64,000 nt of DNA from Mesorhizobium koreense. GTDB lineage: Bacteria; Pseudomonadota; Alphaproteobacteria; Rhizobiales; Rhizobiaceae. Position numbers and translations under genes: made by a program. Shown piece after piece: positions 1 to 64,000 of this stretch; position 1 is the first letter of the stretch; each line of letters begins with the position of its first letter. Where the stretch lies: NCBI RefSeq assembly GCF_031656215.1, contig NZ_CP134228.1:1674001-1738000 (forward strand). The letters run 5' to 3'. Under the pieces are notes generated by a model that did not search any database, was not told where the DNA came from, and saw only the letters and a program-made list of their open reading frames with translations.

Positions 1-173
1 CGCTTTTCTACCTCGTCCCGGCCGTGACCGCGATCATGACCTGGGCGCTTTTCGACGAGCGGCTGACGCCGCTCCAGATCGGCGGAATGGTCGTCACCTG
101 CCTCGGCGTGGCGCTCGCCACCGGCGCCCGGACGGCCCTTCAGTCGGGCACGCGGGCGCGCGCCTCCAGATAG
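1..173 (+). CDS. EamA/DMT-family transporter, C-terminal fragment
   Basis: The reading frame is open from position 3 and runs 56 codons to a TAG at 171-173; the 5' part lies outside the window. The residues read as the last transmembrane segment of an EamA (DMT, 10-TMS) permease: a 'P-A-V-T-A' motif, then 'DERLT' and the family's typical 'G-x-x-L-I/V-x-x-G-V' last helix, followed by a short basic tail. Its end overlaps the last codons of the convergent YihY gene by 34 bases. Substrate cannot be inferred. Confidence 0.75.
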   Translation, partial: LFYLVPAVTAIMTWALFDERLTPLQIGGMVVTCLGVALATGARTALQSGTRARASR

Positions 174-1015
174 CGGCGGATCGCGGCGTTGAGTTCGCCG
201 CCCATGATGAAGATCGCCGACACGATATAGAGGAAAACCACGGCGATCATGATGGAGGCAAGACCCGCATAGGTCGCCACATAGGATGAGAAGCGTTCCA
301 GATAGGCGGCGAAGATCGTTGAGCCTGCGACCCAACCGACCAGCGTCAACAATATGCCCGGCACGATATCGACGAAACGACGCCGGCCGGCGGGCAGCCA
401 GAAATGCACGGCGATCAGGCCGAGCACGATGACGATCGACGCGATGACGAAGCGCCAGAGCGTGATCGTGCCAAGATAGGGTTCGATCCAGTCGAGGCGG
501 CGCGCGGCGATATGCACCGCGATCGGCGTGGCGACCAGAAGAACGCTGATGGCGAAAAAGCCGAGCGTAGCGATCAGCACGAAGACGAGGCTCTGGGTGC
601 GGCGGTAGAGAAAGCTGCGGGTTTCGGTGACACGGTAGGCGCGGTTCAGCGCCACGCGCAGCGCCTCGATACCGTTCGATGCGAAGAAGGCGGCGGCGAG
701 CACGCCATAGGTCAGGAAGTCGCCGCGCTGCACGGTGAGCACCCGCTGCACCTGGCGCGAGATCGGCTCGGCGATCTGTTCGGGCCAGGTATCGAAGACG
801 ATATGGACGGCGGTATCGGAAAAGGCATGCGCTCCCAGAAAGCTCGCCAGAGCGGTGGCGAAGATCAGGAAGGGGAAAAGCGCCATCAGTGCCGTAATGG
901 CGAGATGGCTCGCCATCGACCAGCCGTCATCATTGTTGAAATGGCCGAGCGCGTCGCCCAGAATGCGCTTCAGGGCGGCCACCCGCCGCAGGATCTCCAC
1001 GCCGGGGCGTCTCAT
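140..1015 (-). CDS. YihY/BrkB-family inner membrane protein
   Basis: A 291-residue polytopic membrane protein with about six hydrophobic segments (roughly residues 37-62, 100-118, 143-170, 185-208, 212-238 and 243-275). The pattern of a 'SMASHLAITALMALFPF' first helix, a central 'ASNGIEALRVALNRAY' amphipathic stretch and a C-terminal 'MGGELNAA' motif is that of the YihY/virulence factor BrkB family (once misnamed RNase BN). Biochemical function of the family is unsettled. The basic N-terminus (RRVAALKR) fits an inside orientation. It stands alone, convergent with the EamA fragment. Confidence 0.85.
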   Translation of the reverse strand: MRRPGVEILRRVAALKRILGDALGHFNNDDGWSMASHLAITALMALFPFLIFATALASFLGAHAFSDTAVHIVFDTWPEQIAEPISRQVQRVLTVQRGDFLTYGVLAAAFFASNGIEALRVALNRAYRVTETRSFLYRRTQSLVFVLIATLGFFAISVLLVATPIAVHIAARRLDWIEPYLGTITLWRFVIASIVIVLGLIAVHFWLPAGRRRFVDIVPGILLTLVGWVAGSTIFAAYLERFSSYVATYAGLASIMIAVVFLYIVSAIFIMGGELNAAIRRYLEARARVPD

Positions 1016-1157
1016 TCCATAAAAGCCATCGTTCGATTGTTACTCCGCCGCGAATATGGGAAGGATTGGACTTCGATAGCATAGATTAGGGCAAACGCCT
1101 CGATCTGCGAGGTTGTGCCTCCCGCCATGCCGAAGCCCCGCTAGTCCAAAGAACCGG

Positions 1158-1991
1158 ATGGAAGAAAAGCGAATCATCCTCGTCACCGGCGCGTCTTCCG
1201 GCATCGGCGCCTACTGCGCCCGGCAGCTTGCCCGCGAGGGATGGCGGGTGATGGCGACCGCGCGGCGGCCGGAAGACATCACTGCGCTCGACCGCGACGG
1301 GCTGGAAGGTTTTTACCTCGACTACCGCGATCCATCCTCGATCGAGAAGCTTGTCGCGGCGGTGCTCGAAAGGACCGGCGGCCGGCTCGATGCGCTCTTC
1401 AACAATGGCGGTTACGCGCTTGCCGGGGCCGTGGAGGATATTCCGGTCGAGGCACTGCGCGACCAGTTCGAGGCGAATTTCTTCGGCTGGCACGACCTGA
1501 CGCGCCGTATCGTTCCCGTCATGCGGGCGCAGGGGCATGGCCGTGTTGTGAACTGCTCGTCCATCCTAGGGCATGTTCCGCTGCGTTATCGCGGCGCCTA
1601 TTGCGCGTCGAAATATGCTCTGGAAGGGCTGATGCTCTGCCTCAGGGCGGACCTTGCCGGCTCGGGCATCCATGTTTCGCTGATCGAGCCCGGGCCGATC
1701 GAATCGAAGATCGCGCTCGCCGGTGCGACTATCTTCGAGGGTCACATCGATATCGAAGCTTCCGTGCATCGCGACGCCTACCGGGCGCAGATCGAGCGCC
1801 TTCGGGCCGGCAAGGGCAGGTCGAGGCTGAAACTGGGTCCCGATGCCGTCTACCGGGCGCTTCGTCATGCACTGGAGGCGGAGCGGCCCAAACCGCACTA
1901 TCCGGTCACGCTGCCGGCAAGGGCCGGATTCTTTCTGAAGCGTATCCTGCCCTCGGCGATATTCTATCGCATGGTCGCGGGACAGGGTTGA
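1158..1991 (+). CDS. SDR-family NAD(P)-dependent oxidoreductase
   Basis: A 277-residue classical short-chain dehydrogenase. Visible motifs are the Rossmann TGASSGIG (residues 10-17), NNGG at 82-85, the catalytic Ser near 134, and YCASK giving Tyr148 and Lys152. The frame stays open upstream to 1113, but the ATG at 1158 puts the glycine-rich loop at the usual distance from the N-terminus, so that start is preferred. The C-terminal part (after about 200) is longer and more basic than in minimal SDRs, as in the retinol-dehydrogenase-like group. Substrate unknown; no pathway partner is adjacent. Confidence 0.85.
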   Translation: MEEKRIILVTGASSGIGAYCARQLAREGWRVMATARRPEDITALDRDGLEGFYLDYRDPSSIEKLVAAVLERTGGRLDALFNNGGYALAGAVEDIPVEALRDQFEANFFGWHDLTRRIVPVMRAQGHGRVVNCSSILGHVPLRYRGAYCASKYALEGLMLCLRADLAGSGIHVSLIEPGPIESKIALAGATIFEGHIDIEASVHRDAYRAQIERLRAGKGRSRLKLGPDAVYRALRHALEAERPKPHYPVTLPARAGFFLKRILPSAIFYRMVAGQG

Positions 1992-2022
1992 TTTCGGCCG
2001 AGAAAAGGTAGTTAACCCGGAT

Positions 2023-2211
2023 ATGTCCACCGCCTTCAAGTTTCTTGCCATCATCGTCATCGCTGCCGTCGTGATCGTCCTGGTGCGCGGCCTCTTCAAC
2101 ATGGCACAGGGCGGTCCTCCCTCGAAATCGAACAAGCTGATGCAGATGCGCGTGCTGCTGCAGTTCATCGCCATCGTGCTGGTTCTTCTGGCGGTCTGGT
2201 TCACGCGCTGA
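2023..2211 (+). CDS. HIG1-domain / twin-transmembrane small protein
   Basis: A 62-residue protein with two hydrophobic helices (about 5-24 and 44-60) joined by a short polar loop carrying 'GGPPSKSNKLMQMRV'. This layout and the loop basic residues match the small HIG1-domain proteins common in Alphaproteobacteria, whose mitochondrial relatives associate with respiratory complexes; the bacterial function is not established. It ends 10 bases before the adenosyltransferase start, so the two are probably cotranscribed. A TTAACC hexamer lies just upstream at 2012-2017. Confidence 0.75.
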   Translation: MSTAFKFLAIIVIAAVVIVLVRGLFNMAQGGPPSKSNKLMQMRVLLQFIAIVLVLLAVWFTR

Positions 2212-2221
2212 GGGAGACATC

Positions 2222-2797
2222 ATGGTCGTTCTCAACAGGATCTATACCCGGACCGGCGACGATGGCACCACCGCGCTGGGCAGCGGCGAACGACGGCCGA
2301 AATTCGACCTGCGCGTCGAGGCCTATGGCACGGTGGACGAGGCCAATGCCTGCATCGGTGCCGCCAGGGTGCATACGGCCGGCACCGAACTCGATCCGAT
2401 GCTCGGCCGTGTGCAGAACGACCTCTTCGATCTTGGCGCCGATCTGGCACGGCCGGATACGGGCGAGAAGCTCGATTTCGAGCCGCTCAGGATCGTCGCC
2501 TCTCAGGTCAAGCGGGTAGAGGCCGACATCGACACGCTGAACAAGAGGCTCGACCGCCTGCGCAGCTTCGTTCTCTCCGGCGGCTCGCCGGCCTCCGCCG
2601 CTCTGCACCTTGCGCGCACCGTGGCGCGGCGCGCCGAACGGCTCATCGTCGAACTCGCCGGCAAGCCCGGCGAAACGGTGAGCAAGGAGGCGCTGCAATA
2701 TATCAATCGCGTGTCGGATTTCCTTTTCGTCGCCGCCCGCATCGCCAATGACGATGGCAAGGCCGATGTACTGTGGGTGCCCGGCAAAAACCGCTGA
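2222..2797 (+). CDS. Cob(I)yrinic acid a,c-diamide adenosyltransferase (PduO type)
   Basis: A 191-residue ATP:cob(I)alamin adenosyltransferase that makes adenosylcobalamin by transferring the adenosyl group of ATP to Co(I). The N-terminal ATP-binding signature TRTGDDG (9-15), the LSGGSP stretch (118-123) and the following R-x-x-x-R-R-A-E-R helix (131-140) are the diagnostic PduO-type motifs; length is typical for the family. It is not the CobA/BtuR P-loop type. It sits in a likely operon with the HIG1-like gene and is followed by a hairpin. Confidence 0.92.
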   Translation: MVVLNRIYTRTGDDGTTALGSGERRPKFDLRVEAYGTVDEANACIGAARVHTAGTELDPMLGRVQNDLFDLGADLARPDTGEKLDFEPLRIVASQVKRVEADIDTLNKRLDRLRSFVLSGGSPASAALHLARTVARRAERLIVELAGKPGETVSKEALQYINRVSDFLFVAARIANDDGKADVLWVPGKNR

Positions 2798-2821
2798 GAA
2801 AAACCGGTGAGGTCGGGCTGC

Positions 2822-2858
2822 AAACGGCGCTCCGCTGTGCTTCGGTGACGCCGTTTTA
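2822..2858 (+). terminator. Hairpin after the adenosyltransferase gene, possible terminator
   Basis: Arms AAACGGCG (2822-2829) and CGCCGTTT (2849-2856) can pair around a 19-base loop; the 3' arm runs into a short TTTTA. It lies 25 bases after the stop and upstream of etfB. The U-tract is short, so termination is only moderately likely. Confidence 0.4.
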
Positions 2859-2950
2859 TCGATTGAATGTCGGCCTCGGACTAGCGACGGCGGAAAACCC
2901 GTGTTATCGGCGCGGCGACAGGTTCTAGGATTTCTGAGAGGTTGAAGCGG

Positions 2951-3700
2951 ATGAAAGTTCTGGTCCCGGTGAAGCGGGTTGTCGACTACAACGTCAAGAT
3001 CAGGGTGAGGTCGGACGGCACGGGCGTCGAACTCGCCAACGTCAAGATGTCGATGAATCCGTTCGACGAGATCGGCGTCGAAGAGGCGATCCGGCTGAAG
3101 GAAGCGGGCAAGGCGGAAGAGATCATCGTGGTTTCGATCGGCCCGGCGCAGGCGGCGGAGACGATCCGTACCGCGCTTGCCATGGGTGCGGACCGCGGCA
3201 TCCTGGTCAAGGTCGACGGGCCGGTGGAGCCGTTGGCTGTCGCCAAGATCCTGAAGGGCGTGGTCGAGAGCGAGAAACCGGAACTGGTCATTCTCGGCAA
3301 GCAGGCGATCGACGACGACGCCAGCCAGACCGGACAGATGCTGGCGGCCCTGCTCGGTTGGTCGCAGGGTACCTTCGCTTCCAAGGTCGAGATCGACGGC
3401 GGCAAGGCCAAGGTGACGCGCGAGGTCGATGGCGGCTTGCAGACGGTCGAACTGAAGATGCCGGCGATCGTGACGACCGACCTCAGGCTGAACCAGCCGC
3501 GCTACGCCTCGCTTCCCAACATCATGAAGGCCAAGAAGAAGCCGCTCGACGAGAAATCGGCCGCCGATTACGGCGCCGACGTCGCGCCGAGGCTGAAGGT
3601 CCTGAAGACCGAGGAACCGGGCGGCCGCAAGGCGGGCGTCAAGGTCAAGGACGTGGCGGAACTGGTCGACAAGCTCAAGAACGAAGCTGGAGTATTGTAG
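2951..3700 (+). CDS. etfB: Electron transfer flavoprotein subunit beta
   Basis: A 249-residue ETF beta subunit, which with EtfA accepts electrons from acyl-CoA and related dehydrogenases and passes them to ETF-ubiquinone oxidoreductase. The N-terminus [14 protein letters not shown] and the signature region around '[23 protein letters not shown]' (about residues 115-137) are typical, as is the C-terminal K-rich tail. A TTG nine bases upstream is in frame, but GAGAGG at 2936-2941 is correctly spaced (9 bases) from the ATG at 2951. A 247-base gap with a nested palindrome separates it from etfA. Confidence 0.95.
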
Positions 3701-3709
3701 GAGTTTCAG

Positions 3710-3922
3710 GTGCGTCCTTCGAGGCTCGCCCTTTGAAGGATGCGCCGCTTCGGGCACTGCCCTGCGGGCTCGCACCTCAGGATGAGGACCGCAGGATGCC
3801 CTGACAGCGGTTCAGGGCATGGCAGCCGGAATGGCACCCACCTCCCTCATCCTGAGGTGCGAGCCCGCAGGAACTGGAAGTTAAGGAATATAGCCTTGGC
3901 GGGCGAGCCTCGAAGGACGCAC
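3710..3922. repeat. Nested palindromic intergenic repeat between etfB and etfA
   Basis: Three concentric inverted repeats share one axis. The outer arms (3710-3730 and 3902-3922, 21 bases) are perfect; the middle arms (3761-3787 and 3845-3871) are a perfect 27-base match; the inner arms ATGCCCTGA (3796-3804) and TCAGGGCAT (3812-3820) are also perfect. The sequence type (CTCATCCTGAGGTGCGAG and CCTCGAAGGACGC) is recognisable as a dispersed intergenic palindrome of Rhizobiales. Transcribed, it would form a long hairpin inside the etfBA message. Confidence 0.85.
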
Positions 3923-3947
3923 CAAGGCACCAGAGAAGGAAGCGGAA

Positions 3948-4877
3948 ATGGCCATTCTTTTGATCGCCGAACACGGCAACGACCACCTCTCCGACCAGAC
4001 CGCGAAGGCGCTCTCGGCGGCGCTGAAGATCGGTTCGGACGTCGACGTGCTGGTTGCCGGCAAGGGTGCCAAGGCGGCCGCCGACGCCGCCGCCAAGCTG
4101 AAGGGCGTGCGCAAAGTGCTGCTGGCCGAGGCGGACGAACTCGCCGAGCGTCTCGCCGAACCGCTGGCTGCGCTGATCGTCTCGCTGGCCGGCGGCTATG
4201 ACACGATCGTCGCGCCGGCCACCACCACGGGCAAGAACGTGATGCCGCGCGTCGCCGCGCTGCTCGACGTGATGCAGGTGTCGGAGATCATCGAGGTGGT
4301 GTCGCCCGATACGTTCAAGCGGCCGATCTATGCCGGCAACGCCATCCAGACGGTGCAGACGAGCGACGCCAAGAAGGTGATCACCGTGCGCACCGCAGCC
4401 TTCCAGGCGGCAGGAGAGGGCGGTTCCGCTTCCGTCGAGACGGTTCAGCCGGCTGCAAACCCCGGTCTTTCCACCTTCATTGAGAACCGGCTGTCGGAGA
4501 ACGACCGGCCGGAACTCACCTCGGCGAAGATCATCATCTCGGGCGGACGCGCGCTCGGCTCGGCGGAGAAGTTCCAGGAGGTGATCCTGCCGGTCGCCGA
4601 CAAGCTCGGCGCGGCGGTCGGCGCCTCCCGCGCGGCGGTCGATGCAGGCTATGCGCCCAACGACTGGCAGGTCGGACAGACCGGCAAGGTGGTCGCCCCC
4701 GATCTCTACATCGCCTGCGGTATCTCCGGGGCCATCCAGCATCTCGCCGGCATGAAGGACTCGAAGGTCATCGTCGCTATCAACAAGGACGAGGAGGCGC
4801 CGATCTTCCAGGTCGCCGATTACGGCCTTGTCGGCGATCTCTTCGTCATCCTGCCCGAATTGCAGAAGGCGCTTTGA
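3948..4877 (+). CDS. etfA: Electron transfer flavoprotein subunit alpha
   Basis: A 309-residue ETF alpha subunit carrying the FAD. The N-terminal half starts with [10 protein letters not shown]; the C-terminal FAD domain is evident from 'ISGGRALGS' (about 198-206), '[13 protein letters not shown]' and '[16 protein letters not shown]' followed by 'GISGAIQH', the family signature. The start ATG at 3948 follows GAAGGAAGCGGAA, a good ribosome-binding region. It is downstream of etfB in the same direction and is followed by a strong terminator, so etfBA forms one unit if the palindrome between them is read through. Confidence 0.95.
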
Positions 4878-4905
4878 CGGGTCTCGGCGTTCAGTATTAA
4901 ATACG

Positions 4906-4940
4906 AAGGGCGGGGTAGACGAAGTCACCCCGCCCTTTTA
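4906..4940 (+). terminator. Rho-independent terminator after etfA
   Basis: Perfect arms AAGGGCGGGGT (4906-4916) and ACCCCGCCCTT (4927-4937) with a 10-base loop, followed by TTTA. It lies 28 bases after the etfA stop and before the 3-hydroxybutyryl-CoA dehydrogenase gene. Confidence 0.85.
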
Positions 4941-4990
4941 GTTTGCGCTGCACAAAAATCGGGCGGACTGCCCAGGGCAGGATCGGTGTA

Positions 4991-5872
4991 ATGAGCGGCA
5001 AGATCGCGACGGTAGGTATTGTTGGTGCTGGCCAGATGGGGAGCGGCATCGCGCATGTCGCCGCGCTCGCCGGTTATGACGTATTGCTGCACGATGTGTC
5101 GGCCGAGCGGATCGAGCACGGCATCGCCACCATCAACGGCAACATGGCGCGTCAGGTCCACTCCGGCAAACTCGAGGAAAAGGTCCGGCAGAAGGCCATC
5201 AGCCGTATAGTGGCCACGTCCCAGATGGACAAACTCGGCAGCGCCGACCTCGTCGTGGAGGCGGCGACCGAGGACGAAACGGTCAAACGCAAGATCTACG
5301 CCCAGCTTTGCCCGCTGCTCAATCCCGAGGCGATCCTCGCCACCAACACCTCCTCCATCTCGATCACGCGCCTCGCCTCCCAGACCGACCGGCCGGAGCG
5401 CTTCATCGGCATCCATTTCATGAACCCGGTGCCGCTGATGAAACTGGTGGAACTGGTGCGCGGCATCGCAACCGCCGACCAGACATTCGAGGCGGCCAGG
5501 GGCTTCGTGCAAAGCCTCGACAAGACCGTGACGGTCGCCGAGGACTTCCCCGCCTTTATCGTCAACCGCATCTTGCTGCCGATGATCAACGAGGCGATCT
5601 ATACGCTTTACGAGGGAGTCGGCTCGGTCGAGGCGATCGACACGGCCATGCGGCTCGGCGCCAACCATCCGATGGGACCGCTGCAGCTTGCCGATTTCAT
5701 CGGCCTCGACACCTGCCTTTCGATCATGCAGGTGCTGCATGAGGGGCTGTCGGATTCCAAATACCGGCCCTGTCCGCTTCTGGTGAAATATGTCGAGGCC
5801 GGCTGGCTCGGCCGCAAGACGGATCGCGGCTTCTACGACTATCGCGGCGAGCATCCGGTCCCCACAAGGTAG
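4991..5872 (+). CDS. 3-hydroxybutyryl-CoA dehydrogenase
   Basis: A 293-residue NAD-dependent L-3-hydroxyacyl-CoA dehydrogenase of the short, single-function type. The Rossmann motif GAGQMGSG (about 11-18), the catalytic His region '[15 protein letters not shown]' (about 138-152), and the C-terminal dimer domain with '[13 protein letters not shown]' and '[12 protein letters not shown]' are all present. The frame is open upstream to 4943, but ATG 4991 puts the glycine loop at the family position. Placement after etfBA suits fatty acid or polyhydroxybutyrate metabolism, where electrons from the preceding step go through ETF. Confidence 0.92.
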
Positions 5873-5917
5873 GGCCGCCGAACGATCGTATCCGCGTCGG
5901 CATATGGAGCGAATGCC

Positions 5918-6378
5918 ATGGCCAACGAAAAAACCGCCAGATCGACGAAAGCCGCTTCCAAACAGGACGGGCCTGCGGTGCCGGTCCTTCTCTCGGGCGG
6001 CAATCCCCAGATCGCGAAGGGTTACGGCGATGGCCCGGTGCAAGCCTATATCGCGGCCATGCCCGGCTGGAAAAGCGCGGTCGGCCGCCGCTTGGACGCG
6101 CTGATCGAGCGCACCGTTCCCGGCGTGCAGAAGGCGTCAAATGGAACTCGCCTTTCTACGGGATGGAAGACCAGGGCTGGTTCCTGAGCCTTCACTGCTT
6201 CACGAAATACATCAAGGTGACGTTCTTTCGTGGCGCGATGCTCGATCCGCTTCCGCCTGGAACCTCCAAAATGAAGGATGTGCGCCATTTCGATATAAGC
6301 GAGGACGCGGAATTCGACGAGGCGCGGTTCGCTGACTGGGTGAAGCAGGCCAGCGAACTTCCCGGTGAGCGGATGTAA
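5918..6378 (+). pseudogene. DUF1801-domain gene broken by a one-base frameshift
   Basis: The first frame (5918 on) encodes an N-terminus ending ...ERTVPGVQKA and then drifts into unrelated residues to a stop at 6187. A second frame carries on with VKWNSPFYGMEDQGWFL to 6378, ending SELPGERM. Together they make one DUF1801 (PF08818-like) protein of about 153 residues. The break lies at about 6136-6138: the expected GCG-GTC (Ala-Val) reads GCG-TC, so one G is missing. Either the gene is inactivated or the assembly has a single-base error. Function of DUF1801 proteins is poorly defined. Confidence 0.8.
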
Positions 6379-6397
6379 GCCGGTCGCTGCCTTGCCC

Positions 6398-7075
6398 TCA
6401 GCCGCCCGCGGCGGTGTCGATGAAGCTTTTCGCCTCGGTGCTCGCCCATGCGGCCGGCCCGTTCATGTGGGTCATGAGACAGCCATCCTTGTCGATCAGG
6501 AGTGTCACCGGCAGGCCGAGTGCCAGGCCGCGATCCTTCAGTTCGTTGAAGAGCGCCATCGTGTGGTCGCTGTAATAGGCGAGCGTGGTGGCGCCGGTCT
6601 CGGCCAGGAATTTCTTCGGCTTGTCGTCGCCGCCGGTGTCGGCATTGACCGCGACCACCTGGAAGCCGGACCCGCCCTTTTCCTTCTGCAGAGCGTCAAG
6701 TTCGGGCATCTCGGCGCGGCAGGGCGCACACCATGTCGCCCAGAGGTTCATGAGCACGGTCTTGCCCTTGAAATCGGCGAGTTTGAGCGGCTTGCCGTCG
6801 GGGCCGTTGAAGGAGAGCCCGGCGAGGCTCACCGGCGGGCCCGACGCGGACATCGCCGCCACGCTGCCGGTTGCGGCGGCAGCGAGTTTCTTCGCTTTGT
6901 CCGCCTTCACCGCGCAGCCGTCCGGAGCCGAAGCTTTAGTGCTCACGGTCTCGGCCGGATTGTTGCCAGAGGGCCGTTCCGTCACGTATAGGGCAAATCC
7001 GGCCACGACGATGCAAAGGGCGATCAGGGTCGCCACGATGCGCGCCGCCGGCCAGGATTTCGTTCCGTCCGACAT
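6398..7075 (-). CDS. tlpA: TlpA-like thiol:disulfide interchange protein
   Basis: A 225-residue membrane-anchored periplasmic thioredoxin-like protein. One N-terminal transmembrane segment (about 12-31) is followed by a linker and a redoxin domain with WATWCAPCR, giving the Cys116-x-x-Cys119 pair, and a cis-Pro region '[10 protein letters not shown]'. TlpA proteins reduce periplasmic thiols, for instance in cytochrome oxidase maturation. An in-frame TTG exists at 7081, but AGGAG is spaced 7-8 bases from ATG 7075. Divergent from argH with only 26 bases between starts, the arrangement usual in Rhizobiales. Confidence 0.9.
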
Positions 7076-7101
7076 TTCCAATCTCCTTCCGACCGGTAAA
7101 C

Positions 7102-8526
7102 ATGATGAGTGAAAAAAAGGCCAGCAATCAGATGTGGGGCGGACGATTTGCCTCGGGTCCTTCGGCGGTCATGGAGGCGATCAATGCCTCGATCGGTTTC
7201 GACAGGAAGCTCTACGCCGAGGACATTCGCGGCTCGCTGGCGCATGCGGCGATGCTGGCGAAGACCGGCATCCTGTCGGCCGAGGATAGCGAGAAGATCG
7301 CGCGCGGGCTCAACACGATTTCGTCAAAGATGGACGAAGGCAGGTTCGAGTTCTCGAAGCGGCTCGAGGACATACACATGAACATCGAGGCCGCGCTTGC
7401 CGAACTGATCGGACCGGCGGCCGGGCGGCTGCACACGGCGCGCTCGCGCAACGACCAGGTCGCGGTCGATTTCCGGCTTTGGGTCAAGGAGGAGACGCAG
7501 CGGGTGGCGGCGGCCTTGCAAGCGCTCATCGCCGTGCTGCTCGACCGTGCCGAGGAACATGCCCAGACCGTCATGCCCGGCTTCACCCATCTGCAATCCG
7601 CGCAGCCCGTCACCTTCGGCCATCATCTGATGGCCTATGTGGAGATGTTCGGTCGCGACCTCTGGCGGGTACGCGATGCGATCGAGCGCATGGACGAGAG
7701 CCCGCTCGGAGCCGCCGCGCTCGCCGGCACGGGCTTCCCGATCGACCGGCACATGACGGCGAAGGAACTCGGCTTCCGCGAACCGACGCGCAACTCCATC
7801 GATTCGGTCTCCGACCGCGATTTCGCGCTGGAATTCCTGGCGCTCGCTTCGATCGCCGGCGTGCATCTGTCGCGCATGGCGGAGGAGATCGTCATCTGGT
7901 CGACGCCGCAATTCGGCTTCGTCCGTCTGTCCGACTCTTTCTCCACCGGCTCCTCGATCATGCCGCAGAAGAAGAACCCGGACGCCGCCGAACTGGTGCG
8001 CGCCAAGACCGGCCGGCTGAACGGCCATCTGGTCGCGCTGCTGACGGTGATGAAGGGGCTGCCGCTCGCCTATTCCAAGGACATGCAAGAAGACAAGGAG
8101 GCGGTCTTCGACGCGGCCGAGACGCTCGACCTGATGCTGGCCGCGATGACCGGCATGATCGGCGACCTCGTCGTCAACGAAGCCGCCATGAAGAAGGCGG
8201 CGGGTGCCGGCTATTCCACCGCGACCGACCTTGCCGATTGGCTGGTGCGCGAGGCGGGGCTGCCCTTCCGCGAGGCGCACCATGTCACCGGCCGCGCTGT
8301 GGCGCTTGCCGAGGACAAAAGATGCGGGCTGGAGAAGCTGCCGCTGGCGGAGCTGCAGGCGATCCACCCGGCCATCACGGATGACGTCTATTCGGTGCTC
8401 TCGGTGCGGAATTCGGTCAGGAGCCGCACCTCGTTCGGCGGCACCGCGCCGAGCGAGGTACGCCGGCAGATCCGCTATTGGCGCAAGCGGTTGAAACAGG
8501 GTGCGCGCCCGGGCAAAGTCCGCTAA
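7102..8526 (+). CDS. argH: Argininosuccinate lyase
   Basis: A 474-residue enzyme of the fumarase/aspartase superfamily that splits argininosuccinate into arginine and fumarate, the last arginine biosynthetic step. The superfamily signature [11 protein letters not shown] lies at about residue 283, and 'HTARSRNDQ' and '[10 protein letters not shown]' with the catalytic His are present. It begins ATG-ATG, so the first or second codon (7105) may be used. It heads argH-lptM-lysA, with 33 bases to lptM. Confidence 0.97.
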
Positions 8527-8559
8527 ACAGCTTCAACGAATTCGCAAACGGACAGGCCC

Positions 8560-8778
8560 ATGAACCGGCGCAGGCTGATGGCTTCTTTCGCACTTTTCGG
8601 CGCCACCGCGCTCCTGGCGACCGCCTGCGGCAGGCGGCCGACCGAACTCGACACGCCCTACGAGGCGGCCGTGGACGCGCGCAAGGAGGCGAAAGACCAA
8701 AAGAAGGTGCCGCTGCCGCCCGAGCCGAAGAAACCGGAGAAGGACAAGCGCTTCTTCCTCGACGGTTTGATCGACTGA
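8560..8778 (+). CDS. lptM: LptM-like small lipoprotein
   Basis: A 72-residue lipoprotein: basic start MNRRR, hydrophobic h-region, lipobox ending L-A-T-A-C at Cys22, then a charged, Pro/Lys-rich tail (KKVPLPPEPKKPEKDKR). The size, short lipidated peptide form and position between argH and lysA match the LptM (formerly YifL) family; E. coli LptM assists assembly of the LPS translocon LptD. Homology in so short a protein is supported mainly by context. Confidence 0.8.
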   Translation: MNRRRLMASFALFGATALLATACGRRPTELDTPYEAAVDARKEAKDQKKVPLPPEPKKPEKDKRFFLDGLID

Positions 8779-8809
8779 CTTCCCCACAAATTACCCCGCT
8801 AATTCCGCC

Positions 8810-10087
8810 ATGGGGGCTTTCGTGAATCATTTCCACTACCGCGACGGCGTGCTCCACGCCGAGGATGTGCCGGTGCCCGCGATCGCGGCTGCCGTGGGCA
8901 CGCCGTTTTATTGCTATTCCACCGCGACGCTCACGCGGCATTACACGGTTTTCGCCGGTGCTTTCGCCGGCCTGGACACACTCGTCTGCTACGCGCTCAA
9001 GGCGAATTCCAACCAGGCGGTGATCAAGACGCTGGCGAAGCTCGGCGCCGGCGCCGATGTCGTCTCGGAAGGCGAATTGCGCCGCGCACTGGCCGCCTCC
9101 GTACCACCTGAAAAAATACTCTTCTCAGGCGTCGGCAAGACTGCGCGCGAAATGGATTTCGCGCTCTCCGTCGGCATCCATTGCTTCAACGTGGAATCGG
9201 AGCCGGAACTCGACCTTCTGTCGGCGCGTGCCGTCGCGATGGGCAGGACCGCGCCCATATCGCTCCGCATCAATCCCGATGTCGATGCGCGCACGCACCG
9301 CAAGATCGCCACTGGCAAGGCCGAAAACAAGTTCGGTATCCCCTTGCGGCGGGCACGGGACATCTATCGGCGCGCCGCAGCGCTGCCGGGCATCGAAGTG
9401 GCCGGCGTCGACATGCATATCGGCAGCCAGATCACCGAATTGCAGCCCTTCGACGACGCTTTCAGGCTTCTGGCGGAACTCGCCACGGCGTTGAAAGCCG
9501 ATGGGCACGATATCCGCCATGTCGATGTCGGCGGCGGGCTCGGCATCCCCTACCGGATAGACAACGATCCGCCACCGCTGCCCGACGCCTATGCGGCTAT
9601 CGTGCGCAGGAACATCGCGCCGCTCGGGCTGAAGGTGATGTTCGAACCGGGGCGGCTGATCGTCGGCAATGCGGGGATACTGGTCTCGGAAGTCATCTAC
9701 ATGAAGCATGGCGACGGCAAGGATTTCCTGATTGTCGACGCGGCCATGAACGACCTCGTGCGTCCGACGCTTTATGATGCGTGGCATGACATCCGCTCCG
9801 TCGTCGAGCCGGCGCCGGACGCCGTGCACGGAGTGGTCGACGTGGTCGGGCCGGTCTGCGAGACGGGCGATTACCTGGCGCTCGAGCGCGACCTGCCGGC
9901 ACTGGAATCGGGCGACCTGATCGCAGTCGGAACCGCCGGCGCCTATGGCGCGGTACAGGCCGGCACCTACAACACGCGGCTTCTCGTGCCCGAAGTGCTG
10001 GTCGATGGAGACCGCTACCATGTGGTCAGGCCGCGCGGCAGCTATGAGGAACTGATCGGGCTGGATTCGTTGCCCGAGTGGTTGTGA
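8810..10087 (+). CDS. lysA: Diaminopimelate decarboxylase
   Basis: A 425-residue fold-III PLP enzyme converting meso-diaminopimelate to L-lysine. The PLP lysine sits in YALKANSN (about Lys62), the phosphate-binding loop is GGGLGIPY, and the C-terminal 'GPVCETGDYLA' with the catalytic Cys and the 'GAYGAVQAGTYN' stretch are clear. ATG 8810 is taken as start; a GTG at 8822 is a shorter alternative. Third gene of the argH-lptM-lysA run. The pathway's first gene, lysC, is near the other end of the window. Confidence 0.96.
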   Translation: MGAFVNHFHYRDGVLHAEDVPVPAIAAAVGTPFYCYSTATLTRHYTVFAGAFAGLDTLVCYALKANSNQAVIKTLAKLGAGADVVSEGELRRALAASVPPEKILFSGVGKTAREMDFALSVGIHCFNVESEPELDLLSARAVAMGRTAPISLRINPDVDARTHRKIATGKAENKFGIPLRRARDIYRRAAALPGIEVAGVDMHIGSQITELQPFDDAFRLLAELATALKADGHDIRHVDVGGGLGIPYRIDNDPPPLPDAYAAIVRRNIAPLGLKVMFEPGRLIVGNAGILVSEVIYMKHGDGKDFLIVDAAMNDLVRPTLYDAWHDIRSVVEPAPDAVHGVVDVVGPVCETGDYLALERDLPALESGDLIAVGTAGAYGAVQAGTYNTRLLVPEVLVDGDRYHVVRPRGSYEELIGLDSLPEWL

Positions 10088-10211
10088 GGGGAGTGGCCGA
10101 AGGGCGAATGGGGCAGCCACCATCGCGCGCGTTAGGTTGGCCGGCGAAAACGTGGACAGGATCGTGCAGGCAGCTCTCGTAACTCTCTGAACCAGCGGCC
10201 CTTCGCATTTT

Positions 10212-10430
10212 TATTATCCTCCCTTTCTCCACGCCCTTTCTTCTTCCTCCATACTCCCTGTCAGTCCCTCCCATCGGGAACACCGATCATGACGGTGATT
10301 GCGTGGGGAGGAGCCGGCGCCTCCGCCGTGATGCTGACGTGGCATCATGGCCGGGGAGGTCCCGTCTGGAGGTTCCCCTGGGGGCACTATGACCCCTGCG
10401 TGCCGGTAGAAGGCACACAGACCCCGGGAC
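10212..10430 (+). ncRNA. Candidate structured RNA in the lysA-TIGR02302 gap
   Basis: After a pyrimidine-rich run with repeated CCTCC motifs (10212-10272) the sequence folds into several nested stems. CCTCCCA (10267-10273) pairs with TGGGGAGG (10304-10311), enclosing CACCG/CGGTG (10281-10285, 10293-10297). CCTCC plus GCCGTGATGC (10320-10334) pairs with GCATCATGGC plus GGAGG (10342-10359). GTCCCG/CGGGAC (10359-10364, 10425-10430) and TCTG/CAGA close a junction holding GGGG/CCCC (10381-10396) and GTGCC/GGCAC (10400-10416). No tmRNA, SRP, RNase P or riboswitch signature was recognised. Orientation is not proven. Confidence 0.4.
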
Positions 10431-10490
10431 GAACGCTGAACCTGTTTGGAGTGACTACCCTTCGGCAGGTTCAGGGTGAGGCTCGGGGAG
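10421..10490. repeat. Imperfect palindromic repeat, CAGGTTCAGGG type
   Basis: Arms TGAACCTG (10437-10444) and CAGGTTCA (10466-10473) are perfect and continue imperfectly outward to CCCCGGG... and ...CTCGGGG. The CCTTCGGCAGGTTCAGGGTGAGG string is a familiar dispersed intergenic repeat in alphaproteobacteria. It overlaps the end of the candidate structured RNA. Confidence 0.5.
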
Positions 10491-10502
10491 CAGCGGAACA
10501 GG

Positions 10503-10585
10503 CGGGAACAGAAATCGCCGGCGGGGCGCGAGGTTCGTGCCACCTATGTCAATTCGGAAGGCACGGCCTCGCGCCCCGCTTCCCG
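10503..10585. repeat. Strong inverted repeat downstream of lysA
   Basis: Perfect 13-base arms GCGGGGCGCGAGG (10521-10533) and CCTCGCGCCCCGC (10567-10579) surround a second pair, CGTGCC/GGCACG (10536-10541, 10560-10565), and are flanked by CGGGAA/TTCCCG (10503-10508, 10580-10585). It would form a very stable hairpin or cruciform. No U-tract follows, so it is not a typical terminator. Confidence 0.6.
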
Positions 10586-10809
10586 ACTGAACAATGGCCA
10601 GGGCCGACAGGCAGCGTGGCGAAGGATGAAATATGCCCACAGGAACGACGACCCAAGCAAAGGCACATCCCAAAAGCCCGACTGGGCGTCGTGCTCATGA
10701 TGCCCGGCCGCTTTCACGTTTTCGTGCCGCTGCCTCGCCTTTGCCGAGATTGCTGCTATCCTTGAGATGTTGCGATTATCGCAACAGGTGACAGGCTCGA
10801 CATGGCCTG

Positions 10810-13497
10810 ATGACACCCTGGAAAGGATCGATGGCCGAAACGCCCGCCGACGCCGGCTTCGATACCGGCATCATTTCGCGGCTTGCCCGCACGCGCTTCA
10901 TGACGCGCGCCGTCATGGTCGTGGAGCGTGCGTGGCCGCTTGTCCTGCCGATCCTGCTCGTCGTCGGACTGTTCCTCAGCCTTTCCTGGTTCGGTCTGTT
11001 CCGTATCGTGCCCGATTGGCTGCGGCTTGGGCTGGCGGGGCTGTTCGCGCTGGCGGCGCTCGGTGCGCTCCTGCCCTTGCGGCTCTTCCGCGTCCCTTCG
11101 GATGCGGAGATCGACCGTCGGATCGAAGCGGCGAACGGGCTCCAGCATACGCCTGTCCTCGTGCAGACCGACCGGCCCGGCGGCAATCCGGACGATTTCT
11201 CCGATGCGCTATGGCGCGAGCACCAGCGCCGCATGGCCGAGAAGCTTGCCGGCGTGTCGGCCGATGCGCCGCGCCCCAATATCCCCGAGCGTGACCCCTG
11301 GGCTGTCCGCGCGGCCGTGGCGCTGGTCTTCGTGGTGGCGCTTGCCTTCACCGCAAGCCCTTACAGCGGCAGCGTCACCGACGCGTTCCGCACGGCCGCC
11401 ATGCGCCAGACGGTGCCACCCAGGATCGATGCCTGGGTGACGCCGCCCACCTATACCGGTCGTGCGCCGATCTTCCTGACCGGCGGCAACGAGGCTGGCC
11501 CGAATGGAGCCGACGGGAACGAGGATGGAGTAAAGCGTCTCCAGGTGCCTGAAAACAGCCAGCTTGCGCTTCGCGTCACCGGCGGCAGCGGCGAGGAGAC
11601 GCTCGATCTCATCGATGCCGAAGGCAATGCGCGTGCCGTTCCTGCCGAGAAGGCGGAAGGCGAGGAGAAGGCCGCCCGGTCCGATACGTCGGGCGCGCCG
11701 GCCGCGAAGATCTCCAGGTTCGCCGTGGCGCTGACGAAGAACGGTTCCGTAAGCCTGAAATCGGACGGCGACGAGATGCGCCGCTGGACGTTCGACGTCA
11801 TTCCCGATCATCCGCCCGTGATCCATTTCACGGCCGAGCCGAGGCATGCGGTCAACGGTGCGCTGGAACTTTCCTATTCCATCGAGGACGATTACGGTCC
11901 GGCTTCCGCCAAGGCCGTTTTCGAACCGGCCGACAAGCCGGCGCCGGGCGCGCATCCGCTTTATTCGGCGCCGGACATGCCGCTGACCCTGCCGCGCGGC
12001 GATGCGAAAAACCATGCCGCCAGGACGACAAAGGATCTGACCGATCATCCCTGGGCCGGCACGACGGTTCGGTTGACGCTGAAGGCAAGCGACGACGCCG
12101 GACACGAGGCGTCGAGCGAGGCGAAGCTCCTGGAACTGCCCGAGCGGCCGTTCACCAATCCGCTGGCGCGTGCGCTGGTTGAACAGCGGCGTATCCTTGC
12201 GCTCGACGCCAACCAGAAGCGCCGCGTGCTCGACATGATGGACGCGATCACGCTGAGGCCCGAGGACACGTTCACGAATATGGGACATTACCTCGCGATC
12301 ACGAGCGCGGAGACGCGGCTTCGTATGGCGAGGACCGACGACCAGTTGCGTGACGTCGTCGCCTATCTCTGGGCGATCGCGCTCGGCATCGAAGAAGGCA
12401 ACCTTTCCGCCGCAGAGAAGCGGCTGCGCCAGGCCGAACAGGCACTTCAGCAGGCGTTGAAGAACGGCGCATCCGACCAGGAGATCGAGAAGCTGATGAA
12501 GGAGCTTCGGCAGGCGATGCAGGACTATCTGCGCGAGTTTGCCGAGCGCATGCAGAAGAATCCGAACCTCGCCCAGCAGGCGCCGCAGAACGGCCGCGAG
12601 ATCAGACAGAGCGATTTGCAGCGCATGCTCGACCAGATCGAGAACCTCGCCAAATCGGGCGCGCGCGACAAGGCACAGGAAATGCTCTCGCAGCTCCAGA
12701 ACATGATGAACAACCTCCAGGCCGGCCGGCCCGGTCAGCAGGGCGGCCAGCAGCAGGGAGAGATGCGCCAGCAGATGGACAAGCTCGGCGAGCTGATGCG
12801 GCGCCAGCAGGAACTGATGAACAAGACCTTCCGCTTCCAGCAGGGGCAGCAGGGCCAGCGCGGCGAGGGTGAGCAGGGCGAGATGGGCGAGGGCCAGGAC
12901 CCGTTTGGCGAACAAGGTCTGGGCCAGCAAGGCCAGGAGAGCCAGCAAGGTCAGGGGCGGCAGCAAGGCGAACAGGACGGCTCCGGCGGAATGACGCCGG
13001 ACGAGCTGGCGCAAGCCCTGAAGCAATTGCAACAGGGGCAGGGGAAGCTCCGTGGCGATCTGGGCGACCTGACCAAGAAGCTCGACGAACTCGGCATCAA
13101 GCCCGGCGAGGGGTTTGGCGATGCCGACAAATCGATGGGTGAGGCTGGCGAATCGCTCGGCAAGGGCGAGGGCGAACAGGCGCTCGGCCAGGAGAGCCAG
13201 GCGCTGGAGGCGCTAAGGCGCGGGGCCCGCGACATGATGCAACAGATGCAGCAGGCCCAGCAGGGCGAGGACGGAGGGACGCAGACGGGGGGCCGTCAGC
13301 AGAACGCCGACCGCGATCCGCTCGGCCGACCGCGTGCCACCACCGGTCCGGATTTCGGCGATTCGGTGAAGGTGCCGGACGAGATCGACGTGCAGCGGGC
13401 GCGGCGCATCCTCGATGCCATCCGCAAGCGTCTCGGAAACGCGCTCAGCCCCGAGGTCGAGCGCAGCTATCTCGAGCGGCTGCTACAGTTCAAGTAG
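10810..13497 (+). CDS. TIGR02302/DUF4175-family membrane protein with Gln-rich region
   Basis: An 895-residue protein of the TIGR02302 (DUF4175) family found downstream of lysA in Rhizobiales; its function is unknown. Three hydrophobic segments lie near residues 44-64, 69-90 and 165-183. A periplasmic-looking beta domain follows (about 200-440), then helical, charged sequence, and a low-complexity stretch rich in Gln, Gly and Glu (about 637-830: repeated GQQG, QQGQ, GEGEQ). The C-terminal 60 residues, with 'VPDEIDVQRARRILDAIRKR', are ordered again. ATG 10831 is an alternative start with AAGGA just upstream. Confidence 0.85.
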   Translation: MTPWKGSMAETPADAGFDTGIISRLARTRFMTRAVMVVERAWPLVLPILLVVGLFLSLSWFGLFRIVPDWLRLGLAGLFALAALGALLPLRLFRVPSDAEIDRRIEAANGLQHTPVLVQTDRPGGNPDDFSDALWREHQRRMAEKLAGVSADAPRPNIPERDPWAVRAAVALVFVVALAFTASPYSGSVTDAFRTAAMRQTVPPRIDAWVTPPTYTGRAPIFLTGGNEAGPNGADGNEDGVKRLQVPENSQLALRVTGGSGEETLDLIDAEGNARAVPAEKAEGEEKAARSDTSGAPAAKISRFAVALTKNGSVSLKSDGDEMRRWTFDVIPDHPPVIHFTAEPRHAVNGALELSYSIEDDYGPASAKAVFEPADKPAPGAHPLYSAPDMPLTLPRGDAKNHAARTTKDLTDHPWAGTTVRLTLKASDDAGHEASSEAKLLELPERPFTNPLARALVEQRRILALDANQKRRVLDMMDAITLRPEDTFTNMGHYLAITSAETRLRMARTDDQLRDVVAYLWAIALGIEEGNLSAAEKRLRQAEQALQQALKNGASDQEIEKLMKELRQAMQDYLREFAERMQKNPNLAQQAPQNGREIRQSDLQRMLDQIENLAKSGARDKAQEMLSQLQNMMNNLQAGRPGQQGGQQQGEMRQQMDKLGELMRRQQELMNKTFRFQQGQQGQRGEGEQGEMGEGQDPFGEQGLGQQGQESQQGQGRQQGEQDGSGGMTPDELAQALKQLQQGQGKLRGDLGDLTKKLDELGIKPGEGFGDADKSMGEAGESLGKGEGEQALGQESQALEALRRGARDMMQQMQQAQQGEDGGTQTGGRQQNADRDPLGRPRATTGPDFGDSVKVPDEIDVQRARRILDAIRKRLGNALSPEVERSYLERLLQFK

Positions 13498-13528
13498 GCA
13501 ACACCCTTACCCGATAAAGGATCGCCGT

Positions 13529-13903
13529 ATGCCTGCCCTCGGCCGGATCATCCCCATCCTGCGCATCTTCGACATCGCCAAGGCGCGTGAATTCTATGAA
13601 GGGTTTCTCGGCTTCGAGGTGCGATGGGAGCACCGCTACGGCGATAATTTCCCGCTCTACATGGAAATCGCGCGGGGCGAATGCGTGCTGCATCTCTCCG
13701 AGCACCATGGCGACGCCATCCCGGGCAGCGCGTTGCGCATCCATGTCGCCGATATTGCCGATTTCCATACGGAATTGATGGCAAAGGATTATCGCCGTGC
13801 CAAACCGGGACTTCAGGAAAAGCCATGGGGAACGCGCGAGGTTTCGGTCATCGATCCCTTCGGGAATAGGCTGCACTTCCATGAGGAAATAGAAGCCGGG
13901 TAG
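13529..13903 (+). CDS. Glyoxalase-superfamily (VOC) protein
   Basis: A 124-residue vicinal-oxygen-chelate fold protein. The start 'GRIIPILRIFDIAKAREFYEGFLGFEVRWEHRYGDN', the central 'LHLSEHHGD' and the end 'VSVIDPFGNRLHFHE' are the repeated beta-alpha-beta-beta-beta signatures with likely metal ligands (His, Glu). Similar proteins are annotated as glyoxalase-like or bleomycin-binding; length fits single-domain members. ATG 13529 lies inside a longer open frame that begins in the preceding gene; the internal start fits the family N-terminus. Substrate unknown. Confidence 0.85.
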   Translation: MPALGRIIPILRIFDIAKAREFYEGFLGFEVRWEHRYGDNFPLYMEIARGECVLHLSEHHGDAIPGSALRIHVADIADFHTELMAKDYRRAKPGLQEKPWGTREVSVIDPFGNRLHFHEEIEAG

Positions 13904-13938
13904 ACGCTCATCTGCGGAGGCAGGGAGTTAAGCAAGGC

Positions 13939-14580
13939 TTACGCCACAGGAAGGCCGGGGTCGGTCGCCGCCAGTACGTCGCGCTCCTGGATTTTATCCC
14001 ACCACCACGAAAGGCCGGTATAATGTGAAAGTGCGGCGGCGCCTTCTTTAGCTGCCGTGAAATACGCCATCATTCCGGCAAGATGCAGATCGGCAAGAGT
14101 GATATTCCCGTCCAACAGATCACCGCTATCCACGCAAAGCTTCTCCAAGGCCCGCAGGACGAGATTGGATGCGACCATTCCGCGTTCGACGACGGCTTCG
14201 TCCGGCAATCGGCCGAGACGCGCGTTGAACACACGCTGCGAAAACACCTGCCGCACCATCGGCTGGTAACCGTAGCTGTCGAGGATGGCGACGATCTGAT
14301 TCATCCTCGCGCGCCGGCGAGGGTCGTCGGGTTGGAGCGGAGGCCCGTCGAAGGCCTCATCGGCATAGCGCGTGATGGCGATCGTCTCGTAGAGAACGAA
14401 GCCGTCATGGACCAGGGTCGGCACGCGGCCGAACGGGTTCATTTCCAGATAGCTCGCCGGAACGTCATCCGCGAACGGGTCGATTTCGGCATGGCCGACG
14501 GACACGCCCTTTTCGAAGAACGCCATGCGCGCGATGCGCAGATAGACGCTGTAGCGGTAACCGTGGAGGGTTATGCTCAT
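13939..14580 (-). CDS. Glutathione S-transferase family protein
   Basis: A 213-residue GST. The thioredoxin-fold N-terminal domain begins LHGYRYSVYLRIARMAF and has the cis-Pro/glutathione-binding element 'FGRVPTLVHDG' and 'LYETIAITRYADEAF' (about 50-77); the C-terminal helical domain includes 'DGNITLADLHLAGMMAYF', the N-capping box region. It overlaps by four bases (ATGA) the end of the DsbA-family gene, so they are translationally coupled and probably act in one glutathione-dependent route, likely on an aromatic compound (inference). Confidence 0.88.
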   Translation of the reverse strand: MSITLHGYRYSVYLRIARMAFFEKGVSVGHAEIDPFADDVPASYLEMNPFGRVPTLVHDGFVLYETIAITRYADEAFDGPPLQPDDPRRRARMNQIVAILDSYGYQPMVRQVFSQRVFNARLGRLPDEAVVERGMVASNLVLRALEKLCVDSGDLLDGNITLADLHLAGMMAYFTAAKEGAAALSHYTGLSWWWDKIQERDVLAATDPGLPVA

Positions 14581-15185
14581 GCGTTGGCGCGCATGATTTC
14601 TTCTTCGACCTGGCCCAGACGGTCCTTGCCGAAGAACATCTCCTTGCCGACGAAGAAGGTCGGCATGCCGAAGACGCCGCGAACGACCGCACCTTCAGTA
14701 TTGGCGATCAGCCTGTCCTTGACCGCCTGTTCCCGGGTGCGTTCGAGGATGGCGCGTCCGTCGAAACCGGCGGCATCGAGGACCGCACCTACCACGGCCG
14801 GGTCGTCCATTTTCTCCCCGTCTTCCCACACGGCGCGAAAACATGTCTCCGCAAAGGGTGCGAGTTTTCCTTCGTCTTCCGCAACAACGGCGCCGCGCAT
14901 CATGAGAAGCGTGTTCACCGGGAAATGCGGATTCATGCGGAAGGCGTCGACATGGTGACGTTCGACGAAGCGTTTGATCTCCAGCCGCTCGTAGTCGAGC
15001 TTGCCCCTGACGCCGGCGAACTGCTCGAAGGGCGATCGGTTGCCCGCCGCCTTGAAGATGCCGCCGAGCAGGCAGGGATTATAGACGAATGTCGCGCCGG
15101 TTCGTGCCTCGATCTCCGGAATGATCCGGTGTGCCAGGTAAGCGTTCGGGCTGCCGAAATCGAAGATGAACTCTACGGTTTTCAT
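14577..15185 (-). CDS. 2-hydroxychromene-2-carboxylate isomerase-like DsbA-family protein
   Basis: A 202-residue kappa-GST/HCCA-isomerase-like protein. 'FIFDFGSPNAYLAHR' puts a Ser (Ser12) where HCCA isomerase uses Ser to activate glutathione instead of a CxxC pair; 'PCLLGGIFKAAGN' and the C-terminal 'VFGMPTFFVGKEMFFGKDRL' (cis-Pro loop) are typical. Known relatives isomerise 2-hydroxychromene-2-carboxylate in naphthalene breakdown. The open frame continues upstream of the chosen ATG at 15185. Coupled to the GST gene downstream; the Phe-type SDR lies 7 bases upstream. Confidence 0.85.
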   Translation of the reverse strand: MKTVEFIFDFGSPNAYLAHRIIPEIEARTGATFVYNPCLLGGIFKAAGNRSPFEQFAGVRGKLDYERLEIKRFVERHHVDAFRMNPHFPVNTLLMMRGAVVAEDEGKLAPFAETCFRAVWEDGEKMDDPAVVGAVLDAAGFDGRAILERTREQAVKDRLIANTEGAVVRGVFGMPTFFVGKEMFFGKDRLGQVEEEIMRANA

Positions 15186-15192
15186 GCGCTTC

Positions 15193-15927
15193 TCACCATT
15201 TTTCGACCCATGGACGCAGATCCATCTCGTGCGTCCAGGCGCTGCGGTGCTGGCGATGCAGCATGACATAGGCGGCGGCTATAGCGTCTGGCGACAGGAT
15301 GGCGTCCCTCTCGCGCATTTCGTCCGCGTCCGGCCGCATGCCGCGGATGAAGTTGGCGTCGATGGCGCCGTCGATGACGACATGCGCGACGTGGATGTTC
15401 TTCGGACCGAGTTCGCGCGCCATCGATTGTGCCAGCGCACGCAGCGCATGCTTGGCCCCGGCGAAGGCGGAAAAACCGTTGCCGCCGCGAACGCTCGCCG
15501 TCGCACCGGTGAAGAGGATCGTGCCGCGCTCGCGCGGCAGCATGTGGCGGGCGGCCTCGCGGCCGGTCAGGAAGCCGGCGAAGGCCGCCATTTCCCACAC
15601 CTTGCGATAGACGCGGGCGGTCGTCTCGACGATGGGAAAGCGGACATTGGCGCCGATGTTGAAGACCGCTACTTCGATCGGACCGATCTCGTCCTCGATG
15701 GATTCGAAGAGCGACACCATGGCGCTCTCGTCGCGTGCATCGACGCCGAAGGCGTGGGCAGCGTGACCCTCGGCGCGAATCTCAGCGGCGAGCGCTTCCA
15801 ACTTGTCGAGATGACGTGGCCGACGGACGATACAGGCGACAAGCCCTTCGCGCGCGAAGGCCCTGGCGATCGCGGCGCCGGTATCGGCGCCGGCACCGAT
15901 GACCACGCACACACCAGCATCGGACAT
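15193..15927 (-). CDS. Atypical SDR with Phe in place of the catalytic Tyr
   Basis: A 244-residue SDR. The cofactor loop is GAGADTG (11-17), an imperfect match to TGxxxGxG. Where classical SDRs have Y-x-x-x-K it has F-A-G-A-K (Phe155, Lys159), in 'GFSAFAGAKHALRALAQ'. This is the known hallmark of the SDR_c10 subgroup (cd05373). The enzyme may have a changed mechanism or a non-catalytic role. It is first in a tight minus-strand run with the HCCA-isomerase-like protein and the GST, and hpt lies 36 bases upstream. Confidence 0.85.
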   Translation of the reverse strand: MSDAGVCVVIGAGADTGAAIARAFAREGLVACIVRRPRHLDKLEALAAEIRAEGHAAHAFGVDARDESAMVSLFESIEDEIGPIEVAVFNIGANVRFPIVETTARVYRKVWEMAAFAGFLTGREAARHMLPRERGTILFTGATASVRGGNGFSAFAGAKHALRALAQSMARELGPKNIHVAHVVIDGAIDANFIRGMRPDADEMRERDAILSPDAIAAAYVMLHRQHRSAWTHEMDLRPWVEKW

Positions 15928-15963
15928 CGAAATCTCCCGGGCCTCTTGCCCGGGATCCGATCC

Positions 15964-16515
15964 TCAGGCGTCGCCCTTGACGATACCCACAAAAGGCAGT
16001 TCGCGGAAGGCGTGCGCTACGTCCATGCCGTAGCCGACGACGAAATGGTCGGGGCAGTCGAAGCCGACGAAGTCGGGGTCGATATCGGCCTTGCGGCGCA
16101 TGCGCTTGTCGAGCAGCACCGCGATGTCGACATTCCTTGCGCCGCGCGAGAGCATCAGGTCGCGCGTGTATTTCAGCGTATTGCCCGATTCCAGTATGTC
16201 GTCGATCAGGAGGATGTCGCGGCCGGTCACGTCGTTGTCGATATCGCGCAGCACCCTGATCTCGCCTGCCGTTGTGCCTGCACCGTAGCTCGATATGAAG
16301 ATGAACTCTACCTCCGGCGAAATGCCTGCGTCGTACATGGCGCGGATCAGGTCGGCGGCGAAGATGAAGGAGCCTTTCAGGATCGAGATCACCAGAAGGT
16401 CGTTGTAATCGCGCCCGGCGATCTCCTTGGCGAGTTCGAGGTTGCGGCGCGCGATCGCGGAGGCGCTGAAGAGGATTTCTATGTCCTTGCCACGGACGAC
16501 GGGCATGAGGCTCAA
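15964..16515 (-). CDS. hpt: Hypoxanthine phosphoribosyltransferase
   Basis: A 183-residue type I phosphoribosyltransferase that salvages hypoxanthine (and usually guanine) with PRPP. The PRPP-binding signature ILLIDDILESGNT lies near residues 100-112, and the 'LKGSFIFAADLIRAM' loop and the C-terminal 'DFVGFDCPDHFVVGYGMD' purine-binding stretch are present. The first ATG (16515) overlaps the upstream gene's stop by four bases; a second ATG nine bases in (MPVVRG) may be the true start. Confidence 0.93.
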   Translation of the reverse strand: MSLMPVVRGKDIEILFSASAIARRNLELAKEIAGRDYNDLLVISILKGSFIFAADLIRAMYDAGISPEVEFIFISSYGAGTTAGEIRVLRDIDNDVTGRDILLIDDILESGNTLKYTRDLMLSRGARNVDIAVLLDKRMRRKADIDPDFVGFDCPDHFVVGYGMDVAHAFRELPFVGIVKGDA

Positions 16516-17162
16516 TCCTGTCTGTCGAAGGACACCGATACGGATTTCACTCCGTCTTTAGGCACCTCAAGGCGGCTGGAAAAGGCGAAGATCTCGCCTG
16601 CGGCGACCTCGCGATCCCTTGTCCCCAGGAAAAAGCGGGTGGTCCTGCCGTCTTCGCCTTCGACGCTGATGGCAAGCGGCGGCACCTCGATCGCCCATCC
16701 CGTCTCGTTGGCGGCGCTGCCGTCGACGAAGAGGATGGAATGGCCGTCGATTTTCTCGATACGCGTGTGGACGGAAGCGATCTTGAGCGTCGGAGCGCCT
16801 GCGAGGAAAGCCGGCAGGTGGATCGATGGGAGCAGCGCATGGCCGCCTGAAACCCAGAAAGCGAGAGCGGCAAGGCAAATCCCGAAAAGCCAGAAGGCCG
16901 ACCCGCCGGGCTGGCCGCGCGGCCGTCGCGGCGGTGCTTCCGCGCGTTTCAGCACGTCCAGTCCGGCTATCTCGGGTGCCTGGGTAGAGAAGCGTGCCGA
17001 GAGACGTTCGGGAGCCGGAGAGGCGGCTGCGCCAAGCACAACCGTCTCGAACTCGGCATCGATGACATCGCCCGCCGGGCGCCCGGAAACGCCGGCGCCC
17101 GGAGCCGCCGCGTCCGTCATGATTTCGCCCGAAACCGGGCGCGCTTTCGAAGCCTCGTTCAT
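16512..17162 (-). CDS. Single-pass membrane protein upstream of hpt (DUF3426-like)
   Basis: A 216-residue protein not assigned with certainty. The first 85 residues are polar, rich in Ala/Pro and probably cytoplasmic; a hydrophobic helix follows (about 88-110), then a beta-rich extracytoplasmic domain (about 120-216) with 'FVDGSAANETGWAIEVPPLAISV' and 'VPKDGVKSVSVSFD', reminiscent of the DUF3426 fold. Genes of this kind commonly sit between hpt and divergent ftsEX in Rhizobiales. Its stop overlaps the hpt start, so the two are coupled. The role is unknown. Confidence 0.7.
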   Translation of the reverse strand: MNEASKARPVSGEIMTDAAAPGAGVSGRPAGDVIDAEFETVVLGAAASPAPERLSARFSTQAPEIAGLDVLKRAEAPPRRPRGQPGGSAFWLFGICLAALAFWVSGGHALLPSIHLPAFLAGAPTLKIASVHTRIEKIDGHSILFVDGSAANETGWAIEVPPLAISVEGEDGRTTRFFLGTRDREVAAGEIFAFSSRLEVPKDGVKSVSVSFDRQD

Positions 17163-17261
17163 GCGGGCCGGCCGTTCTTTGCGCGTTTGGACGATCGGTA
17201 GACCAAAAATGGTTAATGCTTCGCCACCGGGGTCCGAATGTGATCGCCGGAACGCCGTGAT

Positions 17262-17277
17262 TTAACCGGCTGTTAAC
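17262..17277 (+). promoter_or_regulatory. CtrA-type box upstream of ftsEX
   Basis: TTAACCGGCTGTTAAC is a perfect TTAA-N7-TTAAC match to the full CtrA binding site, 35 bases before the first ftsE start codon. CtrA is the master cell-cycle regulator of Alphaproteobacteria. The assignment is from sequence match only. Confidence 0.65.
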
Positions 17278-17311
17278 CATACGAAAACCATGGTCGGGGA
17301 GGTGTTCCCCG

Positions 17312-18004
17312 GTGAGACGGGAGGGTTACGAGGGCAGCGTCAAGGTGTTCCGCTTCGAAAATGTCGGGCTGCGCTACGGGATGGGGCCGGAGATCCTGCG
17401 GGATATCTCGCTCCACATACCCGCGCGTTCGTTCCAGTTTCTGAGCGGCCCGTCGGGCGCGGGCAAGACGACGCTTTTGCGCCTGCTTTTCCTCTCGCTC
17501 AAACCCACGCGCGGGCTCATCACCGTTTTCGGCAAGGATCGCTCGCGCATCATGCGGCGTGAACTGCCGATGCTGCGCCGGCGCATAGGTGTGGTCTTCC
17601 AGGATTTCCGCTTGCTCGACCACATGACGACCTATGAGAACGTGGCGCTGCCGCTGCGCGTGCGCGGACGCGAGGAGGCGAGCTATCGCGGCGACGTGAT
17701 CGAGCTATTGAAATGGGTCGGTCTCGGCGAGCGGATGCACGTCCTGCCGCCCGTCCTTTCGGGCGGCGAGAAGCAGCGTGCGGCGATCGCCCGGGCGCTG
17801 ATCGAGCAGCCGGAAATCCTGCTCGCCGACGAGCCGACCGGCAATGTCGATCCCCCGCTGGCGCGCCGCCTGCTCAGGCTCTTTATCGAACTCAACCGGC
17901 TTGGGACGGCGGTCGTCATCGCCACGCATGACGTGACGCTGATGGAACAGGTCGACGCGCGGCGCATGATCCTCTCCAGCGGAAGGCTGGATATCTATGA
18001 CTGA
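17312..18004 (+). CDS. ftsE: Cell division ATP-binding protein FtsE
   Basis: A 230-residue ABC ATPase that works with FtsX in the division ring to control periplasmic peptidoglycan hydrolases. Walker A GPSGAGKTT (about 45-53), signature LSGGEKQRAAIARAL (about 148-162) and Walker B 'ILLADEPTGNVDP' (about 169-181) are present. No ATG start is available: GTG 17312 opens the frame, and GTG 17345, just before FRFENVGLRYG, gives the usual FtsE length, so the true start may be the latter. Its end overlaps ftsX. Confidence 0.95.
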   Translation: MRREGYEGSVKVFRFENVGLRYGMGPEILRDISLHIPARSFQFLSGPSGAGKTTLLRLLFLSLKPTRGLITVFGKDRSRIMRRELPMLRRRIGVVFQDFRLLDHMTTYENVALPLRVRGREEASYRGDVIELLKWVGLGERMHVLPPVLSGGEKQRAAIARALIEQPEILLADEPTGNVDPPLARRLLRLFIELNRLGTAVVIATHDVTLMEQVDARRMILSSGRLDIYD

Positions 18005-19016
18005 ACCGGCGGGCAGCGACACCTTCGCCGAAACCGGCGTATCGCCCGACGAGGGAACGGCGACCTACGCGCCGGATGTCGCGCGCCCGCGGCAGGCACA
18101 GCGCCCGATGGCGCCGATCGTGCCCAGCCAGAACATCGCCGGGCGAGCGCTGATCTTCGTCATCGCCATCATGACATTCCTCTCCTGCCTGACGCTCGGC
18201 GCGGTGACGCTGGTGCGCGGCGCTGCCTCCACGTGGGAGGGGCAGATTTCGCGCGAGGCCACCATCCAGATCAAGCCGGTCGACGGGCTCGACATGGAGG
18301 CGGCACTTGAAAAGGCACAAGCGATCGCCGCGCGGTTCAAGGGCGTCACCGGCGCCTCGATCGTCGGCCGCGAAGCGACGGCACGGCTGCTCGAACCATG
18401 GCTCGGCAAGGGGCTGGATATCGACGAACTGCCGGTCCCGCGTCTCGTTGTCGTCACCATCGACACCGCGCATCCGCCGGACTTCGCTTCCATGCGCGAC
18501 CTCGTGAAGTCGGAAATCCCGAGCGCCAGCCTTGACGATCACCGCAGTTGGGTCGACCGGCTGATCGCCATGGCGCGTATGACGGTCACCATCGGCGTTG
18601 CCGTTCTGGTGCTGATGCTTTCGGCGACGGTGCTTTCCATCGTCTTCGCCACGCGTGGGGCCATGGCCGGCAACGGCCACATCATCGAGGTCCTGCATTT
18701 CGTCGGAGCGGATGCCCGCTTTATCGCTGCGGAATTCCGGGGTCATTTCCTTTTGATGGGGCTCAAGGGGGCGGCAGCGGGCGGCATCGGCGCGATCATC
18801 GTCTTTCTTGTTTTCGCCTGGATCTCGGCCCGCAACATGGCAACCCCCCAGGCCGACCAGGCGGCGGCGCTCTTTGGCAATTTCGCCATCGATGCGAGCG
18901 GCTATGCCGGCGTCGGCCTGATCGTGCTTCTGATCGCCGGCCTCACCGCCGCAACCTCGCATTTCACGGTAGTGCGCTATCTTGCCGATATCGAAACGCG
19001 CCAGCCGGAGCAGTGA
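17997..19016 (+). CDS. ftsX: Cell division protein FtsX
   Basis: A 339-residue permease-like partner of FtsE. A polar cytoplasmic N-terminus of about 55 residues precedes helix 1 (about 58-80, 'ALIFVIAIMTFLSCLTLGAV'), then the periplasmic loop that usually contacts hydrolase activators (about 85-185), and three more helices near 190-215, 240-265 and 295-320. It starts inside the last codons of ftsE (ATGACTGA), typical translational coupling. Confidence 0.93.
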   Translation: MTEPAGSDTFAETGVSPDEGTATYAPDVARPRQAQRPMAPIVPSQNIAGRALIFVIAIMTFLSCLTLGAVTLVRGAASTWEGQISREATIQIKPVDGLDMEAALEKAQAIAARFKGVTGASIVGREATARLLEPWLGKGLDIDELPVPRLVVVTIDTAHPPDFASMRDLVKSEIPSASLDDHRSWVDRLIAMARMTVTIGVAVLVLMLSATVLSIVFATRGAMAGNGHIIEVLHFVGADARFIAAEFRGHFLLMGLKGAAAGGIGAIIVFLVFAWISARNMATPQADQAAALFGNFAIDASGYAGVGLIVLLIAGLTAATSHFTVVRYLADIETRQPEQ

Positions 19017-19122
19017 GCGGTCATGCCTCTTGGTCACGTTTTGAAACGTCACGAAATACATTGTGGGAGCATGGTTACCTTTCGGCTTTCAAGCGCCGTA
19101 ATTGACGGTTATTGCTGATAAA

Positions 19123-19839
19123 ATGGACGCTCGGGAATCGACGGAGCGGCAGCAGGTCGGCGGTTGGGACGGGGAGAAGTCCACGCACGTTTCATCGCCG
19201 AGCCGCATTTGGCAGCGCGTGCGCATCGCCTTATGGGGCGGGGCGGGTCTTGTTGTCGCGCTGGCGGTCGGCTTCGGGGCTTTCGCCGAGCATATCAGCC
19301 TTTTGACGCAACCGACAGAGATGCGCACTGCCGACGGCATCATCGTGCTCACCGGCGGGCAGTCGCGCTTGAGCGCCGCGCTCGATCTGCTGAAGGCGGG
19401 AAAGGGGAAGCGGCTGCTCATCAGCGGCGTCAACCCCCATGCAGGCCGCCGGGCACTGCGCGAGGTCACGGGTAGCGACAAGCAGCTCTTCACCTGTTGC
19501 GTCGACATCGATCATGTCGCGCTCGATACGGTGGGGAATGCCGAACAGAGTGCCAAATGGGTTGCCGCGCACGATTACGGACGCGTCATCCTGGTCACCA
19601 ACAACTACCATATGCCGCGCAGCCTGCTGGAGATGCACAGGTTGCTGCCGCAGGCGAGCGTCGAGCCCTATCCGGTGGTCAATTCGAAGCTTGACGACGG
19701 AAGCTGGCTGACGAAACCCGACGCGCTTCGTGTGCTCGCCACGGAATATGTGAAATATCTGGCCGCACTTGCGCGCAGCGTCCTGCCGACAAACGTGCCC
19801 GCCGAACAGCCGGCAATCGTCAGCGCTGCGATCGAATAG
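19123..19839 (+). CDS. YdcF/SanA/ElyC-family protein (DUF218)
   Basis: A 238-residue protein with one N-terminal membrane helix (about 31-53) and a DUF218 domain. Family motifs are 'ADGIIVLTGGQSRLSAALDLL' (about 72-92), 'DTVGNAEQSAKW' and 'VTNNYHMPRS'. Relatives in E. coli act on envelope integrity and peptidoglycan or lipid-carrier metabolism. Position after ftsEX and before plsC is the usual rhizobial order. A TTG at 19102 opens the frame; ATG 19123 is preferred, without a strong ribosome-binding site. Confidence 0.85.
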   Translation: MDARESTERQQVGGWDGEKSTHVSSPSRIWQRVRIALWGGAGLVVALAVGFGAFAEHISLLTQPTEMRTADGIIVLTGGQSRLSAALDLLKAGKGKRLLISGVNPHAGRRALREVTGSDKQLFTCCVDIDHVALDTVGNAEQSAKWVAAHDYGRVILVTNNYHMPRSLLEMHRLLPQASVEPYPVVNSKLDDGSWLTKPDALRVLATEYVKYLAALARSVLPTNVPAEQPAIVSAAIE

Positions 19840-19912
19840 CGGTTCGTTGCCTTTTCCCACGGTCGCCTGTATCGAACAGCTTCCGCGGACATCACGGCCT
19901 CTGGGACATTTC

Positions 19913-20719
19913 ATGATCTTCCTGCGATCGCTGGCGTTCAATCTGGCGCTCTACGTCATCACGATCGTCGAGATGATCGTCTTCACGCCGTTCTATTTCC
20001 TGGCAGAGCGCAAGAAGGCGTGGTGGGCGCCGAAATTCTGGGCGCGCTCCAATTTGTGGCTGCAAAAGGTACTGGCCGGCACCAAAAGCGAGGTCACGGG
20101 GCAGGAGAACCTTCCCGAAGGCGCCTTCATACTGGCGCCCAAGCACCAGTCCTTCTGGGATACGTTCGCGCTGGTGCCGCATATTCCGGACGCCGTCTAT
20201 ATCCTCAAGCGCGAGCTGATGTGGATCCCGGTCTTCGGCTGGTATCTGGGCAAGATGAACATGATCCCGATCGATCGCGGCAGCCCGGCCAAGGCGCTCA
20301 GGAAGGTCGTGGTCGAGGCACGGAAACGCGCCGAGCAGGGCCGCCAGATCATCATCTACCCCGAGGGGACGCGGCGGCCGCCGGGGGCGGAGCCGGCCTA
20401 CAAGCACGGCATCGCGGAGATTTATTCGAGGCTCGGCATCCCGGTGGTGCCTGTGGCACATGTGGCGGGGCTCTATTGGCCGCGCCGTCGCTTCCTGCGC
20501 TATCCGGGCGTCATCAGAGCGCGATTCCTGCCGCCGATCCCACCCGGCCTTTCCCGCACCGAGTTCATGGCGCGGCTGATCGAGGCAACCGAGAAGGCCT
20601 GTGACGCGTTGCTGATCGAGGCCGCACAGTCCGAAAATCCACCGCCGCTGCCACCGACGGCGGTCGAACGGCTCAAACAACTCGGAGTGCCAGTCTCCGA
20701 GAACGCCATCGAGGCCTAG
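19913..20719 (+). CDS. plsC: 1-acyl-sn-glycerol-3-phosphate acyltransferase
   Basis: A 268-residue membrane acyltransferase that adds the second acyl chain in phosphatidic acid synthesis. The catalytic H-x4-D motif is KHQSFWDT (His78, Asp83), the substrate-binding motif is 'YPEGTRRPPG' near 137-146, and an N-terminal hydrophobic helix (about 5-28) anchors it. ATG 19913 is preferred inside a longer open frame. Its final four bases overlap the stop of the convergent chaC-like gene. Confidence 0.92.
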   Translation: MIFLRSLAFNLALYVITIVEMIVFTPFYFLAERKKAWWAPKFWARSNLWLQKVLAGTKSEVTGQENLPEGAFILAPKHQSFWDTFALVPHIPDAVYILKRELMWIPVFGWYLGKMNMIPIDRGSPAKALRKVVVEARKRAEQGRQIIIYPEGTRRPPGAEPAYKHGIAEIYSRLGIPVVPVAHVAGLYWPRRRFLRYPGVIRARFLPPIPPGLSRTEFMARLIEATEKACDALLIEAAQSENPPPLPPTAVERLKQLGVPVSENAIEA

Positions 20720-21237
20720 TCGCGCGGCAGTCTGGCGGCGACGCTTTCAAGCCAATGATCATGTATGCCGAGCGCTTCGAGATGATGAACGGTATTGAAG
20801 ACATAATCCTCGTTGCGGCCCGACTGCCCGGTGGCGCCGCGGACGACGGAGACGGCGCGTTCGATGTCGAGGCTGCCGGCATACTGGCGGTGCGTACGGT
20901 CGACGACGAAGGACAGCGCCTCGACGGTATCGCCGCCTTCGAGGCGCACCGTCAGGAGACGTTCCAGGTAGACGTTGGTCACAAGCTCGCGCTCGCGGAG
21001 ATATGCCGTCACTTCATCCCTGAGCGCGCCTGGCACGCGGAAGGCAAGCCCGACGCAGGAGCCGCCACGGTCGAGCCCAAGCACGAGGCCGGGGCGCGTT
21101 TCCGTCCCTCGATGCACCCAGGAATAGATGCAGAGCGACCGGCGGAAACCATGCAGATGGGCGCGGCGCGCCTCGACATGAGCAAAACCCGGCCGCCAGA
21201 TCAGCGAGCCGTAGCCGAAAACCCAAAAATCGCCCAT
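20716..21237 (-). CDS. ChaC-like gamma-glutamylcyclotransferase
   Basis: A 173-residue ChaC family protein, which releases 5-oxoproline from glutathione or gamma-glutamyl peptides. The glycine-rich substrate loop FGYGSLIWRPGF (7-18) and 'RSLCIYSWVHRGTETRPGLVLGL' near 33-55 are diagnostic; the rest, including 'VTNVYLERLLTVRLEGG', fits the BtrG-like fold. Divergent from the DUF2125 gene. Confidence 0.92.
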   Translation of the reverse strand: MGDFWVFGYGSLIWRPGFAHVEARRAHLHGFRRSLCIYSWVHRGTETRPGLVLGLDRGGSCVGLAFRVPGALRDEVTAYLRERELVTNVYLERLLTVRLEGGDTVEALSFVVDRTHRQYAGSLDIERAVSVVRGATGQSGRNEDYVFNTVHHLEALGIHDHWLESVAARLPRD

Positions 21238-21293
21238 ATGGCCTGCCTCGATCTCCTGCCGATTCGTTCGCTGGGCCTAACGAGACCGACAGC

Positions 21294-22283
21294 ATGACGT
21301 CAAGTAACCTGCCGCAACGCCGCCGGCGTTCCGTGCTTCTCCTTTGGTTTGTGGCGCTCTTGGTCCTGATCGGGGTCGTCTACACATTCGCCTGGATGCG
21401 TCTGGCGGACGTAGTGCGTTCGCGCGTGGAGGGGACGCTTACGGCCCTGCGCGCGACGGGTGCGACCGCCGACTGCGCCAATCATGAGGTCCGCGGCTTC
21501 CCGCTGCACTTCATCCTCGAGTGTGAATCGATCCGCTATGCCGACCCGGCTGGCCTGTCAGAGGTCTCGACGGCGTCTATGCGTGCCTCGGCCGATATCT
21601 TCGATCCGCGGCGCATCCGTATCCGGATTGCCCAGCCGGCGCTTGTCAAGGCGCCCGCCGTCGGCCAACTCGTGGTCCACTGGCGCAAGATGGATGGAGA
21701 ACTCTTTCCGCCGCTCGGTGGCGATGCGGCGATATCGGTCGAAGGCGAGGCGCTGGTCGCCGAGCGTGCGCAAGCCGAGCCAATGCTGACCATTGCTTCG
21801 ATGAACGGCACCGCGCGAGCGATTGACAAGGATGCTTATCTCGACGCGCGTTTCGAAGGGCTGGAATTCGGGCCTTCATGGCCCGATCTCGGCGCCTTGC
21901 CGCCTCTTTCGGGGAAAGCCGACGTGACCGTCGCCGATGGCGCCGCGCTCGCCTTTGCGGATGCGCGGAGCTTTCGCGGGCATTCGGCGACAATCAGGGA
22001 ACTGACGCTTTCGCCGAGCGACGACGCCAGCATTACCGTGAAAGGCCGCGCTTCGGTGGACGATGAGGGACGGCTCGACGCCGACCTCAAGGTTCGGCTG
22101 CGTAATCCGGATGAATTGGCGGCGGCGCTCAAGCTCGCTTTTCCCGAAGCCGCCAGGGAGATCGACAACGCCGCCGCCATGGTGGCCGTGCTGGGCAGCG
22201 ATCCTCTGGTGCCGGTCACCATCCACAAGGGCAAGGTGACCGTCGGCTTTATTCCGCTCGGCCGTATCCCGCCGCTGCGATAG
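21294..22283 (+). CDS. DUF2125-domain membrane-anchored protein
   Basis: A 329-residue protein with an N-terminal membrane helix (about 14-33) and a long beta-rich exported domain. The order 'GVVYTFAWMRLADVVRSRVEGTLTALRATGATADCANHEVRGFPLHFILECESI' in its first 80 residues is the DUF2125 signature; later residues resemble AsmA-like lipid-binding beta repeats. Function unknown. It ends nine bases before the tyrC stop (convergent). Confidence 0.85.
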   Translation: MTSSNLPQRRRRSVLLLWFVALLVLIGVVYTFAWMRLADVVRSRVEGTLTALRATGATADCANHEVRGFPLHFILECESIRYADPAGLSEVSTASMRASADIFDPRRIRIRIAQPALVKAPAVGQLVVHWRKMDGELFPPLGGDAAISVEGEALVAERAQAEPMLTIASMNGTARAIDKDAYLDARFEGLEFGPSWPDLGALPPLSGKADVTVADGAALAFADARSFRGHSATIRELTLSPSDDASITVKGRASVDDEGRLDADLKVRLRNPDELAAALKLAFPEAAREIDNAAAMVAVLGSDPLVPVTIHKGKVTVGFIPLGRIPPLR

Positions 22284-22291
22284 CCGACTGG

Positions 22292-23248
22292 TCAGGTCTT
22301 CGAGGCGGCGCCCTTCTCCGGGTGCGCGGCCACCTGGCGGCCGAAATCCGGCACGTCCACTTCCTGCCCGGCCTCGATGATCGAGCGGCGGATGGCGCGG
22401 GTGCGGGTGAAAAGATCGAAGAGCTTCTCCCCGTCGCCCCAGCGGATAGCCCGCTGCAGCGAAGCGAGGTCCTCCGAGAAGCGTGCCAGCATCTCCAGGA
22501 TCGCGTCCTTGTTGTGCAGGCAGACGTCGCGCCACATGGTCGGGTCGGAAGCGGCCAGGCGGGTGAAGTCACGAAAGCCCGAGGCGGAATATTTGATGAC
22601 TTCCGACTTGGTCACGGTCTGCAGATCGTCCGCCGTGCCGACGATGTTGTAGGCGATGATGTGCGGCAGGTGCGAGACAATGGCGAGCACCATGTCGTGA
22701 TGGTCGGGATCCATCGTGTCGACGTTGGAGCCGCAGCGGCGCCAGAATTCCGACAGTTTCTCCAGTGCGACGGGATCGGTTCCGGGCAGCGGCGTGAACA
22801 CGCACCAGCGGTTCTCGAACAGTTCCGCGAAGCCGGCGTCCGGGCCGGATTTCTCGGTGCCGGCGAGCGGGTGGCCGGGAATGAAATGGACACTCTCCGG
22901 CAATTTCGGGCGCATCTGCGCGATCACAGAGCCTTTGGTCGAGCCGACGTCGGTGACGATGGCGCCGGGTTTCAGCGCCGGTGCGATCGCCTCCGCGACC
23001 TCACCGGAAGCGCCGACCGGCACCGAGACGACGACGAGGTCGGCATCGGCCACGGCAATTGCGGGATCGGCCGAATAGGAATCGCCGAGGCCGAGTTCCT
23101 CGGCGCGCGCCAGCGTGACGGCACTGCGGGTGGAGATCGAGACATGGCCGGCGAGGCCCTTGCGGCGGATGACGCGCGCCAGCGAAGAGCCGATCAGGCC
23201 GATGCCGATGAGAGCGATTTTGTCGAAAAGCGGTTCGGACATGGTCAC
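22292..23248 (-). CDS. tyrC: Prephenate/arogenate dehydrogenase
   Basis: A 318-residue NAD(P)-dependent dehydrogenase of tyrosine biosynthesis. The Rossmann motif is GIGLIG (about 16-21); '[19 protein letters not shown]' (about 120-138) contains the substrate-binding His/Arg region, and '[14 protein letters not shown]' the catalytic His. Whether it prefers prephenate or arogenate cannot be told. Its start overlaps the hisC stop (ATGA), so hisC-tyrC are coupled; aromatic transamination by HisC-type enzymes makes the pairing sensible. Confidence 0.92.
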
Positions 23249-24342
23249 GACCTAAGAAATTCGGCAAGCGCCGACACGACGCCACGATTGGCTTCCTCCG
23301 AGCCTATGCTCATGCGAAGCGCGTTCGGAAAGCCGTAGGCCGATACGCGGCGCAGGATGAAGCCGTGCTTGACCAGGAACGCGTCCGCCGCCTCGGCGGT
23401 GCGCTTGCCCCCTGGAAGATGGACGAGGATGAAATTGCCGACGCTTGGCGTGACGCGCAGGCCGAGCGCCGCCAGTTCCTTCGTCAGCCAGTCGCGCCAG
23501 ACCTCGTTGTGCTCCGCCGCCTGGGCGACATGGGCGCGGTCGCGCATGGCGGCGGCGCCGGCTGCGATCGCCGCAGCGCTGACATTGAAGGGATCGCGGA
23601 TGCGGTTGACGACATCGACCACTTCGGAAGGCGCGTACATCCAGCCGATGCGCAGCCCGGCGAGACCATAGATCTTGGAGAAGGTGCGCGTCATGACGAC
23701 GTTGCGGGCCGACGAGACAAGCTCGATGCCGGCCTCGTAGTCGTTGCGGCGCACATATTCGGCATAGGCCGCATCGAGCACGAGGAGCACGTTGGCCGGA
23801 AGGCCCGCGTGCAGCCGTCGTACCTCCTCGAAGGGAATGTAGGTGCCGGTCGGGTTGTTGGGGTTGGCGAGGAAGACCATGCGGGTCTTCGACGTGACGG
23901 CGGCGAGGATGGCGTCGACATCGGCGCGCTCGTCCTTCTCCGGCGCGGAGACGGGAACGGCGCCAACCGACAGGATCTGTATCCTGTAGACGAGGAAGCC
24001 GTGCTCGCTGAAAATACCCTCGTCGCCGGGGCCGAGATAGGCACGGGTGAGCAGCGCCAGGAGATCGTCGGAGCCATTGCCGCAGACGATGTTCGCCGGA
24101 TTGAGACCATGCACCTCCGCGATCGCCTGGCGCAGCGCGACAGCTTGACCGTCCGGATAGAGTTCGAGATGGTTGCCGACCTCGCGCAGCGCTTCCATGG
24201 CCGCCGGGCTGGCTCCGAGCGGCGTCTCGTTGGCGGAAAGCTTGTGCACCTTCGCCGCTCCCGGCGCATGGCCGCCGCCGGGAACATAGGCGGCAATATC
24301 CATTATGCCGGGCCGCGGGAGAGGGCGCTTTATCTCGTTCAT
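23245..24342 (-). CDS. hisC: Histidinol-phosphate aminotransferase
   Basis: A 365-residue fold-I aminotransferase. The PLP lysine lies in '[16 protein letters not shown]' (about Lys221), '[14 protein letters not shown]' is the cofactor-contact motif, and the N-terminal '[12 protein letters not shown]' is the HisC/CobD signature. The open frame extends far upstream (to 25059, antisense to metA), but ATG 24342 gives the family start '[15 protein letters not shown]'. With tyrC it may serve histidine and/or tyrosine-phenylalanine synthesis. Confidence 0.93.
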
Positions 24343-24426
24343 GGGAGGTTCCAGTCGAAGGGCGGTTTGCTCTAGCAAAGCTTTTCCGTTGACGCAAAGG
24401 CCGGCCGGTCCTAAAACCCTCACATT

Positions 24427-24482
24427 CCGTGGTGATTTGGCCGGTCGGCTTGCAGCCACGTTAAAGAAGTCGCTAAAGGACC
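24427..24482 (+). promoter_or_regulatory. SAM-II riboswitch aptamer
   Basis: Matches the SAM-II (metA) aptamer: P1 arms CGTGG (24428-24432) and CCACG (24456-24460), the conserved TGATTTGG after the first arm, CGGCTTGCAG in the loop, then TTAAAGAAGTCGCTAAAGGA forming the pseudoknot. SAM-II is known ahead of metA/metX in Alphaproteobacteria and lowers expression when SAM is bound. Confidence 0.92.
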
Positions 24483-24503
24483 GTTCAGGACAAAATCCGA
24501 TGG

Positions 24504-24533
24504 GCCGGTCGCGATTTCGCCGCCGGCTTTTTT
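24504..24533 (+). terminator. Intrinsic terminator of the metA leader
   Basis: GCCGG (24504-24508) pairs with CCGGC (24523-24527), with an inner GCG/CGC and a small internal mismatch, followed by a run of six T (24528-24533). It lies between the SAM-II aptamer and the metA start codon at 24550, so the riboswitch probably acts by transcription attenuation. Confidence 0.75.
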
Positions 24534-24549
24534 GTCTGGAGCATATCCG

Positions 24550-25488
24550 ATGCCGATCAAGATCCCCGACCAACTTCCCGCCCGCGAGATACTCGCACGC
24601 GAGGGCGTCGCCATCATGGACGAGAGGACGGCGCTGCGCCAGGACATCCGCCCGCTGCAGATCGGGCTCCTGAACCTGATGCCGAACAAGATCCGCACGG
24701 AGACGCAGTTCGCGCGGCTGATGGGCACGACGCCGCTTCAGGTGGAACTGACGCTGGTACGCATCGGCAACCACAAGGCCAAGAATACGCCCGAGGAGCA
24801 TCTCATCGCCTTCTACCAGACATGGGCGGAGGTAAAGGCGCGCAAGTTCGACGGTTTCATCATCACCGGCGCGCCCATCGAGTTGCTGCCTTTCGAGGAG
24901 GTGACCTATTGGGAGGAGTTGAAGCGCATCCTCGACTGGACGACGACCAACGTCCATTCCTCCTTCTTCATCTGCTGGGGGGCGATGGCCGCCGCCTGGC
25001 ACTTCCATGGCATTCAGAAGCATACGTTGGAGAAGAAGGCCTTCGGCGTTTTCCGCCACCGCAACAATTCGCCGGCCTCGCCCTATCTGGCGGGATTTTC
25101 CGACGATTTCTCCATTCCGGTCTCACGCTGGACGGAGGTGCGCGCAGACGATATCCACGCCGGCGCGCCGCTTGAACTGCTGGTGGAATCGGATGCGACC
25201 GGCCCTTGTCTCGCCACCGAGACGGCTGGCAACCGGCTCTACATGTTCAACCACATCGAGTACGATTCCACTTCTCTCAAGGAGGAATACGATCGGGACG
25301 TGGCTGCCGGGACCTCGATCGGGGTGCCGCACGGATATTATCCGGATGACGATCCGACGCGCCAGCCGCTCAACCGCTGGCGCTCGCACGCGCACCTGTT
25401 GTTCGGCAACTGGATCAACCAGGTCTACCAAACCACGGCCTACGACATCGGGAATATCGGCAAGAAACCGCAGCCGCTCGTGGCGTGA
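24550..25488 (+). CDS. metA: Homoserine O-acyltransferase (MetA)
   Basis: A 312-residue homoserine O-succinyl/acetyltransferase of the glutamine-amidotransferase-like fold, first committed step of methionine synthesis. The nucleophile is Cys142 in FFICWGAM and the catalytic His235 is in FNHIEYD, matching canonical numbering exactly; '[20 protein letters not shown]' is the N-terminal signature. Acyl donor (acetyl- or succinyl-CoA) cannot be fixed by eye. ATG 24550 is chosen over an in-frame upstream codon because the latter overlaps the leader terminator. Confidence 0.95.
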
Positions 25489-25549
25489 CGGTGCGCAGGA
25501 CACCGCCACGGCAGGCTGTCTATCGACGTGCCGGAAAAATGTACCGGGT

Positions 25550-25819
25550 CTATCGCCGTGCCGCCGCCTCGAAGGTCATATCGCAAGGCCGGGCCTGAGA
25601 GGCGGTCACCATTTCCAGTATCCGGTCGCGAGCCATCTCCTCGCTCGCCGCGCGGAGTGTGGCAATGCAACGGTCATACTGGCTGGCCATCACCAGGCGG
25701 ATATCCTCGCTCGTCTCGAGCTCGTGAACGAACGCGTCGCGCTCGCTGACGGCAAGGTTGTGCGCGCGGATCATCGTCTCCGTTTCGGCCGCGCCGAATA
25801 CGACATGGATCGACTTCAT
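25550..25819 (-). CDS. Small protein of unknown function
   Basis: An 89-residue predicted soluble protein, not recognised. It starts MKSIHVVFGAAETETMIRAH and is mainly helical and charged. A ribosome-binding site (AAAGGAA, 6-7 bases before the ATG) supports it as a real gene. It lies in the 475-base interval between metA and the ABC exporter, convergent with metA. Confidence 0.5.
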   Translation of the reverse strand: MKSIHVVFGAAETETMIRAHNLAVSERDAFVHELETSEDIRLVMASQYDRCIATLRAASEEMARDRILEMVTASQARPCDMTFEAAARR

Positions 25820-25963
25820 CTTGCGTTCCTTTCCGTCCGGTCAGGCGTGTAGTCCGCCTTTGTTCGTGGCCATGACGTTAGGGAAGAATCATGTCACCCG
25901 TACGACGAAAGTGGAACGTTCCGATGACATTTTCGCGCGCGCTATCGCGACAAAGGTAAATTT

Positions 25964-27793
25964 TCAGTTCGTCTCCTGCCCCGCTTCGGCTGGCGGCTTT
26001 TCCTTTTCCGGTGGCGAAGGCACGTGCATCGGCTTGAGTGATCGGCCGCCCGGGTCCTTTTCGAGATGGAGCGTGCGCGAGAATATCTTGTCGGCAAATC
26101 CGGCACGGCCGATATAGAGGATCGTCGCGTCCTTCAGCCTCTTCGTCAGCACTGCGGCCGCCCGCTTGCGCGCGTCGCCCTCCAGCATATCCAGCGCCTC
26201 GTCGATGATGACCCAGTCCGGCCGGTGCAGGTCGAGCCGGGCAAAGGCGAGTTGATGCTGCTCCTCGTCGCTCAGCTCGCGCTCCCAGCGCGAGTTTCGG
26301 TCGAGAGAGGCGACGAGGCGCTCGAGACCGGCCCGCTTGAGAGCGCCAGCGAATTCGCTCTCCTCGAAAGAATCCTCTCCCAAAGGATAGGACATGGCCT
26401 GTCGCAGCGCGCCCGGCGGGAAATAGGGCGTGCGCGGGACGAAGGTGATCGCCTCGTTTTCCGGCATGCCGATATGACCGCTGCCCCATGGCCATAACCC
26501 GGCGAGTGCCCGGAAGAACAGCGTCTTGCCGGTTCCGGGATCGCCGGTGACCAGCACCTTCTTGCCGGTGGCGATGGTGACGCGCTTTTCCTTGAGCCTC
26601 GTACAGCCGCTCGGCGAGGCGATCTCGACATCCCGCAAGGTTATCCCGTCCCCGCTCGTGTGCTGGAAATCGATCTGCTTCTCCACAGCGTGCAACTCGT
26701 CCGTACGGGTCAGCGCAAAGCGGAAGGCGGCGATACGCAAGAGCGTCGCGCGCCAATCGGTGATCGTGTTGATATTGGCCACGAACCAGCGCAGCGAGGA
26801 GTGGACGTGGTTGAAGGCGCCGACAGCCATCATCAGCCCACCGAAACTCATATCGCCGGCGAAATAGACGGGCGCTGCTATGATGATCGGAGCCACGATC
26901 GTCACCCATCCATAGGCGTCGGTGACCCAGTCGAGGCGAACGTTCGCGGTGACAAGGCGACGCAGGACACCGACCAAGGTGCCAAGGTCGCGCTCCAGCC
27001 GGCGCTGCTCGTCCGCCTGGCCGCCGGCGAGCGTGACGGCATCGACATGCTCGTTTACGCGCACCAGTGAGTAACGCAAATCTGCCTCGCGGGCGTAGCG
27101 TTCGCCGGTCAGGCCGATCAGGGGCCGCCCGACCAGCCAGCTCAGCCATGAGGCCGAGGCGGCGTAGATGATCGCCGCCCAGACCATGTAGCCGGGTATC
27201 TGGAAGCTGTGGCCCGATACGTGGAAGGTGAAACCCGACGAAAGCGACCAGAGTACACCGACGAAGGAGACGAGCAGCACCGTCGACTGCACGAGCCCGA
27301 TCGCCAGCGATGTGGAGAGGTCGGTCAGATGACCGGAATCCTCGTGCATGCGCTGGTCGGGGTTGACGCCAATCGCGCCCGCGTTCGCCAGCCGGAAGGC
27401 GCGCCTTCCCTTCAGCCATTCGCCAATCAGGTCGAGGGTGAGGCCTTCGCGCAGCCTGAGCTTGAGCATCTGGCTCAGCCATGTCTGGAAGACGCCGAGG
27501 ACGAGCAGTCCGCCGGCGATCAGGAAGAAGATCACAAGCTGATGGAAGAAGTCGGGAACGTCGCGGCGTTCGATGGCGTCGTAGAAAGGGCGGTACCAAC
27601 GGTTGAGGATGATCTGGCCGCCGGCATTCGCTAGGATCATGGTGAACATGCCGCCCGAAAGCCAGAAGATCGTATTGCGTAGCGGTGATGCCATGAAGGC
27701 GCGCGTCATCATCGCCATTTGCTCGCGCAGGCTATAGTCGGCTTGTTGCGGCGGTGGCGATGCCTTTTCGGGTTCCGGCTTCTTGTCAGGCAT
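25964..27793 (-). CDS. SbmA/BacA-like ABC transporter, fused permease and ATPase
   Basis: A 609-residue half-transporter with six membrane helices in the first 340 residues ('TIFWLSGGMFTMILANAGGQIILNRWYRPFYDAIERRD' near 40-78) and a C-terminal ABC domain. Walker A GDPGTGKTL lies near 416, the signature is degenerate (LSDEEQHQLAFARL) and Walker B reads WVIIDEAL. This is the SbmA_BacA/peroxisomal (ABCD-like, YddA) class. Relatives move peptides, fatty acyl or cobalamin-type substrates; the substrate here is unknown. No adjacent partner gene. Confidence 0.85.
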   Translation of the reverse strand: MPDKKPEPEKASPPPQQADYSLREQMAMMTRAFMASPLRNTIFWLSGGMFTMILANAGGQIILNRWYRPFYDAIERRDVPDFFHQLVIFFLIAGGLLVLGVFQTWLSQMLKLRLREGLTLDLIGEWLKGRRAFRLANAGAIGVNPDQRMHEDSGHLTDLSTSLAIGLVQSTVLLVSFVGVLWSLSSGFTFHVSGHSFQIPGYMVWAAIIYAASASWLSWLVGRPLIGLTGERYAREADLRYSLVRVNEHVDAVTLAGGQADEQRRLERDLGTLVGVLRRLVTANVRLDWVTDAYGWVTIVAPIIIAAPVYFAGDMSFGGLMMAVGAFNHVHSSLRWFVANINTITDWRATLLRIAAFRFALTRTDELHAVEKQIDFQHTSGDGITLRDVEIASPSGCTRLKEKRVTIATGKKVLVTGDPGTGKTLFFRALAGLWPWGSGHIGMPENEAITFVPRTPYFPPGALRQAMSYPLGEDSFEESEFAGALKRAGLERLVASLDRNSRWERELSDEEQHQLAFARLDLHRPDWVIIDEALDMLEGDARKRAAAVLTKRLKDATILYIGRAGFADKIFSRTLHLEKDPGGRSLKPMHVPSPPEKEKPPAEAGQETN

Positions 27794-27902
27794 GGGAAAA
27801 ATCTTCCTGTGGCGGCGGGGTATGAATCGGGCGGCGGCTCTCGCTTCCGCCCGGCATCATTCCGAGACCGGATATGGTACGAAAAACGGCGACGTCAGCC
27901 CA

Positions 27903-28661
27903 TCATGGTTTCCTGCTGCGTGCGACGGGCCGCAGCCGTCCCGCGCCCTGAGGCGTCAGCACCGGCACGAAGACGCGGCGCGAGGCGCGCGCCGCGACCG
28001 GCAGGCCTTGATAGAGGCGCTTCTGCGCCTCCACCACGAGGACGCCGGCGAACATCGGGCCCAAGCGCCGCCCCGCGCGTTCGAAGAGCTGGTGGAGGCG
28101 AAGGGTGGCACGGTGGACGCTCGGCGGAAAGAAAAGTGCCTCGGCATAGGCGCCGGGTGTGAAATTGGTCTCGCGAAGAAGCGCGGTCAACTGGCCGCGC
28201 GAATAGGGTCGGCCGGTGCCGAAGGGCGTGTGCTCGAAGCGCGCCCACACGCCGCGGCGGTTCGGCACGACGATGACGAGGCGGCCGCCCGGCGCCAGCA
28301 CCCGCCAGACCTCCATCAGCGTCTCGCGCGGATTCTCGGCGTGTTCGAGCGAATGGACCATCAGCACGCGGTCTATCGAGGAATCGACCAGGGGCAGATC
28401 CTCGTCGAAAACGAGCGCCGTCGAAGACGGGCCGGTCGGCGGCCAGTTCACCGCTCCCTGCGCCGCTGGCATGAAGGCGAAGACGCGCTCGGCTTCCGTG
28501 CCGAAGCGCTCCAGCCAGGGCACGGCGTAGCCGAGGCCGACCAGCCGCTCATTGCCGAGCGTCGCCCAGATCGAAGCAAGCGCCATCGCTATCGAACGCT
28601 CGGCCAGCCGGCCCAGCGTCGAGGCGTAGAAGGAGCGCAGATCGACGATATCGCTGTGCAT
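27903..28661 (-). CDS. Class I SAM-dependent methyltransferase
   Basis: A 252-residue methyltransferase of the Methyltransf_11 type. After a start 'HSDIVDLRSFYASTLGRLAERS', the fold appears as 'LVGLGYAVPWLERFGTEAERVFAFMPAAQG' (motif I, with an unusual GLGYAVP loop), 'SSIDRVLMVHSLEHAENPRETLMEVWRVLAPGGRLVIVVPNRRG' (motifs II-III). Such genes lie divergent from gloB in many Rhizobiales; the substrate is not known. The frame is open to 28778, but ATG 28661 fits homologous starts. Confidence 0.82.
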   Translation of the reverse strand: MHSDIVDLRSFYASTLGRLAERSIAMALASIWATLGNERLVGLGYAVPWLERFGTEAERVFAFMPAAQGAVNWPPTGPSSTALVFDEDLPLVDSSIDRVLMVHSLEHAENPRETLMEVWRVLAPGGRLVIVVPNRRGVWARFEHTPFGTGRPYSRGQLTALLRETNFTPGAYAEALFFPPSVHRATLRLHQLFERAGRRLGPMFAGVLVVEAQKRLYQGLPVAARASRRVFVPVLTPQGAGRLRPVARSRKP

Positions 28662-28777
28662 GGCCGGGACGGTAGCCGCGCCGGCGGACAACGGCAAGAT
28701 TGGCGTCCTGCCGACAGTCGCCGGGGTGACAGGGCGCCCGATGCTCTCTATCTCTGCGGCAACGAAAGGAGACATCA

Positions 28778-29545
28778 ATGGCCATCGAGATCGAGCAGTT
28801 CATGTGCCTGAGCGACAATTTCGGCGTGCTGATCCACGACCGGGAAAGCGGAGAGAGCGCGCTTATCGATGCGCCCGAAGAAGGGCCGATCCTCAAGGCG
28901 ATCGAGAAGACCGGATGGAAGCCCTCTACGATCTTCATTACGCATCACCATACGGACCATGTGCAGGCCAATCTGGCGCTGAAGGAAAAGTTCGGGCTGA
29001 AGATCGTCGGGCCGAAGGCGGAAGCCTCGAAGATACCGGGCATCGACGAGACGGTCGCCGAGGGCGATATTCTGCATTTCGGCGGCGAGCCCGTTCATGT
29101 GATCGAGACGCCCGGCCATACGGCCGGCCACGTGAGCTACCATTTCCCGCAAAGCGGCGTCGTCTTCACCGCCGATACGCTTTTCGCGCTCGGCTGCGGG
29201 CGCCTTTTCGAATGTCCGCCGGAGACGATGTTCGCCTCGCTCAAGAAACTCGCGGTTCTTCCGGTTACGACGCGAGTTTATTGCGGTCACGAATATACCG
29301 AGGCGAATGTCCGCTTCGCGCTGACGGTCGATCCCGAGAACAGCGCGCTCGTCGCCCGCGCGGAGGAAATCCGCAAGCTTCGGGCGGAAGGCAAGCCGAC
29401 ACTGCCGACCACGATCGAGCGCGAACTCGATACCAACCCGTTCCTGCGCTGGCACGACGCGAGCGTGCGCAATACGCTCGGCATGCAGCAAGCCTCGGAC
29501 GCGGAGGTGTTTGCGGAGATAAGGAAGCGCAAGGACAACTTTTGA
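28778..29545 (+). CDS. gloB: Hydroxyacylglutathione hydrolase (glyoxalase II)
   Basis: A 255-residue metallo-beta-lactamase-fold enzyme that hydrolyses S-lactoylglutathione to lactate and glutathione. Metal-binding THHHTDH is at 55-61, followed by 'GHTAGH', 'FTADTLFALGCGR' and 'CGHEYT'; the C-terminal 'NPFLRW' glutathione-binding end is typical. ATG 28778 follows GAAAGGAGAC, an excellent ribosome-binding site. Confidence 0.95.
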   Translation: MAIEIEQFMCLSDNFGVLIHDRESGESALIDAPEEGPILKAIEKTGWKPSTIFITHHHTDHVQANLALKEKFGLKIVGPKAEASKIPGIDETVAEGDILHFGGEPVHVIETPGHTAGHVSYHFPQSGVVFTADTLFALGCGRLFECPPETMFASLKKLAVLPVTTRVYCGHEYTEANVRFALTVDPENSALVARAEEIRKLRAEGKPTLPTTIERELDTNPFLRWHDASVRNTLGMQQASDAEVFAEIRKRKDNF

Positions 29546-29555
29546 ACGAAACTCG

Positions 29556-30434
29556 TCAGGCTTCGACGGAACGCGCCCGGCGGAAGAGCATCGATTTCGC
29601 GGCCAGAACGGCGCCGACCGTGATGAGGGCGCAGGCAGTGAGGATACGCGGCGTCGCTTCCGCGGCACCCGCCGCGATCAGCACCAGCGTCGAGAGAAGC
29701 GGGGCCGCGTAGCTTGCCGCGCCGAGCACCTGGATGTTGCCGTGCTTGACGCCGTGGTCCCAGGCATAGAAGGCGGCGCCTACCGGCATCAGGCCAAGCC
29801 CGGCGACGGCGAGCCACTGGCCCCAGCCTTCCGGCCAGACGGTCTGTTCCAGAAGCATGTGGCAGATCAGCGAAAGCACCGCCGTCGCCGCGCAGAACCA
29901 GGTGACAACGCCGGTCGGCACGGCGGGGAAGCGCCGCGACAGAAGCGAATAGCTCGACCAGACAAGCGCGCAGACGACCGCCGCGGCGTAGCCTGTCGCA
30001 TAGCGGCTGTCGAAATCGAGACGGCCGCCCTTCGTCACGATGAGAAAGGCGCCGGCGAGCCCAAGCATCGCGCCCGCCAGATGGTGCCAGCGCAGCCGCT
30101 CGCCTGGCAGGAGCGCCGATCCGACGACGATCAGAAGCGGCCACAGATAGGCAATCAGGCTTGCCTCCACGGCAGGCGCGTTGCGCAGTGCGGTGAAGTA
30201 GAAGAAGTGGTAGCCGAACAGGCCGGCGATGCCGATCACCCAGACTTTTGCCGGAATGGGTTTCCTCTGGGCGGGAGGCGAAAGGAAACGCGCGGCGAGG
30301 CCGAGGGCGGTGCCGATCGCAAAGGCCATCGCCGCAAGCTGAAAGGGCGGCACACTGCCCGAGGCAGCGGTGAGGAGCGCCAGGAGCGCCCACATCACCA
30401 CGGCCGAAAAGCCGATCAGCGTCGCCCGCGCCAT
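29556..30434 (-). CDS. EamA/DMT-family transporter (YddG-like)
   Basis: A 292-residue ten-helix permease with two EamA repeats: 'ATLIGFSAVVMWALLALLTAASG' opens the first and the second begins near 145 with 'GYAAAVVCALVWSSYSLLSR'. 'VEASLIAYLWPLLIVVGSAL' is the inter-repeat helix typical for YddG-like aromatic amino acid exporters. ATG 30434 is used; an upstream in-frame codon would add a soluble 13-residue leader. Substrate unproven. Confidence 0.87.
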   Translation of the reverse strand: MARATLIGFSAVVMWALLALLTAASGSVPPFQLAAMAFAIGTALGLAARFLSPPAQRKPIPAKVWVIGIAGLFGYHFFYFTALRNAPAVEASLIAYLWPLLIVVGSALLPGERLRWHHLAGAMLGLAGAFLIVTKGGRLDFDSRYATGYAAAVVCALVWSSYSLLSRRFPAVPTGVVTWFCAATAVLSLICHMLLEQTVWPEGWGQWLAVAGLGLMPVGAAFYAWDHGVKHGNIQVLGAASYAAPLLSTLVLIAAGAAEATPRILTACALITVGAVLAAKSMLFRRARSVEA

Positions 30435-30503
30435 ATCCGTTTCCCATCTTGCCCGGTTGCGGAGGGCTGGCACGGGCGGAGGGGAGATGCAAGGGCCATG
30501 AAG

Positions 30504-31316
30504 CTATTGCGATGCCTCCAACTTGTCGGCCCGGACGGTGACGGTACCGATCTTGGTGCCCACGGAGGCGGAGACAGGCACGAACATGCCGGTCGCGCCC
30601 ATCGGCGCGAAGGCAACGGTCATAGCGGTCTTTTTCAGATATTCGATGGTGGAACTGCCGGGCTTGTAGCCGCCGACCGGCGTGAAGCGGGCCGTACATA
30701 TGGTCGCCTCGCCGGAATAGCCGGGGATCGTGAACGGCTTTTTGCCAGCGTAGCTGAAGCGTATGTCGGCACGAAGCTCGCCGTCATAGTAACGGAACGT
30801 CTTCGTGCACACGTCGGCCGGCTTTTCGGCGCGCACCATGATGCCCGAAAGGGGATCGGTGGCCGCCTTGAGGTCCGCGGCGGAGAGCGCCACCCATTTC
30901 TTGCGTTTCTTCAGAGGTGGGATGTTCAGCGTGCGGGAGACCGCGCCGTCCGCGTAATCGATCTCGGTACGCTTGTTCTTCTTTCCGGATTTATAGGCGA
31001 TCACAAAGGAATCCGGCGCCACGCCGTCCCCCGACAGGTGTCCGCGCACGCTCGTCGTGCCCTTGGTATCGTCGATCACGCGGGCGAGGCCGGCCGTGGC
31101 GATGGTGCCGTCGATCCGGATCGCATCGCCGTCGAGCATACTGGTGAAACTGGTACGGGCGAGGGTAAGGCCGTAGATGGAGACCGTATAATCGGCTGTG
31201 AACTTTTTCGGTGCAGCCACAGCCGCCTGTGGCGCTGCCGCGAAAATCACCGCAATAAGGGCCGCCATGGCGGAAACAACCGAGAGGGAGGTAGCCGGCG
31301 ACGGATGGTCAGCCAT
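30504..31316 (-). CDS. Exported DUF3108-domain protein
   Basis: A 270-residue secreted or periplasmic protein with a signal peptide (about 1-34, 'SVVSAMAALIAVIFAAAPQAAVAA'). 'FTADYTVSIYGLTLARTSFTSML' near 40-62 and later 'TDPLSGIMV' with 'RYYDGELRADIRFSY' match DUF3108, a beta-rich domain of unknown function. Two Cys (about 180 and 222) could form a disulfide. Divergent from rpmB. Confidence 0.85.
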   Translation of the reverse strand: MADHPSPATSLSVVSAMAALIAVIFAAAPQAAVAAPKKFTADYTVSIYGLTLARTSFTSMLDGDAIRIDGTIATAGLARVIDDTKGTTSVRGHLSGDGVAPDSFVIAYKSGKKNKRTEIDYADGAVSRTLNIPPLKKRKKWVALSAADLKAATDPLSGIMVRAEKPADVCTKTFRYYDGELRADIRFSYAGKKPFTIPGYSGEATICTARFTPVGGYKPGSSTIEYLKKTAMTVAFAPMGATGMFVPVSASVGTKIGTVTVRADKLEASQ

Positions 31317-31585
31317 TATGCGCGATCCAGTTGCGAAGCGTGTCCCTCGTGCCCGGTTTATAGTGGAGATTCCGGCGAAGTTGTGGATGGCGCCGCTGCT
31401 TCGGGTTTCGCGCGGGCCGTCGCGAAGATCGTGCTTGAAGATCGCTGCTCTCCGGCTTGACGGTTCGGCTAAATGCCACTATGGGAACGCCAACTTTTTC
31501 CATGCGGCCGCCTGACCCTGCCCGCGCGCCAAGCCAAACGGTGCGGCACTGGTCCATGGCCCAGAATAACCGAAGGTCGAACGAA

Positions 31586-31885
31586 ATGTCCCGTACCTGT
31601 GAACTGACCGGCAAGTCCGTCATGAGTGGCAACAATGTCAGCCATGCGAACAACAGGACGCGGCGCCGCTTCCTGCCGAACCTCGTCAGCGTCACCCTGA
31701 TCTCCGAGGCGCTGAACCAGAGCTTCCGGCTGCGCATCTCGGCGAACGCGCTTCGTTCGGTCGAGCATCGCGGTGGGCTCGACGCTTTTCTCCTGAAGGC
31801 CGGCAACGACGATCTTTCCCAGCGCGCGCGGCTCCTGAAGAAGCAGATCGCCAAGAAGATCGCCGGCGAGGCCGCCGCGGCCTGA
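31586..31885 (+). CDS. rpmB: 50S ribosomal protein L28
   Basis: A 99-residue L28: [29 protein letters not shown] is the family signature start, and the alphaproteobacterial C-terminal extension '[15 protein letters not shown]' is present. The frame is open upstream to 31457, but the family start is at 31586. It has no zinc CxxC pair, the form usual in Alphaproteobacteria. Confidence 0.97.
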
Positions 31886-31946
31886 CCGCTTGCGGCGGCA
31901 ATTCGCTGCCCGCAGCGTCACTGGTTCCATCACCCAGGATAAAAAA

Positions 31947-32570
31947 ATGACCTTGCGCAGAGAACTTCTGCCTTTCGCCCTGGCGATGGCCGCCGTCGTC
32001 ACGGCGTCGAATATCCTCGTCCAATATCCGTTCGATCATTTGGGCCTCGGCGAAATCCTCACCTGGGGCGCCTTCTCCTATCCTGTCGCCTTTCTGGTCA
32101 ACGACCTGACCAATCGGCGCTATGGCAAGCCTGCGGCGCGTCGCGTCGTGCTGGCCGGTTTCATCGTCGGCGCGCTTTTCTCGGTGTGGCTCGCCACGCC
32201 ACGCATCGCCATCGCCTCAGGCACGGCGTTCCTCATCGGCCAACTTCTCGACATCACGGTGTTCGGCCGGCTGAGAAGGCAGGCGTGGTGGCGGGCACCG
32301 CTTGCCGCGACCATGTGCGGCTCGCTCATCGATACCGCGATCTTCTTTTCGCTCGCCTTTGCCGCACCCTTCGCCTTCCTCGACACGGGCTTCGGGCTGG
32401 CCGACGGCTCGCTCGCGTTCCCGTCCGAACTCTTCGGCGGGCAGGCTCCGCTGTGGATGACGCTGGCGCTCGGCGACCTTTCCGTGAAAATCATCATGGG
32501 TCTCCTGATGCTGGTGCCATACGGCGCGCTGCTCAACGTGCTGAAGCCCGTGCCGGCGCTGGCGCGATAG
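31947..32570 (+). CDS. Queuosine precursor transporter (YhhQ/VUT family)
   Basis: A 207-residue integral membrane protein with about six helices. 'ELLPFALAMAAVVTASNILVQYPF' opens it; 'TWGAFSYPVAFLVNDLTNRRYGKPAARRVV' (about 35-64) is the VUT/ECF-like signature of 7-cyano-7-deazaguanine importers, which supply the precursor for queuosine in tRNA. ATG 31947 chosen over an upstream in-frame codon. Overlaps the convergent Cys-rich gene by 38 bases. Confidence 0.88.
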   Translation: MTLRRELLPFALAMAAVVTASNILVQYPFDHLGLGEILTWGAFSYPVAFLVNDLTNRRYGKPAARRVVLAGFIVGALFSVWLATPRIAIASGTAFLIGQLLDITVFGRLRRQAWWRAPLAATMCGSLIDTAIFFSLAFAAPFAFLDTGFGLADGSLAFPSELFGGQAPLWMTLALGDLSVKIIMGLLMLVPYGALLNVLKPVPALAR

Positions 32571-32892
32571 CGCCATCGGCGACTTCGACAGGGGCCTGGC
32601 GCCGTATCAGCCGGATAAGGAAGGCGAGCATCAACGCGGCGCGATCGATCGTCCGGCTGTCGATACCGGCACCACAATGGCCGCCGCCTTCTCGGTCGAA
32701 GACGAACTGGCAAGAGCGGGCGCGCCGGCAATCCTTGCGGCGGCAGCGCTGCGGCATTCCCTCGACATCGGCGGCGAACCGCATGGCCTTGACCATCAGA
32801 TCCCTCAGGGCGGGTATGCGTGCCATCTCGCCGGCGAAGTCCTCTGAAGGGTCCGGTGACGAGGAGGCGGGCGAGTAAGCTTTGTCTTGCAT
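32533..32892 (-). CDS. Conserved small Cys-rich protein
   Basis: A 119-residue protein of unknown function. The middle holds CRRKDCRRARSC (about 56-67) and a further Cys near 78 (GHCGAGID), a possible metal site. The first 20 residues are disordered (SPASSSPDPSED). The start is set by GGAGG spaced 8 bases from ATG 32892; a second ATG six bases upstream is too close to it. The frame continues to 33087 without a better start. Overlaps the queuosine transporter end on the opposite strand. Confidence 0.65.
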   Translation of the reverse strand: MQDKAYSPASSSPDPSEDFAGEMARIPALRDLMVKAMRFAADVEGMPQRCRRKDCRRARSCQFVFDREGGGHCGAGIDSRTIDRAALMLAFLIRLIRRQAPVEVADGAIAPAPARASAR

Positions 32893-33438
32893 CGGCATGT
32901 CCTCCGAACGGCAGGCGTGCGGAAACCTGTCCGCACCCCGCAAGGCCGGGAAGCGGACGCAGGAACCGCGCCTTCTCAATGTTTTGTGTGCGGCGCGGTA
33001 ACCTGCATCCGCCGGCGTTCTTGCCTCATCCATGGGCGGCATTCCCGCCGCCGACCGGATCGAGGCCCGGGCCTGGGGGTTCATCACCCAGCGGCGTTAC
33101 CGTAACGCCACCGGCCCGGCGCCGCCGCCCCCCACGCTCATCCGGTTCATGACCCGTGTTCCCGTGAGGGCGGTGACGGCGATTATGGGGGAGTCCCGAA
33201 GGGCGTGGAGAAAGAAAGGCGAAGAAAATTCGGCGATGCAGGAATGTGAAGGGTTTGGGAGCTAAACAGGCGCAAGTTTATCCACGTCCGGTTCGGCCGG
33301 GACCCCTCATCCGACCGAGCTTCGCTCGGCCACCTTTTCATCGGCGTACGATGGCCGGTCGGCGCCGGGCAGGGTTCCATCCGGGCGGCTTTTTTCCTAA
33401 CTTGCGACGAGGCGGGCGGCCGAATCGGAATCTGAAGT
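32893..33438. other. 546-bp gap before the three-gene cassette
   Basis: No protein-like frame was found. It contains GTCCGC/GCGGAC arms (about 32930-32957), a perfect 17-base palindrome GGCGTTACCGTAACGCC (33093-33109), and CCGAGCTTCGCTCGG (33315-33329), the core of a dispersed rhizobial repeat (CCCCTCATCCGACCGAGC...). The rest should include the promoter of the cassette at 33439, but no clear promoter was recognised. Confidence 0.6.
33093..33109. repeat. 17-bp perfect palindrome, possible operator
   Basis: GGCGTTACCGTAACGCC: 8-base arms around a central C. It is about 330 bases upstream of the three-gene membrane cassette and 200 bases from the divergent Cys-rich gene. It could bind a dimeric regulator; no regulator gene is adjacent. 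Confidence 0.4.
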
Positions 33439-34020
33439 ATGTTCGGCACCCTCGGCGGCAAGCTGAAGACATGGATCACCGCCGGCGCCGGAACCATCGC
33501 GGCGATATTGGTGGCTGGGCTTCTTGGCGCGTTCGGCGCTCTTCCCAAGCCCGAGATGCAGCACTTCGCTCCCGATACCACGATCGAGACCGGGCAATGG
33601 CTGATCAAGCCGCTCCGCCTCCATGTCGGGGAGGAGCGCGTCTACGGCCTTCCTGTCAAACCCGACGAGAAGGCCGTCATCCTCGAGGTCGAACTGACCA
33701 ATCGCACGGCCGAATCCACAAAGGACTATTTCACGGCCATCCAGCCCGCCGAGCCTTTCGCCGATACCACCGAAAGCCCGCTGATTGTCCTGACACGCGA
33801 CCAGACGATGTCGCCGGAGCTTCAGCCGGGCCTGCCCGAACGGATGGCCTATATCTGGACACTGCCGAAGGACCGTGCGCTTCCGGCCTCACTTTCCTTC
33901 ATCGTCAATACGCAAATCTACAAGGCACGCGATAATCTCTACGGGACGCCGGGTTGGTTCAACAAGCATCCCGCCGGAACGGTCTCGCTTCCCTTGCAGG
34001 CCAAAGGGGGTAGCGCGTGA
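33439..34020 (+). CDS. Membrane-anchored protein, first of a three-gene cassette
   Basis: A 193-residue protein, not recognised. It has one N-terminal helix (about 13-35, 'ITAGAGTIAAILVAGLLGAFGAL') and an exported beta-rich domain. 'AVILEVELTNRTAESTKDYF' (about 74-93) and 'PGLPERMAYIWTLPKD' (about 134-149) resemble DUF4352-type immunoglobulin-like folds (long-range guess). The PGLP...P-x-D motif recurs in the next gene. Its end overlaps the GTG start of that gene by four bases, implying coupled translation. Confidence 0.7.
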   Translation: MFGTLGGKLKTWITAGAGTIAAILVAGLLGAFGALPKPEMQHFAPDTTIETGQWLIKPLRLHVGEERVYGLPVKPDEKAVILEVELTNRTAESTKDYFTAIQPAEPFADTTESPLIVLTRDQTMSPELQPGLPERMAYIWTLPKDRALPASLSFIVNTQIYKARDNLYGTPGWFNKHPAGTVSLPLQAKGGSA

Positions 34021-34595
34021 TCCGCCGCGTCGCGAACGTTGTCCTTCTCGTAGTCGCGGTGGTGCTCTGTTACGGCATGCGGACTTCAACGCCGCATTAT
34101 GCCCAACTGACCGGACCGATACCTGTCCGTGGGGGGATAGGGGATACGATCGAAGCGCGCAGCTTCTCCCTCAAGGTCGCGAAGATCGGATTCGCGCGCA
34201 CGCTCAAACTCAATGCGTTCGGCAAGGAGAAGATGCTGACCACCGGCGGCCTTTGGGCCATCGTGACGGCGGAGCTTGCGGCGAAGGACGCATCGGTATC
34301 GGTATGGGGCGGCATGTGGAGAGGGCCGGGAGGCTTGCGCTACCACACGACCGAGAGGCTCGGCGTAGTGCGGAGCGCACCGCCCTTTTTTCTTGAGCCG
34401 GGCTTGCCGAGGAAGGTCCGGTTCGTCTTCGAGATACCCGCCGATCAGGCGGCGAATGCGACGCTCCTGGTGTCGAGCGCGCGGTTTTCGGCGCTCGATT
34501 CCGAGGCGCGCGTTGCGCTCGGCACCGTGGAAACGGGCGCGGACAGCCTGCCGGCCGGCGTGATCGAAACTTTCGATCTGGACCAGCCGATCTGA
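34017..34595 (+). CDS. Membrane-anchored protein, second of the cassette
   Basis: A 192-residue protein, unassigned. A hydrophobic N-terminus (about 5-20, 'VANVVLLVVAVVLCYGM') acts as anchor or signal. The exported part includes 'GIGDTIEARSFSLKVAKI' (about 43-60), as in DUF4352-like domains, and 'EPGLPRKVRFVFEIPADQ' (about 126-143), aligning with the motif of the first gene. It starts with GTG within GTGA of the upstream stop and ends nine bases before the third gene. Confidence 0.7.
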   Translation: MIRRVANVVLLVVAVVLCYGMRTSTPHYAQLTGPIPVRGGIGDTIEARSFSLKVAKIGFARTLKLNAFGKEKMLTTGGLWAIVTAELAAKDASVSVWGGMWRGPGGLRYHTTERLGVVRSAPPFFLEPGLPRKVRFVFEIPADQAANATLLVSSARFSALDSEARVALGTVETGADSLPAGVIETFDLDQPI

Positions 34596-34604
34596 GGAGG
34601 CCGC

Positions 34605-35192
34605 ATGCAAGCTGTCGATACGATGAGCCGCGGTCGAATAGCGGAGGGCCACTCCGGGACGGAACGGAAATGGCGGCGGCGGGCGCTCTGGGCGCTTGTC
34701 GTGCTGCTGCCCGCGGTGATTGTCGAGACAAGCTATGGAAGCGTGCGCACATTCCTCGGGGACAAGGATCTGATCGCCCGAGACGTCGCCTGGGGGAGCG
34801 CGGCGCATTTCGGCGGCAGCGACTGGCAACTGACGGATCTGCGCACGGCGCTCGGAATGGAGGGACTGCCGGCCAACGCCGTTCCGGTGCTCGCGGATTT
34901 CACCGTAACGGTCGGCGATCCCGACATGCAGAAATTGTGGGTTGGCTGCAAGATATTCCTGACCGACGCGGCGGGGCGGCAATGGACGCCGACCGCGGCC
35001 ATCTCGTTGAGGGCGCCGGCCGATGTCATGATCTGCGCGTCGGCGGCTTTTTCCGGCGCAAAGAGAGGCGACAAGCTGAAGGTCCGTGAGACGTTCCTGG
35101 TGCCGAAGGATGCTATAGCGACCATCCAGGCGGCCGTCGGAGTGGGGAGCGAGCGGCCCTATTATCTCCGCTTCCGGCGGCCGGAATCCTGA
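34605..35192 (+). CDS. Membrane-anchored protein, third of the cassette
   Basis: A 195-residue protein, unassigned, with a basic cytoplasmic start, one membrane helix (about 27-45, 'RRALWALVVLLPAVIVETSY') and an exported domain. It shares the 'K-V-R-E-T-F-L-V-P-K-D' type motif (about 162-172) with the two preceding genes, suggesting tandem paralogy. Two Cys (about 112 and 143) may form a disulfide. Its stop abuts that of the convergent polytopic protein with no spacer. Confidence 0.7.
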   Translation: MQAVDTMSRGRIAEGHSGTERKWRRRALWALVVLLPAVIVETSYGSVRTFLGDKDLIARDVAWGSAAHFGGSDWQLTDLRTALGMEGLPANAVPVLADFTVTVGDPDMQKLWVGCKIFLTDAAGRQWTPTAAISLRAPADVMICASAAFSGAKRGDKLKVRETFLVPKDAIATIQAAVGVGSERPYYLRFRRPES

Positions 35193-36470
35193 TCAGGCGG
35201 CCGCCCCGACCGCCGTTGCGGTGCGACGCGGCAGCGCGAATGCGGTTTCCAGGATTGCGGCGAGGAAGCAAATGCGCAACGGCTCGACCAGAATGCCGGT
35301 CGAGGAATCCTGGAAGGGACTGCCGAACAGCAGGGTGACTCCCTGGGCGATGACCTGCCAGGTGTCGAGATCGTGAGCGCCGATCAGCCGCGTCGCGCCG
35401 AGCCAGAGCCAGGCCGAGCCCCAGTCGATCAGCCGGTAGCCGACGATCAGCACCACGATCAGGAGCAGGCCGGAACTCAGCGTGATGCGCACGCCATTGG
35501 CGATCGGGAGATAGCGAGAGCGATAGCCCTTGATGAAATGCCCGACGAAGTCGCGCAGGAATTTCGGCACGCGCGCGTAACGTTCGCCGATCTGCCCGAT
35601 GCGCCGGTGGGCGCCGATCAACTCGCGGTCGTCGCGTACGTCGTAGCCGTAAATAAGCGCCGCCATGACCAGCCAGATGATCGGCAGTAGCATGTAGAAG
35701 AAAAGGTTGATCGCGGTGGTCGTGGTATTGACCGAGGTCATTTCCACGGGCGGTGGCGTGGCGGCGGCAGCGGACGTGACCGGCCCGGCTATCGTATCGG
35801 CCGCCGTCTGAAGGAAAGACCATATGTTCCTGCTCATGATCCAATGCAGGGCGCTGTCCTTCCAGCGGCTGATGACGTAGAGGCCGACGAAGATCCAGTT
35901 CGTCTCGCAGACGACCACCACGATCTCCCACAAGGAAGTGGCCGACCGTTTCTGCATGGTCTTGGCGAATCGGCGGATAACCCATGAGATCGCCACCGAC
36001 AGCAGCAGCCAGCGCGAATCGAGCACATCCAGAACGTTGTTGCTTACGCCGAAGGGCGTGAGTTCAAGCGACAGGCGGGAATATTGGCGCACGATATCGC
36101 CGAGGAATCCCCATGCCGCGTAATAGGCGAAGAAGGGCAGGAGCGCGATGGTGACCATGCGGGCGAAGCCTGAACCTGCCCCCGCTTCGGCGGGTCCGTC
36201 GCTTTCCGCGGATGCCTGAGCGGCGCGGATGGATGGCAGGCCGGGGCGCAGGACCTGGAACATCGCCACCGTGACGATAAGCTGCGCGAGCGCCACGAGA
36301 GTCAACAGCGCCAGCCCTGCGAAGTGGTTGTGGATGCTGACCTGCGCGGCAAGCTGCATCAGCAGGTCACCCGCGAAGATGCCGATGAGGACGAGGGCGA
36401 CAAGCTGCGGCCAGAAGCGGAAGAGAAGAGAAAAGGTCAGCCCGACTGGGCGTATGGCGTCTGCGAACAT
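35193..36470 (-). CDS. Polytopic membrane protein of unknown function
   Basis: About 425 residues with seven or eight hydrophobic segments, for example 'LFRFWPQLVALVLIGIFAGDLLM' near 10-35, 'FAGLALLTLVALAQLIVTVAMF' near 47-68, 'NLFFYMLLPIIWLVMAALIYGYD' near 250-275 and 'ITLSSGLLLIVVLIVGYRLI' near 325-345. No transporter motif was recognised. A GTG 24 bases upstream could extend it. Facing the three-gene cassette with zero intergenic space, it may belong to the same system (inference). Confidence 0.65.
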   Translation of the reverse strand: MFADAIRPVGLTFSLLFRFWPQLVALVLIGIFAGDLLMQLAAQVSIHNHFAGLALLTLVALAQLIVTVAMFQVLRPGLPSIRAAQASAESDGPAEAGAGSGFARMVTIALLPFFAYYAAWGFLGDIVRQYSRLSLELTPFGVSNNVLDVLDSRWLLLSVAISWVIRRFAKTMQKRSATSLWEIVVVVCETNWIFVGLYVISRWKDSALHWIMSRNIWSFLQTAADTIAGPVTSAAAATPPPVEMTSVNTTTTAINLFFYMLLPIIWLVMAALIYGYDVRDDRELIGAHRRIGQIGERYARVPKFLRDFVGHFIKGYRSRYLPIANGVRITLSSGLLLIVVLIVGYRLIDWGSAWLWLGATRLIGAHDLDTWQVIAQGVTLLFGSPFQDSSTGILVEPLRICFLAAILETAFALPRRTATAVGAAA

Positions 36471-36653
36471 TCCTGTCCCCTGCGACGCCCCCACGCCGCG
36501 CTTTTTAGCAAATCTTCAGAGAATGTCTCCCCCGAACGCCCGATTGCGTGTGGATGCCCGATGTTTTCAGTCCGTGCCGGCCAGACGGGGCGATTGACGG
36601 GGGAAGCGGGAACTGCCAATTGGCATCATCGTATCAACGGAGGGGGGACCGCC

Positions 36654-36878
36654 ATGCGATGGGCGACGGGTGCTGTGTTAATTTCCGCGTTGCTGCTTTG
36701 CGGATCGGGGACGGCGATGGCGCAGACCATGGCCGAAAAGCTGGCGTGCAAGGCCGACTTCCAGAAGCTCTGCCCCGGCGTCAAGCCGGGCGACGGGCGT
36801 CCGTTCGCCTGCCTTGCCGAACACAAGGACAAGCTTTCGCCGTCCTGTGCCAAGGTGATCGCGGCTCACAAGAAATAA
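36654..36878 (+). CDS. Exported Cys-rich repeat protein
   Basis: A 74-residue secreted protein: signal peptide 1-23 (ending GTAMAQ) and one cysteine-rich repeat with Cys at about 32, 40, 53 and 65 in the order C-x7-C-x12-C-x11-C. 'GVKPGDGRPFACLAEHKDKLSPSC' matches the cysteine-rich repeat of Golgi apparatus protein 1 (PF00839), whose bacterial role is unknown. The start has GGAGGGGGG 6 bases upstream, an unusually strong ribosome-binding site. Confidence 0.75.
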   Translation: MRWATGAVLISALLLCGSGTAMAQTMAEKLACKADFQKLCPGVKPGDGRPFACLAEHKDKLSPSCAKVIAAHKK

Positions 36879-36895
36879 GCGGTCGCCCGAAGCGC

Positions 36896-37177
36896 TCAGT
36901 TGCAGGGAACTCCGTTGGTCGGCGTGCAGGTCGATCGCATCATCGGGACGTTCGGGGTAGGCTGCGGCTGTGAGTTCATGCGCCGGTCCTGTTCCCGATC
37001 GAGTTGCTGGCGCAACTGGAACTGCCGGGCCTGGGCACGGTCGCGCTCGATCTGCAGTTGAGCCGGCGGCGTCACGACGATGACCCGCTTCTGCTCGGCA
37101 TTGGCTTGCGGCACCACGAGCGCCGTCGCGACCAGCGCGCCGGCAAGGATCGACCTGACAAATCCACTATGGGGCAT
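36896..37177 (-). CDS. Small exported protein of unknown function
   Basis: A 93-residue protein with a signal peptide (about 1-27, cleaved after PQANA), a Gln/Arg-rich helical middle (RDRAQARQFQLRQQLDREQDRR) that may form a short coiled coil, and a C-terminal Cys pair (CTPTNGVPC). GGAG lies 8 bases before the ATG. Not recognised; convergent with the Cys-rich repeat gene. Confidence 0.6.
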   Translation of the reverse strand: MPHSGFVRSILAGALVATALVVPQANAEQKRVIVVTPPAQLQIERDRAQARQFQLRQQLDREQDRRMNSQPQPTPNVPMMRSTCTPTNGVPCN

Positions 37178-37295
37178 GGGTCCGGCTCCGTGTCCTTCAT
37201 CCCATCAAGATAAGGTGCCGGACGCCGTCCGGCCAGCCGAACAAGCGAAATTGAACGAAAGCGAGTGATGGCACGGCCACCATTTCGCTCTTCGA

Positions 37296-40025
37296 TCAGG
37301 CAAACGCGCCGTGGCAGTGCTTGTATTTCTTGCCCGACCCGCAGGGGCAGGGCTCGTTGCGGCCGACCTTGCCCCAGCTCGCGGGGTTTTTCGGGTCGCG
37401 CTTTTCCGCCGGCACGACGCGCTGGGTCTCGCGGGCGAGCGTCATGACATCGCCGTCGGCGAAATCATCCTCGCCGGTCGTGGCGTCCAGATGGCGGGCC
37501 ACCATCTGAGGCAGTTCCGGTTCGGCCTCGGGCGGCTGTTCCTGCACCAGTTCGACGCGCATCAATTGCCCCGTCACCGCCTGGCGAAGATTGCCGAGCA
37601 ATGCCTGGAAAAGCTCGAAAGTCTCGGATTTGTATTCGTTCAGCGGGTCGCGCTGGCCGTAGCCGCGGAATCCGATGACCGAGCGCAGATGGTCTAGATT
37701 GACCAGATGCTCGCGCCAAAGTGCGTCGAGCGTCTGCAGCACCACCGATTTCTGCACATAGGTCATGATGTCGGGGCCGAAGCGCTCGGCGCGCGCGGCC
37801 GCCGCCTCGTCGGCCGCGTGGGTGATGCGCTCCCTGATCTCCTCCTCGGCGATGCCCTCTTCCTTGACCCATTCGTCGACCGGCAGATCGAGGTTGAGGA
37901 ACTGCTGCACGCCTTCCTTGAGGCCGGTGGCGTCCCATTGCTCGGCATAGGCGCGCTCGGGGATATGGCGGGCGACGAGGTCCTCGATCACCTCCTGCCG
38001 CATTTCGGTGACGGTCTCGTCGAGATTGACACCGTCCATCAGTTCGAGCCGCTGGCCGAAAACGACCTTGCGCTGGTCGTTCATCACGTCGTCATATTTC
38101 AGGAGGTTCTTGCGGATATCGAAGTTGCGCGCCTCGACCTTGGTCTGCGCCTTCTCCAGCGCCTTGTTGATCCAGGGATGGATGATGGCCTCGCCCTCCT
38201 TGAGGCCGAGCTTCTTCAGCATCCCGTCCATGCGCTCCGAGCCGAAGATGCGCATCAGATCGTCCTGCAGCGACAGGTAGAATTTCGAGCGGCCGGGGTC
38301 GCCCTGGCGGCCGGAACGACCTCTGAGCTGGTTGTCGATACGCCGCGATTCGTGACGCTCGGTGGCGAGAACGTAAAGGCCGCCGGAAGCGAGCGCCTTT
38401 TCCTTCAGTCGCGCGATGTCCGCACGGATCGCCTCTTCCGCCGCTTCGCGCTCGGGCCCTTCGGGCATGTCGGCCAGTTCCTCGGCGATGCGCATGTCGG
38501 CATTGCCGCCGAGCTGGATGTCGGTGCCGCGACCGGCCATGTTGGTGGCGATGGTGACGGCACCCGGCCTGCCGGCCTGCGCGACGATGGAGGCCTCGCG
38601 CTCGTGGTGGCGGGCGTTCAGCACCTCGAAGTCCTTGAAGCCCTCCTTGCGCAGGCGGTCGGCGAGATATTCCGACTTCTCGATGGAGGCGGTGCCGACG
38701 AGGATCGGCTGGCCCTTCTCGTTCGCCGCGCGGATCTCGTCGACAATGGCGCGGTATTTCTCCTCGACCGTACGGTAGACCTCGTCGTCCTCGTCCTTGC
38801 GGACGACGGGAAGGTTGGTCGGGATCTCGATCACGTCGAGACCGTAGATGTTGCCGAATTCCTCCGCCTCGGTCGCGGCGGTGCCGGTCATGCCGGCCAG
38901 CTTCTCGTACATGCGGAAATAGTTCTGGAAGGTGATGGAAGCGAGCGTCTGGTTCTCCGGCTGGATGGTGACATGCTCCTTTGCCTCCAGCGCCTGGTGC
39001 AGGCCTTCCGAATAGCGGCGGCCGGGCATCATGCGGCCGGTGAATTCGTCGATGATGACGATCTCGTTGTTCCTGACGATGTAGTCCTTGTCCTTCGTGA
39101 ACAGGAGATGCGCCTTCAGCGCGTTGTTCACGTGGTGGACCATCCCGACATTTTCGATGTCGTAGAGCGATTCGCCCTTGAGCAGCCCCGCTTCCTCGAG
39201 CCGGTTCTCGATCTTCTCCGTACCTTCCTCGGTGAAGGTCGAGGTACGTTGCTTCTCGTCAAGCTCGTAGTCTTCCGGCTTGAGGTCGAGCATGAAGGTG
39301 TCGACGGTATTGTACATCTCCGAGCGATCCTCGAGCGGACCGGAGATGATGAGAGGCGTACGCGCCTCGTCGATCAGGATCGAATCGACCTCATCGACGA
39401 TGGCGTAGTGGTGGGGGCGCTGGACCATCTGCGCGCGGTCGTATTTCATATTGTCGCGCAGATAGTCGAAGCCGAGTTCGTTGTTGGTGCCGTAAGTGAC
39501 GTCGCAGGCATAGGCGGCGCGGCGCTCGTCGTCGTCGAGGCCATGGACGATGACGCCGACGGTGAGACCGAGGAATTTGTAGATGCGGCCCATCCACTCG
39601 GCGTCGCGGGTGGCGAGATAGTCGTTGACGGTGACGACATGCACGCCCTTGCCGAGGAGCGCGTTCAGGTAGACGGGAAGCGTGGCGACCAGCGTCTTGC
39701 CCTCGCCGGTGCGCATTTCGGCGATGGCGCCCTGGTTCAGGACCATGCCGCCGATCAACTGGACGTCGAAGGGCCGCATGCCGAGCACGCGCCGGGAAGC
39801 CTCGCGCGCGGTGGCGAAGGCGGGCACCAGAATATCGTCCAGCTTGGCGCCGTTCGCCAGATCGGCGCGGAACTGGTCGGTACGGGCGCGCAGTTCCTCG
39901 TCGGAAAGCGCCCGCATCTCGTTTTCCATGGCATTGACCGCCTCGACCCTGGGCCGGAGCGACTTCACCCGCCTTTCATTGGACGAGCCGAATATCTTCT
40001 TGGCCAATACGCCGACTCTGACCAT
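37296..40025 (-). CDS. secA: Preprotein translocase ATPase SecA
   Basis: A 909-residue SecA, motor of the Sec export pathway. Walker A is GEGKT in '[14 protein letters not shown]' (about 100-113); the DEAD-like box is '[15 protein letters not shown]' (about 205-219); '[13 protein letters not shown]' is the second motor domain motif; and the C-terminal zinc-binding [12 protein letters not shown] (about 894-905) contacts SecB. Start '[18 protein letters not shown]' is typical. Divergent from the parvulin gene with 264 bases between. Confidence 0.98.
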
Positions 40026-40289
40026 CCAGTAGGCCTTTCAATCCTGATGACGCCGGCTTCGGGCCGACGGGATCCGCTGCCGAGGCTTGAAAGCGGAGAA
40101 CAATCCGAAAGGCGTCCGGAAATCGCTTCTGGACGCAAAGATGAAGGACAGATAAGAGGGGCCACAAGCGATGTCAACGCTGCATCCAGGCTCTCCGGCA
40201 AGCGGAATTCCGCCACATTCGGGCCGGTTTACGGGTGCATCGTCAACCCGACAACCCATCATCCCATAACCCGTCGCTGGAGACCCTTG

Positions 40290-41231
40290 ATGCCGATCAC
40301 GCTACGCCGCTCCCTGCTTGCTTCCGCCGGGCTGGCGGTCGGAACCCTGCTTTTCGTTGCCGGCCCTGCCGCAGCGGAGGATGCCGCGCAGCCGGCGCCT
40401 GCAACTCAGACACCCGCAACTCAGGCACCCGCCGCCGAGGCGGCGAAGCCGACGCCGTCTCCCGACACGGTGCTCGCCCACGTCAACGGCAAGGCGATCA
40501 CCGAGGCCGATGTCGAACTCGCCGAGACGGATCTCGACCCGCAATTCGCCAAGCTGCCGCCCGAGCAGCGGCGCGCGGCAGCACTTTCGGCGCTGATCGA
40601 AATCCGGGTGATGGCCGACAAGGCCGTCGCCGACGGGATCGACAAGGACCCCGAGTTCAAGCGTCGCATGGAACTCCTGCATGAGCGGGCGCTGCATAGC
40701 GCTCTGGTCGACAAGGAGGTCGCCGGCGCGATCACGGACGCAGATCTCAAGAAACGCTACGACGAAGAGATGGCCAAGCAGCCGCCGGTGAACGAAATCC
40801 ATGCACGCCACATCCTGGTGAAGACCAAGGAGGAGGCCGAGGCGATCATCAAGGAACTCGACGCGGGCGGCGATTTCGAGAAAATCGCCAAGGAGAAGTC
40901 GACCGACGGCGCCGCGCCGCAGGGAGGCGATCTGGGCTATTTCACGGAGGACCAGATGGTGCCTGAATTCTCCAAGGCAGCATTTGCGCTCCCCGTCGGC
41001 AAATATACCGAGCAGCCGGTAAAGACGCAGTTCGGCTGGCACGTGATCAAGGTTGAGGACAAGCGCACCAAGCAGCCGCCTTCCTTCGATCAGGTGAAGA
41101 GCCAGCTTCGCCAGGTCGTGCTGCGTGACAAATATTTCGCGATGGTCAAGGAAATCCGCGCGGCCGCCAAGGTCGATGTCAGCGATCCGGACCTGAAAAA
41201 GGAAATCGATGCGATGGACAACGCGCAGTAA
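40290..41231 (+). CDS. Parvulin-type peptidylprolyl isomerase, exported
   Basis: A 313-residue periplasmic PPIase. A signal peptide (about 1-29) is followed by an Ala/Pro/Thr/Gln-rich linker, a SurA/PrsA-like N-terminal helical domain (about 55-150) and a PpiC domain with 'HARHILVKTKEEAEAIIKEL' and 'GGDLGYFTEDQMVPEFSKAAFALPVG', ending 'TQFGWHVIKVED'. ATG 40290 is the start; the open frame upstream is antisense to secA. Facing away from secA in Rhizobiales, it likely aids folding of exported proteins. Confidence 0.92.
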   Translation: MPITLRRSLLASAGLAVGTLLFVAGPAAAEDAAQPAPATQTPATQAPAAEAAKPTPSPDTVLAHVNGKAITEADVELAETDLDPQFAKLPPEQRRAAALSALIEIRVMADKAVADGIDKDPEFKRRMELLHERALHSALVDKEVAGAITDADLKKRYDEEMAKQPPVNEIHARHILVKTKEEAEAIIKELDAGGDFEKIAKEKSTDGAAPQGGDLGYFTEDQMVPEFSKAAFALPVGKYTEQPVKTQFGWHVIKVEDKRTKQPPSFDQVKSQLRQVVLRDKYFAMVKEIRAAAKVDVSDPDLKKEIDAMDNAQ

Positions 41232-41279
41232 GAGACCGGCGGAGTTCAAACGGCCTCCAAGGCCATGGGATCGACGGAA

Positions 41280-41320
41280 AAGGGCGCGACCGGCAGTACC
41301 GGGCGCGCCCTTGTTCTTTC
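41280..41320 (+). terminator. Terminator between the parvulin gene and the ClC gene
   Basis: Perfect arms AAGGGCGCG (41280-41288) and CGCGCCCTT (41304-41312), with CCGG/CCGG pairing inside, followed by GTTCTTTCT. It sits between convergent genes and may serve the plus-strand parvulin gene. Confidence 0.7.
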
Positions 41321-41347
41321 TGTCGTGGCGACGGTGCAACGAGGGGA

Positions 41348-43147
41348 TCAGGCCTTCGTCTCCGCCTTTGCCTTCTTGCGAAAGGCGCCTTCCAGGGAAG
41401 AAGAGCGGTCGCGTTCCTCGGCGCGCTGCTTCAGCCTGACGCGCATCAGGTCCTTCCAGCCCACATAACCCGTCAGCTTCTCCTCGTCGCGGGAGACGAC
41501 CGGCAGATGGGCCACATTCGCCTTCATCAGCTTCTCCGCCAGAACCTCCAGATACTCGTCCGGATAGGCGAGCGTGATCTTCGAGCCGGCAAGCAGTTCG
41601 CCGAGCGTGGTGTTGCGGTGACGGCCGGCACGCCGCCATGCGATCACCGAGGGAGGATCGATAATGCCGAGCACATGGCTCGCTTCGTCCACGACGGGAA
41701 AGCTCGGATGCCGCGTGGTCGGCAAGGTAAGGAAGGCCGCCGCCCGGTACAGGGTCATGGAGGCCGGCACGGATTCCACCTCGCGCGTCATGACTTCGCC
41801 GACGCGCGTCAACTGGAACGGGTCGACGCGGTATTCGCGGGTGATGTGGTGGCCATGGCGGGCGATTTTCTCGGTCAGGACGGAGCGCTTCATCAGGAGC
41901 ACCGTCATCAAATGCGCGGCGGAGCAGGCGGTGATCAGCGGCACGAGGACATGCGTGTTGCCGGTCAGTTCCACGGCGAAGAACGTGGCGGTCAGCGGCG
42001 AGCGCATGGTGCCGCCCATGGTCGCGGCCATGGCGAGCAGGGGCCAGAAGCCGCCATCGGCGGCCGGCAGATAGCCGGAAAACGCGGCACCGAGCGCCCC
42101 GCCCATGATGAGCAGCGGTGCGAGCACGCCGCCGGAGGTGCCGGAGCCCAGCGCCACCGCCCAGATCACCGCCTTGACGGCGAGCAGCAGGAGCGCGGCG
42201 GTCGCAATCGTGTGGCCGGTCAAAAGGCGCGAGATGTTGTCGTAGCCGACGCCGAGCGCGCTTGGCTCGATCAGGCCGCCAAGGCCGACGACGAGGCCGC
42301 CGAGCATCGGCCACCACATCCAGTGGATCGGCAGCTTCTCGAAGCCGTCCTCGCAGGCATAGACGAAAAGGGTGAGCAGTCCCGACAGGAGGCCGCCGGC
42401 CAGGCCGATCAATACCCAGCAACCGAGGCCGGTGAGGGTTATGTCGACCGCGCCGTCGAACGGGAAAAGCGGCGACGGCATGCCGAGCGCGGTGCGCTCG
42501 ACATCTGCGACGATCGCGGCGACGGCGACGGGAATGAAGCTTCGTGGCGACCATTCGAACAGGAGTAGTTCCACGGCCAGCATGATGGCTGCGATCGGCG
42601 TTCCGAAGACCGTGGTCATACCGGCGGCGGCACCCGCGACCAGCAGCGTCTTGCGCTCGTTGTCAGTGACCGGCAGGATCTGGGCAAGGAGCGAGCCGAC
42701 CGCGCCGCCGGTCATGATGATCGGTCCCTCCGCACCGAAGGGGCCGCCGGTACCGATGGCGATCGCCGAAGAGAGCGGCTTCAGGATCGCGACCTTCAGG
42801 CTGAGCTTCGAGCGACCGAGCAGGATGGCCTCGATAGCTTCGGGAATGCCGTGTCCGCGGATCTTGTCGCTGCCGAAGCGCGCCATCAGGCCGACGACAA
42901 GCGAGCCGGCGACCGGGACCAGCACCGCCCACAGGCCGAGTTTGTGATCTTCGATATGCAAGTGGGCGAGGCTGAATTCGCCGAAATAGGCGATGTTGGT
43001 GCACAGATAGATCAGCTTCAGAAGCACGAAGCCTACGGCCACGCCCGCCGTTGCCACGACGACCGCCACGGCGGCAATGAAAAGGACACGGCTATCCGTG
43101 GTGAAATCGCCGAGGCGGCGATGCTCCGGCATGATCGACTTTGACAC
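41348..43147 (-). CDS. ClC-family chloride channel or Cl-/H+ antiporter with CBS domains
   Basis: A 599-residue ClC protein. Selectivity-filter motifs are RGHGIPEA (GSGIP in E. coli ClC), GGPFGAEGP with the gating Glu (near 135), and GSGTSGGVLAPLL (near 340). A cytoplasmic pair of CBS domains fills about 450-575 ('MTREVESVPASMTLYRAA', 'KANVAHLPVVSRDEE'), which may sense nucleotides. The start is probably GTG 43147 after GGAAAG; ATG 43132 is an alternative. Divergent from a MarR regulator with a palindrome between them. Confidence 0.92.
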   Translation of the reverse strand: MSKSIMPEHRRLGDFTTDSRVLFIAAVAVVVATAGVAVGFVLLKLIYLCTNIAYFGEFSLAHLHIEDHKLGLWAVLVPVAGSLVVGLMARFGSDKIRGHGIPEAIEAILLGRSKLSLKVAILKPLSSAIAIGTGGPFGAEGPIIMTGGAVGSLLAQILPVTDNERKTLLVAGAAAGMTTVFGTPIAAIMLAVELLLFEWSPRSFIPVAVAAIVADVERTALGMPSPLFPFDGAVDITLTGLGCWVLIGLAGGLLSGLLTLFVYACEDGFEKLPIHWMWWPMLGGLVVGLGGLIEPSALGVGYDNISRLLTGHTIATAALLLLAVKAVIWAVALGSGTSGGVLAPLLIMGGALGAAFSGYLPAADGGFWPLLAMAATMGGTMRSPLTATFFAVELTGNTHVLVPLITACSAAHLMTVLLMKRSVLTEKIARHGHHITREYRVDPFQLTRVGEVMTREVESVPASMTLYRAAAFLTLPTTRHPSFPVVDEASHVLGIIDPPSVIAWRRAGRHRNTTLGELLAGSKITLAYPDEYLEVLAEKLMKANVAHLPVVSRDEEKLTGYVGWKDLMRVRLKQRAEERDRSSSLEGAFRKKAKAETKA

Positions 43148-43213
43148 GATGGTTTCTTTCCGGACGGGAACATGCGCGACGTTATGGACGTTGCGCCGAG
43201 AATCGCCGCCTTC

Positions 43214-43228
43214 TATCGTAATACGATA
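43214..43228. promoter_or_regulatory. 15-bp palindrome, likely MarR operator
   Basis: TATCGTAATACGATA is a perfect palindrome with a central A, 67 bases upstream of the ClC start and 93 upstream of marR. On the minus strand TTGAAT lies just upstream and could be a -35 element, placing the palindrome over the ClC promoter. Assignment to the adjacent MarR is inference. Confidence 0.6.
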
Positions 43229-43320
43229 TAAAAATTCAAGCGCTGTTTCAGGCTGGACGACTGTCTTTCCAACAGGCAAGAGAATGGCCAAAGGGCAATA
43301 AGAGGGCGGAGTTTGTTGCC

Positions 43321-43758
43321 ATGCCACGGTCCCGACCGACCCAGTCCGATTATTCGGCGCTTGCCGAGTTCCGCTACGTGCTGCGCCGCTTTCTCGATTT
43401 TAGCGAAAAGGCGGCTCGCAAGGCCGGTTTGACGCCCCGCCAGCATCAGGCGCTGCTTGTCATCAAGGGATATCGCGGCGGCGATCCGATCTCGATCGGC
43501 GACCTTGCCGAGCGCCTTATCATTCATCATCATAGCGCCGTGGAACTGACGAACCGGCTTGTCGAAAGCGGGCTTGTCGTGCGCCTGCAAGACGAGAACG
43601 ATCAGCGGCGCGTGCTGCTCGGCATGACCGAGCGCGCCAACGAATGCCTCGAGGAACTTTCCGGTGCTCATCTCGACGAGCTTTCGCGCATCGGTCCGCT
43701 GCTTAGCCAGTTCTTCGTGGAAGAGCACGGCGGGATGAAAACCAAGCCGCAGGGATAG
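43321..43758 (+). CDS. MarR-family transcriptional regulator
   Basis: A 145-residue winged-helix repressor. The DNA-binding part reads 'LTPRQHQALLVIKGYRGGDPISIGDLAERLIIHHHSAVELTNRLVESGLVVRLQDENDQRRVLLGMTE' (about 37-104), with the wing D-x-x-D-Q-R-R. The long C-terminal helix is for dimerisation. The recognition helix has an unusual IIHHHSAVE. Divergent from the ClC gene, it probably controls that gene and itself. Confidence 0.87.
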   Translation: MPRSRPTQSDYSALAEFRYVLRRFLDFSEKAARKAGLTPRQHQALLVIKGYRGGDPISIGDLAERLIIHHHSAVELTNRLVESGLVVRLQDENDQRRVLLGMTERANECLEELSGAHLDELSRIGPLLSQFFVEEHGGMKTKPQG

Positions 43759-43857
43759 GTTCGGATCCTGCCCCCGGCCTTAGCGAATGAGCCTTGCGCA
43801 TCGGGCTACTCTCGGGCAAACGAAGCCAATCTTCTCCACGCCGCAGGTCGTCGCCTC

Positions 43858-45099
43858 ATGTCCGCCACCATCTCTCCTCTCGCTCCCAAACGGTTCCCCA
43901 AGATGCCGGCTATCGCCGGCGTACGCATCGCCACGGCCGAGGCCGGCATAAAATACAAGGGCCGCACCGATCTGATGGTGATGGCTTTCGATCCCGGCAC
44001 GACGGTAGCGGGCGTGTTCACGCGTTCGAAATGCCCGTCCGCACCGGTCGATTTCTGCCGTCAGAACCTCGGTGGCGGTTCGGCGCGCGCGTTGGTCGTG
44101 AATTCCGGCAACGCCAATGCCTTCACCGGCATGAAGGGCCGCGAGACCACGCGGCTTACCGGCGAGGCGGCAGCGAAGGCCACCGGCTGCGGGGCGGGAG
44201 AAGTGTTCCTCGCCTCGACCGGCGTCATCGGCGAGCCGCTCGATGCCGGCCGCTTCGCCCATCTTCTTGGCGGGTTGGTGGAGAAGGCGGAGGCCGGCGG
44301 CTGGGTGGAGGCCGGCAAGGCGATCATGACCACCGACACCTACCCGAAATATGCTACCGCCACGGTGGTGCTCGGCGATACGGAAGTGACGATCAACGGC
44401 ATCGCCAAGGGCGCGGGCATGATCGCGCCCGACATGGCGACGATGCTCTCCTTCGTGGCGACCGATGCAGCGATCGCAGCCCCGGTCCTGCAGGAAATGC
44501 TGCGCAAGGGCGTCGGCAAGAGCTTCAATGCGGTGACCGTCGACAGCGACACTTCCACCAGCGACACGCTTCTTCTCTTCGCCACGGGCGCTGCCGCCGG
44601 GCGCGGCGCTCCGCAGATCGACGATCCGCGCGATCCGCGGCTCGCTTCGTTCCGGCGTGCGCTGAATCGGTTGCTCAGGAACCTCGCCTTGCAGGTCGTG
44701 CGCGATGGCGAGGGGGCGCGCAAGGAAATCGAGGTTTCCGTCACCGGCGCGAAATCGTCGCGCTCGGCGAAGCGCATCGCGCTGGCCATCGCCAATTCAC
44801 CGCTGGTGAAGACCGCGGTCGCCGGCGAGGACGCCAATTGGGGCCGCGTGGTAATGGCCGTGGGCAAGGCCGGCGAGCCTGCCGACCGCGACCGGCTTTC
44901 CGTTTTCTTCGGGGATATCCGCGTGGCGCACGAAGGCGAGCGCGACCCCGATTATTCGGAGCAGGAGGCTTCCGACTACATGAAACGCGACGCCGTCCGC
45001 ATCCGCGTCGATCTCGGCCTGGGTTCCGGCAGGGCGACGGTGTGGACCTGCGACCTGACCAAGGAATATGTCGCCATCAACGGCGACTACCGGAGTTGA
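43858..45099 (+). CDS. argJ: Bifunctional ornithine acetyltransferase/N-acetylglutamate synthase
   Basis: A 413-residue ArgJ that recycles acetyl groups from N-acetylornithine to glutamate in arginine synthesis. It is self-cleaved before Thr195 in '[15 protein letters not shown]'. '[11 protein letters not shown]' and 'STGVIGEPL' (oxyanion region) are present, and the C-terminal '[16 protein letters not shown]' ends exactly as in other ArgJ. Whether it is mono- or bifunctional is not visible. Its TGA overlaps the ATG of the next gene. Confidence 0.96.
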
Positions 45100-45893
45100 T
45101 GGAGCGTCCGGTCCCGATGGATTCCGAACGCCCCGCCCCATCCGAACTGGCAACCGTTCGCCGTTACGAGGCGGCAGGCTTCCGGTCATGGCCTGCGGCT
45201 TCCGTGCACTATGACGGCACCTGGCTGATCCGGCTGACGGCGGGCAGCCCGGCCAAGCGTCTCAATTCGATCAATCCGCTCGATCCGTCCGATGTCGGGA
45301 GCCTGCGCGATCGTATCGCCCGTGCCGCCCGGCGCTTCGAGGCTTATGGAAGGCCGCTGACTTTCCGCATGTCGCCGCTTTCCGGCGCTGTCCTCTCGCG
45401 CTATCTCGACGAAGAAGGCTGGTCGCGCTTCGACGAGTCGCTCATCATGCGCATGCCGCTTGCCGGCGCCGCCATCGATCGCGCACTCGACCAGATCCCG
45501 CTGAAGGACGTGGCGCGCTTCATCAATGCGGCAATCCGCACCGAGGACCTCGATCCGACGCTGAGACCGGGCCTGTCGGAGATCATCGGCTCGATCGAGC
45601 CCCGCACCGGCCTGTTCGTGCTGGAGCAAGGCGGGAAACCGGTGACCACGGCCATCTGCGTGCAGGATGGCGATCTCGCCGGCCTGTTCAAGATCGCCAC
45701 GGCGGCGGCGGAGCGCGGCAAGGGACATGGCCGGCGTACCATCCTCTCGGCGCTCAAATGGGCGCGCTCGCACGGTGCTCGCGAGGCGTGGATGCAAGTC
45801 GAGGCGGACAATGCGGCCGCGCTCGGCCTCTACCACTCGCTCGGCTTCAGGGAAGCCTATCGCTATCACTACCGCCGTCCGCCGGAGGAGTAG
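45099..45893 (+). CDS. GNAT-family N-acetyltransferase
   Basis: A 264-residue GNAT protein. The acetyl-CoA-binding loop is 'AERGKGHGRRTI' (about 206-217; R/Q-x-x-G-x-G/A), followed by 'VEADNAAALGLYHSLGFREAYRYHYRRP', the standard motif-B ending. The N-terminal half is less conserved and may be a degenerate GNAT repeat. It starts ATG 45099 overlapping the argJ stop; a second ATG is at 45117. Position between argJ and mutT is conserved in Rhizobiales; substrate unknown. Confidence 0.88.
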   Translation: MERPVPMDSERPAPSELATVRRYEAAGFRSWPAASVHYDGTWLIRLTAGSPAKRLNSINPLDPSDVGSLRDRIARAARRFEAYGRPLTFRMSPLSGAVLSRYLDEEGWSRFDESLIMRMPLAGAAIDRALDQIPLKDVARFINAAIRTEDLDPTLRPGLSEIIGSIEPRTGLFVLEQGGKPVTTAICVQDGDLAGLFKIATAAAERGKGHGRRTILSALKWARSHGAREAWMQVEADNAAALGLYHSLGFREAYRYHYRRPPEE

Positions 45894-45896
45894 ATT

Positions 45897-46310
45897 TTGG
45901 GGTCGACTTCCCTGCCGCTCGTCCTCGTCGTCGCTTGCGCGCTGGTCGATACGGATAGGCGCGTGCTTCTTTCGCAGCGACCGGAGGGCAAGACGCTGGC
46001 AGGGCTGTGGGAATTTCCCGGCGGCAAGGTCGATCCGGGCGAGACCCCGGAACAAGCGCTGGTACGGGAACTCGAAGAAGAACTCGGGATCGAAACGAAG
46101 ATCGCCTGCCTCGCACCGCTGACTTTCGCCAGCCACACCTACGAGACGTTTCATCTCCTGATGCCGCTTTATGTCTGCCGCCGCTTCTGGGGCACGCCCA
46201 TGCCGCGCGAAGGGCAGAAGCTGAAATGGGTGCGCCCGCACGACATGCGCAACTATCCCATGCCGCCGGCCGACGAGCCGCTTATCGCGCATCTCATGGA
46301 CCTGCTCTGA
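45897..46310 (+). CDS. mutT: 8-oxo-dGTP diphosphatase (MutT)
   Basis: A 137-residue Nudix hydrolase that removes oxidised dGTP. The Nudix box G-G-K-V-D-P-G-E-T...R-E-L-E-E-E-L-G-I spans about 42-65, and 'LLSQRPEGKTLAGLWEFPGG' precedes it as in MutT. The only suitable start is TTG 45897: GGAGGAG ends the upstream gene and is six bases away, so initiation looks efficient and coupled to the GNAT gene. Confidence 0.92.
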   Translation: MGSTSLPLVLVVACALVDTDRRVLLSQRPEGKTLAGLWEFPGGKVDPGETPEQALVRELEEELGIETKIACLAPLTFASHTYETFHLLMPLYVCRRFWGTPMPREGQKLKWVRPHDMRNYPMPPADEPLIAHLMDLL

Positions 46311-46404
46311 GAGACCGTTTGAGAAACCCACCGGCCTGCAACGGCGCCCGACTGCGCTCCGGTGCTCGCGTCGGGGCGAGCATTAATCAATCCTTTAGCC
46401 CGGT

Positions 46405-46767
46405 ATGAAAAGTTTAGAAAACGGTGCGCGGACTGGCGTCGCACGGACGGGGCAAGCGATGTTCGGCAATGGCGAATGGGAAAAATTCCTCTCGGAACGG
46501 GGTCCGCTCTTGGAGGTGGTGCAGAGCGGTGCGCTCCGCATCGCGCTCCTGTTCGGGTCCGTCGCGGTCGCGATCGCTCTGCTCCTGACGCCGGTGCTCG
46601 ACAGGGAAACACGCGTGGCGCGTATAAATGCGCTCGGCATCGACCGCACCGTCACGGGTTCGATTGCCACCCAGGGCGTCTACACGCTGCATCGCAGCGT
46701 GCTGCAGAGTTCGCCTAACGCCGTATGCGTCATTCATTTCAATGGCGCGCGCACGGGCGATTGCTGA
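46405..46767 (+). CDS. Small membrane protein upstream of the Flp pilin
   Basis: A 120-residue protein of unknown function with one hydrophobic helix (about 42-65, 'ALRIALLFGSVAVAIALLLTPVL') and a C-terminal part 'GSIATQGVYTLHRSVLQSSPNAVCVIHFNGARTGDC' with two Cys. ATG 46459 (MFGNGEWEKF) is an alternative start giving a more membrane-proximal N-terminus. It precedes the pilin gene by about 100 bases. Confidence 0.6.
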   Translation: MKSLENGARTGVARTGQAMFGNGEWEKFLSERGPLLEVVQSGALRIALLFGSVAVAIALLLTPVLDRETRVARINALGIDRTVTGSIATQGVYTLHRSVLQSSPNAVCVIHFNGARTGDC

Positions 46768-46818
46768 AGCGACGAAGGCCATGGTCGGAGAAATGCGACG
46801 GCAAATCGCTTGCTCCCG

Positions 46819-46833
46819 TTAAATCCGGGTTAA
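46819..46833 (+). promoter_or_regulatory. CtrA-type box upstream of the Flp pilin gene
   Basis: TTAA-ATCCGGG-TTAA is a full TTAA-N7-TTAA CtrA half-site pair, 72 bases before the pilin start used here. A second, imperfect pair TTAA-N6-TTAAC follows at 46844-46858, inside GCGTTAA/TTAACGC. CtrA activates the pilin gene pilA in Caulobacter; function here is inferred. Confidence 0.6.
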
Positions 46834-46905
46834 GCCAGTCGCGTTAACCTTTTTTAACGCGAGGGGCCTATGCTTACCGCTATGAGGGAAGAAGCGAGGC
46901 CTGGA

Positions 46906-47079
46906 ATGCTTCGGCGATTCGTAGAAGACGAAAACGGCGCCACGCTTATCGAGTATGGTCTGATCGTCGCGGTCCTGTCGCTGGCGATCATCGCAGGTGT
47001 GGGGACGGCGGCCAATGCCCTCCAGAACCTCTTCGGCAACGATCACAGCCTGCTCGCCAACGCGCTTAACACCAATTAA
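46906..47079 (+). CDS. Flp-family type IVb pilin
   Basis: A 57-residue pilin precursor. The leader 'RRFVEDENG' is followed by A-T-L-I-E-Y-G-L-I, the Flp hallmark with Glu5 and Tyr6 after prepilin-peptidase cleavage at Gly-Ala; the hydrophobic helix follows ('VAVLSLAIIAGVGTAANAL'). The open frame starts at 46870, so ATG 46870 or 46882 could add 8-12 residues. No tad/cpa secretion genes are in the window, so it must use machinery encoded elsewhere. Confidence 0.9.
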   Translation: MLRRFVEDENGATLIEYGLIVAVLSLAIIAGVGTAANALQNLFGNDHSLLANALNTN

Positions 47080-47089
47080 CGGCGCTCTT

Positions 47090-47968
47090 CTATCCTCCGT
47101 TCTTGCCGCCCGATGCCAGAACGTCCGCCAGCCGCGCCGTTGCGCTGCCGGGCCTGAGCGGCTGTTGCTGTGAGGCATGCGGCGCCCAGCCCGACAGCCA
47201 CACGATCTGGAATGTCGCGGGGATACGGCCATCCGCCTCGGCATGCCGTTCCGCATATATCTCCGCCGCCCGTGTGAACAAGCGAAGCGGTACGGGCCGG
47301 CGGGGGCGTGCCGTCAGAATGCTGGTCTCGCCCATGGCGCGCAGATCGCGCATCAGTTCGAACATCGAGGGGTAGCGCACGCGGATCGTCTCCGTATCGG
47401 CGACGGGAAGCGCGAAACCGGCGCGCTGCAACAGGCCGCCGGCGTCGCGCACGTCCACGAAAGGGGCGACACGCGGACTGGCGCCGCCGGAAAGCTCCGT
47501 CTCGGCAAGCAGGAGCGATTCCCGCAGTTCGGCGAGCGTGCCCGACCCGGCGAGTGCGCCGAGGAAGAGCCCGTCGGGCCTCAGAGCGCGCCGGATCTGG
47601 ATCAGCATGCCGGGAATGTCGTTCATCGAATGGAGCGAAAGGAGCGAAACCGCGAGATCCAGGCTTTCCGCAGGCAGGGGAACCGTCTCGGGCGTGGCGA
47701 TCATCCCTTGCCTGTCGCCGAGCAGGGCTGCATCCGCCTCGATACGGTGGACGTTGCCGACCTTGCCGCTTTGCCTCAGCACATCGCCGGCAGTCGCCGT
47801 CTGGCAGAAAAGTGCCGCCGCCTCCGGGAAATCACGGCCGACCGTCGACAGCCGCTCGCCAAGGTCCTCCGCCACGCGACGCATGAGGAAATCGGCGTCG
47901 GCAGTGCCTGCGCGAAGCGCGCGCTTCTTGCGCTCGACCAGAAGGCCGGTATCGAAGACCTGTTCCAT
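47090..47968 (-). CDS. NDUFAF5-like SAM-dependent methyltransferase
   Basis: A 292-residue class I methyltransferase-fold protein. 'QVFDTGLLVERKKRAL' at the start, 'LPLPAESLDLAVSLLSLHSMNDIPGMLIQIRRALRPDGLFLGALAG' in the middle and 'TAEIYAERHAEADGRIPATFQIVWLSGW'-type end (broken into shorter runs here) match the BioC/NDUFAF5 group, whose mitochondrial member hydroxylates an Arg of complex I NDUFS7. Alphaproteobacteria keep it widely. Divergent from comF with 42 bases between. Confidence 0.85.
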   Translation of the reverse strand: MEQVFDTGLLVERKKRALRAGTADADFLMRRVAEDLGERLSTVGRDFPEAAALFCQTATAGDVLRQSGKVGNVHRIEADAALLGDRQGMIATPETVPLPAESLDLAVSLLSLHSMNDIPGMLIQIRRALRPDGLFLGALAGSGTLAELRESLLLAETELSGGASPRVAPFVDVRDAGGLLQRAGFALPVADTETIRVRYPSMFELMRDLRAMGETSILTARPRRPVPLRLFTRAAEIYAERHAEADGRIPATFQIVWLSGWAPHASQQQPLRPGSATARLADVLASGGKNGG

Positions 47969-48010
47969 AAGCGGTGCCTGCCCGCATCGATAAGAGATGA
48001 AAATTCTGCT

Positions 48011-48817
48011 ATGTGCGGTCCGATGAATGCACTTACGGATCGCATCACGGATATCAAGGGGGTCGCAACGAAAGCGAGCGGTTTCGGCGTGCGCATGCTC
48101 TTCCCTCCGCTTTGCGCCGGCTGCCGCCGTATCGTCGCCGAACCGGGCACGCTATGCGGGGAATGCTGGCCCAACATCCGTTTCCTCGAACGGCCGTGGT
48201 GCGAGGTGATGGGAACGCCTTTCTCCCATGACATGGGCGAGGGTTTCCTTTCAGCCGAGGCGATCGCCAATCCACCGCCTTTCGCCCGTGCGCGCGCCGC
48301 CGTCTCCTATGACGGTGTGGCGCGGCGCATGGTGCAGGGGCTGAAATACAGCGACCGCACCGATCTGGCGCCGTGGATGGCCGGGTGGATGGCGCGCGCT
48401 GGCGCGGAACTGCTCGCCGATGCCGAGGTGATCGTGCCGGTGCCGCTCCACCGGAGGCGTTTTCTTTGGCGGCGCTTCAACCAGTCGGCGGAACTGGCGC
48501 GTTCCCTGGCGCGCCGTGCAGGCAAACCGTTCGAGCCGACGGCGCTTGCCCGCGTGAAGGTGACGCGCCAGCAGGTCGGCCTCGGCGTCAGCGAGCGTCA
48601 CGACAATGTGAGCGGTGCTTTCCGCGTGCCGCCAGAGGCCGACATCAAGGTGCGCGGGCGGCGCGTGCTCCTGGTCGACGACGTCTATACGACCGGCGCC
48701 ACCGTCTCGGCGGCGGCGCGCGCGTTGAAGCACGGCGGGGCGGCGGCAGTCGACGTGCTTACCTTTGCGCGCATCCTCCCTGGGGACTTCCGGCGGGATG
48801 AACCAGCGACTATATAG
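48011..48817 (+). CDS. ComF-family phosphoribosyltransferase-like protein
   Basis: About 268 residues with an N-terminal zinc ribbon (C-A-G-C near 36-39, C-G-E-C near 49-52), 'GLKYSDRTDLAPWMAGWM' and the C-terminal PRPP motif VLLVDDVYTTGAT (about 219-231). ComF proteins take part in DNA uptake or repair. ATG 48011 or 48023 may be the start. Upstream of grxC, a conserved rhizobial order. Confidence 0.9.
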   Translation: MCGPMNALTDRITDIKGVATKASGFGVRMLFPPLCAGCRRIVAEPGTLCGECWPNIRFLERPWCEVMGTPFSHDMGEGFLSAEAIANPPPFARARAAVSYDGVARRMVQGLKYSDRTDLAPWMAGWMARAGAELLADAEVIVPVPLHRRRFLWRRFNQSAELARSLARRAGKPFEPTALARVKVTRQQVGLGVSERHDNVSGAFRVPPEADIKVRGRRVLLVDDVYTTGATVSAAARALKHGGAAAVDVLTFARILPGDFRRDEPATI

Positions 48818-48872
48818 ACTGGACAATGAGATAGGCGCCAACGGGTTTGCCAACGGGGTTTGAAGGACGGCG

Positions 48873-49139
48873 ATGGCCGAAGTGACGATCTACACCAGGG
48901 CGATGTGCGGCTACTGCATGGCCGCGAAGCGCCTGCTCGACAAGAAGGGCGTGGCCTATACCGAGCACGACGCCAGTTTTTCGTCCGAACTGCGTCAGGA
49001 GATGGTCGAGCGGTCGGGTGGCCGCAGGACCTTCCCGCAGATTTTTATCGACGGCCGCCCCGTCGGGGGCTCGGACGAGTTGCACGAGCTCGACGCCGCC
49101 GGGAGGCTGGACGCGATGCTTGCCGGCGAAGCGGCGTAG
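48873..49139 (+). CDS. grxC: Glutaredoxin 3
   Basis: An 88-residue dithiol glutaredoxin with CGYC (Cys12, Cys15), 'GGRRTFPQIFIDGRPVGGSDEL' containing the cis-Pro and glutathione-binding residues. It reduces protein disulfides and glutathione mixed disulfides. Ribosome-binding GAAGGA precedes ATG 48873. 24 bases before the nitrilase gene. Confidence 0.95.
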   Translation: MAEVTIYTRAMCGYCMAAKRLLDKKGVAYTEHDASFSSELRQEMVERSGGRRTFPQIFIDGRPVGGSDELHELDAAGRLDAMLAGEAA

Positions 49140-49162
49140 ATTCCGAACGGAAGGAGTGAGCG

Positions 49163-50026
49163 ATGGCTGGCTTCAGGGTAGCGGCGCTGCAGATGCGCTC
49201 GGGAACAGACACGGCGAGGAACGCCGCCGATTTCGAGGCACTGGTGCGCGAGGCGGCAGGGAAGGGCGCTCGCTATGTGCAGTCGCCGGAGATGACGGGC
49301 GCGCTGCAACGCGACCGCAAATCGCTCTTCGCATCGCTCAGGCCGCAGGCGAGTGACATAGTGGTCGGCGCGGCGGAGAAGCTTGCGCGCGAGCTTGGCA
49401 TCTATGTCCATGTCGGGTCGACCGCGATCGCGCGCGAGGATGGCAAGGTGGCCAACCGCGCCTTCCTCTTCGACCCGGCGGGTAATCTCGTTACCACCTA
49501 TGACAAGATCCACATGTTCGACGTCGATCTCGACAATGGTGAGAGCTGGCGGGAATCGAATACCTACGAGCCGGGTCGCGAAACGGTGATCGCGGAGTTG
49601 CCGGAGGCGCGGCTGGGGCTCGCGGTCTGCTACGACCTGCGGTTCCCGCAGCTCTTCCGGGCTCAGGCGCTTGCCGGCGCCGAGGTGCTGACCGCGCCGG
49701 CGGCATTCACAAGGCAGACCGGCGAGGCGCACTGGCATGTGTTGCTGCGCGCGCGCGCCATCGAAAACGGCGCCTGGCTGGTGTCGGCCGCGCAAGGGGG
49801 GCGGCACGAGGACGGGCGCGAGACGTACGGCCATTCGATGGTGGTCGATCCGTGGGGACGTATCGTCGCGGAAGCCGATCATGACGAGCCCGGCGTGATC
49901 GTAGCCGACATCGACGTTTCGGCTTCGGCCAAGGCGCGCGCGAAGATACCGAATCTCAGGAACGCGCGGGAATTCACCGTGCGCACGGCCGGATCCGTTC
50001 CGGTCGAGCAGCGGAAGGCATCATGA
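49163..50026 (+). CDS. Carbon-nitrogen hydrolase (Nit-family amidase)
   Basis: A 287-residue nitrilase-superfamily amidohydrolase. The Glu-Lys-Cys triad is visible as Glu43 (SPEMTG), Lys near 115 (YDKIHMFDVDL) and Cys156 (VCYDLRFPQLF). The Nit1/NIT2-like sequence suggests omega-amidase or deaminated-glutathione amidase activity (family inference); its position next to grxC fits glutathione repair. Overlaps DUF1178 by four bases. Confidence 0.9.
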   Translation: MAGFRVAALQMRSGTDTARNAADFEALVREAAGKGARYVQSPEMTGALQRDRKSLFASLRPQASDIVVGAAEKLARELGIYVHVGSTAIAREDGKVANRAFLFDPAGNLVTTYDKIHMFDVDLDNGESWRESNTYEPGRETVIAELPEARLGLAVCYDLRFPQLFRAQALAGAEVLTAPAAFTRQTGEAHWHVLLRARAIENGAWLVSAAQGGRHEDGRETYGHSMVVDPWGRIVAEADHDEPGVIVADIDVSASAKARAKIPNLRNAREFTVRTAGSVPVEQRKAS

Positions 50027-50448
50027 TCCGGTTTTCGCTTGGCTGCCAGAATGACCATTCCTTCGATGGCTGGTTCCGCAATTCCGAGGATTTCGAGAAG
50101 CAGAAGAAGCGCGGGCTGATCGCCTGCCCGAATTGTGGCTCGAACAAAGTGGGCAAGGCGCTGATGGCGCCCTCCGTATCCACCGGACGCAAGCGCGAAA
50201 AGATGGCGCTGGCGATGAACGCGGAGCAGAAGAAGGCGATGGCGCAACTGAAAGCGCTTTCCGAAAAGCTGCGCGAGAACGCCGACTATGTCGGCGACAA
50301 ATTTGCCGAGGAAGCGCGCAAGATACATTTCGGCGAAACGGATCCACGCGGCATTTATGGCGAAGCGACGCCGGAGGAAGCGAAAAGCCTCGCCGAAGAT
50401 GGCGTCGAGTTCATGCCGATCCCGGTTTTCCCGGACGACAGGAACTGA
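50023..50448 (+). CDS. DUF1178-family protein
   Basis: A 141-residue protein of unknown function. 'IRFSLGCQNDHSFDGWFRN' (with Cys8 and His12) and 'ACPNCGS' (Cys35, Cys38) make a likely zinc site; 'AEEARKIHFGETDPRGIYGEATPEEAKSL' at about 87-115 is the family's most conserved stretch. Coupled by ATGA to the nitrilase gene, as in most Rhizobiales. Confidence 0.9.
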   Translation: MIRFSLGCQNDHSFDGWFRNSEDFEKQKKRGLIACPNCGSNKVGKALMAPSVSTGRKREKMALAMNAEQKKAMAQLKALSEKLRENADYVGDKFAEEARKIHFGETDPRGIYGEATPEEAKSLAEDGVEFMPIPVFPDDRN

Positions 50449-50476
50449 GGCTGGCGGGCGATTTCACCCGTCGTCT

Positions 50477-51394
50477 CTACTGGCCGGTCGCCGCGATGCG
50501 GCGGCAATGGCCGAGCGCGCTGCGGATCAGGTTCTCGCTGGCTTCGGGCGTGCGGAATGCCGAGTGTGCGGAAAGCGTCACGTTTTCAAGCGTTGTCAGC
50601 AGATGGCCTTTGGGTAGCGGTTCAACCGCGTAGACATCCAGGCCGGCATGCCGGATGTGTCCCGACCGCAGGGCCTCGACCATCGCGTGCTCGTTCACCA
50701 ACGCTCCACGCGCAGTGTTGACCAGAATGACGCCCGGCTTCATCTTCGCGATCTTCTGGCGTGAGATCATCCCGCGTGTCTCGTCGGTAAGGAGGAGATG
50801 GAGCGACAGGACATCGGAATGCGCGAGAACGCTATCGAGATCGTCAAATTCCACGCCCGGCCGGCTTTTCGGCGAGCGGTTCCAGGCGATCACCTTCATG
50901 CCGCATCCCAGCGCCATGCGAGCAAGCTCGGCGGCGATGCCGCCAAAGCCGATCAGTCCGAGCGTCTTGCCGGTCAACTGAATGCCGTCGGTGCGCTGCC
51001 ACTCTCCTGCGCGCATGGCGCGGTCCATCTTTGCCAGGCTCTTGGCAGAGGCCCACATCAGCGAGAAGGCGCATTCGGCGACGGCCGTATCGCCGTAGCC
51101 CTTGACGATATGGACGGTGACGCCGCTCTCTGCGAGCGCGTCGACATCCATGTAGCTGCGCGGTCCTGTTCCCAGAAACACGACATGCTTCAAGGCCTTG
51201 CAGGCTAGCGCGATATCCATCGGCAGATGGGTATGGTCGATAATCGCGATCTCGGCATCGCCAAGAACGCCGGGCAGTTCGGGCGGCGTAATCGCCGGCT
51301 GGCGGTTTATCGTGACGGCCGGGTCGCCTGCTTTCAATTGCTGCCCGGCGATGGCGGCCAAAGTTTCGGTGGCGTCAACAAATACGGCGCGCAA
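50477..51394 (-). CDS. D-isomer-specific 2-hydroxyacid dehydrogenase
   Basis: A 305-residue NAD(P)-dependent dehydrogenase. 'GKTLGLIGFGGIAAELARMA' is the cofactor loop (about 142-161), with A for the last G of GxGxxG. The catalytic Arg (NTARGALVNE), Glu (AVEPLP) and His (SAHSAF) are present. TTG 51394 is chosen: GGGAGAGGA is five bases upstream. ATG 51436 is in frame but lacks a ribosome-binding site. Substrate unknown; an inverted repeat lies just upstream. Confidence 0.87.
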   Translation of the reverse strand: MRAVFVDATETLAAIAGQQLKAGDPAVTINRQPAITPPELPGVLGDAEIAIIDHTHLPMDIALACKALKHVVFLGTGPRSYMDVDALAESGVTVHIVKGYGDTAVAECAFSLMWASAKSLAKMDRAMRAGEWQRTDGIQLTGKTLGLIGFGGIAAELARMALGCGMKVIAWNRSPKSRPGVEFDDLDSVLAHSDVLSLHLLLTDETRGMISRQKIAKMKPGVILVNTARGALVNEHAMVEALRSGHIRHAGLDVYAVEPLPKGHLLTTLENVTLSAHSAFRTPEASENLIRSALGHCRRIAATGQ

Positions 51395-51423
51395 TGCAAT
51401 CCTCTCCCGTGCGTGTCTGCTCG

Positions 51424-51444
51424 TTGTCGGTACCATACCAACAA
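51424..51444. promoter_or_regulatory. Inverted repeat upstream of the hydroxyacid dehydrogenase
   Basis: TTGTCGGTA-CCA-TACCAACAA has 9-base arms with one mismatch, 30 bases upstream of the TTG start. The TTGT...ACAA ends and GGTA..TACC core resemble GntR/LacI-type operators. No such regulator is in the window. Confidence 0.45.
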
Positions 51445-51515
51445 CGGTGTAGGGCCGCACGTCTTGGCAACAATTCCATCGTGGCCTAGCATCGGCGGAG
51501 CGTATGGAGGCTTCG

Positions 51516-52316
51516 ATGACATCAAGCTTCAACGTGCACGACGCGGCCGGCTATGAGCAACTCATGGGTCGCTGGAGCCAAAAGCTCGCGCCCCTGTTCA
51601 TCGACTTCGCGGGGATTGCCAATGGCGAAAGGATACTCGATGTCGGCTGCGGCACGGGCAGCCTGACTTTCGCGCTGGCCAAGGCCGCCGATCCTAGCGA
51701 GATCACCGGCATCGACTATTCGCCTGTCTTCGTAGAAGCGGCGGCGCGGCGCAATACGAACCCCCGCATCACGATCCGGCAGGGGGATGCGTGCGCCTTG
51801 CCATTCGAGGACGGCGCATTCGATCGCGCACTGGCGCTGCTCGTACTCCACTTCGTGCCGGATGCCGGCAAGGCCGTATCGGAAATGCGCCGCGTCGTAC
51901 GGCCCGGCGGCATAGTCGCAGCCGTCGTGTGGGATCATCTTGGCGGCATGCCCGGCATGCGTATGATGGTCGACACGGTGGCGGCGCTCAGCGAAGGAGG
52001 GCGCCAATTGCGCGGCCGCTATTGCTTCCAGCCGATGATGCAGCCCGGTGAAATGAAGCGGACCTTCGTCGAGCGGGGGCTCGATGCGGTTACCGAAACC
52101 GAGTTGATGATCCGCATGAACTATCGGGATTTCGACGACTACTGGGCGCCGATCGCGGCGGGCGAGGGGCCGCTCGGCAAATATATGGCGACGCTGGACG
52201 AAGCGGAGAGGGAGCGCGTCAGCGCCGCCGTGCGTGACGCCTATGAAGCCGGACGGTCCGACGGCCCGAGATCTTTCGCGAATGTCGCCTGGGCATGCCG
52301 AGGTGTCGTCCCCTGA
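51516..52316 (+). CDS. Class I SAM-dependent methyltransferase
   Basis: A 266-residue methyltransferase. Motif I is ILDVGCGTGSLTFAL (about 39-53), acidic motif II 'ITGIDYSPVFVEAA', then 'LPFEDGAFDRALALLVLHFVPDAGKAVSEMRRVVRPGGIVAAVVWD', and a C-terminal 'NYRDFDDYWAPIAAGEGPLGKYM' as in Methyltransf_25/UbiE-like proteins. ATG 51516 has GGAGG five bases upstream, better than ATG 51504. Substrate unknown. Confidence 0.87.
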   Translation: MTSSFNVHDAAGYEQLMGRWSQKLAPLFIDFAGIANGERILDVGCGTGSLTFALAKAADPSEITGIDYSPVFVEAAARRNTNPRITIRQGDACALPFEDGAFDRALALLVLHFVPDAGKAVSEMRRVVRPGGIVAAVVWDHLGGMPGMRMMVDTVAALSEGGRQLRGRYCFQPMMQPGEMKRTFVERGLDAVTETELMIRMNYRDFDDYWAPIAAGEGPLGKYMATLDEAERERVSAAVRDAYEAGRSDGPRSFANVAWACRGVVP

Positions 52317-52339
52317 CCCGCGACTGATCCATTGCTTCC

Positions 52340-52825
52340 TCACTTCGCAGCGATGATCAGCTTTTCCAGGAGTTCGATCAACACCTCCTGCTCCTTTTCC
52401 GTCAGACCGGCGAGGATGCGGCGCTCATTCTCGACATGCGCCGTTACCGCCTCGTCGATCAGTTCGCGGCCCTTGTCGGTCAGCCGCACCAGCACGCCAC
52501 GCCGGTCTTCCGGATGCGGGGCGCGGGCGATGAGGCCGGCCTTCTCCAGCCGATCGAGCCTGGCGGTCATGGCGCCCGACGTCACCATCGTCGCCTCGTA
52601 GAGCGCGGTCGGGGTCAGTGCATAGGGTGCGCCGGAGCGGCGCAAGGTCGCCAGCACGTCGAACTCGCCCCGCTGCAGGCCGAAGCTGGCGAAGAGCGGT
52701 ACAAGCCTGTCGCGCGAGATCGCCTGTGAAGCTTCGCTTAGCCGGCCGATCACGGCCATCGGCCGGACGTCAAGGTCCGGGCGTTCCTTCCGCCATTGTT
52801 CGACCGCTCGCGATGCTCGCCCCAT
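52340..52825 (-). CDS. MarR-family transcriptional regulator
   Basis: A 161-residue winged-helix regulator. 'FGLQRGEFDVLATLRRSGAPYALTPTALYEATMVTSGAMTARLDRLEKAGLIARAPHPEDRRGVLVRLTDKG' (about 48-118) holds the helix-turn-helix and the wing (PEDRR). The C-terminal helix (EKEQEVLIELLEKLI) is for dimerisation. Divergent from the EamA transporter gene, with an operator-like repeat between. Confidence 0.88.
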   Translation of the reverse strand: MGRASRAVEQWRKERPDLDVRPMAVIGRLSEASQAISRDRLVPLFASFGLQRGEFDVLATLRRSGAPYALTPTALYEATMVTSGAMTARLDRLEKAGLIARAPHPEDRRGVLVRLTDKGRELIDEAVTAHVENERRILAGLTEKEQEVLIELLEKLIIAAK

Positions 52826-52842
52826 CTATCTCACCGAAAAGT

Positions 52843-52874
52843 ATCTTGACATAAAGATTCTTATTGATATCTTA
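52843..52874 (+). promoter_or_regulatory. Promoter and MarR-type operator before the EamA gene
   Basis: ATCTT-GACATA-AAGAT (52843-52858) is an inverted repeat of the ATCTTGA..TCAAGAT type used by MarR regulators. It contains TTGACA (52846-52851), a perfect -35, with TATCTT (52868-52873) 16 bases downstream as a possible -10. Binding would block the promoter. Confidence 0.55.
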
Positions 52875-52958
52875 CTACTAACATTGAATGTACGGCTTTG
52901 GAAGCCGGATCTCCGGTGTTCAAGCAGGGGCCATGGGGATCGAGGATCGGGAAAAGCA

Positions 52959-53849
52959 ATGGGATCGTCGATCTGGAATTCCGCCGTCTGGCTGCTTTTC
53001 ATCACCGGTACGCTGCTCGGTCTTTCGCTTCCCTTCGGCAAACTTTCGGCGGCGGCGGGCGTGGCGCCGGTCATATGGGCCTTTGTCATTTCCTTCGGTG
53101 CCGGCGCCGTGCTTCTCGCCGCGCTGTTGATGCGAGGCGAGGCGCGGCGGCCGGACCTTGCGCGGTTGCGCTATTTTACTGTTACCGCGGCGATCTCCTA
53201 CGCTTTCCCCAACCTCCTCATCATGTCGGCGATCCCGCATCTGGGCGCCGGCTTTACCGGCATCATGTTCACGCTCTCGCCGATCATCACGCTGACGCTG
53301 TCGGTCCTGCTCGGCATGAAGCGGCCGAGCGCGCTCGGCATTGCGGGCATCGTGGTCGGGTTCGCGGGTGCGCTGATCGTGTCGCTCACGCGCGGCGAGG
53401 CGGGAAGGCCGGCCGAAGCGATCTGGGTCATCATCGGGCTTGCCATCCCCTTCAGCCTCGCCTGCGGTAATATCTACCGCACGCTCGACTGGCCGAAAAA
53501 TGCCGGGCCGATCGAGCTTGCCGCCGGCAGCCATCTCGCCTCCGCGGCGATGTTGGTGATTATCTCCCTCGCACTGAACGGCGGTGTGCCGTTCGGCCCG
53601 CTCGCGACCGTGCCGCTCATGACGCTGGCGCAGGCAGCGGCCTCGGCCACCATGTTCGCCTTCTTCTTTCGCCTGCAGGCGGTCGGCGGGCCGGTCTATC
53701 TCAGCCAGATCGGCTATGTGGCGGCGGCGCTCGGACTGGTTGCAGGCACGGCCTTCCTTGGCGAGCGCTATCAACTCGCGACATGGGCGGGCGCTGCGAT
53801 CATCATGGCCGGCGTCGCCATGACGACCAAGGCGCAGGCGCGGCAGTAG
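52959..53849 (+). CDS. EamA/DMT-family transporter
   Basis: A 296-residue ten-helix permease. 'SAVWLLFITGTLLGLSLPFGKLSAAAG' opens the first EamA repeat and 'AIWVIIGLAIPFSLACGNIYRT' the second (about 145-166); 'HLGAGFTGIMFTLSPIITLTLSVLLGMKRPS' is the conserved inter-repeat region. ATG 52959 gives the natural N-terminus; the frame is open to 52884. Controlled, by position, by the divergent MarR gene. Substrate unknown. Confidence 0.87.
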   Translation: MGSSIWNSAVWLLFITGTLLGLSLPFGKLSAAAGVAPVIWAFVISFGAGAVLLAALLMRGEARRPDLARLRYFTVTAAISYAFPNLLIMSAIPHLGAGFTGIMFTLSPIITLTLSVLLGMKRPSALGIAGIVVGFAGALIVSLTRGEAGRPAEAIWVIIGLAIPFSLACGNIYRTLDWPKNAGPIELAAGSHLASAAMLVIISLALNGGVPFGPLATVPLMTLAQAAASATMFAFFFRLQAVGGPVYLSQIGYVAAALGLVAGTAFLGERYQLATWAGAAIIMAGVAMTTKAQARQ

Positions 53850-53870
53850 ATTGTCGGTTGCTTGTACGTG

Positions 53871-53900
53871 GTGTATTCTTTCTTATGTATACGGATACAC
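53871..53900 (+). promoter_or_regulatory. Inverted repeat upstream of vapB, likely autoregulatory site
   Basis: GTGTAT (53871-53876) and ATACAC (53895-53900) form an inverted repeat, and TGTAT/ATACA (53886-53890, 53895-53899) an inner one, 24 bases before the vapB start. VapBC complexes commonly repress their own operon through such repeats. Confidence 0.5.
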
Positions 53901-53923
53901 CAGTACGGATAGCCGAGGCGGTT

Positions 53924-54166
53924 ATGGCCTTTCATATCAAGAACCCTGAAACGGACGCGCTGGCGCGAAAGATCGCGGCTTTGAAGAAGGTCGGCTTGAC
54001 CGAAGCCGTTCACGACGCTCTTCAGAACGAACTGGAGCGCGAGCAAGGAAAGCCCTCGCTTGTCGAGATCAGCGCCGTATTTGCCCGGAAGCTGCGGGAG
54101 ATGGGCGATCCAGCCAAGGCTATGCCGGCAGACAAGGCCTTTATCGATAGTTTGTACGAAGACTGA
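53924..54166 (+). CDS. vapB: VapB-type antitoxin
   Basis: An 80-residue antitoxin of the Rv0623-like (PF07704) group. 'AFHIKNPETDALARKIAALKKVGLTEAVHDALQNELER' (1-40) is the ribbon-helix-helix DNA-binding region, and the acidic C-terminal part ending DKAFIDSLYED fits the VapC-binding tail. ATG 53924 follows GAGGCGG; upstream in-frame codons lack one. Its stop overlaps vapC (TGATG). Confidence 0.87.
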   Translation: MAFHIKNPETDALARKIAALKKVGLTEAVHDALQNELEREQGKPSLVEISAVFARKLREMGDPAKAMPADKAFIDSLYED

Positions 54167-54561
54167 TGTTCATCGATGCCTCGGCATTGACGGCCATCCT
54201 TGCTGACGAAGCGGATGCTTCGCAGTTGGCCGGGCGGATGCAGCGTGGCCGTTCGCTCACAATATCGCCAATTGTCGCCTGGGAGACGGTGGTTGCCGTT
54301 GCTCGTATACGTGGCGTGCGGATAGCAGCCGCGAGGCAAGTCGTTGTCGACTACCTCCATCAGGCTGAAATCCACGTCGCGGCCGTGCCGCCAGAGGCAG
54401 CCGCGATCGCACTTGAGGCATTCGAGCGGTTCGGCAAGGGCCGGCATCCGGCGCGCCTCAATATGGGCGACTGTTTTGCCTATGCCTGCGCGCGGCACCT
54501 TGGCGAGCCGCTTCTCTTCAAGGGAAGCGATTTCCCACTGACGGATATCGAGCCCGCCTGA
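54166..54561 (+). CDS. vapC: VapC-type PIN-domain ribonuclease toxin
   Basis: A 131-residue PIN-domain toxin. The acidic active-site residues are Asp4 (FIDASAL), Glu45 (AWETVVAV), Asp near 101 (NMGDCFAYACA) and Asp near 122 (KGSDFPLTDIE). VapC proteins cleave tRNA or rRNA and are blocked by VapB. All four key acids are present, so it looks intact. Convergent with ubiG, two bases after its stop. Confidence 0.9.
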   Translation: MFIDASALTAILADEADASQLAGRMQRGRSLTISPIVAWETVVAVARIRGVRIAAARQVVVDYLHQAEIHVAAVPPEAAAIALEAFERFGKGRHPARLNMGDCFAYACARHLGEPLLFKGSDFPLTDIEPA

Positions 54562-54563
54562 AC

Positions 54564-55316
54564 CTACACCGTCGGCACGCGCTCCGTCAGCACCATGTAG
54601 TTGACGTCCATGTCGCGGGATTTCTGCCAGCGGTCGGCGAGCGGGTTGTAGACGACGCCGGTGCGGTCGGCGATGCGCAAGCCGGCCTCGGCAAGAGCGC
54701 GCTCCAGTTCGTCGGGGCGTACCAGCTTGCCGAACTGGTGCGTGCCGCGTGGGAGCCAGCGAAGTACGTATTCCGCGCCGATGATGGCGAGCCCGAGCGC
54801 TTTCAGCGTTCGGTTGATGGTGGCGACGAACATGATGCCGTCCGGCTTTACCATCTCGGCGCATTTGCCGACGAAGAGCCCGATATCGGCTACATGCTCG
54901 ACCACTTCCATGTTGAGGATGACGTCGAATTTCTCGCCGGCTTCGGCCAGCGCCTCTGCGGTGGTCGCGCGATAGTCGATTTCGACGCCGCTTTCGGCTG
55001 CGTGCAGGCGCGCCACTTCGATATTGGTGGAGGAGGCGTCGGCGCCGACGACTTCGGCGCCCAGTCTCGCCATCGGCTCGCACAGAAGCCCGCCGCCACA
55101 GCCTATATCCAGAAAGCGGAGGCCCTTGAGGGGATGCGCGGCGCGCGGGTCGCGGCCGAAACGGGCGGCGACATTGTCGCGGATATAGGCAAGCCGCACC
55201 GGATTGAATTTGTGCAACGGGCGGAATTTTCCGTTCGGGTTCCACCATTCGGCGGAAAGCGCGGAAAAGCGCTCCACCTCGCCGGGATCTATGGTCGTTC
55301 GTCGGGCTTCGGCCAT
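54564..55316 (-). CDS. ubiG: Ubiquinone biosynthesis O-methyltransferase
   Basis: A 250-residue UbiG that performs both O-methylations of the ubiquinone head group. Motif I is [20 protein letters not shown] (about 68-87); '[26 protein letters not shown]' (about 20-45) and '[16 protein letters not shown]' are UbiG signatures. ATG 55316 is used rather than an upstream in-frame codon, since it gives the usual N-terminus. In many Rhizobiales it lies next to lysC; here two ABC loci intervene. Confidence 0.95.
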
Positions 55317-55386
55317 TGGGATCGGCTCCTCTGACGCGTCGAACGCAAGGAAGTCGGTTGACTGCGGGCGAATGTCAATACGGGAG

Positions 55387-55456
55387 CCAAAAGATCGGCC
55401 GCCGATCCGGACTCGAATCCGTCGTTCCTCTCTGCCTGCAAGACGGGCAGAGAGGA
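55387..55456 (-). terminator. Hairpins and probable terminator after the NMT1-type ABC operon
   Basis: On the minus strand, after the operon's last stop (55473), a 12-base stem TTCCTCTCTGCC/GGCAGAGAGGAA (55424-55435, 55445-55456) is followed by GATCGG-CGG-CCGATC (55392-55406) and TTTT. The second is a plausible short intrinsic terminator. Confidence 0.6.
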
Positions 55457-55472
55457 ACAGGTCCTTCATTCC

Positions 55473-56486
55473 CTATTTGACGGTCGCATCCGCCTTCTCG
55501 ACGAATTCGTTCGTATAGGTCTTCGTGATGTCGATATTGGCGCCGGCCACGTCCGGCGAGCCGATCTTGAAGACCTCCAGCACGGCCTCGGCGCCCTTCG
55601 GGTCCATCAGGCCGGTCGTGGAATACATCGGGATCGTGTTCTTGAGGGCCGCCAGATAGGCGTCCTTGTGCGGGCCGACGAGGTTTTCCGGCATCTTGGC
55701 CGCGATTTCCTCGGCGCTGTGGCTGTGGATCCATTTCAGCGTCGCCACCATGGCGTTGGTCATGGCCTGCGTCTCCTGAGGATGCGCCTTCATCCATTCC
55801 GGACGGGTGTAGAAGGCGCCGCCGGGATAGTCACCGCCGAACACCGCCTCGGTGTCCTTTTGCGTGCGCGTGTCGGAAAGGATCGTCAGATCCTTGTATT
55901 TCGTCTGCAGCACGGTGACGGCGGGGTCGAGCATCACGGCCGCGTCGATCTGGCCTTGTTCCATGGCGGCGACGGCGGTGGCGCCGAGGCCGACGCCGAT
56001 CACGGCCGCCGAATCCTTCTTCAGGCCGGCCTTGACCAGCTGGTACTTGAGGAAGAAGTCGGTCGAGGAGCCGGGTGCACTGACGCCGACCTTCTTGCCG
56101 TCGAGATCCTTGACCGATTTGATCTTGCCGGTCTGCTTTGGCGACACCACGAGCACGAGGCCTGGATACTGGTCATAAATGACGAAAGCCTGCAGGTGCT
56201 GCTTCTTGGCGGCGAGCTCGACGGTATGGTCGAAATAGCCGGAGACGACATCGGCACTGCCGCCGAGCACGGCGGTCAGCGACTGCGAGCCGCCCTTGAA
56301 GTCGACCAGATCGACGTTGACGCCGGCCTTCTCATACTCGCCGAGTTGCTTGGCGAGCACGGTCGGCAGGTAGCAGAGGCAGGATGCGCCGCCGATGGCG
56401 AGCGTCACCTTGCCGGCGGCCATGGCGCCGCCGGCCGTCATCAAAAGCGCCGCTCCGGCGGCGATTAGTTTCGAGATAATTCTCAT
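55473..56486 (-). CDS. ABC importer substrate-binding protein (NMT1/SsuA/TauA class)
   Basis: A 337-residue periplasmic binding protein. A signal peptide (about 1-23, ends GGAMAAG) precedes 'VTLAIGGASCLCYLPTVLAKQLGEYEKAGVNVDLVDFKGGSQSL' (about 26-69), a typical NMT1-like opening; 'GVSAPGSSTDFFLKYQLVKAGL' is the linker region. The class carries nitrate, sulfonates, taurine, or thiamine precursors. No TPP riboswitch is seen upstream, so thiamine is not supported. Last gene of the operon. Confidence 0.85.
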   Translation of the reverse strand: MRIISKLIAAGAALLMTAGGAMAAGKVTLAIGGASCLCYLPTVLAKQLGEYEKAGVNVDLVDFKGGSQSLTAVLGGSADVVSGYFDHTVELAAKKQHLQAFVIYDQYPGLVLVVSPKQTGKIKSVKDLDGKKVGVSAPGSSTDFFLKYQLVKAGLKKDSAAVIGVGLGATAVAAMEQGQIDAAVMLDPAVTVLQTKYKDLTILSDTRTQKDTEAVFGGDYPGGAFYTRPEWMKAHPQETQAMTNAMVATLKWIHSHSAEEIAAKMPENLVGPHKDAYLAALKNTIPMYSTTGLMDPKGAEAVLEVFKIGSPDVAGANIDITKTYTNEFVEKADATVK

Positions 56487-56514
56487 TTCTTCCTCCTTGA
56501 TGATTCTTGGATTT

Positions 56515-57303
56515 CTATCTTCCGGTTTTCGCGTTCTCGGGGCGCCAGACGAGGAGACGCCGCTCCACCAGCGTCACGGCCCAGTCGATCAGGAGCACGA
56601 AGGCGGCGAGTACGAACATGCCGGCGAAGACGCCGCCCACATCGAACACGCCTTCGGCCTGCTGGATGAGATAGCCGAGGCCGGCGGCGGCGCCGAGATA
56701 TTCACCAACGACCGCACCGACCACGGCGAAGCCAACGGAAGTGTGCAGTGAGGAGAACATCCACGACAACGCCGACGGCCAGTAGACATGGCGCAGCAAT
56801 TGCCGCTCGCTCATGCCGAGCATTCTGGCATTCGACAGCACCGTCGTGTTCACCTCCCTCACACCCTGGTAGACGTTGAAGAAAACGATGAAGAATACCA
56901 GCGTCACGCCGAGCGCGACCTTGGACCAGATGCCGAGCCCGAACCAGAGCGTGAAGATCGGTGCCAGCACGACGCGCGGCAGCGCATTGGCGGCCTTCAC
57001 ATAAGGGTCGAAGATTGCGGCCAGCGTTGGCTTGCGAGCGAACCAGAAGCCGATGAGGATCGCCGCCACCGAGCCGATGACGAAGGCGAGCATGGATTCG
57101 AGCAGCGTGATCCACAGATGATACCAGATCGAACCGCCGACGACCCAGAGCCAGATCTGGCTGACGACGGCAGACGGCGTCGAGAAGAAGAAGGAGATGT
57201 TGTTGGGATCGCCGACGATATGCGTGGTCGAGGCGATCTGCCACGCGACGACGATGATTGCGGCAACGGCGACCTGCGCGGCTAAAAGGCCGGTCCTGCT
57301 CAT
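56515..57303 (-). CDS. ABC importer permease
   Basis: A 262-residue inner-membrane permease with about six helices ('GLLAAQVAVAAIIVVAWQIAS' first). The cytoplasmic EAA loop near 155-175 ('LSNARMLGMSERQLLRHVYWPSALSWM') contacts the ATPase. It is of the SsuC/TauC (BPD_transp_1) type. Its start overlaps the ATPase stop by four bases. Confidence 0.92.
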   Translation of the reverse strand: MSRTGLLAAQVAVAAIIVVAWQIASTTHIVGDPNNISFFFSTPSAVVSQIWLWVVGGSIWYHLWITLLESMLAFVIGSVAAILIGFWFARKPTLAAIFDPYVKAANALPRVVLAPIFTLWFGLGIWSKVALGVTLVFFIVFFNVYQGVREVNTTVLSNARMLGMSERQLLRHVYWPSALSWMFSSLHTSVGFAVVGAVVGEYLGAAAGLGYLIQQAEGVFDVGGVFAGMFVLAAFVLLIDWAVTLVERRLLVWRPENAKTGR

Positions 57304-58166
57304 GTTTTGCTTCCCGTCTCATTTGTGCCGTAGGCCTTCAGCACTTCGCCTTTGAGCATGTGCCATATGTCGCGGTGGAGCGCCTGGAAGGCGGGCTCCA
57401 CCTTGATCTCGGAAATGTCGCGCGGCCTCGGCAGCGTGATCGGAAAATCGCCGATGATGCGCGCCGAGGGGCCGGCCGACATGACGACCACACGGTCGGC
57501 AAGCGCGATCGCCTCTTCGAGGTCGTGGGTCACGAACAGCACCGCCTTGCGGTCGTCCGACCACAATTTCAGGAGCAGGTCGCCCATGATCAGGCGCGTC
57601 TGTGCGTCGAGAGGGCCGAAGGGCTCGTCCATCAGGATGATCTCGGGATCGCGGATCAGGACCTGCGCCAACGCCACGCGCTTGCGCTGGCCGCCGGAAA
57701 GCATGTGCGGATAGCGTTCACCGAAGGAAGCGAGGCCGACGCGCGTCAGCCATGAGCGGGCGCGCTCCCTCGCCTCGCTTCTTGCCGTGCCGGCGACCTC
57801 CAACCCGATCGCGACATTTTCCACCGCCGTCTTCCACGGCATCAGCGCATCCTGCTGGAAGAGATAGCCGGCCTTGCGGTTGATACCTGAAAGCGGATCG
57901 CCGAATATCTCCACGCCGCCATCAGCCGGAGTAAGCAATCCCGCCGACGCATTGAGAAGAGTCGACTTGCCGCAGCCGGTAGGTCCGATGATGGCGACGA
58001 ATTCGCGTGCGCCGACGGCGATATCCGCCTTTTCGACGGCGCGAAACCGTTGGCCGCCCGAAATATCGAACTCGATCGTCACATGATCGAGGCGGACAGC
58101 GGGGCGAGCCTCGTCCGCCTGCCGCGATCCGGCCGCTTTCCCTTCGTTTGCCGCTTTCTGCGACAT
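57300..58166 (-). CDS. ABC importer ATP-binding protein
   Basis: A 288-residue ATPase, first gene of the operon. Walker A is GPTGCGKST (61-69), signature LSGGQRKRVALAQ (about 158-170), Walker B IILMDEPFGPLD (about 178-189), H-loop 'VTHDLEEA'. The sequence is of the SsuB/TauB family. 20 residues of polar sequence precede the domain. It initiates at ATG 58166 after GGAGGAG. Divergent from the second, Fe-type ABC locus. Confidence 0.93.
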   Translation of the reverse strand: MSQKAANEGKAAGSRQADEARPAVRLDHVTIEFDISGGQRFRAVEKADIAVGAREFVAIIGPTGCGKSTLLNASAGLLTPADGGVEIFGDPLSGINRKAGYLFQQDALMPWKTAVENVAIGLEVAGTARSEARERARSWLTRVGLASFGERYPHMLSGGQRKRVALAQVLIRDPEIILMDEPFGPLDAQTRLIMGDLLLKLWSDDRKAVLFVTHDLEEAIALADRVVVMSAGPSARIIGDFPITLPRPRDISEIKVEPAFQALHRDIWHMLKGEVLKAYGTNETGSKT

Positions 58167-58249
58167 AGCTCCTCCGAGTTCCTATGCGATCTCTTTCCTT
58201 GCCAGTCGCGCTGGTAAGGCCAAGGTGCAGTTACGGTCAATTCCACTTC

Positions 58250-58293
58250 TTGTTAGCTTGTTAGCCGGCTTGAATACGGTGCACGCGTGTGCA
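58250..58293. promoter_or_regulatory. Tandem repeat and palindrome between the two ABC loci
   Basis: TTGTTAGC occurs twice in tandem (58250-58265), and TGCAC-GCGT-GTGCA (58280-58293) is a perfect inverted repeat. Both lie in the 199-base divergent region and are candidate regulator sites. No Fur-type box was recognised. Confidence 0.35.
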
Positions 58294-58365
58294 ACCATCG
58301 GAATCGACGGCGGCGCTTGCTATTTCAATGGCCTCCGCCACTTCTTTTCAAGGGAGGAAATCTTG

Positions 58366-59433
58366 ATGATCACCAAAATGCCCTCTGATCCGCGCCGCTC
58401 CGGCCTTCGCCATCTGCCGGGATTGGCGCTCACCGCCGTGCTGGCTGCCGTCGGATTCTGCGCCAGCGCACACGCCGCCGACCGCCAGCTCACCATGTAT
58501 TGCGGGGTGGACGAGGCCTGGTGCCGCGCAATGGCGACCACTTATCAGAAGGAGACCGGCGTCAACGTCGACATGACGCGCATGAGCGCCGGCGAGATCT
58601 ATGCGAGACTGCGCGCGGAAAAAGCCAATCCACAGGCCGACATATGGTGGGGCGGTACGGGCGATCCGCATCTGCAGGCTGCCGAGGAAGGCTTGACGGA
58701 GGAATACAAGTCGGCCGAATTGCCGCAACTCTACGATTGGGCGCAGAAGCAGGCGGAACGCGCCAAGTATCGCACCGTCGGCATCTATCTCGGCGCGCTC
58801 GGCTTCGGCTACAATTCCGAGGATCTGAAGCAGCGCAACCTCAAGGCGCCGGAATGCTGGGCCGACCTCGTCAAGCCTGAATTCCAGGGTGAGGTGGAGA
58901 TGGCCGATCCGAATTCGTCGGGCACGGCGTGGACAGCGCTCGCCACCATCGTGCAGTTGATGGGCGAGGACAAGGCCTTCGACTATTTCAAGCAACTCGA
59001 CAAGAACATGGCCGAATACACCAAGGCGGGCGCGGCGCCGGCACAGGCGATCGCCAAGGGCGAGACCATGGTCGGCATCGCCTTCCAGCACGACATCATC
59101 TTCGCCGCCAAGCAGAACCCGGCCGTGAAGGTCGTATCGCCCTGCGAGGGCACCGGCTTCGAGATCGGTTCGATGAGCATCGTCAAGGGCGCCAAGCACC
59201 CCGACGAGGCGAAGAAGTTCTACGACTGGGCGCTGACGCCGGCGGCACAGAAACTCGCCGCGCCGAACGGCAGCTATCAGATCCCGTCGAACAAGGCGAC
59301 GCCGGTCCCGCCCGAAGCGCCGGATCTCGATAAGATCAAGCTGATCGACTATGATTTCGCCAAATACGGCTCCTCGGAAGTGCGCACCAAGCTTCTGAAG
59401 CGCTTCACCGACGAAGTCCGCAACGGCGGCTGA
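58366..59433 (+). CDS. Fe(3+)-type ABC substrate-binding protein (AfuA/FbpA-like)
   Basis: A 355-residue exported binding protein. A long signal peptide (about 1-38, ends ASAHA) precedes 'LTMYCGVDEAWCRAMATTYQKETG', where two Cys seven residues apart may pair. 'ADIWWGGTGDPHLQAAEEGLTEEY' and 'MADPNSSGTAWTAL' are typical of this group. Ferric iron is the family annotation; other anions or polyamine-like ligands are possible. ATG 58366 follows GGGAGGAAA. Confidence 0.85.
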   Translation: MITKMPSDPRRSGLRHLPGLALTAVLAAVGFCASAHAADRQLTMYCGVDEAWCRAMATTYQKETGVNVDMTRMSAGEIYARLRAEKANPQADIWWGGTGDPHLQAAEEGLTEEYKSAELPQLYDWAQKQAERAKYRTVGIYLGALGFGYNSEDLKQRNLKAPECWADLVKPEFQGEVEMADPNSSGTAWTALATIVQLMGEDKAFDYFKQLDKNMAEYTKAGAAPAQAIAKGETMVGIAFQHDIIFAAKQNPAVKVVSPCEGTGFEIGSMSIVKGAKHPDEAKKFYDWALTPAAQKLAAPNGSYQIPSNKATPVPPEAPDLDKIKLIDYDFAKYGSSEVRTKLLKRFTDEVRNGG

Positions 59434-59510
59434 TCCAGCGTATCCGCCGGTCGCGTTTGTGGCCGGTGGTGCTTTCCCGCTTGTCGGCAGGGCGATCGCG
59501 TATGAGGTTT

Positions 59511-59648
59511 ACCCCCACCCCCAACCCCTCCCCACAAGGGGGAGGGGGATTCTGCGGCGACGCTTGGCGTCGAAACCTGACGTTCATGTCCGATGAGGCG
59601 ATGTCGGCGCCTCCCTCCCCCTTGTGGGGAGGAGTTAGGAGTGGGGGT
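59511..59648. repeat. Palindromic intergenic repeat (MITE-like) in the Fe-ABC locus
   Basis: Near-perfect inverted arms of about 37 bases (59511-59548 and 59612-59648), rich in CCCCTCCCC and sharing CCCCACAAGGGGGAGG with its complement, surround a 63-base centre. It is a known type of Rhizobiales intergenic repeat. It lies between the binding protein and permease genes and could fold into a long hairpin in the mRNA. Confidence 0.8.
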
Positions 59649-59725
59649 ATCAGCTTTCCCGATTACGCACGACGTTCATGCGCAATCGCGCTGCGCCCAA
59701 AGCAACGCCTTCAAACAGGCGCGGT

Positions 59726-61933
59726 ATGACGCGGCCGACACCGCATCCCGAAAGCACGTTCCCGGCCCGCAATGTCGGCGCCTGGCTGCTTCTCGCATGG
59801 GTGGGGTTCCTGATCCTGCCCTGGTACCTGGTCGAGGGCGGTTTCTTCTCCTTCGGATGGCTGGCGGATTTCGCGACCCACGGCCCGGCGGTCCTGCAAG
59901 GAGTGGACGGCGCGCCGTGGCTCCTGCCGCTCGTCTTACCGCTTCTCGCCGCCACATGGCTGTGGGGGCGGCGGCGGACGCGGGGGCTTGCCCTAGCAGG
60001 CGGCCTTGCGCTCACCTGGATGGCGATAGAGGGGCTTGCGATCGTTCATTCGGGCTGGGGCTTTTCCTGGCTCGCCCAGCTTGCCGGGACGAAAGGCCCG
60101 GTGCAGGCGGGTCTGGGCTGGGGAGCGGTGGTTTATGCCCTTTCCATGCTCATGCTGGTCGCAGCGGATTTCGCCGGTCGCGGCTGGTGCAAAGGCGACC
60201 GCTTCGTCGTCGGCTCGCTGCTCATCGTCATCGCGACGCTCGTCATCTTCGTCGCCTATCCGCTCCTTTCCATTCTGTCTTCGGCCGTCCGTGACAATTC
60301 CGGCAATTTCGCACCGGCGATGTTCCGCCAGAAGCTCTTCGACGGCAATATCTGGAGCCTCGACTGTCTCGCGGGGGGACGCAATTGCGGGGTGGCATGG
60401 AACACGCTTTTCGTGGCGGTGCTGGTCGGGCTGCTCTCGACCGTGCTCGGGCTAGCCTTAGCGCTGATCGCGCTTAGAACCCAGATTCGCGCCAAATGGC
60501 TCCTGCGCGGGCTCTCCATCCTGCCCATCATCACGCCGCCTTTCGTCATCGGACTCGCGCTGATCCTGCTATTCGGCCGCGCCGGCATCGTGACCGAATT
60601 CCTGTCGCACCATTTCGGCATCCCGCGCAGCCGCTGGATCTACGGCGTCGCCGGCATCACCATCGCCCAGGTGCTCGCCTTCACCCCTATCGCCTTCCTC
60701 GTTCTCGTGGGGGTGTTGCAAGGCGTCAGCCCGAGCATGGAGGAGGCCTCGCAGACCTTGCGCGCCAGCCGCTGGCGTACCTTCCGCACCGTGACCTGGC
60801 CGCTGATCCGGCCGGGGCTCGCCAGCGCGTTCTTGATCTCCTTCATCGAGAGTATGGCGGATTTCGCCAATCCGCTTGTCATCGGCGGTAATTTCAACGT
60901 CTTGTCGACGGATATCTTCTTCGCTGTCGTCGGAGCGGCGCACGACCAGGGCCGCGCGGCCGTGCTGGCGATCGTCCTACTGGTTTTCACACTCGCTGCC
61001 TTCCTCATCCAGCGGCAATGGATCGGTAAGCGCAGCTATGTCACCGTCGGCGGCAAGGGTGATGGTGGAATGCCGGCACCGCTGCCTGGAGGCTTGAGGC
61101 TCGGCGCCTACGGCATCGCGGTACCGTGGCTGGTGCTGACCGTCGTCGTCTACGCCATCATCCTCGTCGGCGGCTTCGTTCATCAGATCGGACGCGACAA
61201 CACGCCGACACTTGAATATTTCCTGACCGCTTTTTCCATCGAGAAAGGTGTCGGCGGCTGGTTCCTCTCGGGCTCGGCGTGGCCGTCGCTGACGATGACG
61301 CTGACCTTGGCGCTGATCGCGATGCCCTTCACCGCCGCGATCGGCCTTTTGACCGCCTACCTGCTCGACCGGCAGCGCTTCGCCGGGCGCACGCTGTTCG
61401 AGTTCCTGGCGATGATGAGCTTTGCCATCCCAGGCACGGTGGTCGGCATCAGCTATATCCTCTCCTTCAACGTGCCGCCTATCCAGATGACTGGCACGGG
61501 GCTGATCATCATCATCTCGTTCGTCTTCCGAAACATGCCGGTCGCGATCCGCGCGGGGCTCGCCAATCTGGGCCAGATCGACAGGAGCCTCGACGAGGCT
61601 TCGCTGACGCTGGGCGCGCGCTCCTTCGCCACGCTGAGGCGCGTCATGCTGCCCTTGATGAAGCCGGCGATCGTAACCGCGATGATCTACAGCTTCGTGC
61701 GCGCCATGACGGCGGTGAGCGCGGTGATCTTCCTTGCGACGGGCCGTTTCAATCTCTCGACCGTCTATATCGTCGGCCGCGCCGATGTCGGCGAATACGG
61801 TATCGCGATCGTCTATGCCGCCGTTATGATCGTCCTGATGATGGTTATTCTGGTCGGCATCCAGTTGCTTGTCGGCGAACGCAGCCTCGGGCGGCGGCGA
61901 GCCGGCTCCGAAGCGCTGCCGATTGCGGCCTGA
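59726..61933 (+). CDS. Fe(3+)-type ABC permease with two fused permease domains
   Basis: A 735-residue membrane protein of the FbpB/AfuB type with two BPD permease halves. The EAA loops are 'EEASQTLRASRWRTFRTVTWPLIRPG' (about 350-375) and 'DEASLTLGARSFATLRRVMLPLMKPA' (about 625-650). An extra N-terminal block of about four helices (about 10-170) precedes the usual first transport helix 'FVVGSLLIVIATLVIFVAYPLL'. ATG 59726 is chosen; the frame is open to 59678. 292 bases with a palindrome separate it from the binding protein. Confidence 0.9.
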   Translation: MTRPTPHPESTFPARNVGAWLLLAWVGFLILPWYLVEGGFFSFGWLADFATHGPAVLQGVDGAPWLLPLVLPLLAATWLWGRRRTRGLALAGGLALTWMAIEGLAIVHSGWGFSWLAQLAGTKGPVQAGLGWGAVVYALSMLMLVAADFAGRGWCKGDRFVVGSLLIVIATLVIFVAYPLLSILSSAVRDNSGNFAPAMFRQKLFDGNIWSLDCLAGGRNCGVAWNTLFVAVLVGLLSTVLGLALALIALRTQIRAKWLLRGLSILPIITPPFVIGLALILLFGRAGIVTEFLSHHFGIPRSRWIYGVAGITIAQVLAFTPIAFLVLVGVLQGVSPSMEEASQTLRASRWRTFRTVTWPLIRPGLASAFLISFIESMADFANPLVIGGNFNVLSTDIFFAVVGAAHDQGRAAVLAIVLLVFTLAAFLIQRQWIGKRSYVTVGGKGDGGMPAPLPGGLRLGAYGIAVPWLVLTVVVYAIILVGGFVHQIGRDNTPTLEYFLTAFSIEKGVGGWFLSGSAWPSLTMTLTLALIAMPFTAAIGLLTAYLLDRQRFAGRTLFEFLAMMSFAIPGTVVGISYILSFNVPPIQMTGTGLIIIISFVFRNMPVAIRAGLANLGQIDRSLDEASLTLGARSFATLRRVMLPLMKPAIVTAMIYSFVRAMTAVSAVIFLATGRFNLSTVYIVGRADVGEYGIAIVYAAVMIVLMMVILVGIQLLVGERSLGRRRAGSEALPIAA

Positions 61934-61949
61934 AGATGAGAGAGACGGG

Positions 61950-63053
61950 ATGAATCACAGCTCCACAGCATCGATTGGCGCGACGGCCGCGCATCCGGCG
62001 GTCCGGTTCGAAGCCGTGACCAAGCGCTATGGCCAGGTGGTAGCCGTCGATCAGGTCGGCTTCGATATCGCGCCCGGCACGCTGGTGACGCTGCTCGGGC
62101 CTTCCGGCTGTGGCAAGACGACCACCCTTCGTCTGATCGCCGGGCTCGAACAGGCCTCCGACGGCCGCATCCTGATCGACGGTACCGACGTGACGGCGCT
62201 GTCGGCGGCGGAACGCGACGTCTCCATGGTGTTCCAGTCCTACGCGCTTTTTCCACACATGGACGTCATGGAGAACGTCTCCTATGGCCTGCGCGCCATG
62301 GGGCTGAAGAAGGCCGAGGCCGAGGCGCGCGCAGCGGAGAAGTTGTCGCTGGTCGGCCTCTCCGGCTACGAGAAACGCCAGCCGAGCGAGCTTTCCGGCG
62401 GCCAGCAGCAGCGCGTCGCCGTGGCGCGCGCCATCGTGCTGGAGCCGAAGGTGCTGCTCTTCGACGAGCCGCTTTCCAATCTCGACGCCAAGCTCCGCCG
62501 CCACGTGCGCGACGAGATCCGAGGGTTGCAGCAGGATCTGGCGCTTACCGTGGTCTATGTCACGCACGACCAGGAGGAGGCGCTGGCGGTGTCGGACCGC
62601 ATCATCGTCATGCGCTCGGCGCGCGTCGCCCAGGACGGTACGCCGCGCGAACTCTACAACGCGCCGGCCAGCCGCTTCGTCGCCGATTTCATGGGCGACG
62701 CCAACCTGCTCGAAGCGATGGTGGGCGAGCATCATGGCGGAGCGGCCGAGGTGAAGGTAGGGCCGCTTTCGCTCGACCTTCCGCATCGCGGCATCGGCCC
62801 AGGCGCGGCGGCGCTCGCCGTCCGCCCGCATTCGGTGCGGCTGGCGGCAGGGCCGGTGGACAAGGGCGGGATCGAAGGGCGCGTCACCAAGGCCGCCTAT
62901 CTCGGCGACCACATGGAATATACCGTCACCACCGTTTCGCCCGAGGCGGAGCTTTTCGCCACTGACGCCGACGTGAACAGGCCGCACGCGACCGGTTCTA
63001 CCGTGTCCGTGCATCTCGATCCGGAAAGCGTGGTGCTCGTAGCGAACGATTGA
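61950..63053 (+). CDS. Fe(3+)-type ABC ATP-binding protein
   Basis: A 367-residue ATPase of the FbpC/PotA family. Walker A GPSGCGKTTTLRLIAG (about 47-62), Q-loop 'MVFQSYALFPHM', signature LSGGQQQRVAVARA (about 149-162), Walker B VLLFDEPLSNLDAKL (about 168-182); a C-terminal TOBE domain (about 290-365) is present. ATG 61950 follows GAGAGACGG. It ends the locus; no terminator was seen before lysC. Confidence 0.92.
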   Translation: MNHSSTASIGATAAHPAVRFEAVTKRYGQVVAVDQVGFDIAPGTLVTLLGPSGCGKTTTLRLIAGLEQASDGRILIDGTDVTALSAAERDVSMVFQSYALFPHMDVMENVSYGLRAMGLKKAEAEARAAEKLSLVGLSGYEKRQPSELSGGQQQRVAVARAIVLEPKVLLFDEPLSNLDAKLRRHVRDEIRGLQQDLALTVVYVTHDQEEALAVSDRIIVMRSARVAQDGTPRELYNAPASRFVADFMGDANLLEAMVGEHHGGAAEVKVGPLSLDLPHRGIGPGAAALAVRPHSVRLAAGPVDKGGIEGRVTKAAYLGDHMEYTVTTVSPEAELFATDADVNRPHATGSTVSVHLDPESVVLVAND

Positions 63054-63083
63054 CATCGATTGGCTGACCAACGCCAGGATTGC

Positions 63084-63112
63084 TTGCGAAGCGCGGACGA
63101 TTTGGCTATGGA
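63084..63112 (+). promoter_or_regulatory. Possible sigma-70 promoter of lysC
   Basis: TTGCGA (63084-63089), 17-base spacer, TATGGA (63107-63112), about 93 bases upstream of the lysC start. The match is moderate and no regulator site is visible. Confidence 0.35.
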
Positions 63113-63205
63113 ACCGGCGAATTTCGCGCCTCGGTGAGCCGGGGTGCTTTCCTTCGAATCTCCAGAAAAGCCCAAGCAGGCTGCCAAGAAAGCGTTCTTC
63201 CGTCC

Positions 63206-64000
63206 ATGGCGCGCATCGTGATGAAGTTCGGCGGGACATCCGTCGCCGACCTTGACCGCATCCATAATGTGGCGCGGCATGTCAAACGCGAGGTGGATGC
63301 CGGCCATGACGTGGCGGTCGTGGTGTCGGCCATGTCGGGCAAGACCAACGAACTCGTCGGCTGGGTCAAGGGCATGCCGAAGGCAACCGGCGCGAACAGC
63401 CCCTTTTTCGACGCGCGCGAATACGACGCGATCGTTGCCTCGGGCGAACAGGTCACGTCCGGCCTGCTCGCCATCGCGTTGCAGTCGATGGGTGTCCATG
63501 CGCGTTCCTGGCAGGGCTGGCAGATCCCGATCCGGACCGACAACGCACATGGCGCCGCGCGAATCAAGGAGATCGACGGTTCCTTCCTGATCAAGCGTTT
63601 CGGTGAGGGGCAGGTCGCGGTGGTCGCCGGCTTCCAGGGGCTGGCGCCTGACAACCGCATCTCGACGCTCGGCCGCGGCGGTTCCGATACCAGCGCGGTG
63701 GCGATCGCGGCGGCGGTCAAGGCCGACCGCTGCGACATCTATACGGATGTGGACGGAGTCTACACCACCGACCCGCGCATCGAGCCCAAGGCGCGGCGCC
63801 TTTCGAAGATTTCCTTCGAGGAAATGTTGGAAATGGCCTCGCTCGGGGCCAAGGTATTGCAGGTCCGCTCGGTCGAGCTTGCCATGGTGCATGGCGTGCG
63901 GACCTTCGTGCGTTCGTCTTTCGACGATCCGGACGCGCCTGGAATGGGCGACCCCGTAAACCCGCCCGGAACGCTCATTTGCGATGAGGATGAAATCGTG
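63206..64000 (+). CDS. lysC: Aspartate kinase, N-terminal part (cut by window end)
   Basis: 265 codons of an aspartokinase, the first step of lysine, threonine and methionine synthesis. The kinase signature KFGGTS is at 7-12, with '[14 protein letters not shown]' (about 37-50), '[14 protein letters not shown]' and '[16 protein letters not shown]' (about 155-170) and '[12 protein letters not shown]'. The catalytic domain is almost complete; the ACT regulatory domains lie beyond the window. Confidence 0.95.

Follow-up and report, generated by a model that had tools for sequence, protein, structure and literature searches.

A patchy, horizontally moving four-gene cassette of Mesorhizobium koreense, possibly encoding an inner-membrane complex with periplasmic beta-sandwich heads

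The genes of the cassette and the two motifs discussed here are presented in Table 1. They are located in a stretch of 64,000 nucleotides of the Mesorhizobium koreense contig NZ_CP134228.1, referred to below as the window. Genes A and B overlap by four bases, GTGA, with the start codon of B lying within the end of A. Gene C follows B after a gap of nine bases and has a good ribosome-binding site, GAGGAGG, upstream of it. From the overlap and the spacing we infer that A, B and C form one transcript. The stop codon of C (35190-35192) directly abuts that of D (35193-35195), with no base between the two, and an upstream GTG provides an alternative start for D that would extend the protein to 433 residues. 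An earlier reading, made from the sequence only, had described three tandem genes that overlap or lie nine bases apart and an opposite-strand gene ending stop-to-stop with the third. The positions of the open reading frames bear out this layout. The base composition of the cassette shows no departure from its surroundings. A DUF3108 protein (E 1.3e-15) is encoded about 2 kb from the cassette on the reverse strand, at window positions 30504-31316. A small secreted cysteine-containing protein is encoded on the forward strand at 36654-36878, downstream of the start of D and divergent from it.

Table 1. Genes of the cassette and sequence motifs within them, in window positions
Feature	Position	Strand	Description	Basis
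Gene A	33439-34020	+	ATG start, 193 aa; N-terminal membrane helix and predicted DUF4352-type beta-sandwich	ORF list; AlphaFold2, PDB matches
Gene B	34017-34595	+	GTG start, 192 aa; N-terminal membrane helix and probable DUF4352-like domain	ORF list; homologue matches, profile relation to A
Gene C	34605-35192	+	ATG start, 195 aa; N-terminal membrane helix and probable exported domain with C115 and C144	ORF list; alignment of 75 homologues
Gene D	35193-36470	-	425 aa from ATG at 36470	ORF list
W-T-L-P-K-D in A	33859-33876	+	Residues 140-145 or close; coordinates within a codon or two	
A-x-A in D	35763-35771	-	Residues 234-236, second periplasmic loop; candidate signal peptidase I site	

Profile searches find A, B, C and D all together in 96 of 99 loci, 94 of which are distinct, five genomes being represented twice. 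Two of the three exceptions (L047 and L088) run off their contigs, and the third, L071, has D alone. In this locus, from a Mesorhizobium MAG, D is found at 6001-7296 without A, B and C and away from the contig ends. The loci were gathered via A or via D; the count therefore tells that the other genes accompany the one searched for, but has no bearing on whether a partner can also occur alone. The dN/dS values are mostly 0.07-0.3, indicating purifying selection, with one very close pair being noisier.

Most loci have the convergent arrangement of A-B-C against D, while in 17 loci the order is D-A-B-C on a single strand. In this same-strand form the ATG of A falls within the end of D, with an overlap of 8 bases in 13 loci of Mesorhizobium and of 4 bases in Shinella. 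No other observation ties D and A-C into one system as strongly as this. Mapping the gene order on the tree of D, a quickly built tree in which several branches are long, gives three changes, of which at least two are forced by well-supported branches. The sequence-only reading had proposed a shared system and had named the lack of joint conservation in related genomes as the outcome that would speak against it. The four genes are instead kept together across genera, in two gene orders and with the D/A overlap, which strongly supports the proposal. GC-rich DNA gives many spurious reading frames, and the four could be considered chance frames or neighbours without a common function. This explanation deserves next to no weight, since homologues of all four genes recur in nearly all loci, are under purifying selection and remain together where they have been rearranged. 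Chance frames as such are ruled out by the homologues and the dN/dS values.

The distance matrices of A and D correlate at 0.92-0.95, compared with at most 0.10 in permutations; this indicates co-inheritance, but not interaction. No fifth gene is conserved alongside the cassette, the recurrent neighbours being ABC-transporter and other unrelated genes, and the survey of conserved neighbours found no ATPase, toxin or regulator travelling with it. A TonB-dependent receptor gene is located between D and C in one Bordetella locus (L086, 7431-9548), and a receptor gene 77% identical to it is located near the cassette in a second (L078, 2772-4862). Such a gene adjoins the cassette in these two Bordetella only and is therefore not a conserved fifth member. 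Some copies of the cassette are interrupted. In plasmid pSymA of S. medicae ml60 one in-frame stop (L004, 7795-7797) interrupts B, which is intact in strain WSM419 (L129). Profile matches are split over two frames for C in L059, for A in L077 and for D in L093, which may reflect decay of these copies or errors of assembly.

The cassette is a patchy, partly plasmid-borne and horizontally moving unit that crosses classes. None of A, B and D was found in 40 sampled nearest relatives. Within the order, 15 of 397 genomes have D, one of the 15 with just a weak fragment. It is also present in 6 of 398 genomes drawn from the phylum, all from the family of the window; among 385 genomes drawn from the class it occurs only in the window's own genome. 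The conservation across Hyphomicrobiales that the earlier reading had in mind is thus real but sporadic, and the cassette is also found in Betaproteobacteria. The D profile gave 225 relatives among 84,980 species genomes, and the best 80 of the 225 were retained for the loci. Homologues of A turned up in a protein search of plasmid records, on plasmids of rhizobia and of Paracoccus. As annotated in S. meliloti and on two plasmids of Shinella, the A gene is followed by two 'hypothetical proteins'; a third, of about 430 residues, is encoded either on the opposite strand or ahead of A on its own strand.

The D proteins of Bordetella, Achromobacter and Pigmentiphaga are 59-64% identical to the window D, while most Rhizobium D proteins are only 45-49% identical to it. 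The betaproteobacterial sequences branch beside those of Mesorhizobium and Phyllobacterium. The identities and the tree placement together indicate that the cassette has moved between Alpha- and Betaproteobacteria. In the window, yhhQ and secA are 4.7 kb apart, whereas in another genome of the same genus (L123, G003) the distance is 1.8 kb and an MFS-like gene (396 aa) lies between them, so the contents of this slot are variable. No cassette was found in viral contigs. The D protein of L096, recorded as 'Mycobacterium sp. KBS0706', groups with Inquilinus (SH-aLRT 100), and the name of the record may be wrong.

The AlphaFold2 model of A (pLDDT 89) consists of a helix at approximately residues 6-33 followed by a beta-sandwich. 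The alignments behind this model and that of D leave out the rows from plasmid records. Comparison of the A model with the PDB gives Z values of 8-11 for DUF4352-like sandwiches, above those of unrelated entries. The best match is the beta-sandwich of C. difficile CD630_09570 (5bxg; Z 11.3, 133 residues, 3.0 A), but its identity to A is only 8% and it is itself uncharacterised. The B. subtilis proteins YjhA (3cfu, Z 9.5) and YxkC (9a4z, Z 9.4), which belong to the DUF4352 family (Pfam PF11611), follow closely, and 4les, YcdA and a staphylococcal lipoprotein are also among the top matches. The general sandwich topology is shared with the PCuAC copper chaperones and the cupredoxin-like domains of AmoB/PmoB (Z 7-8). 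However, there is no copper-binding His, Met or Cys among the invariant residues of A, and a copper-chaperone role was rejected for this reason.

The DUF4352 profile matches 5 of 73 homologues of A (best E 1.1e-4) and 18 of 73 homologues of B (best E 2e-5). The best of the latter scores 25.3 bits, 0.6 bits below the Pfam cut-off of 25.9 bits. The window proteins A, B and C have no DUF4352 match in Pfam, and no tested protein reaches the cut-off. DUF4352, which the sequence-only reading had named as a family to be checked, is therefore a good lead that stays below the formal threshold. The same reading had assigned an exported beta domain to all three proteins. The confident structure model supports it for A and the near-threshold matches of the homologues support it for B; for C it is a putative assignment. 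The present arrangement differs from that of the known DUF4352 proteins in that two or three membrane-anchored members probably stand in tandem and are tied to a polytopic partner.

The relationship of the three proteins is uneven. Profile comparison supports the relatedness of A and B (hhalign E 4.4e-5, probability 69%). The similarity of A and C (E 0.004, probability 8%) is in the same register and only suggestive of a relationship, and the comparison of B with C gives no similarity. The tandem paralogy claimed earlier thus stands for A and B, may extend to A and C, and finds no support between B and C. A motif of the form F/W-x-[ILV]-P-[KA]-D is present in all three as WTLPKD in A, FEIPAD in B and FLVPKD in C, the strand carrying it in A being in register with the B and C motifs in the profile alignments. 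It had been described with phenylalanine in the first position, which holds for B and C; in A this residue is tryptophan. The sequence PGLP, noted before in A and B, is present in both. The alignment of 75 homologues of C contains two invariant cysteines, C115 and C144, which are consistent with a periplasmic disulfide.

The AlphaFold2 model of D is all helical and of moderate confidence (pLDDT 75). Hydropathy and charge, read by hand, suggest approximately eight transmembrane helices, with both ends and the basic loops inside. The earlier description of D as a multi-pass protein is in agreement with both. The window D and 57 homologues give nothing above chance level in Pfam and NCBIfam, transporter families included. 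The best Foldseek match of the D model has an E-value of 0.63, the VIA rows are short single helical hairpins, and the query model is itself moderate. Profiles of A, C and D give nothing significant against the sequences of solved structures, and the four proteins have no meaningful match in Pfam, NCBIfam, PADLOC or PHROGs. The family libraries hold no described system with such a layout. The heads of A and probably B therefore appear to fit a known fold class, while neither D nor the assembly as a whole has a name. With a D model of moderate confidence, this absence from family and solved-structure libraries is not proof of a new fold.

The four genes travel together in rhizobia, Bordetella and their relatives, which suggests that they probably build one membrane complex, although co-inheritance alone does not imply a complex. 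We give somewhat better than even credence to the reading in which this mobile module encodes an inner-membrane complex with periplasmic heads. D, with its eight or so helices, would form the core. A, B and C would each be anchored next to it by a single N-terminal helix, with their domains in the periplasm. The heads, beta-sandwiches of the DUF4352 type in the case of A and probably of B, would most likely bind protein, receiving or positioning a periplasmic partner, and D would anchor the heads or transduce the outcome. The kind of partner is a matter of speculation; a cell-wall enzyme may be considered. DacA is a D,D-carboxypeptidase of the cell wall, and the PDB entry of YxkC models YxkC with DacA. 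This parallel is a resemblance of folds at 8% identity, which may serve as a lead and makes nothing certain about partner or function.

The cassette could also be an accessory trait of resistance, immunity or uptake, with D as a transporter or shield and A-C as periplasmic subunits binding a substrate or a toxin. The patchy, plasmid-borne and cross-class spread is typical of niche traits, and the MFS-like gene that occupies the yhhQ-secA slot in the genome of the same genus is in line with this explanation. However, D matches no transporter family in Pfam and NCBIfam and, with a model of moderate confidence, no transporter fold, none of the four proteins has a match in PADLOC, the anti-phage defence collection, up to E 10, and no ATPase, toxin or regulator accompanies the cassette. 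We consider such a trait rather improbable. The linkage makes one testable unit of four separate 'hypothetical proteins' found in many genomes of rhizobia, Phyllobacterium, Bordetella and Achromobacter. Little is known of the biology of DUF4352-type domains, and the cassette gives access to them in Gram-negative bacteria.

The predicted second periplasmic loop of D contains an unusual conserved stretch. Ala234 is found in 57 of 57 homologues and Ala236 in 56 of 57, while residue 235 between them is among the most variable columns of D. This is the sole column pair of such kind in the protein. The model is poor here (pLDDT below 50 for residues 229-241), and hypervariable columns predominate. 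Glu243 is 95% conserved, and the whole stretch reads A-x-A...P-x-E. Each of the 87 distinct D proteins carries A-x-A here except one, which has A-x-S; in two others the alignment is faulty at this point, and the motif was recognised from the sequence itself. Small residues at positions -3 and -1, as in A-x-A, are characteristic of sites cut by type I signal peptidase. D has them on the periplasmic side, as polytopic proteins processed by signal peptidase do.

The inner-membrane complex might accordingly be modified in one respect: D may be a polyprotein, cut by signal peptidase I after Ala236 into subunits of five and three helices, so that the system would comprise five polypeptides. The pattern of the invariant Ala234, hypervariable residue 235 and near-invariant Ala236, with mostly Ala at +1 in a poorly modelled loop, agrees with such a cut, and sites such as SAFA/DP, TAWA/AP and KAQA/AT resemble the ends of signal peptides. 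There is a precedent in LtaS of S. aureus, a polytopic protein with a signal-peptidase-like site after its block of transmembrane helices, which is cut by the signal peptidase SpsB (PMC10865820). D differs from LtaS in lacking a large extracellular enzyme domain; three further predicted helices make up its C-terminal part, and its cleavage is putative. About 34 residues of only mild hydrophobicity separate helix 5 from the site. A home-made signal-peptide score, based on 23 training examples of which some are doubtful and compared against the cassette loci, ranks the sites higher than background but far short of signal peptides. No split D gene was found. We therefore regard cleavage of D as unlikely, though worth keeping in view. 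The fuller picture, of an unnamed mobile envelope machine with its core polyprotein split between helices 5 and 6, five subunits and three DUF4352-type heads, is slightly less likely again. If the A-x-A site is real, D would add a Gram-negative example to the polytopic proteins that signal peptidase matures.

The A-x-A...P-x-E stretch could instead be a docking peptide for one of the beta-sandwich heads, which appears about as doubtful as that fuller picture. Small alanines flanking a free position would be an unusual docking motif. On the other hand, a short conserved motif in a disordered periplasmic loop, together with the conserved Glu243, could serve this purpose, and the predicted fold of A also resembles the peptide-binding adaptin appendage domains, although these matches are weak (Z under 6).
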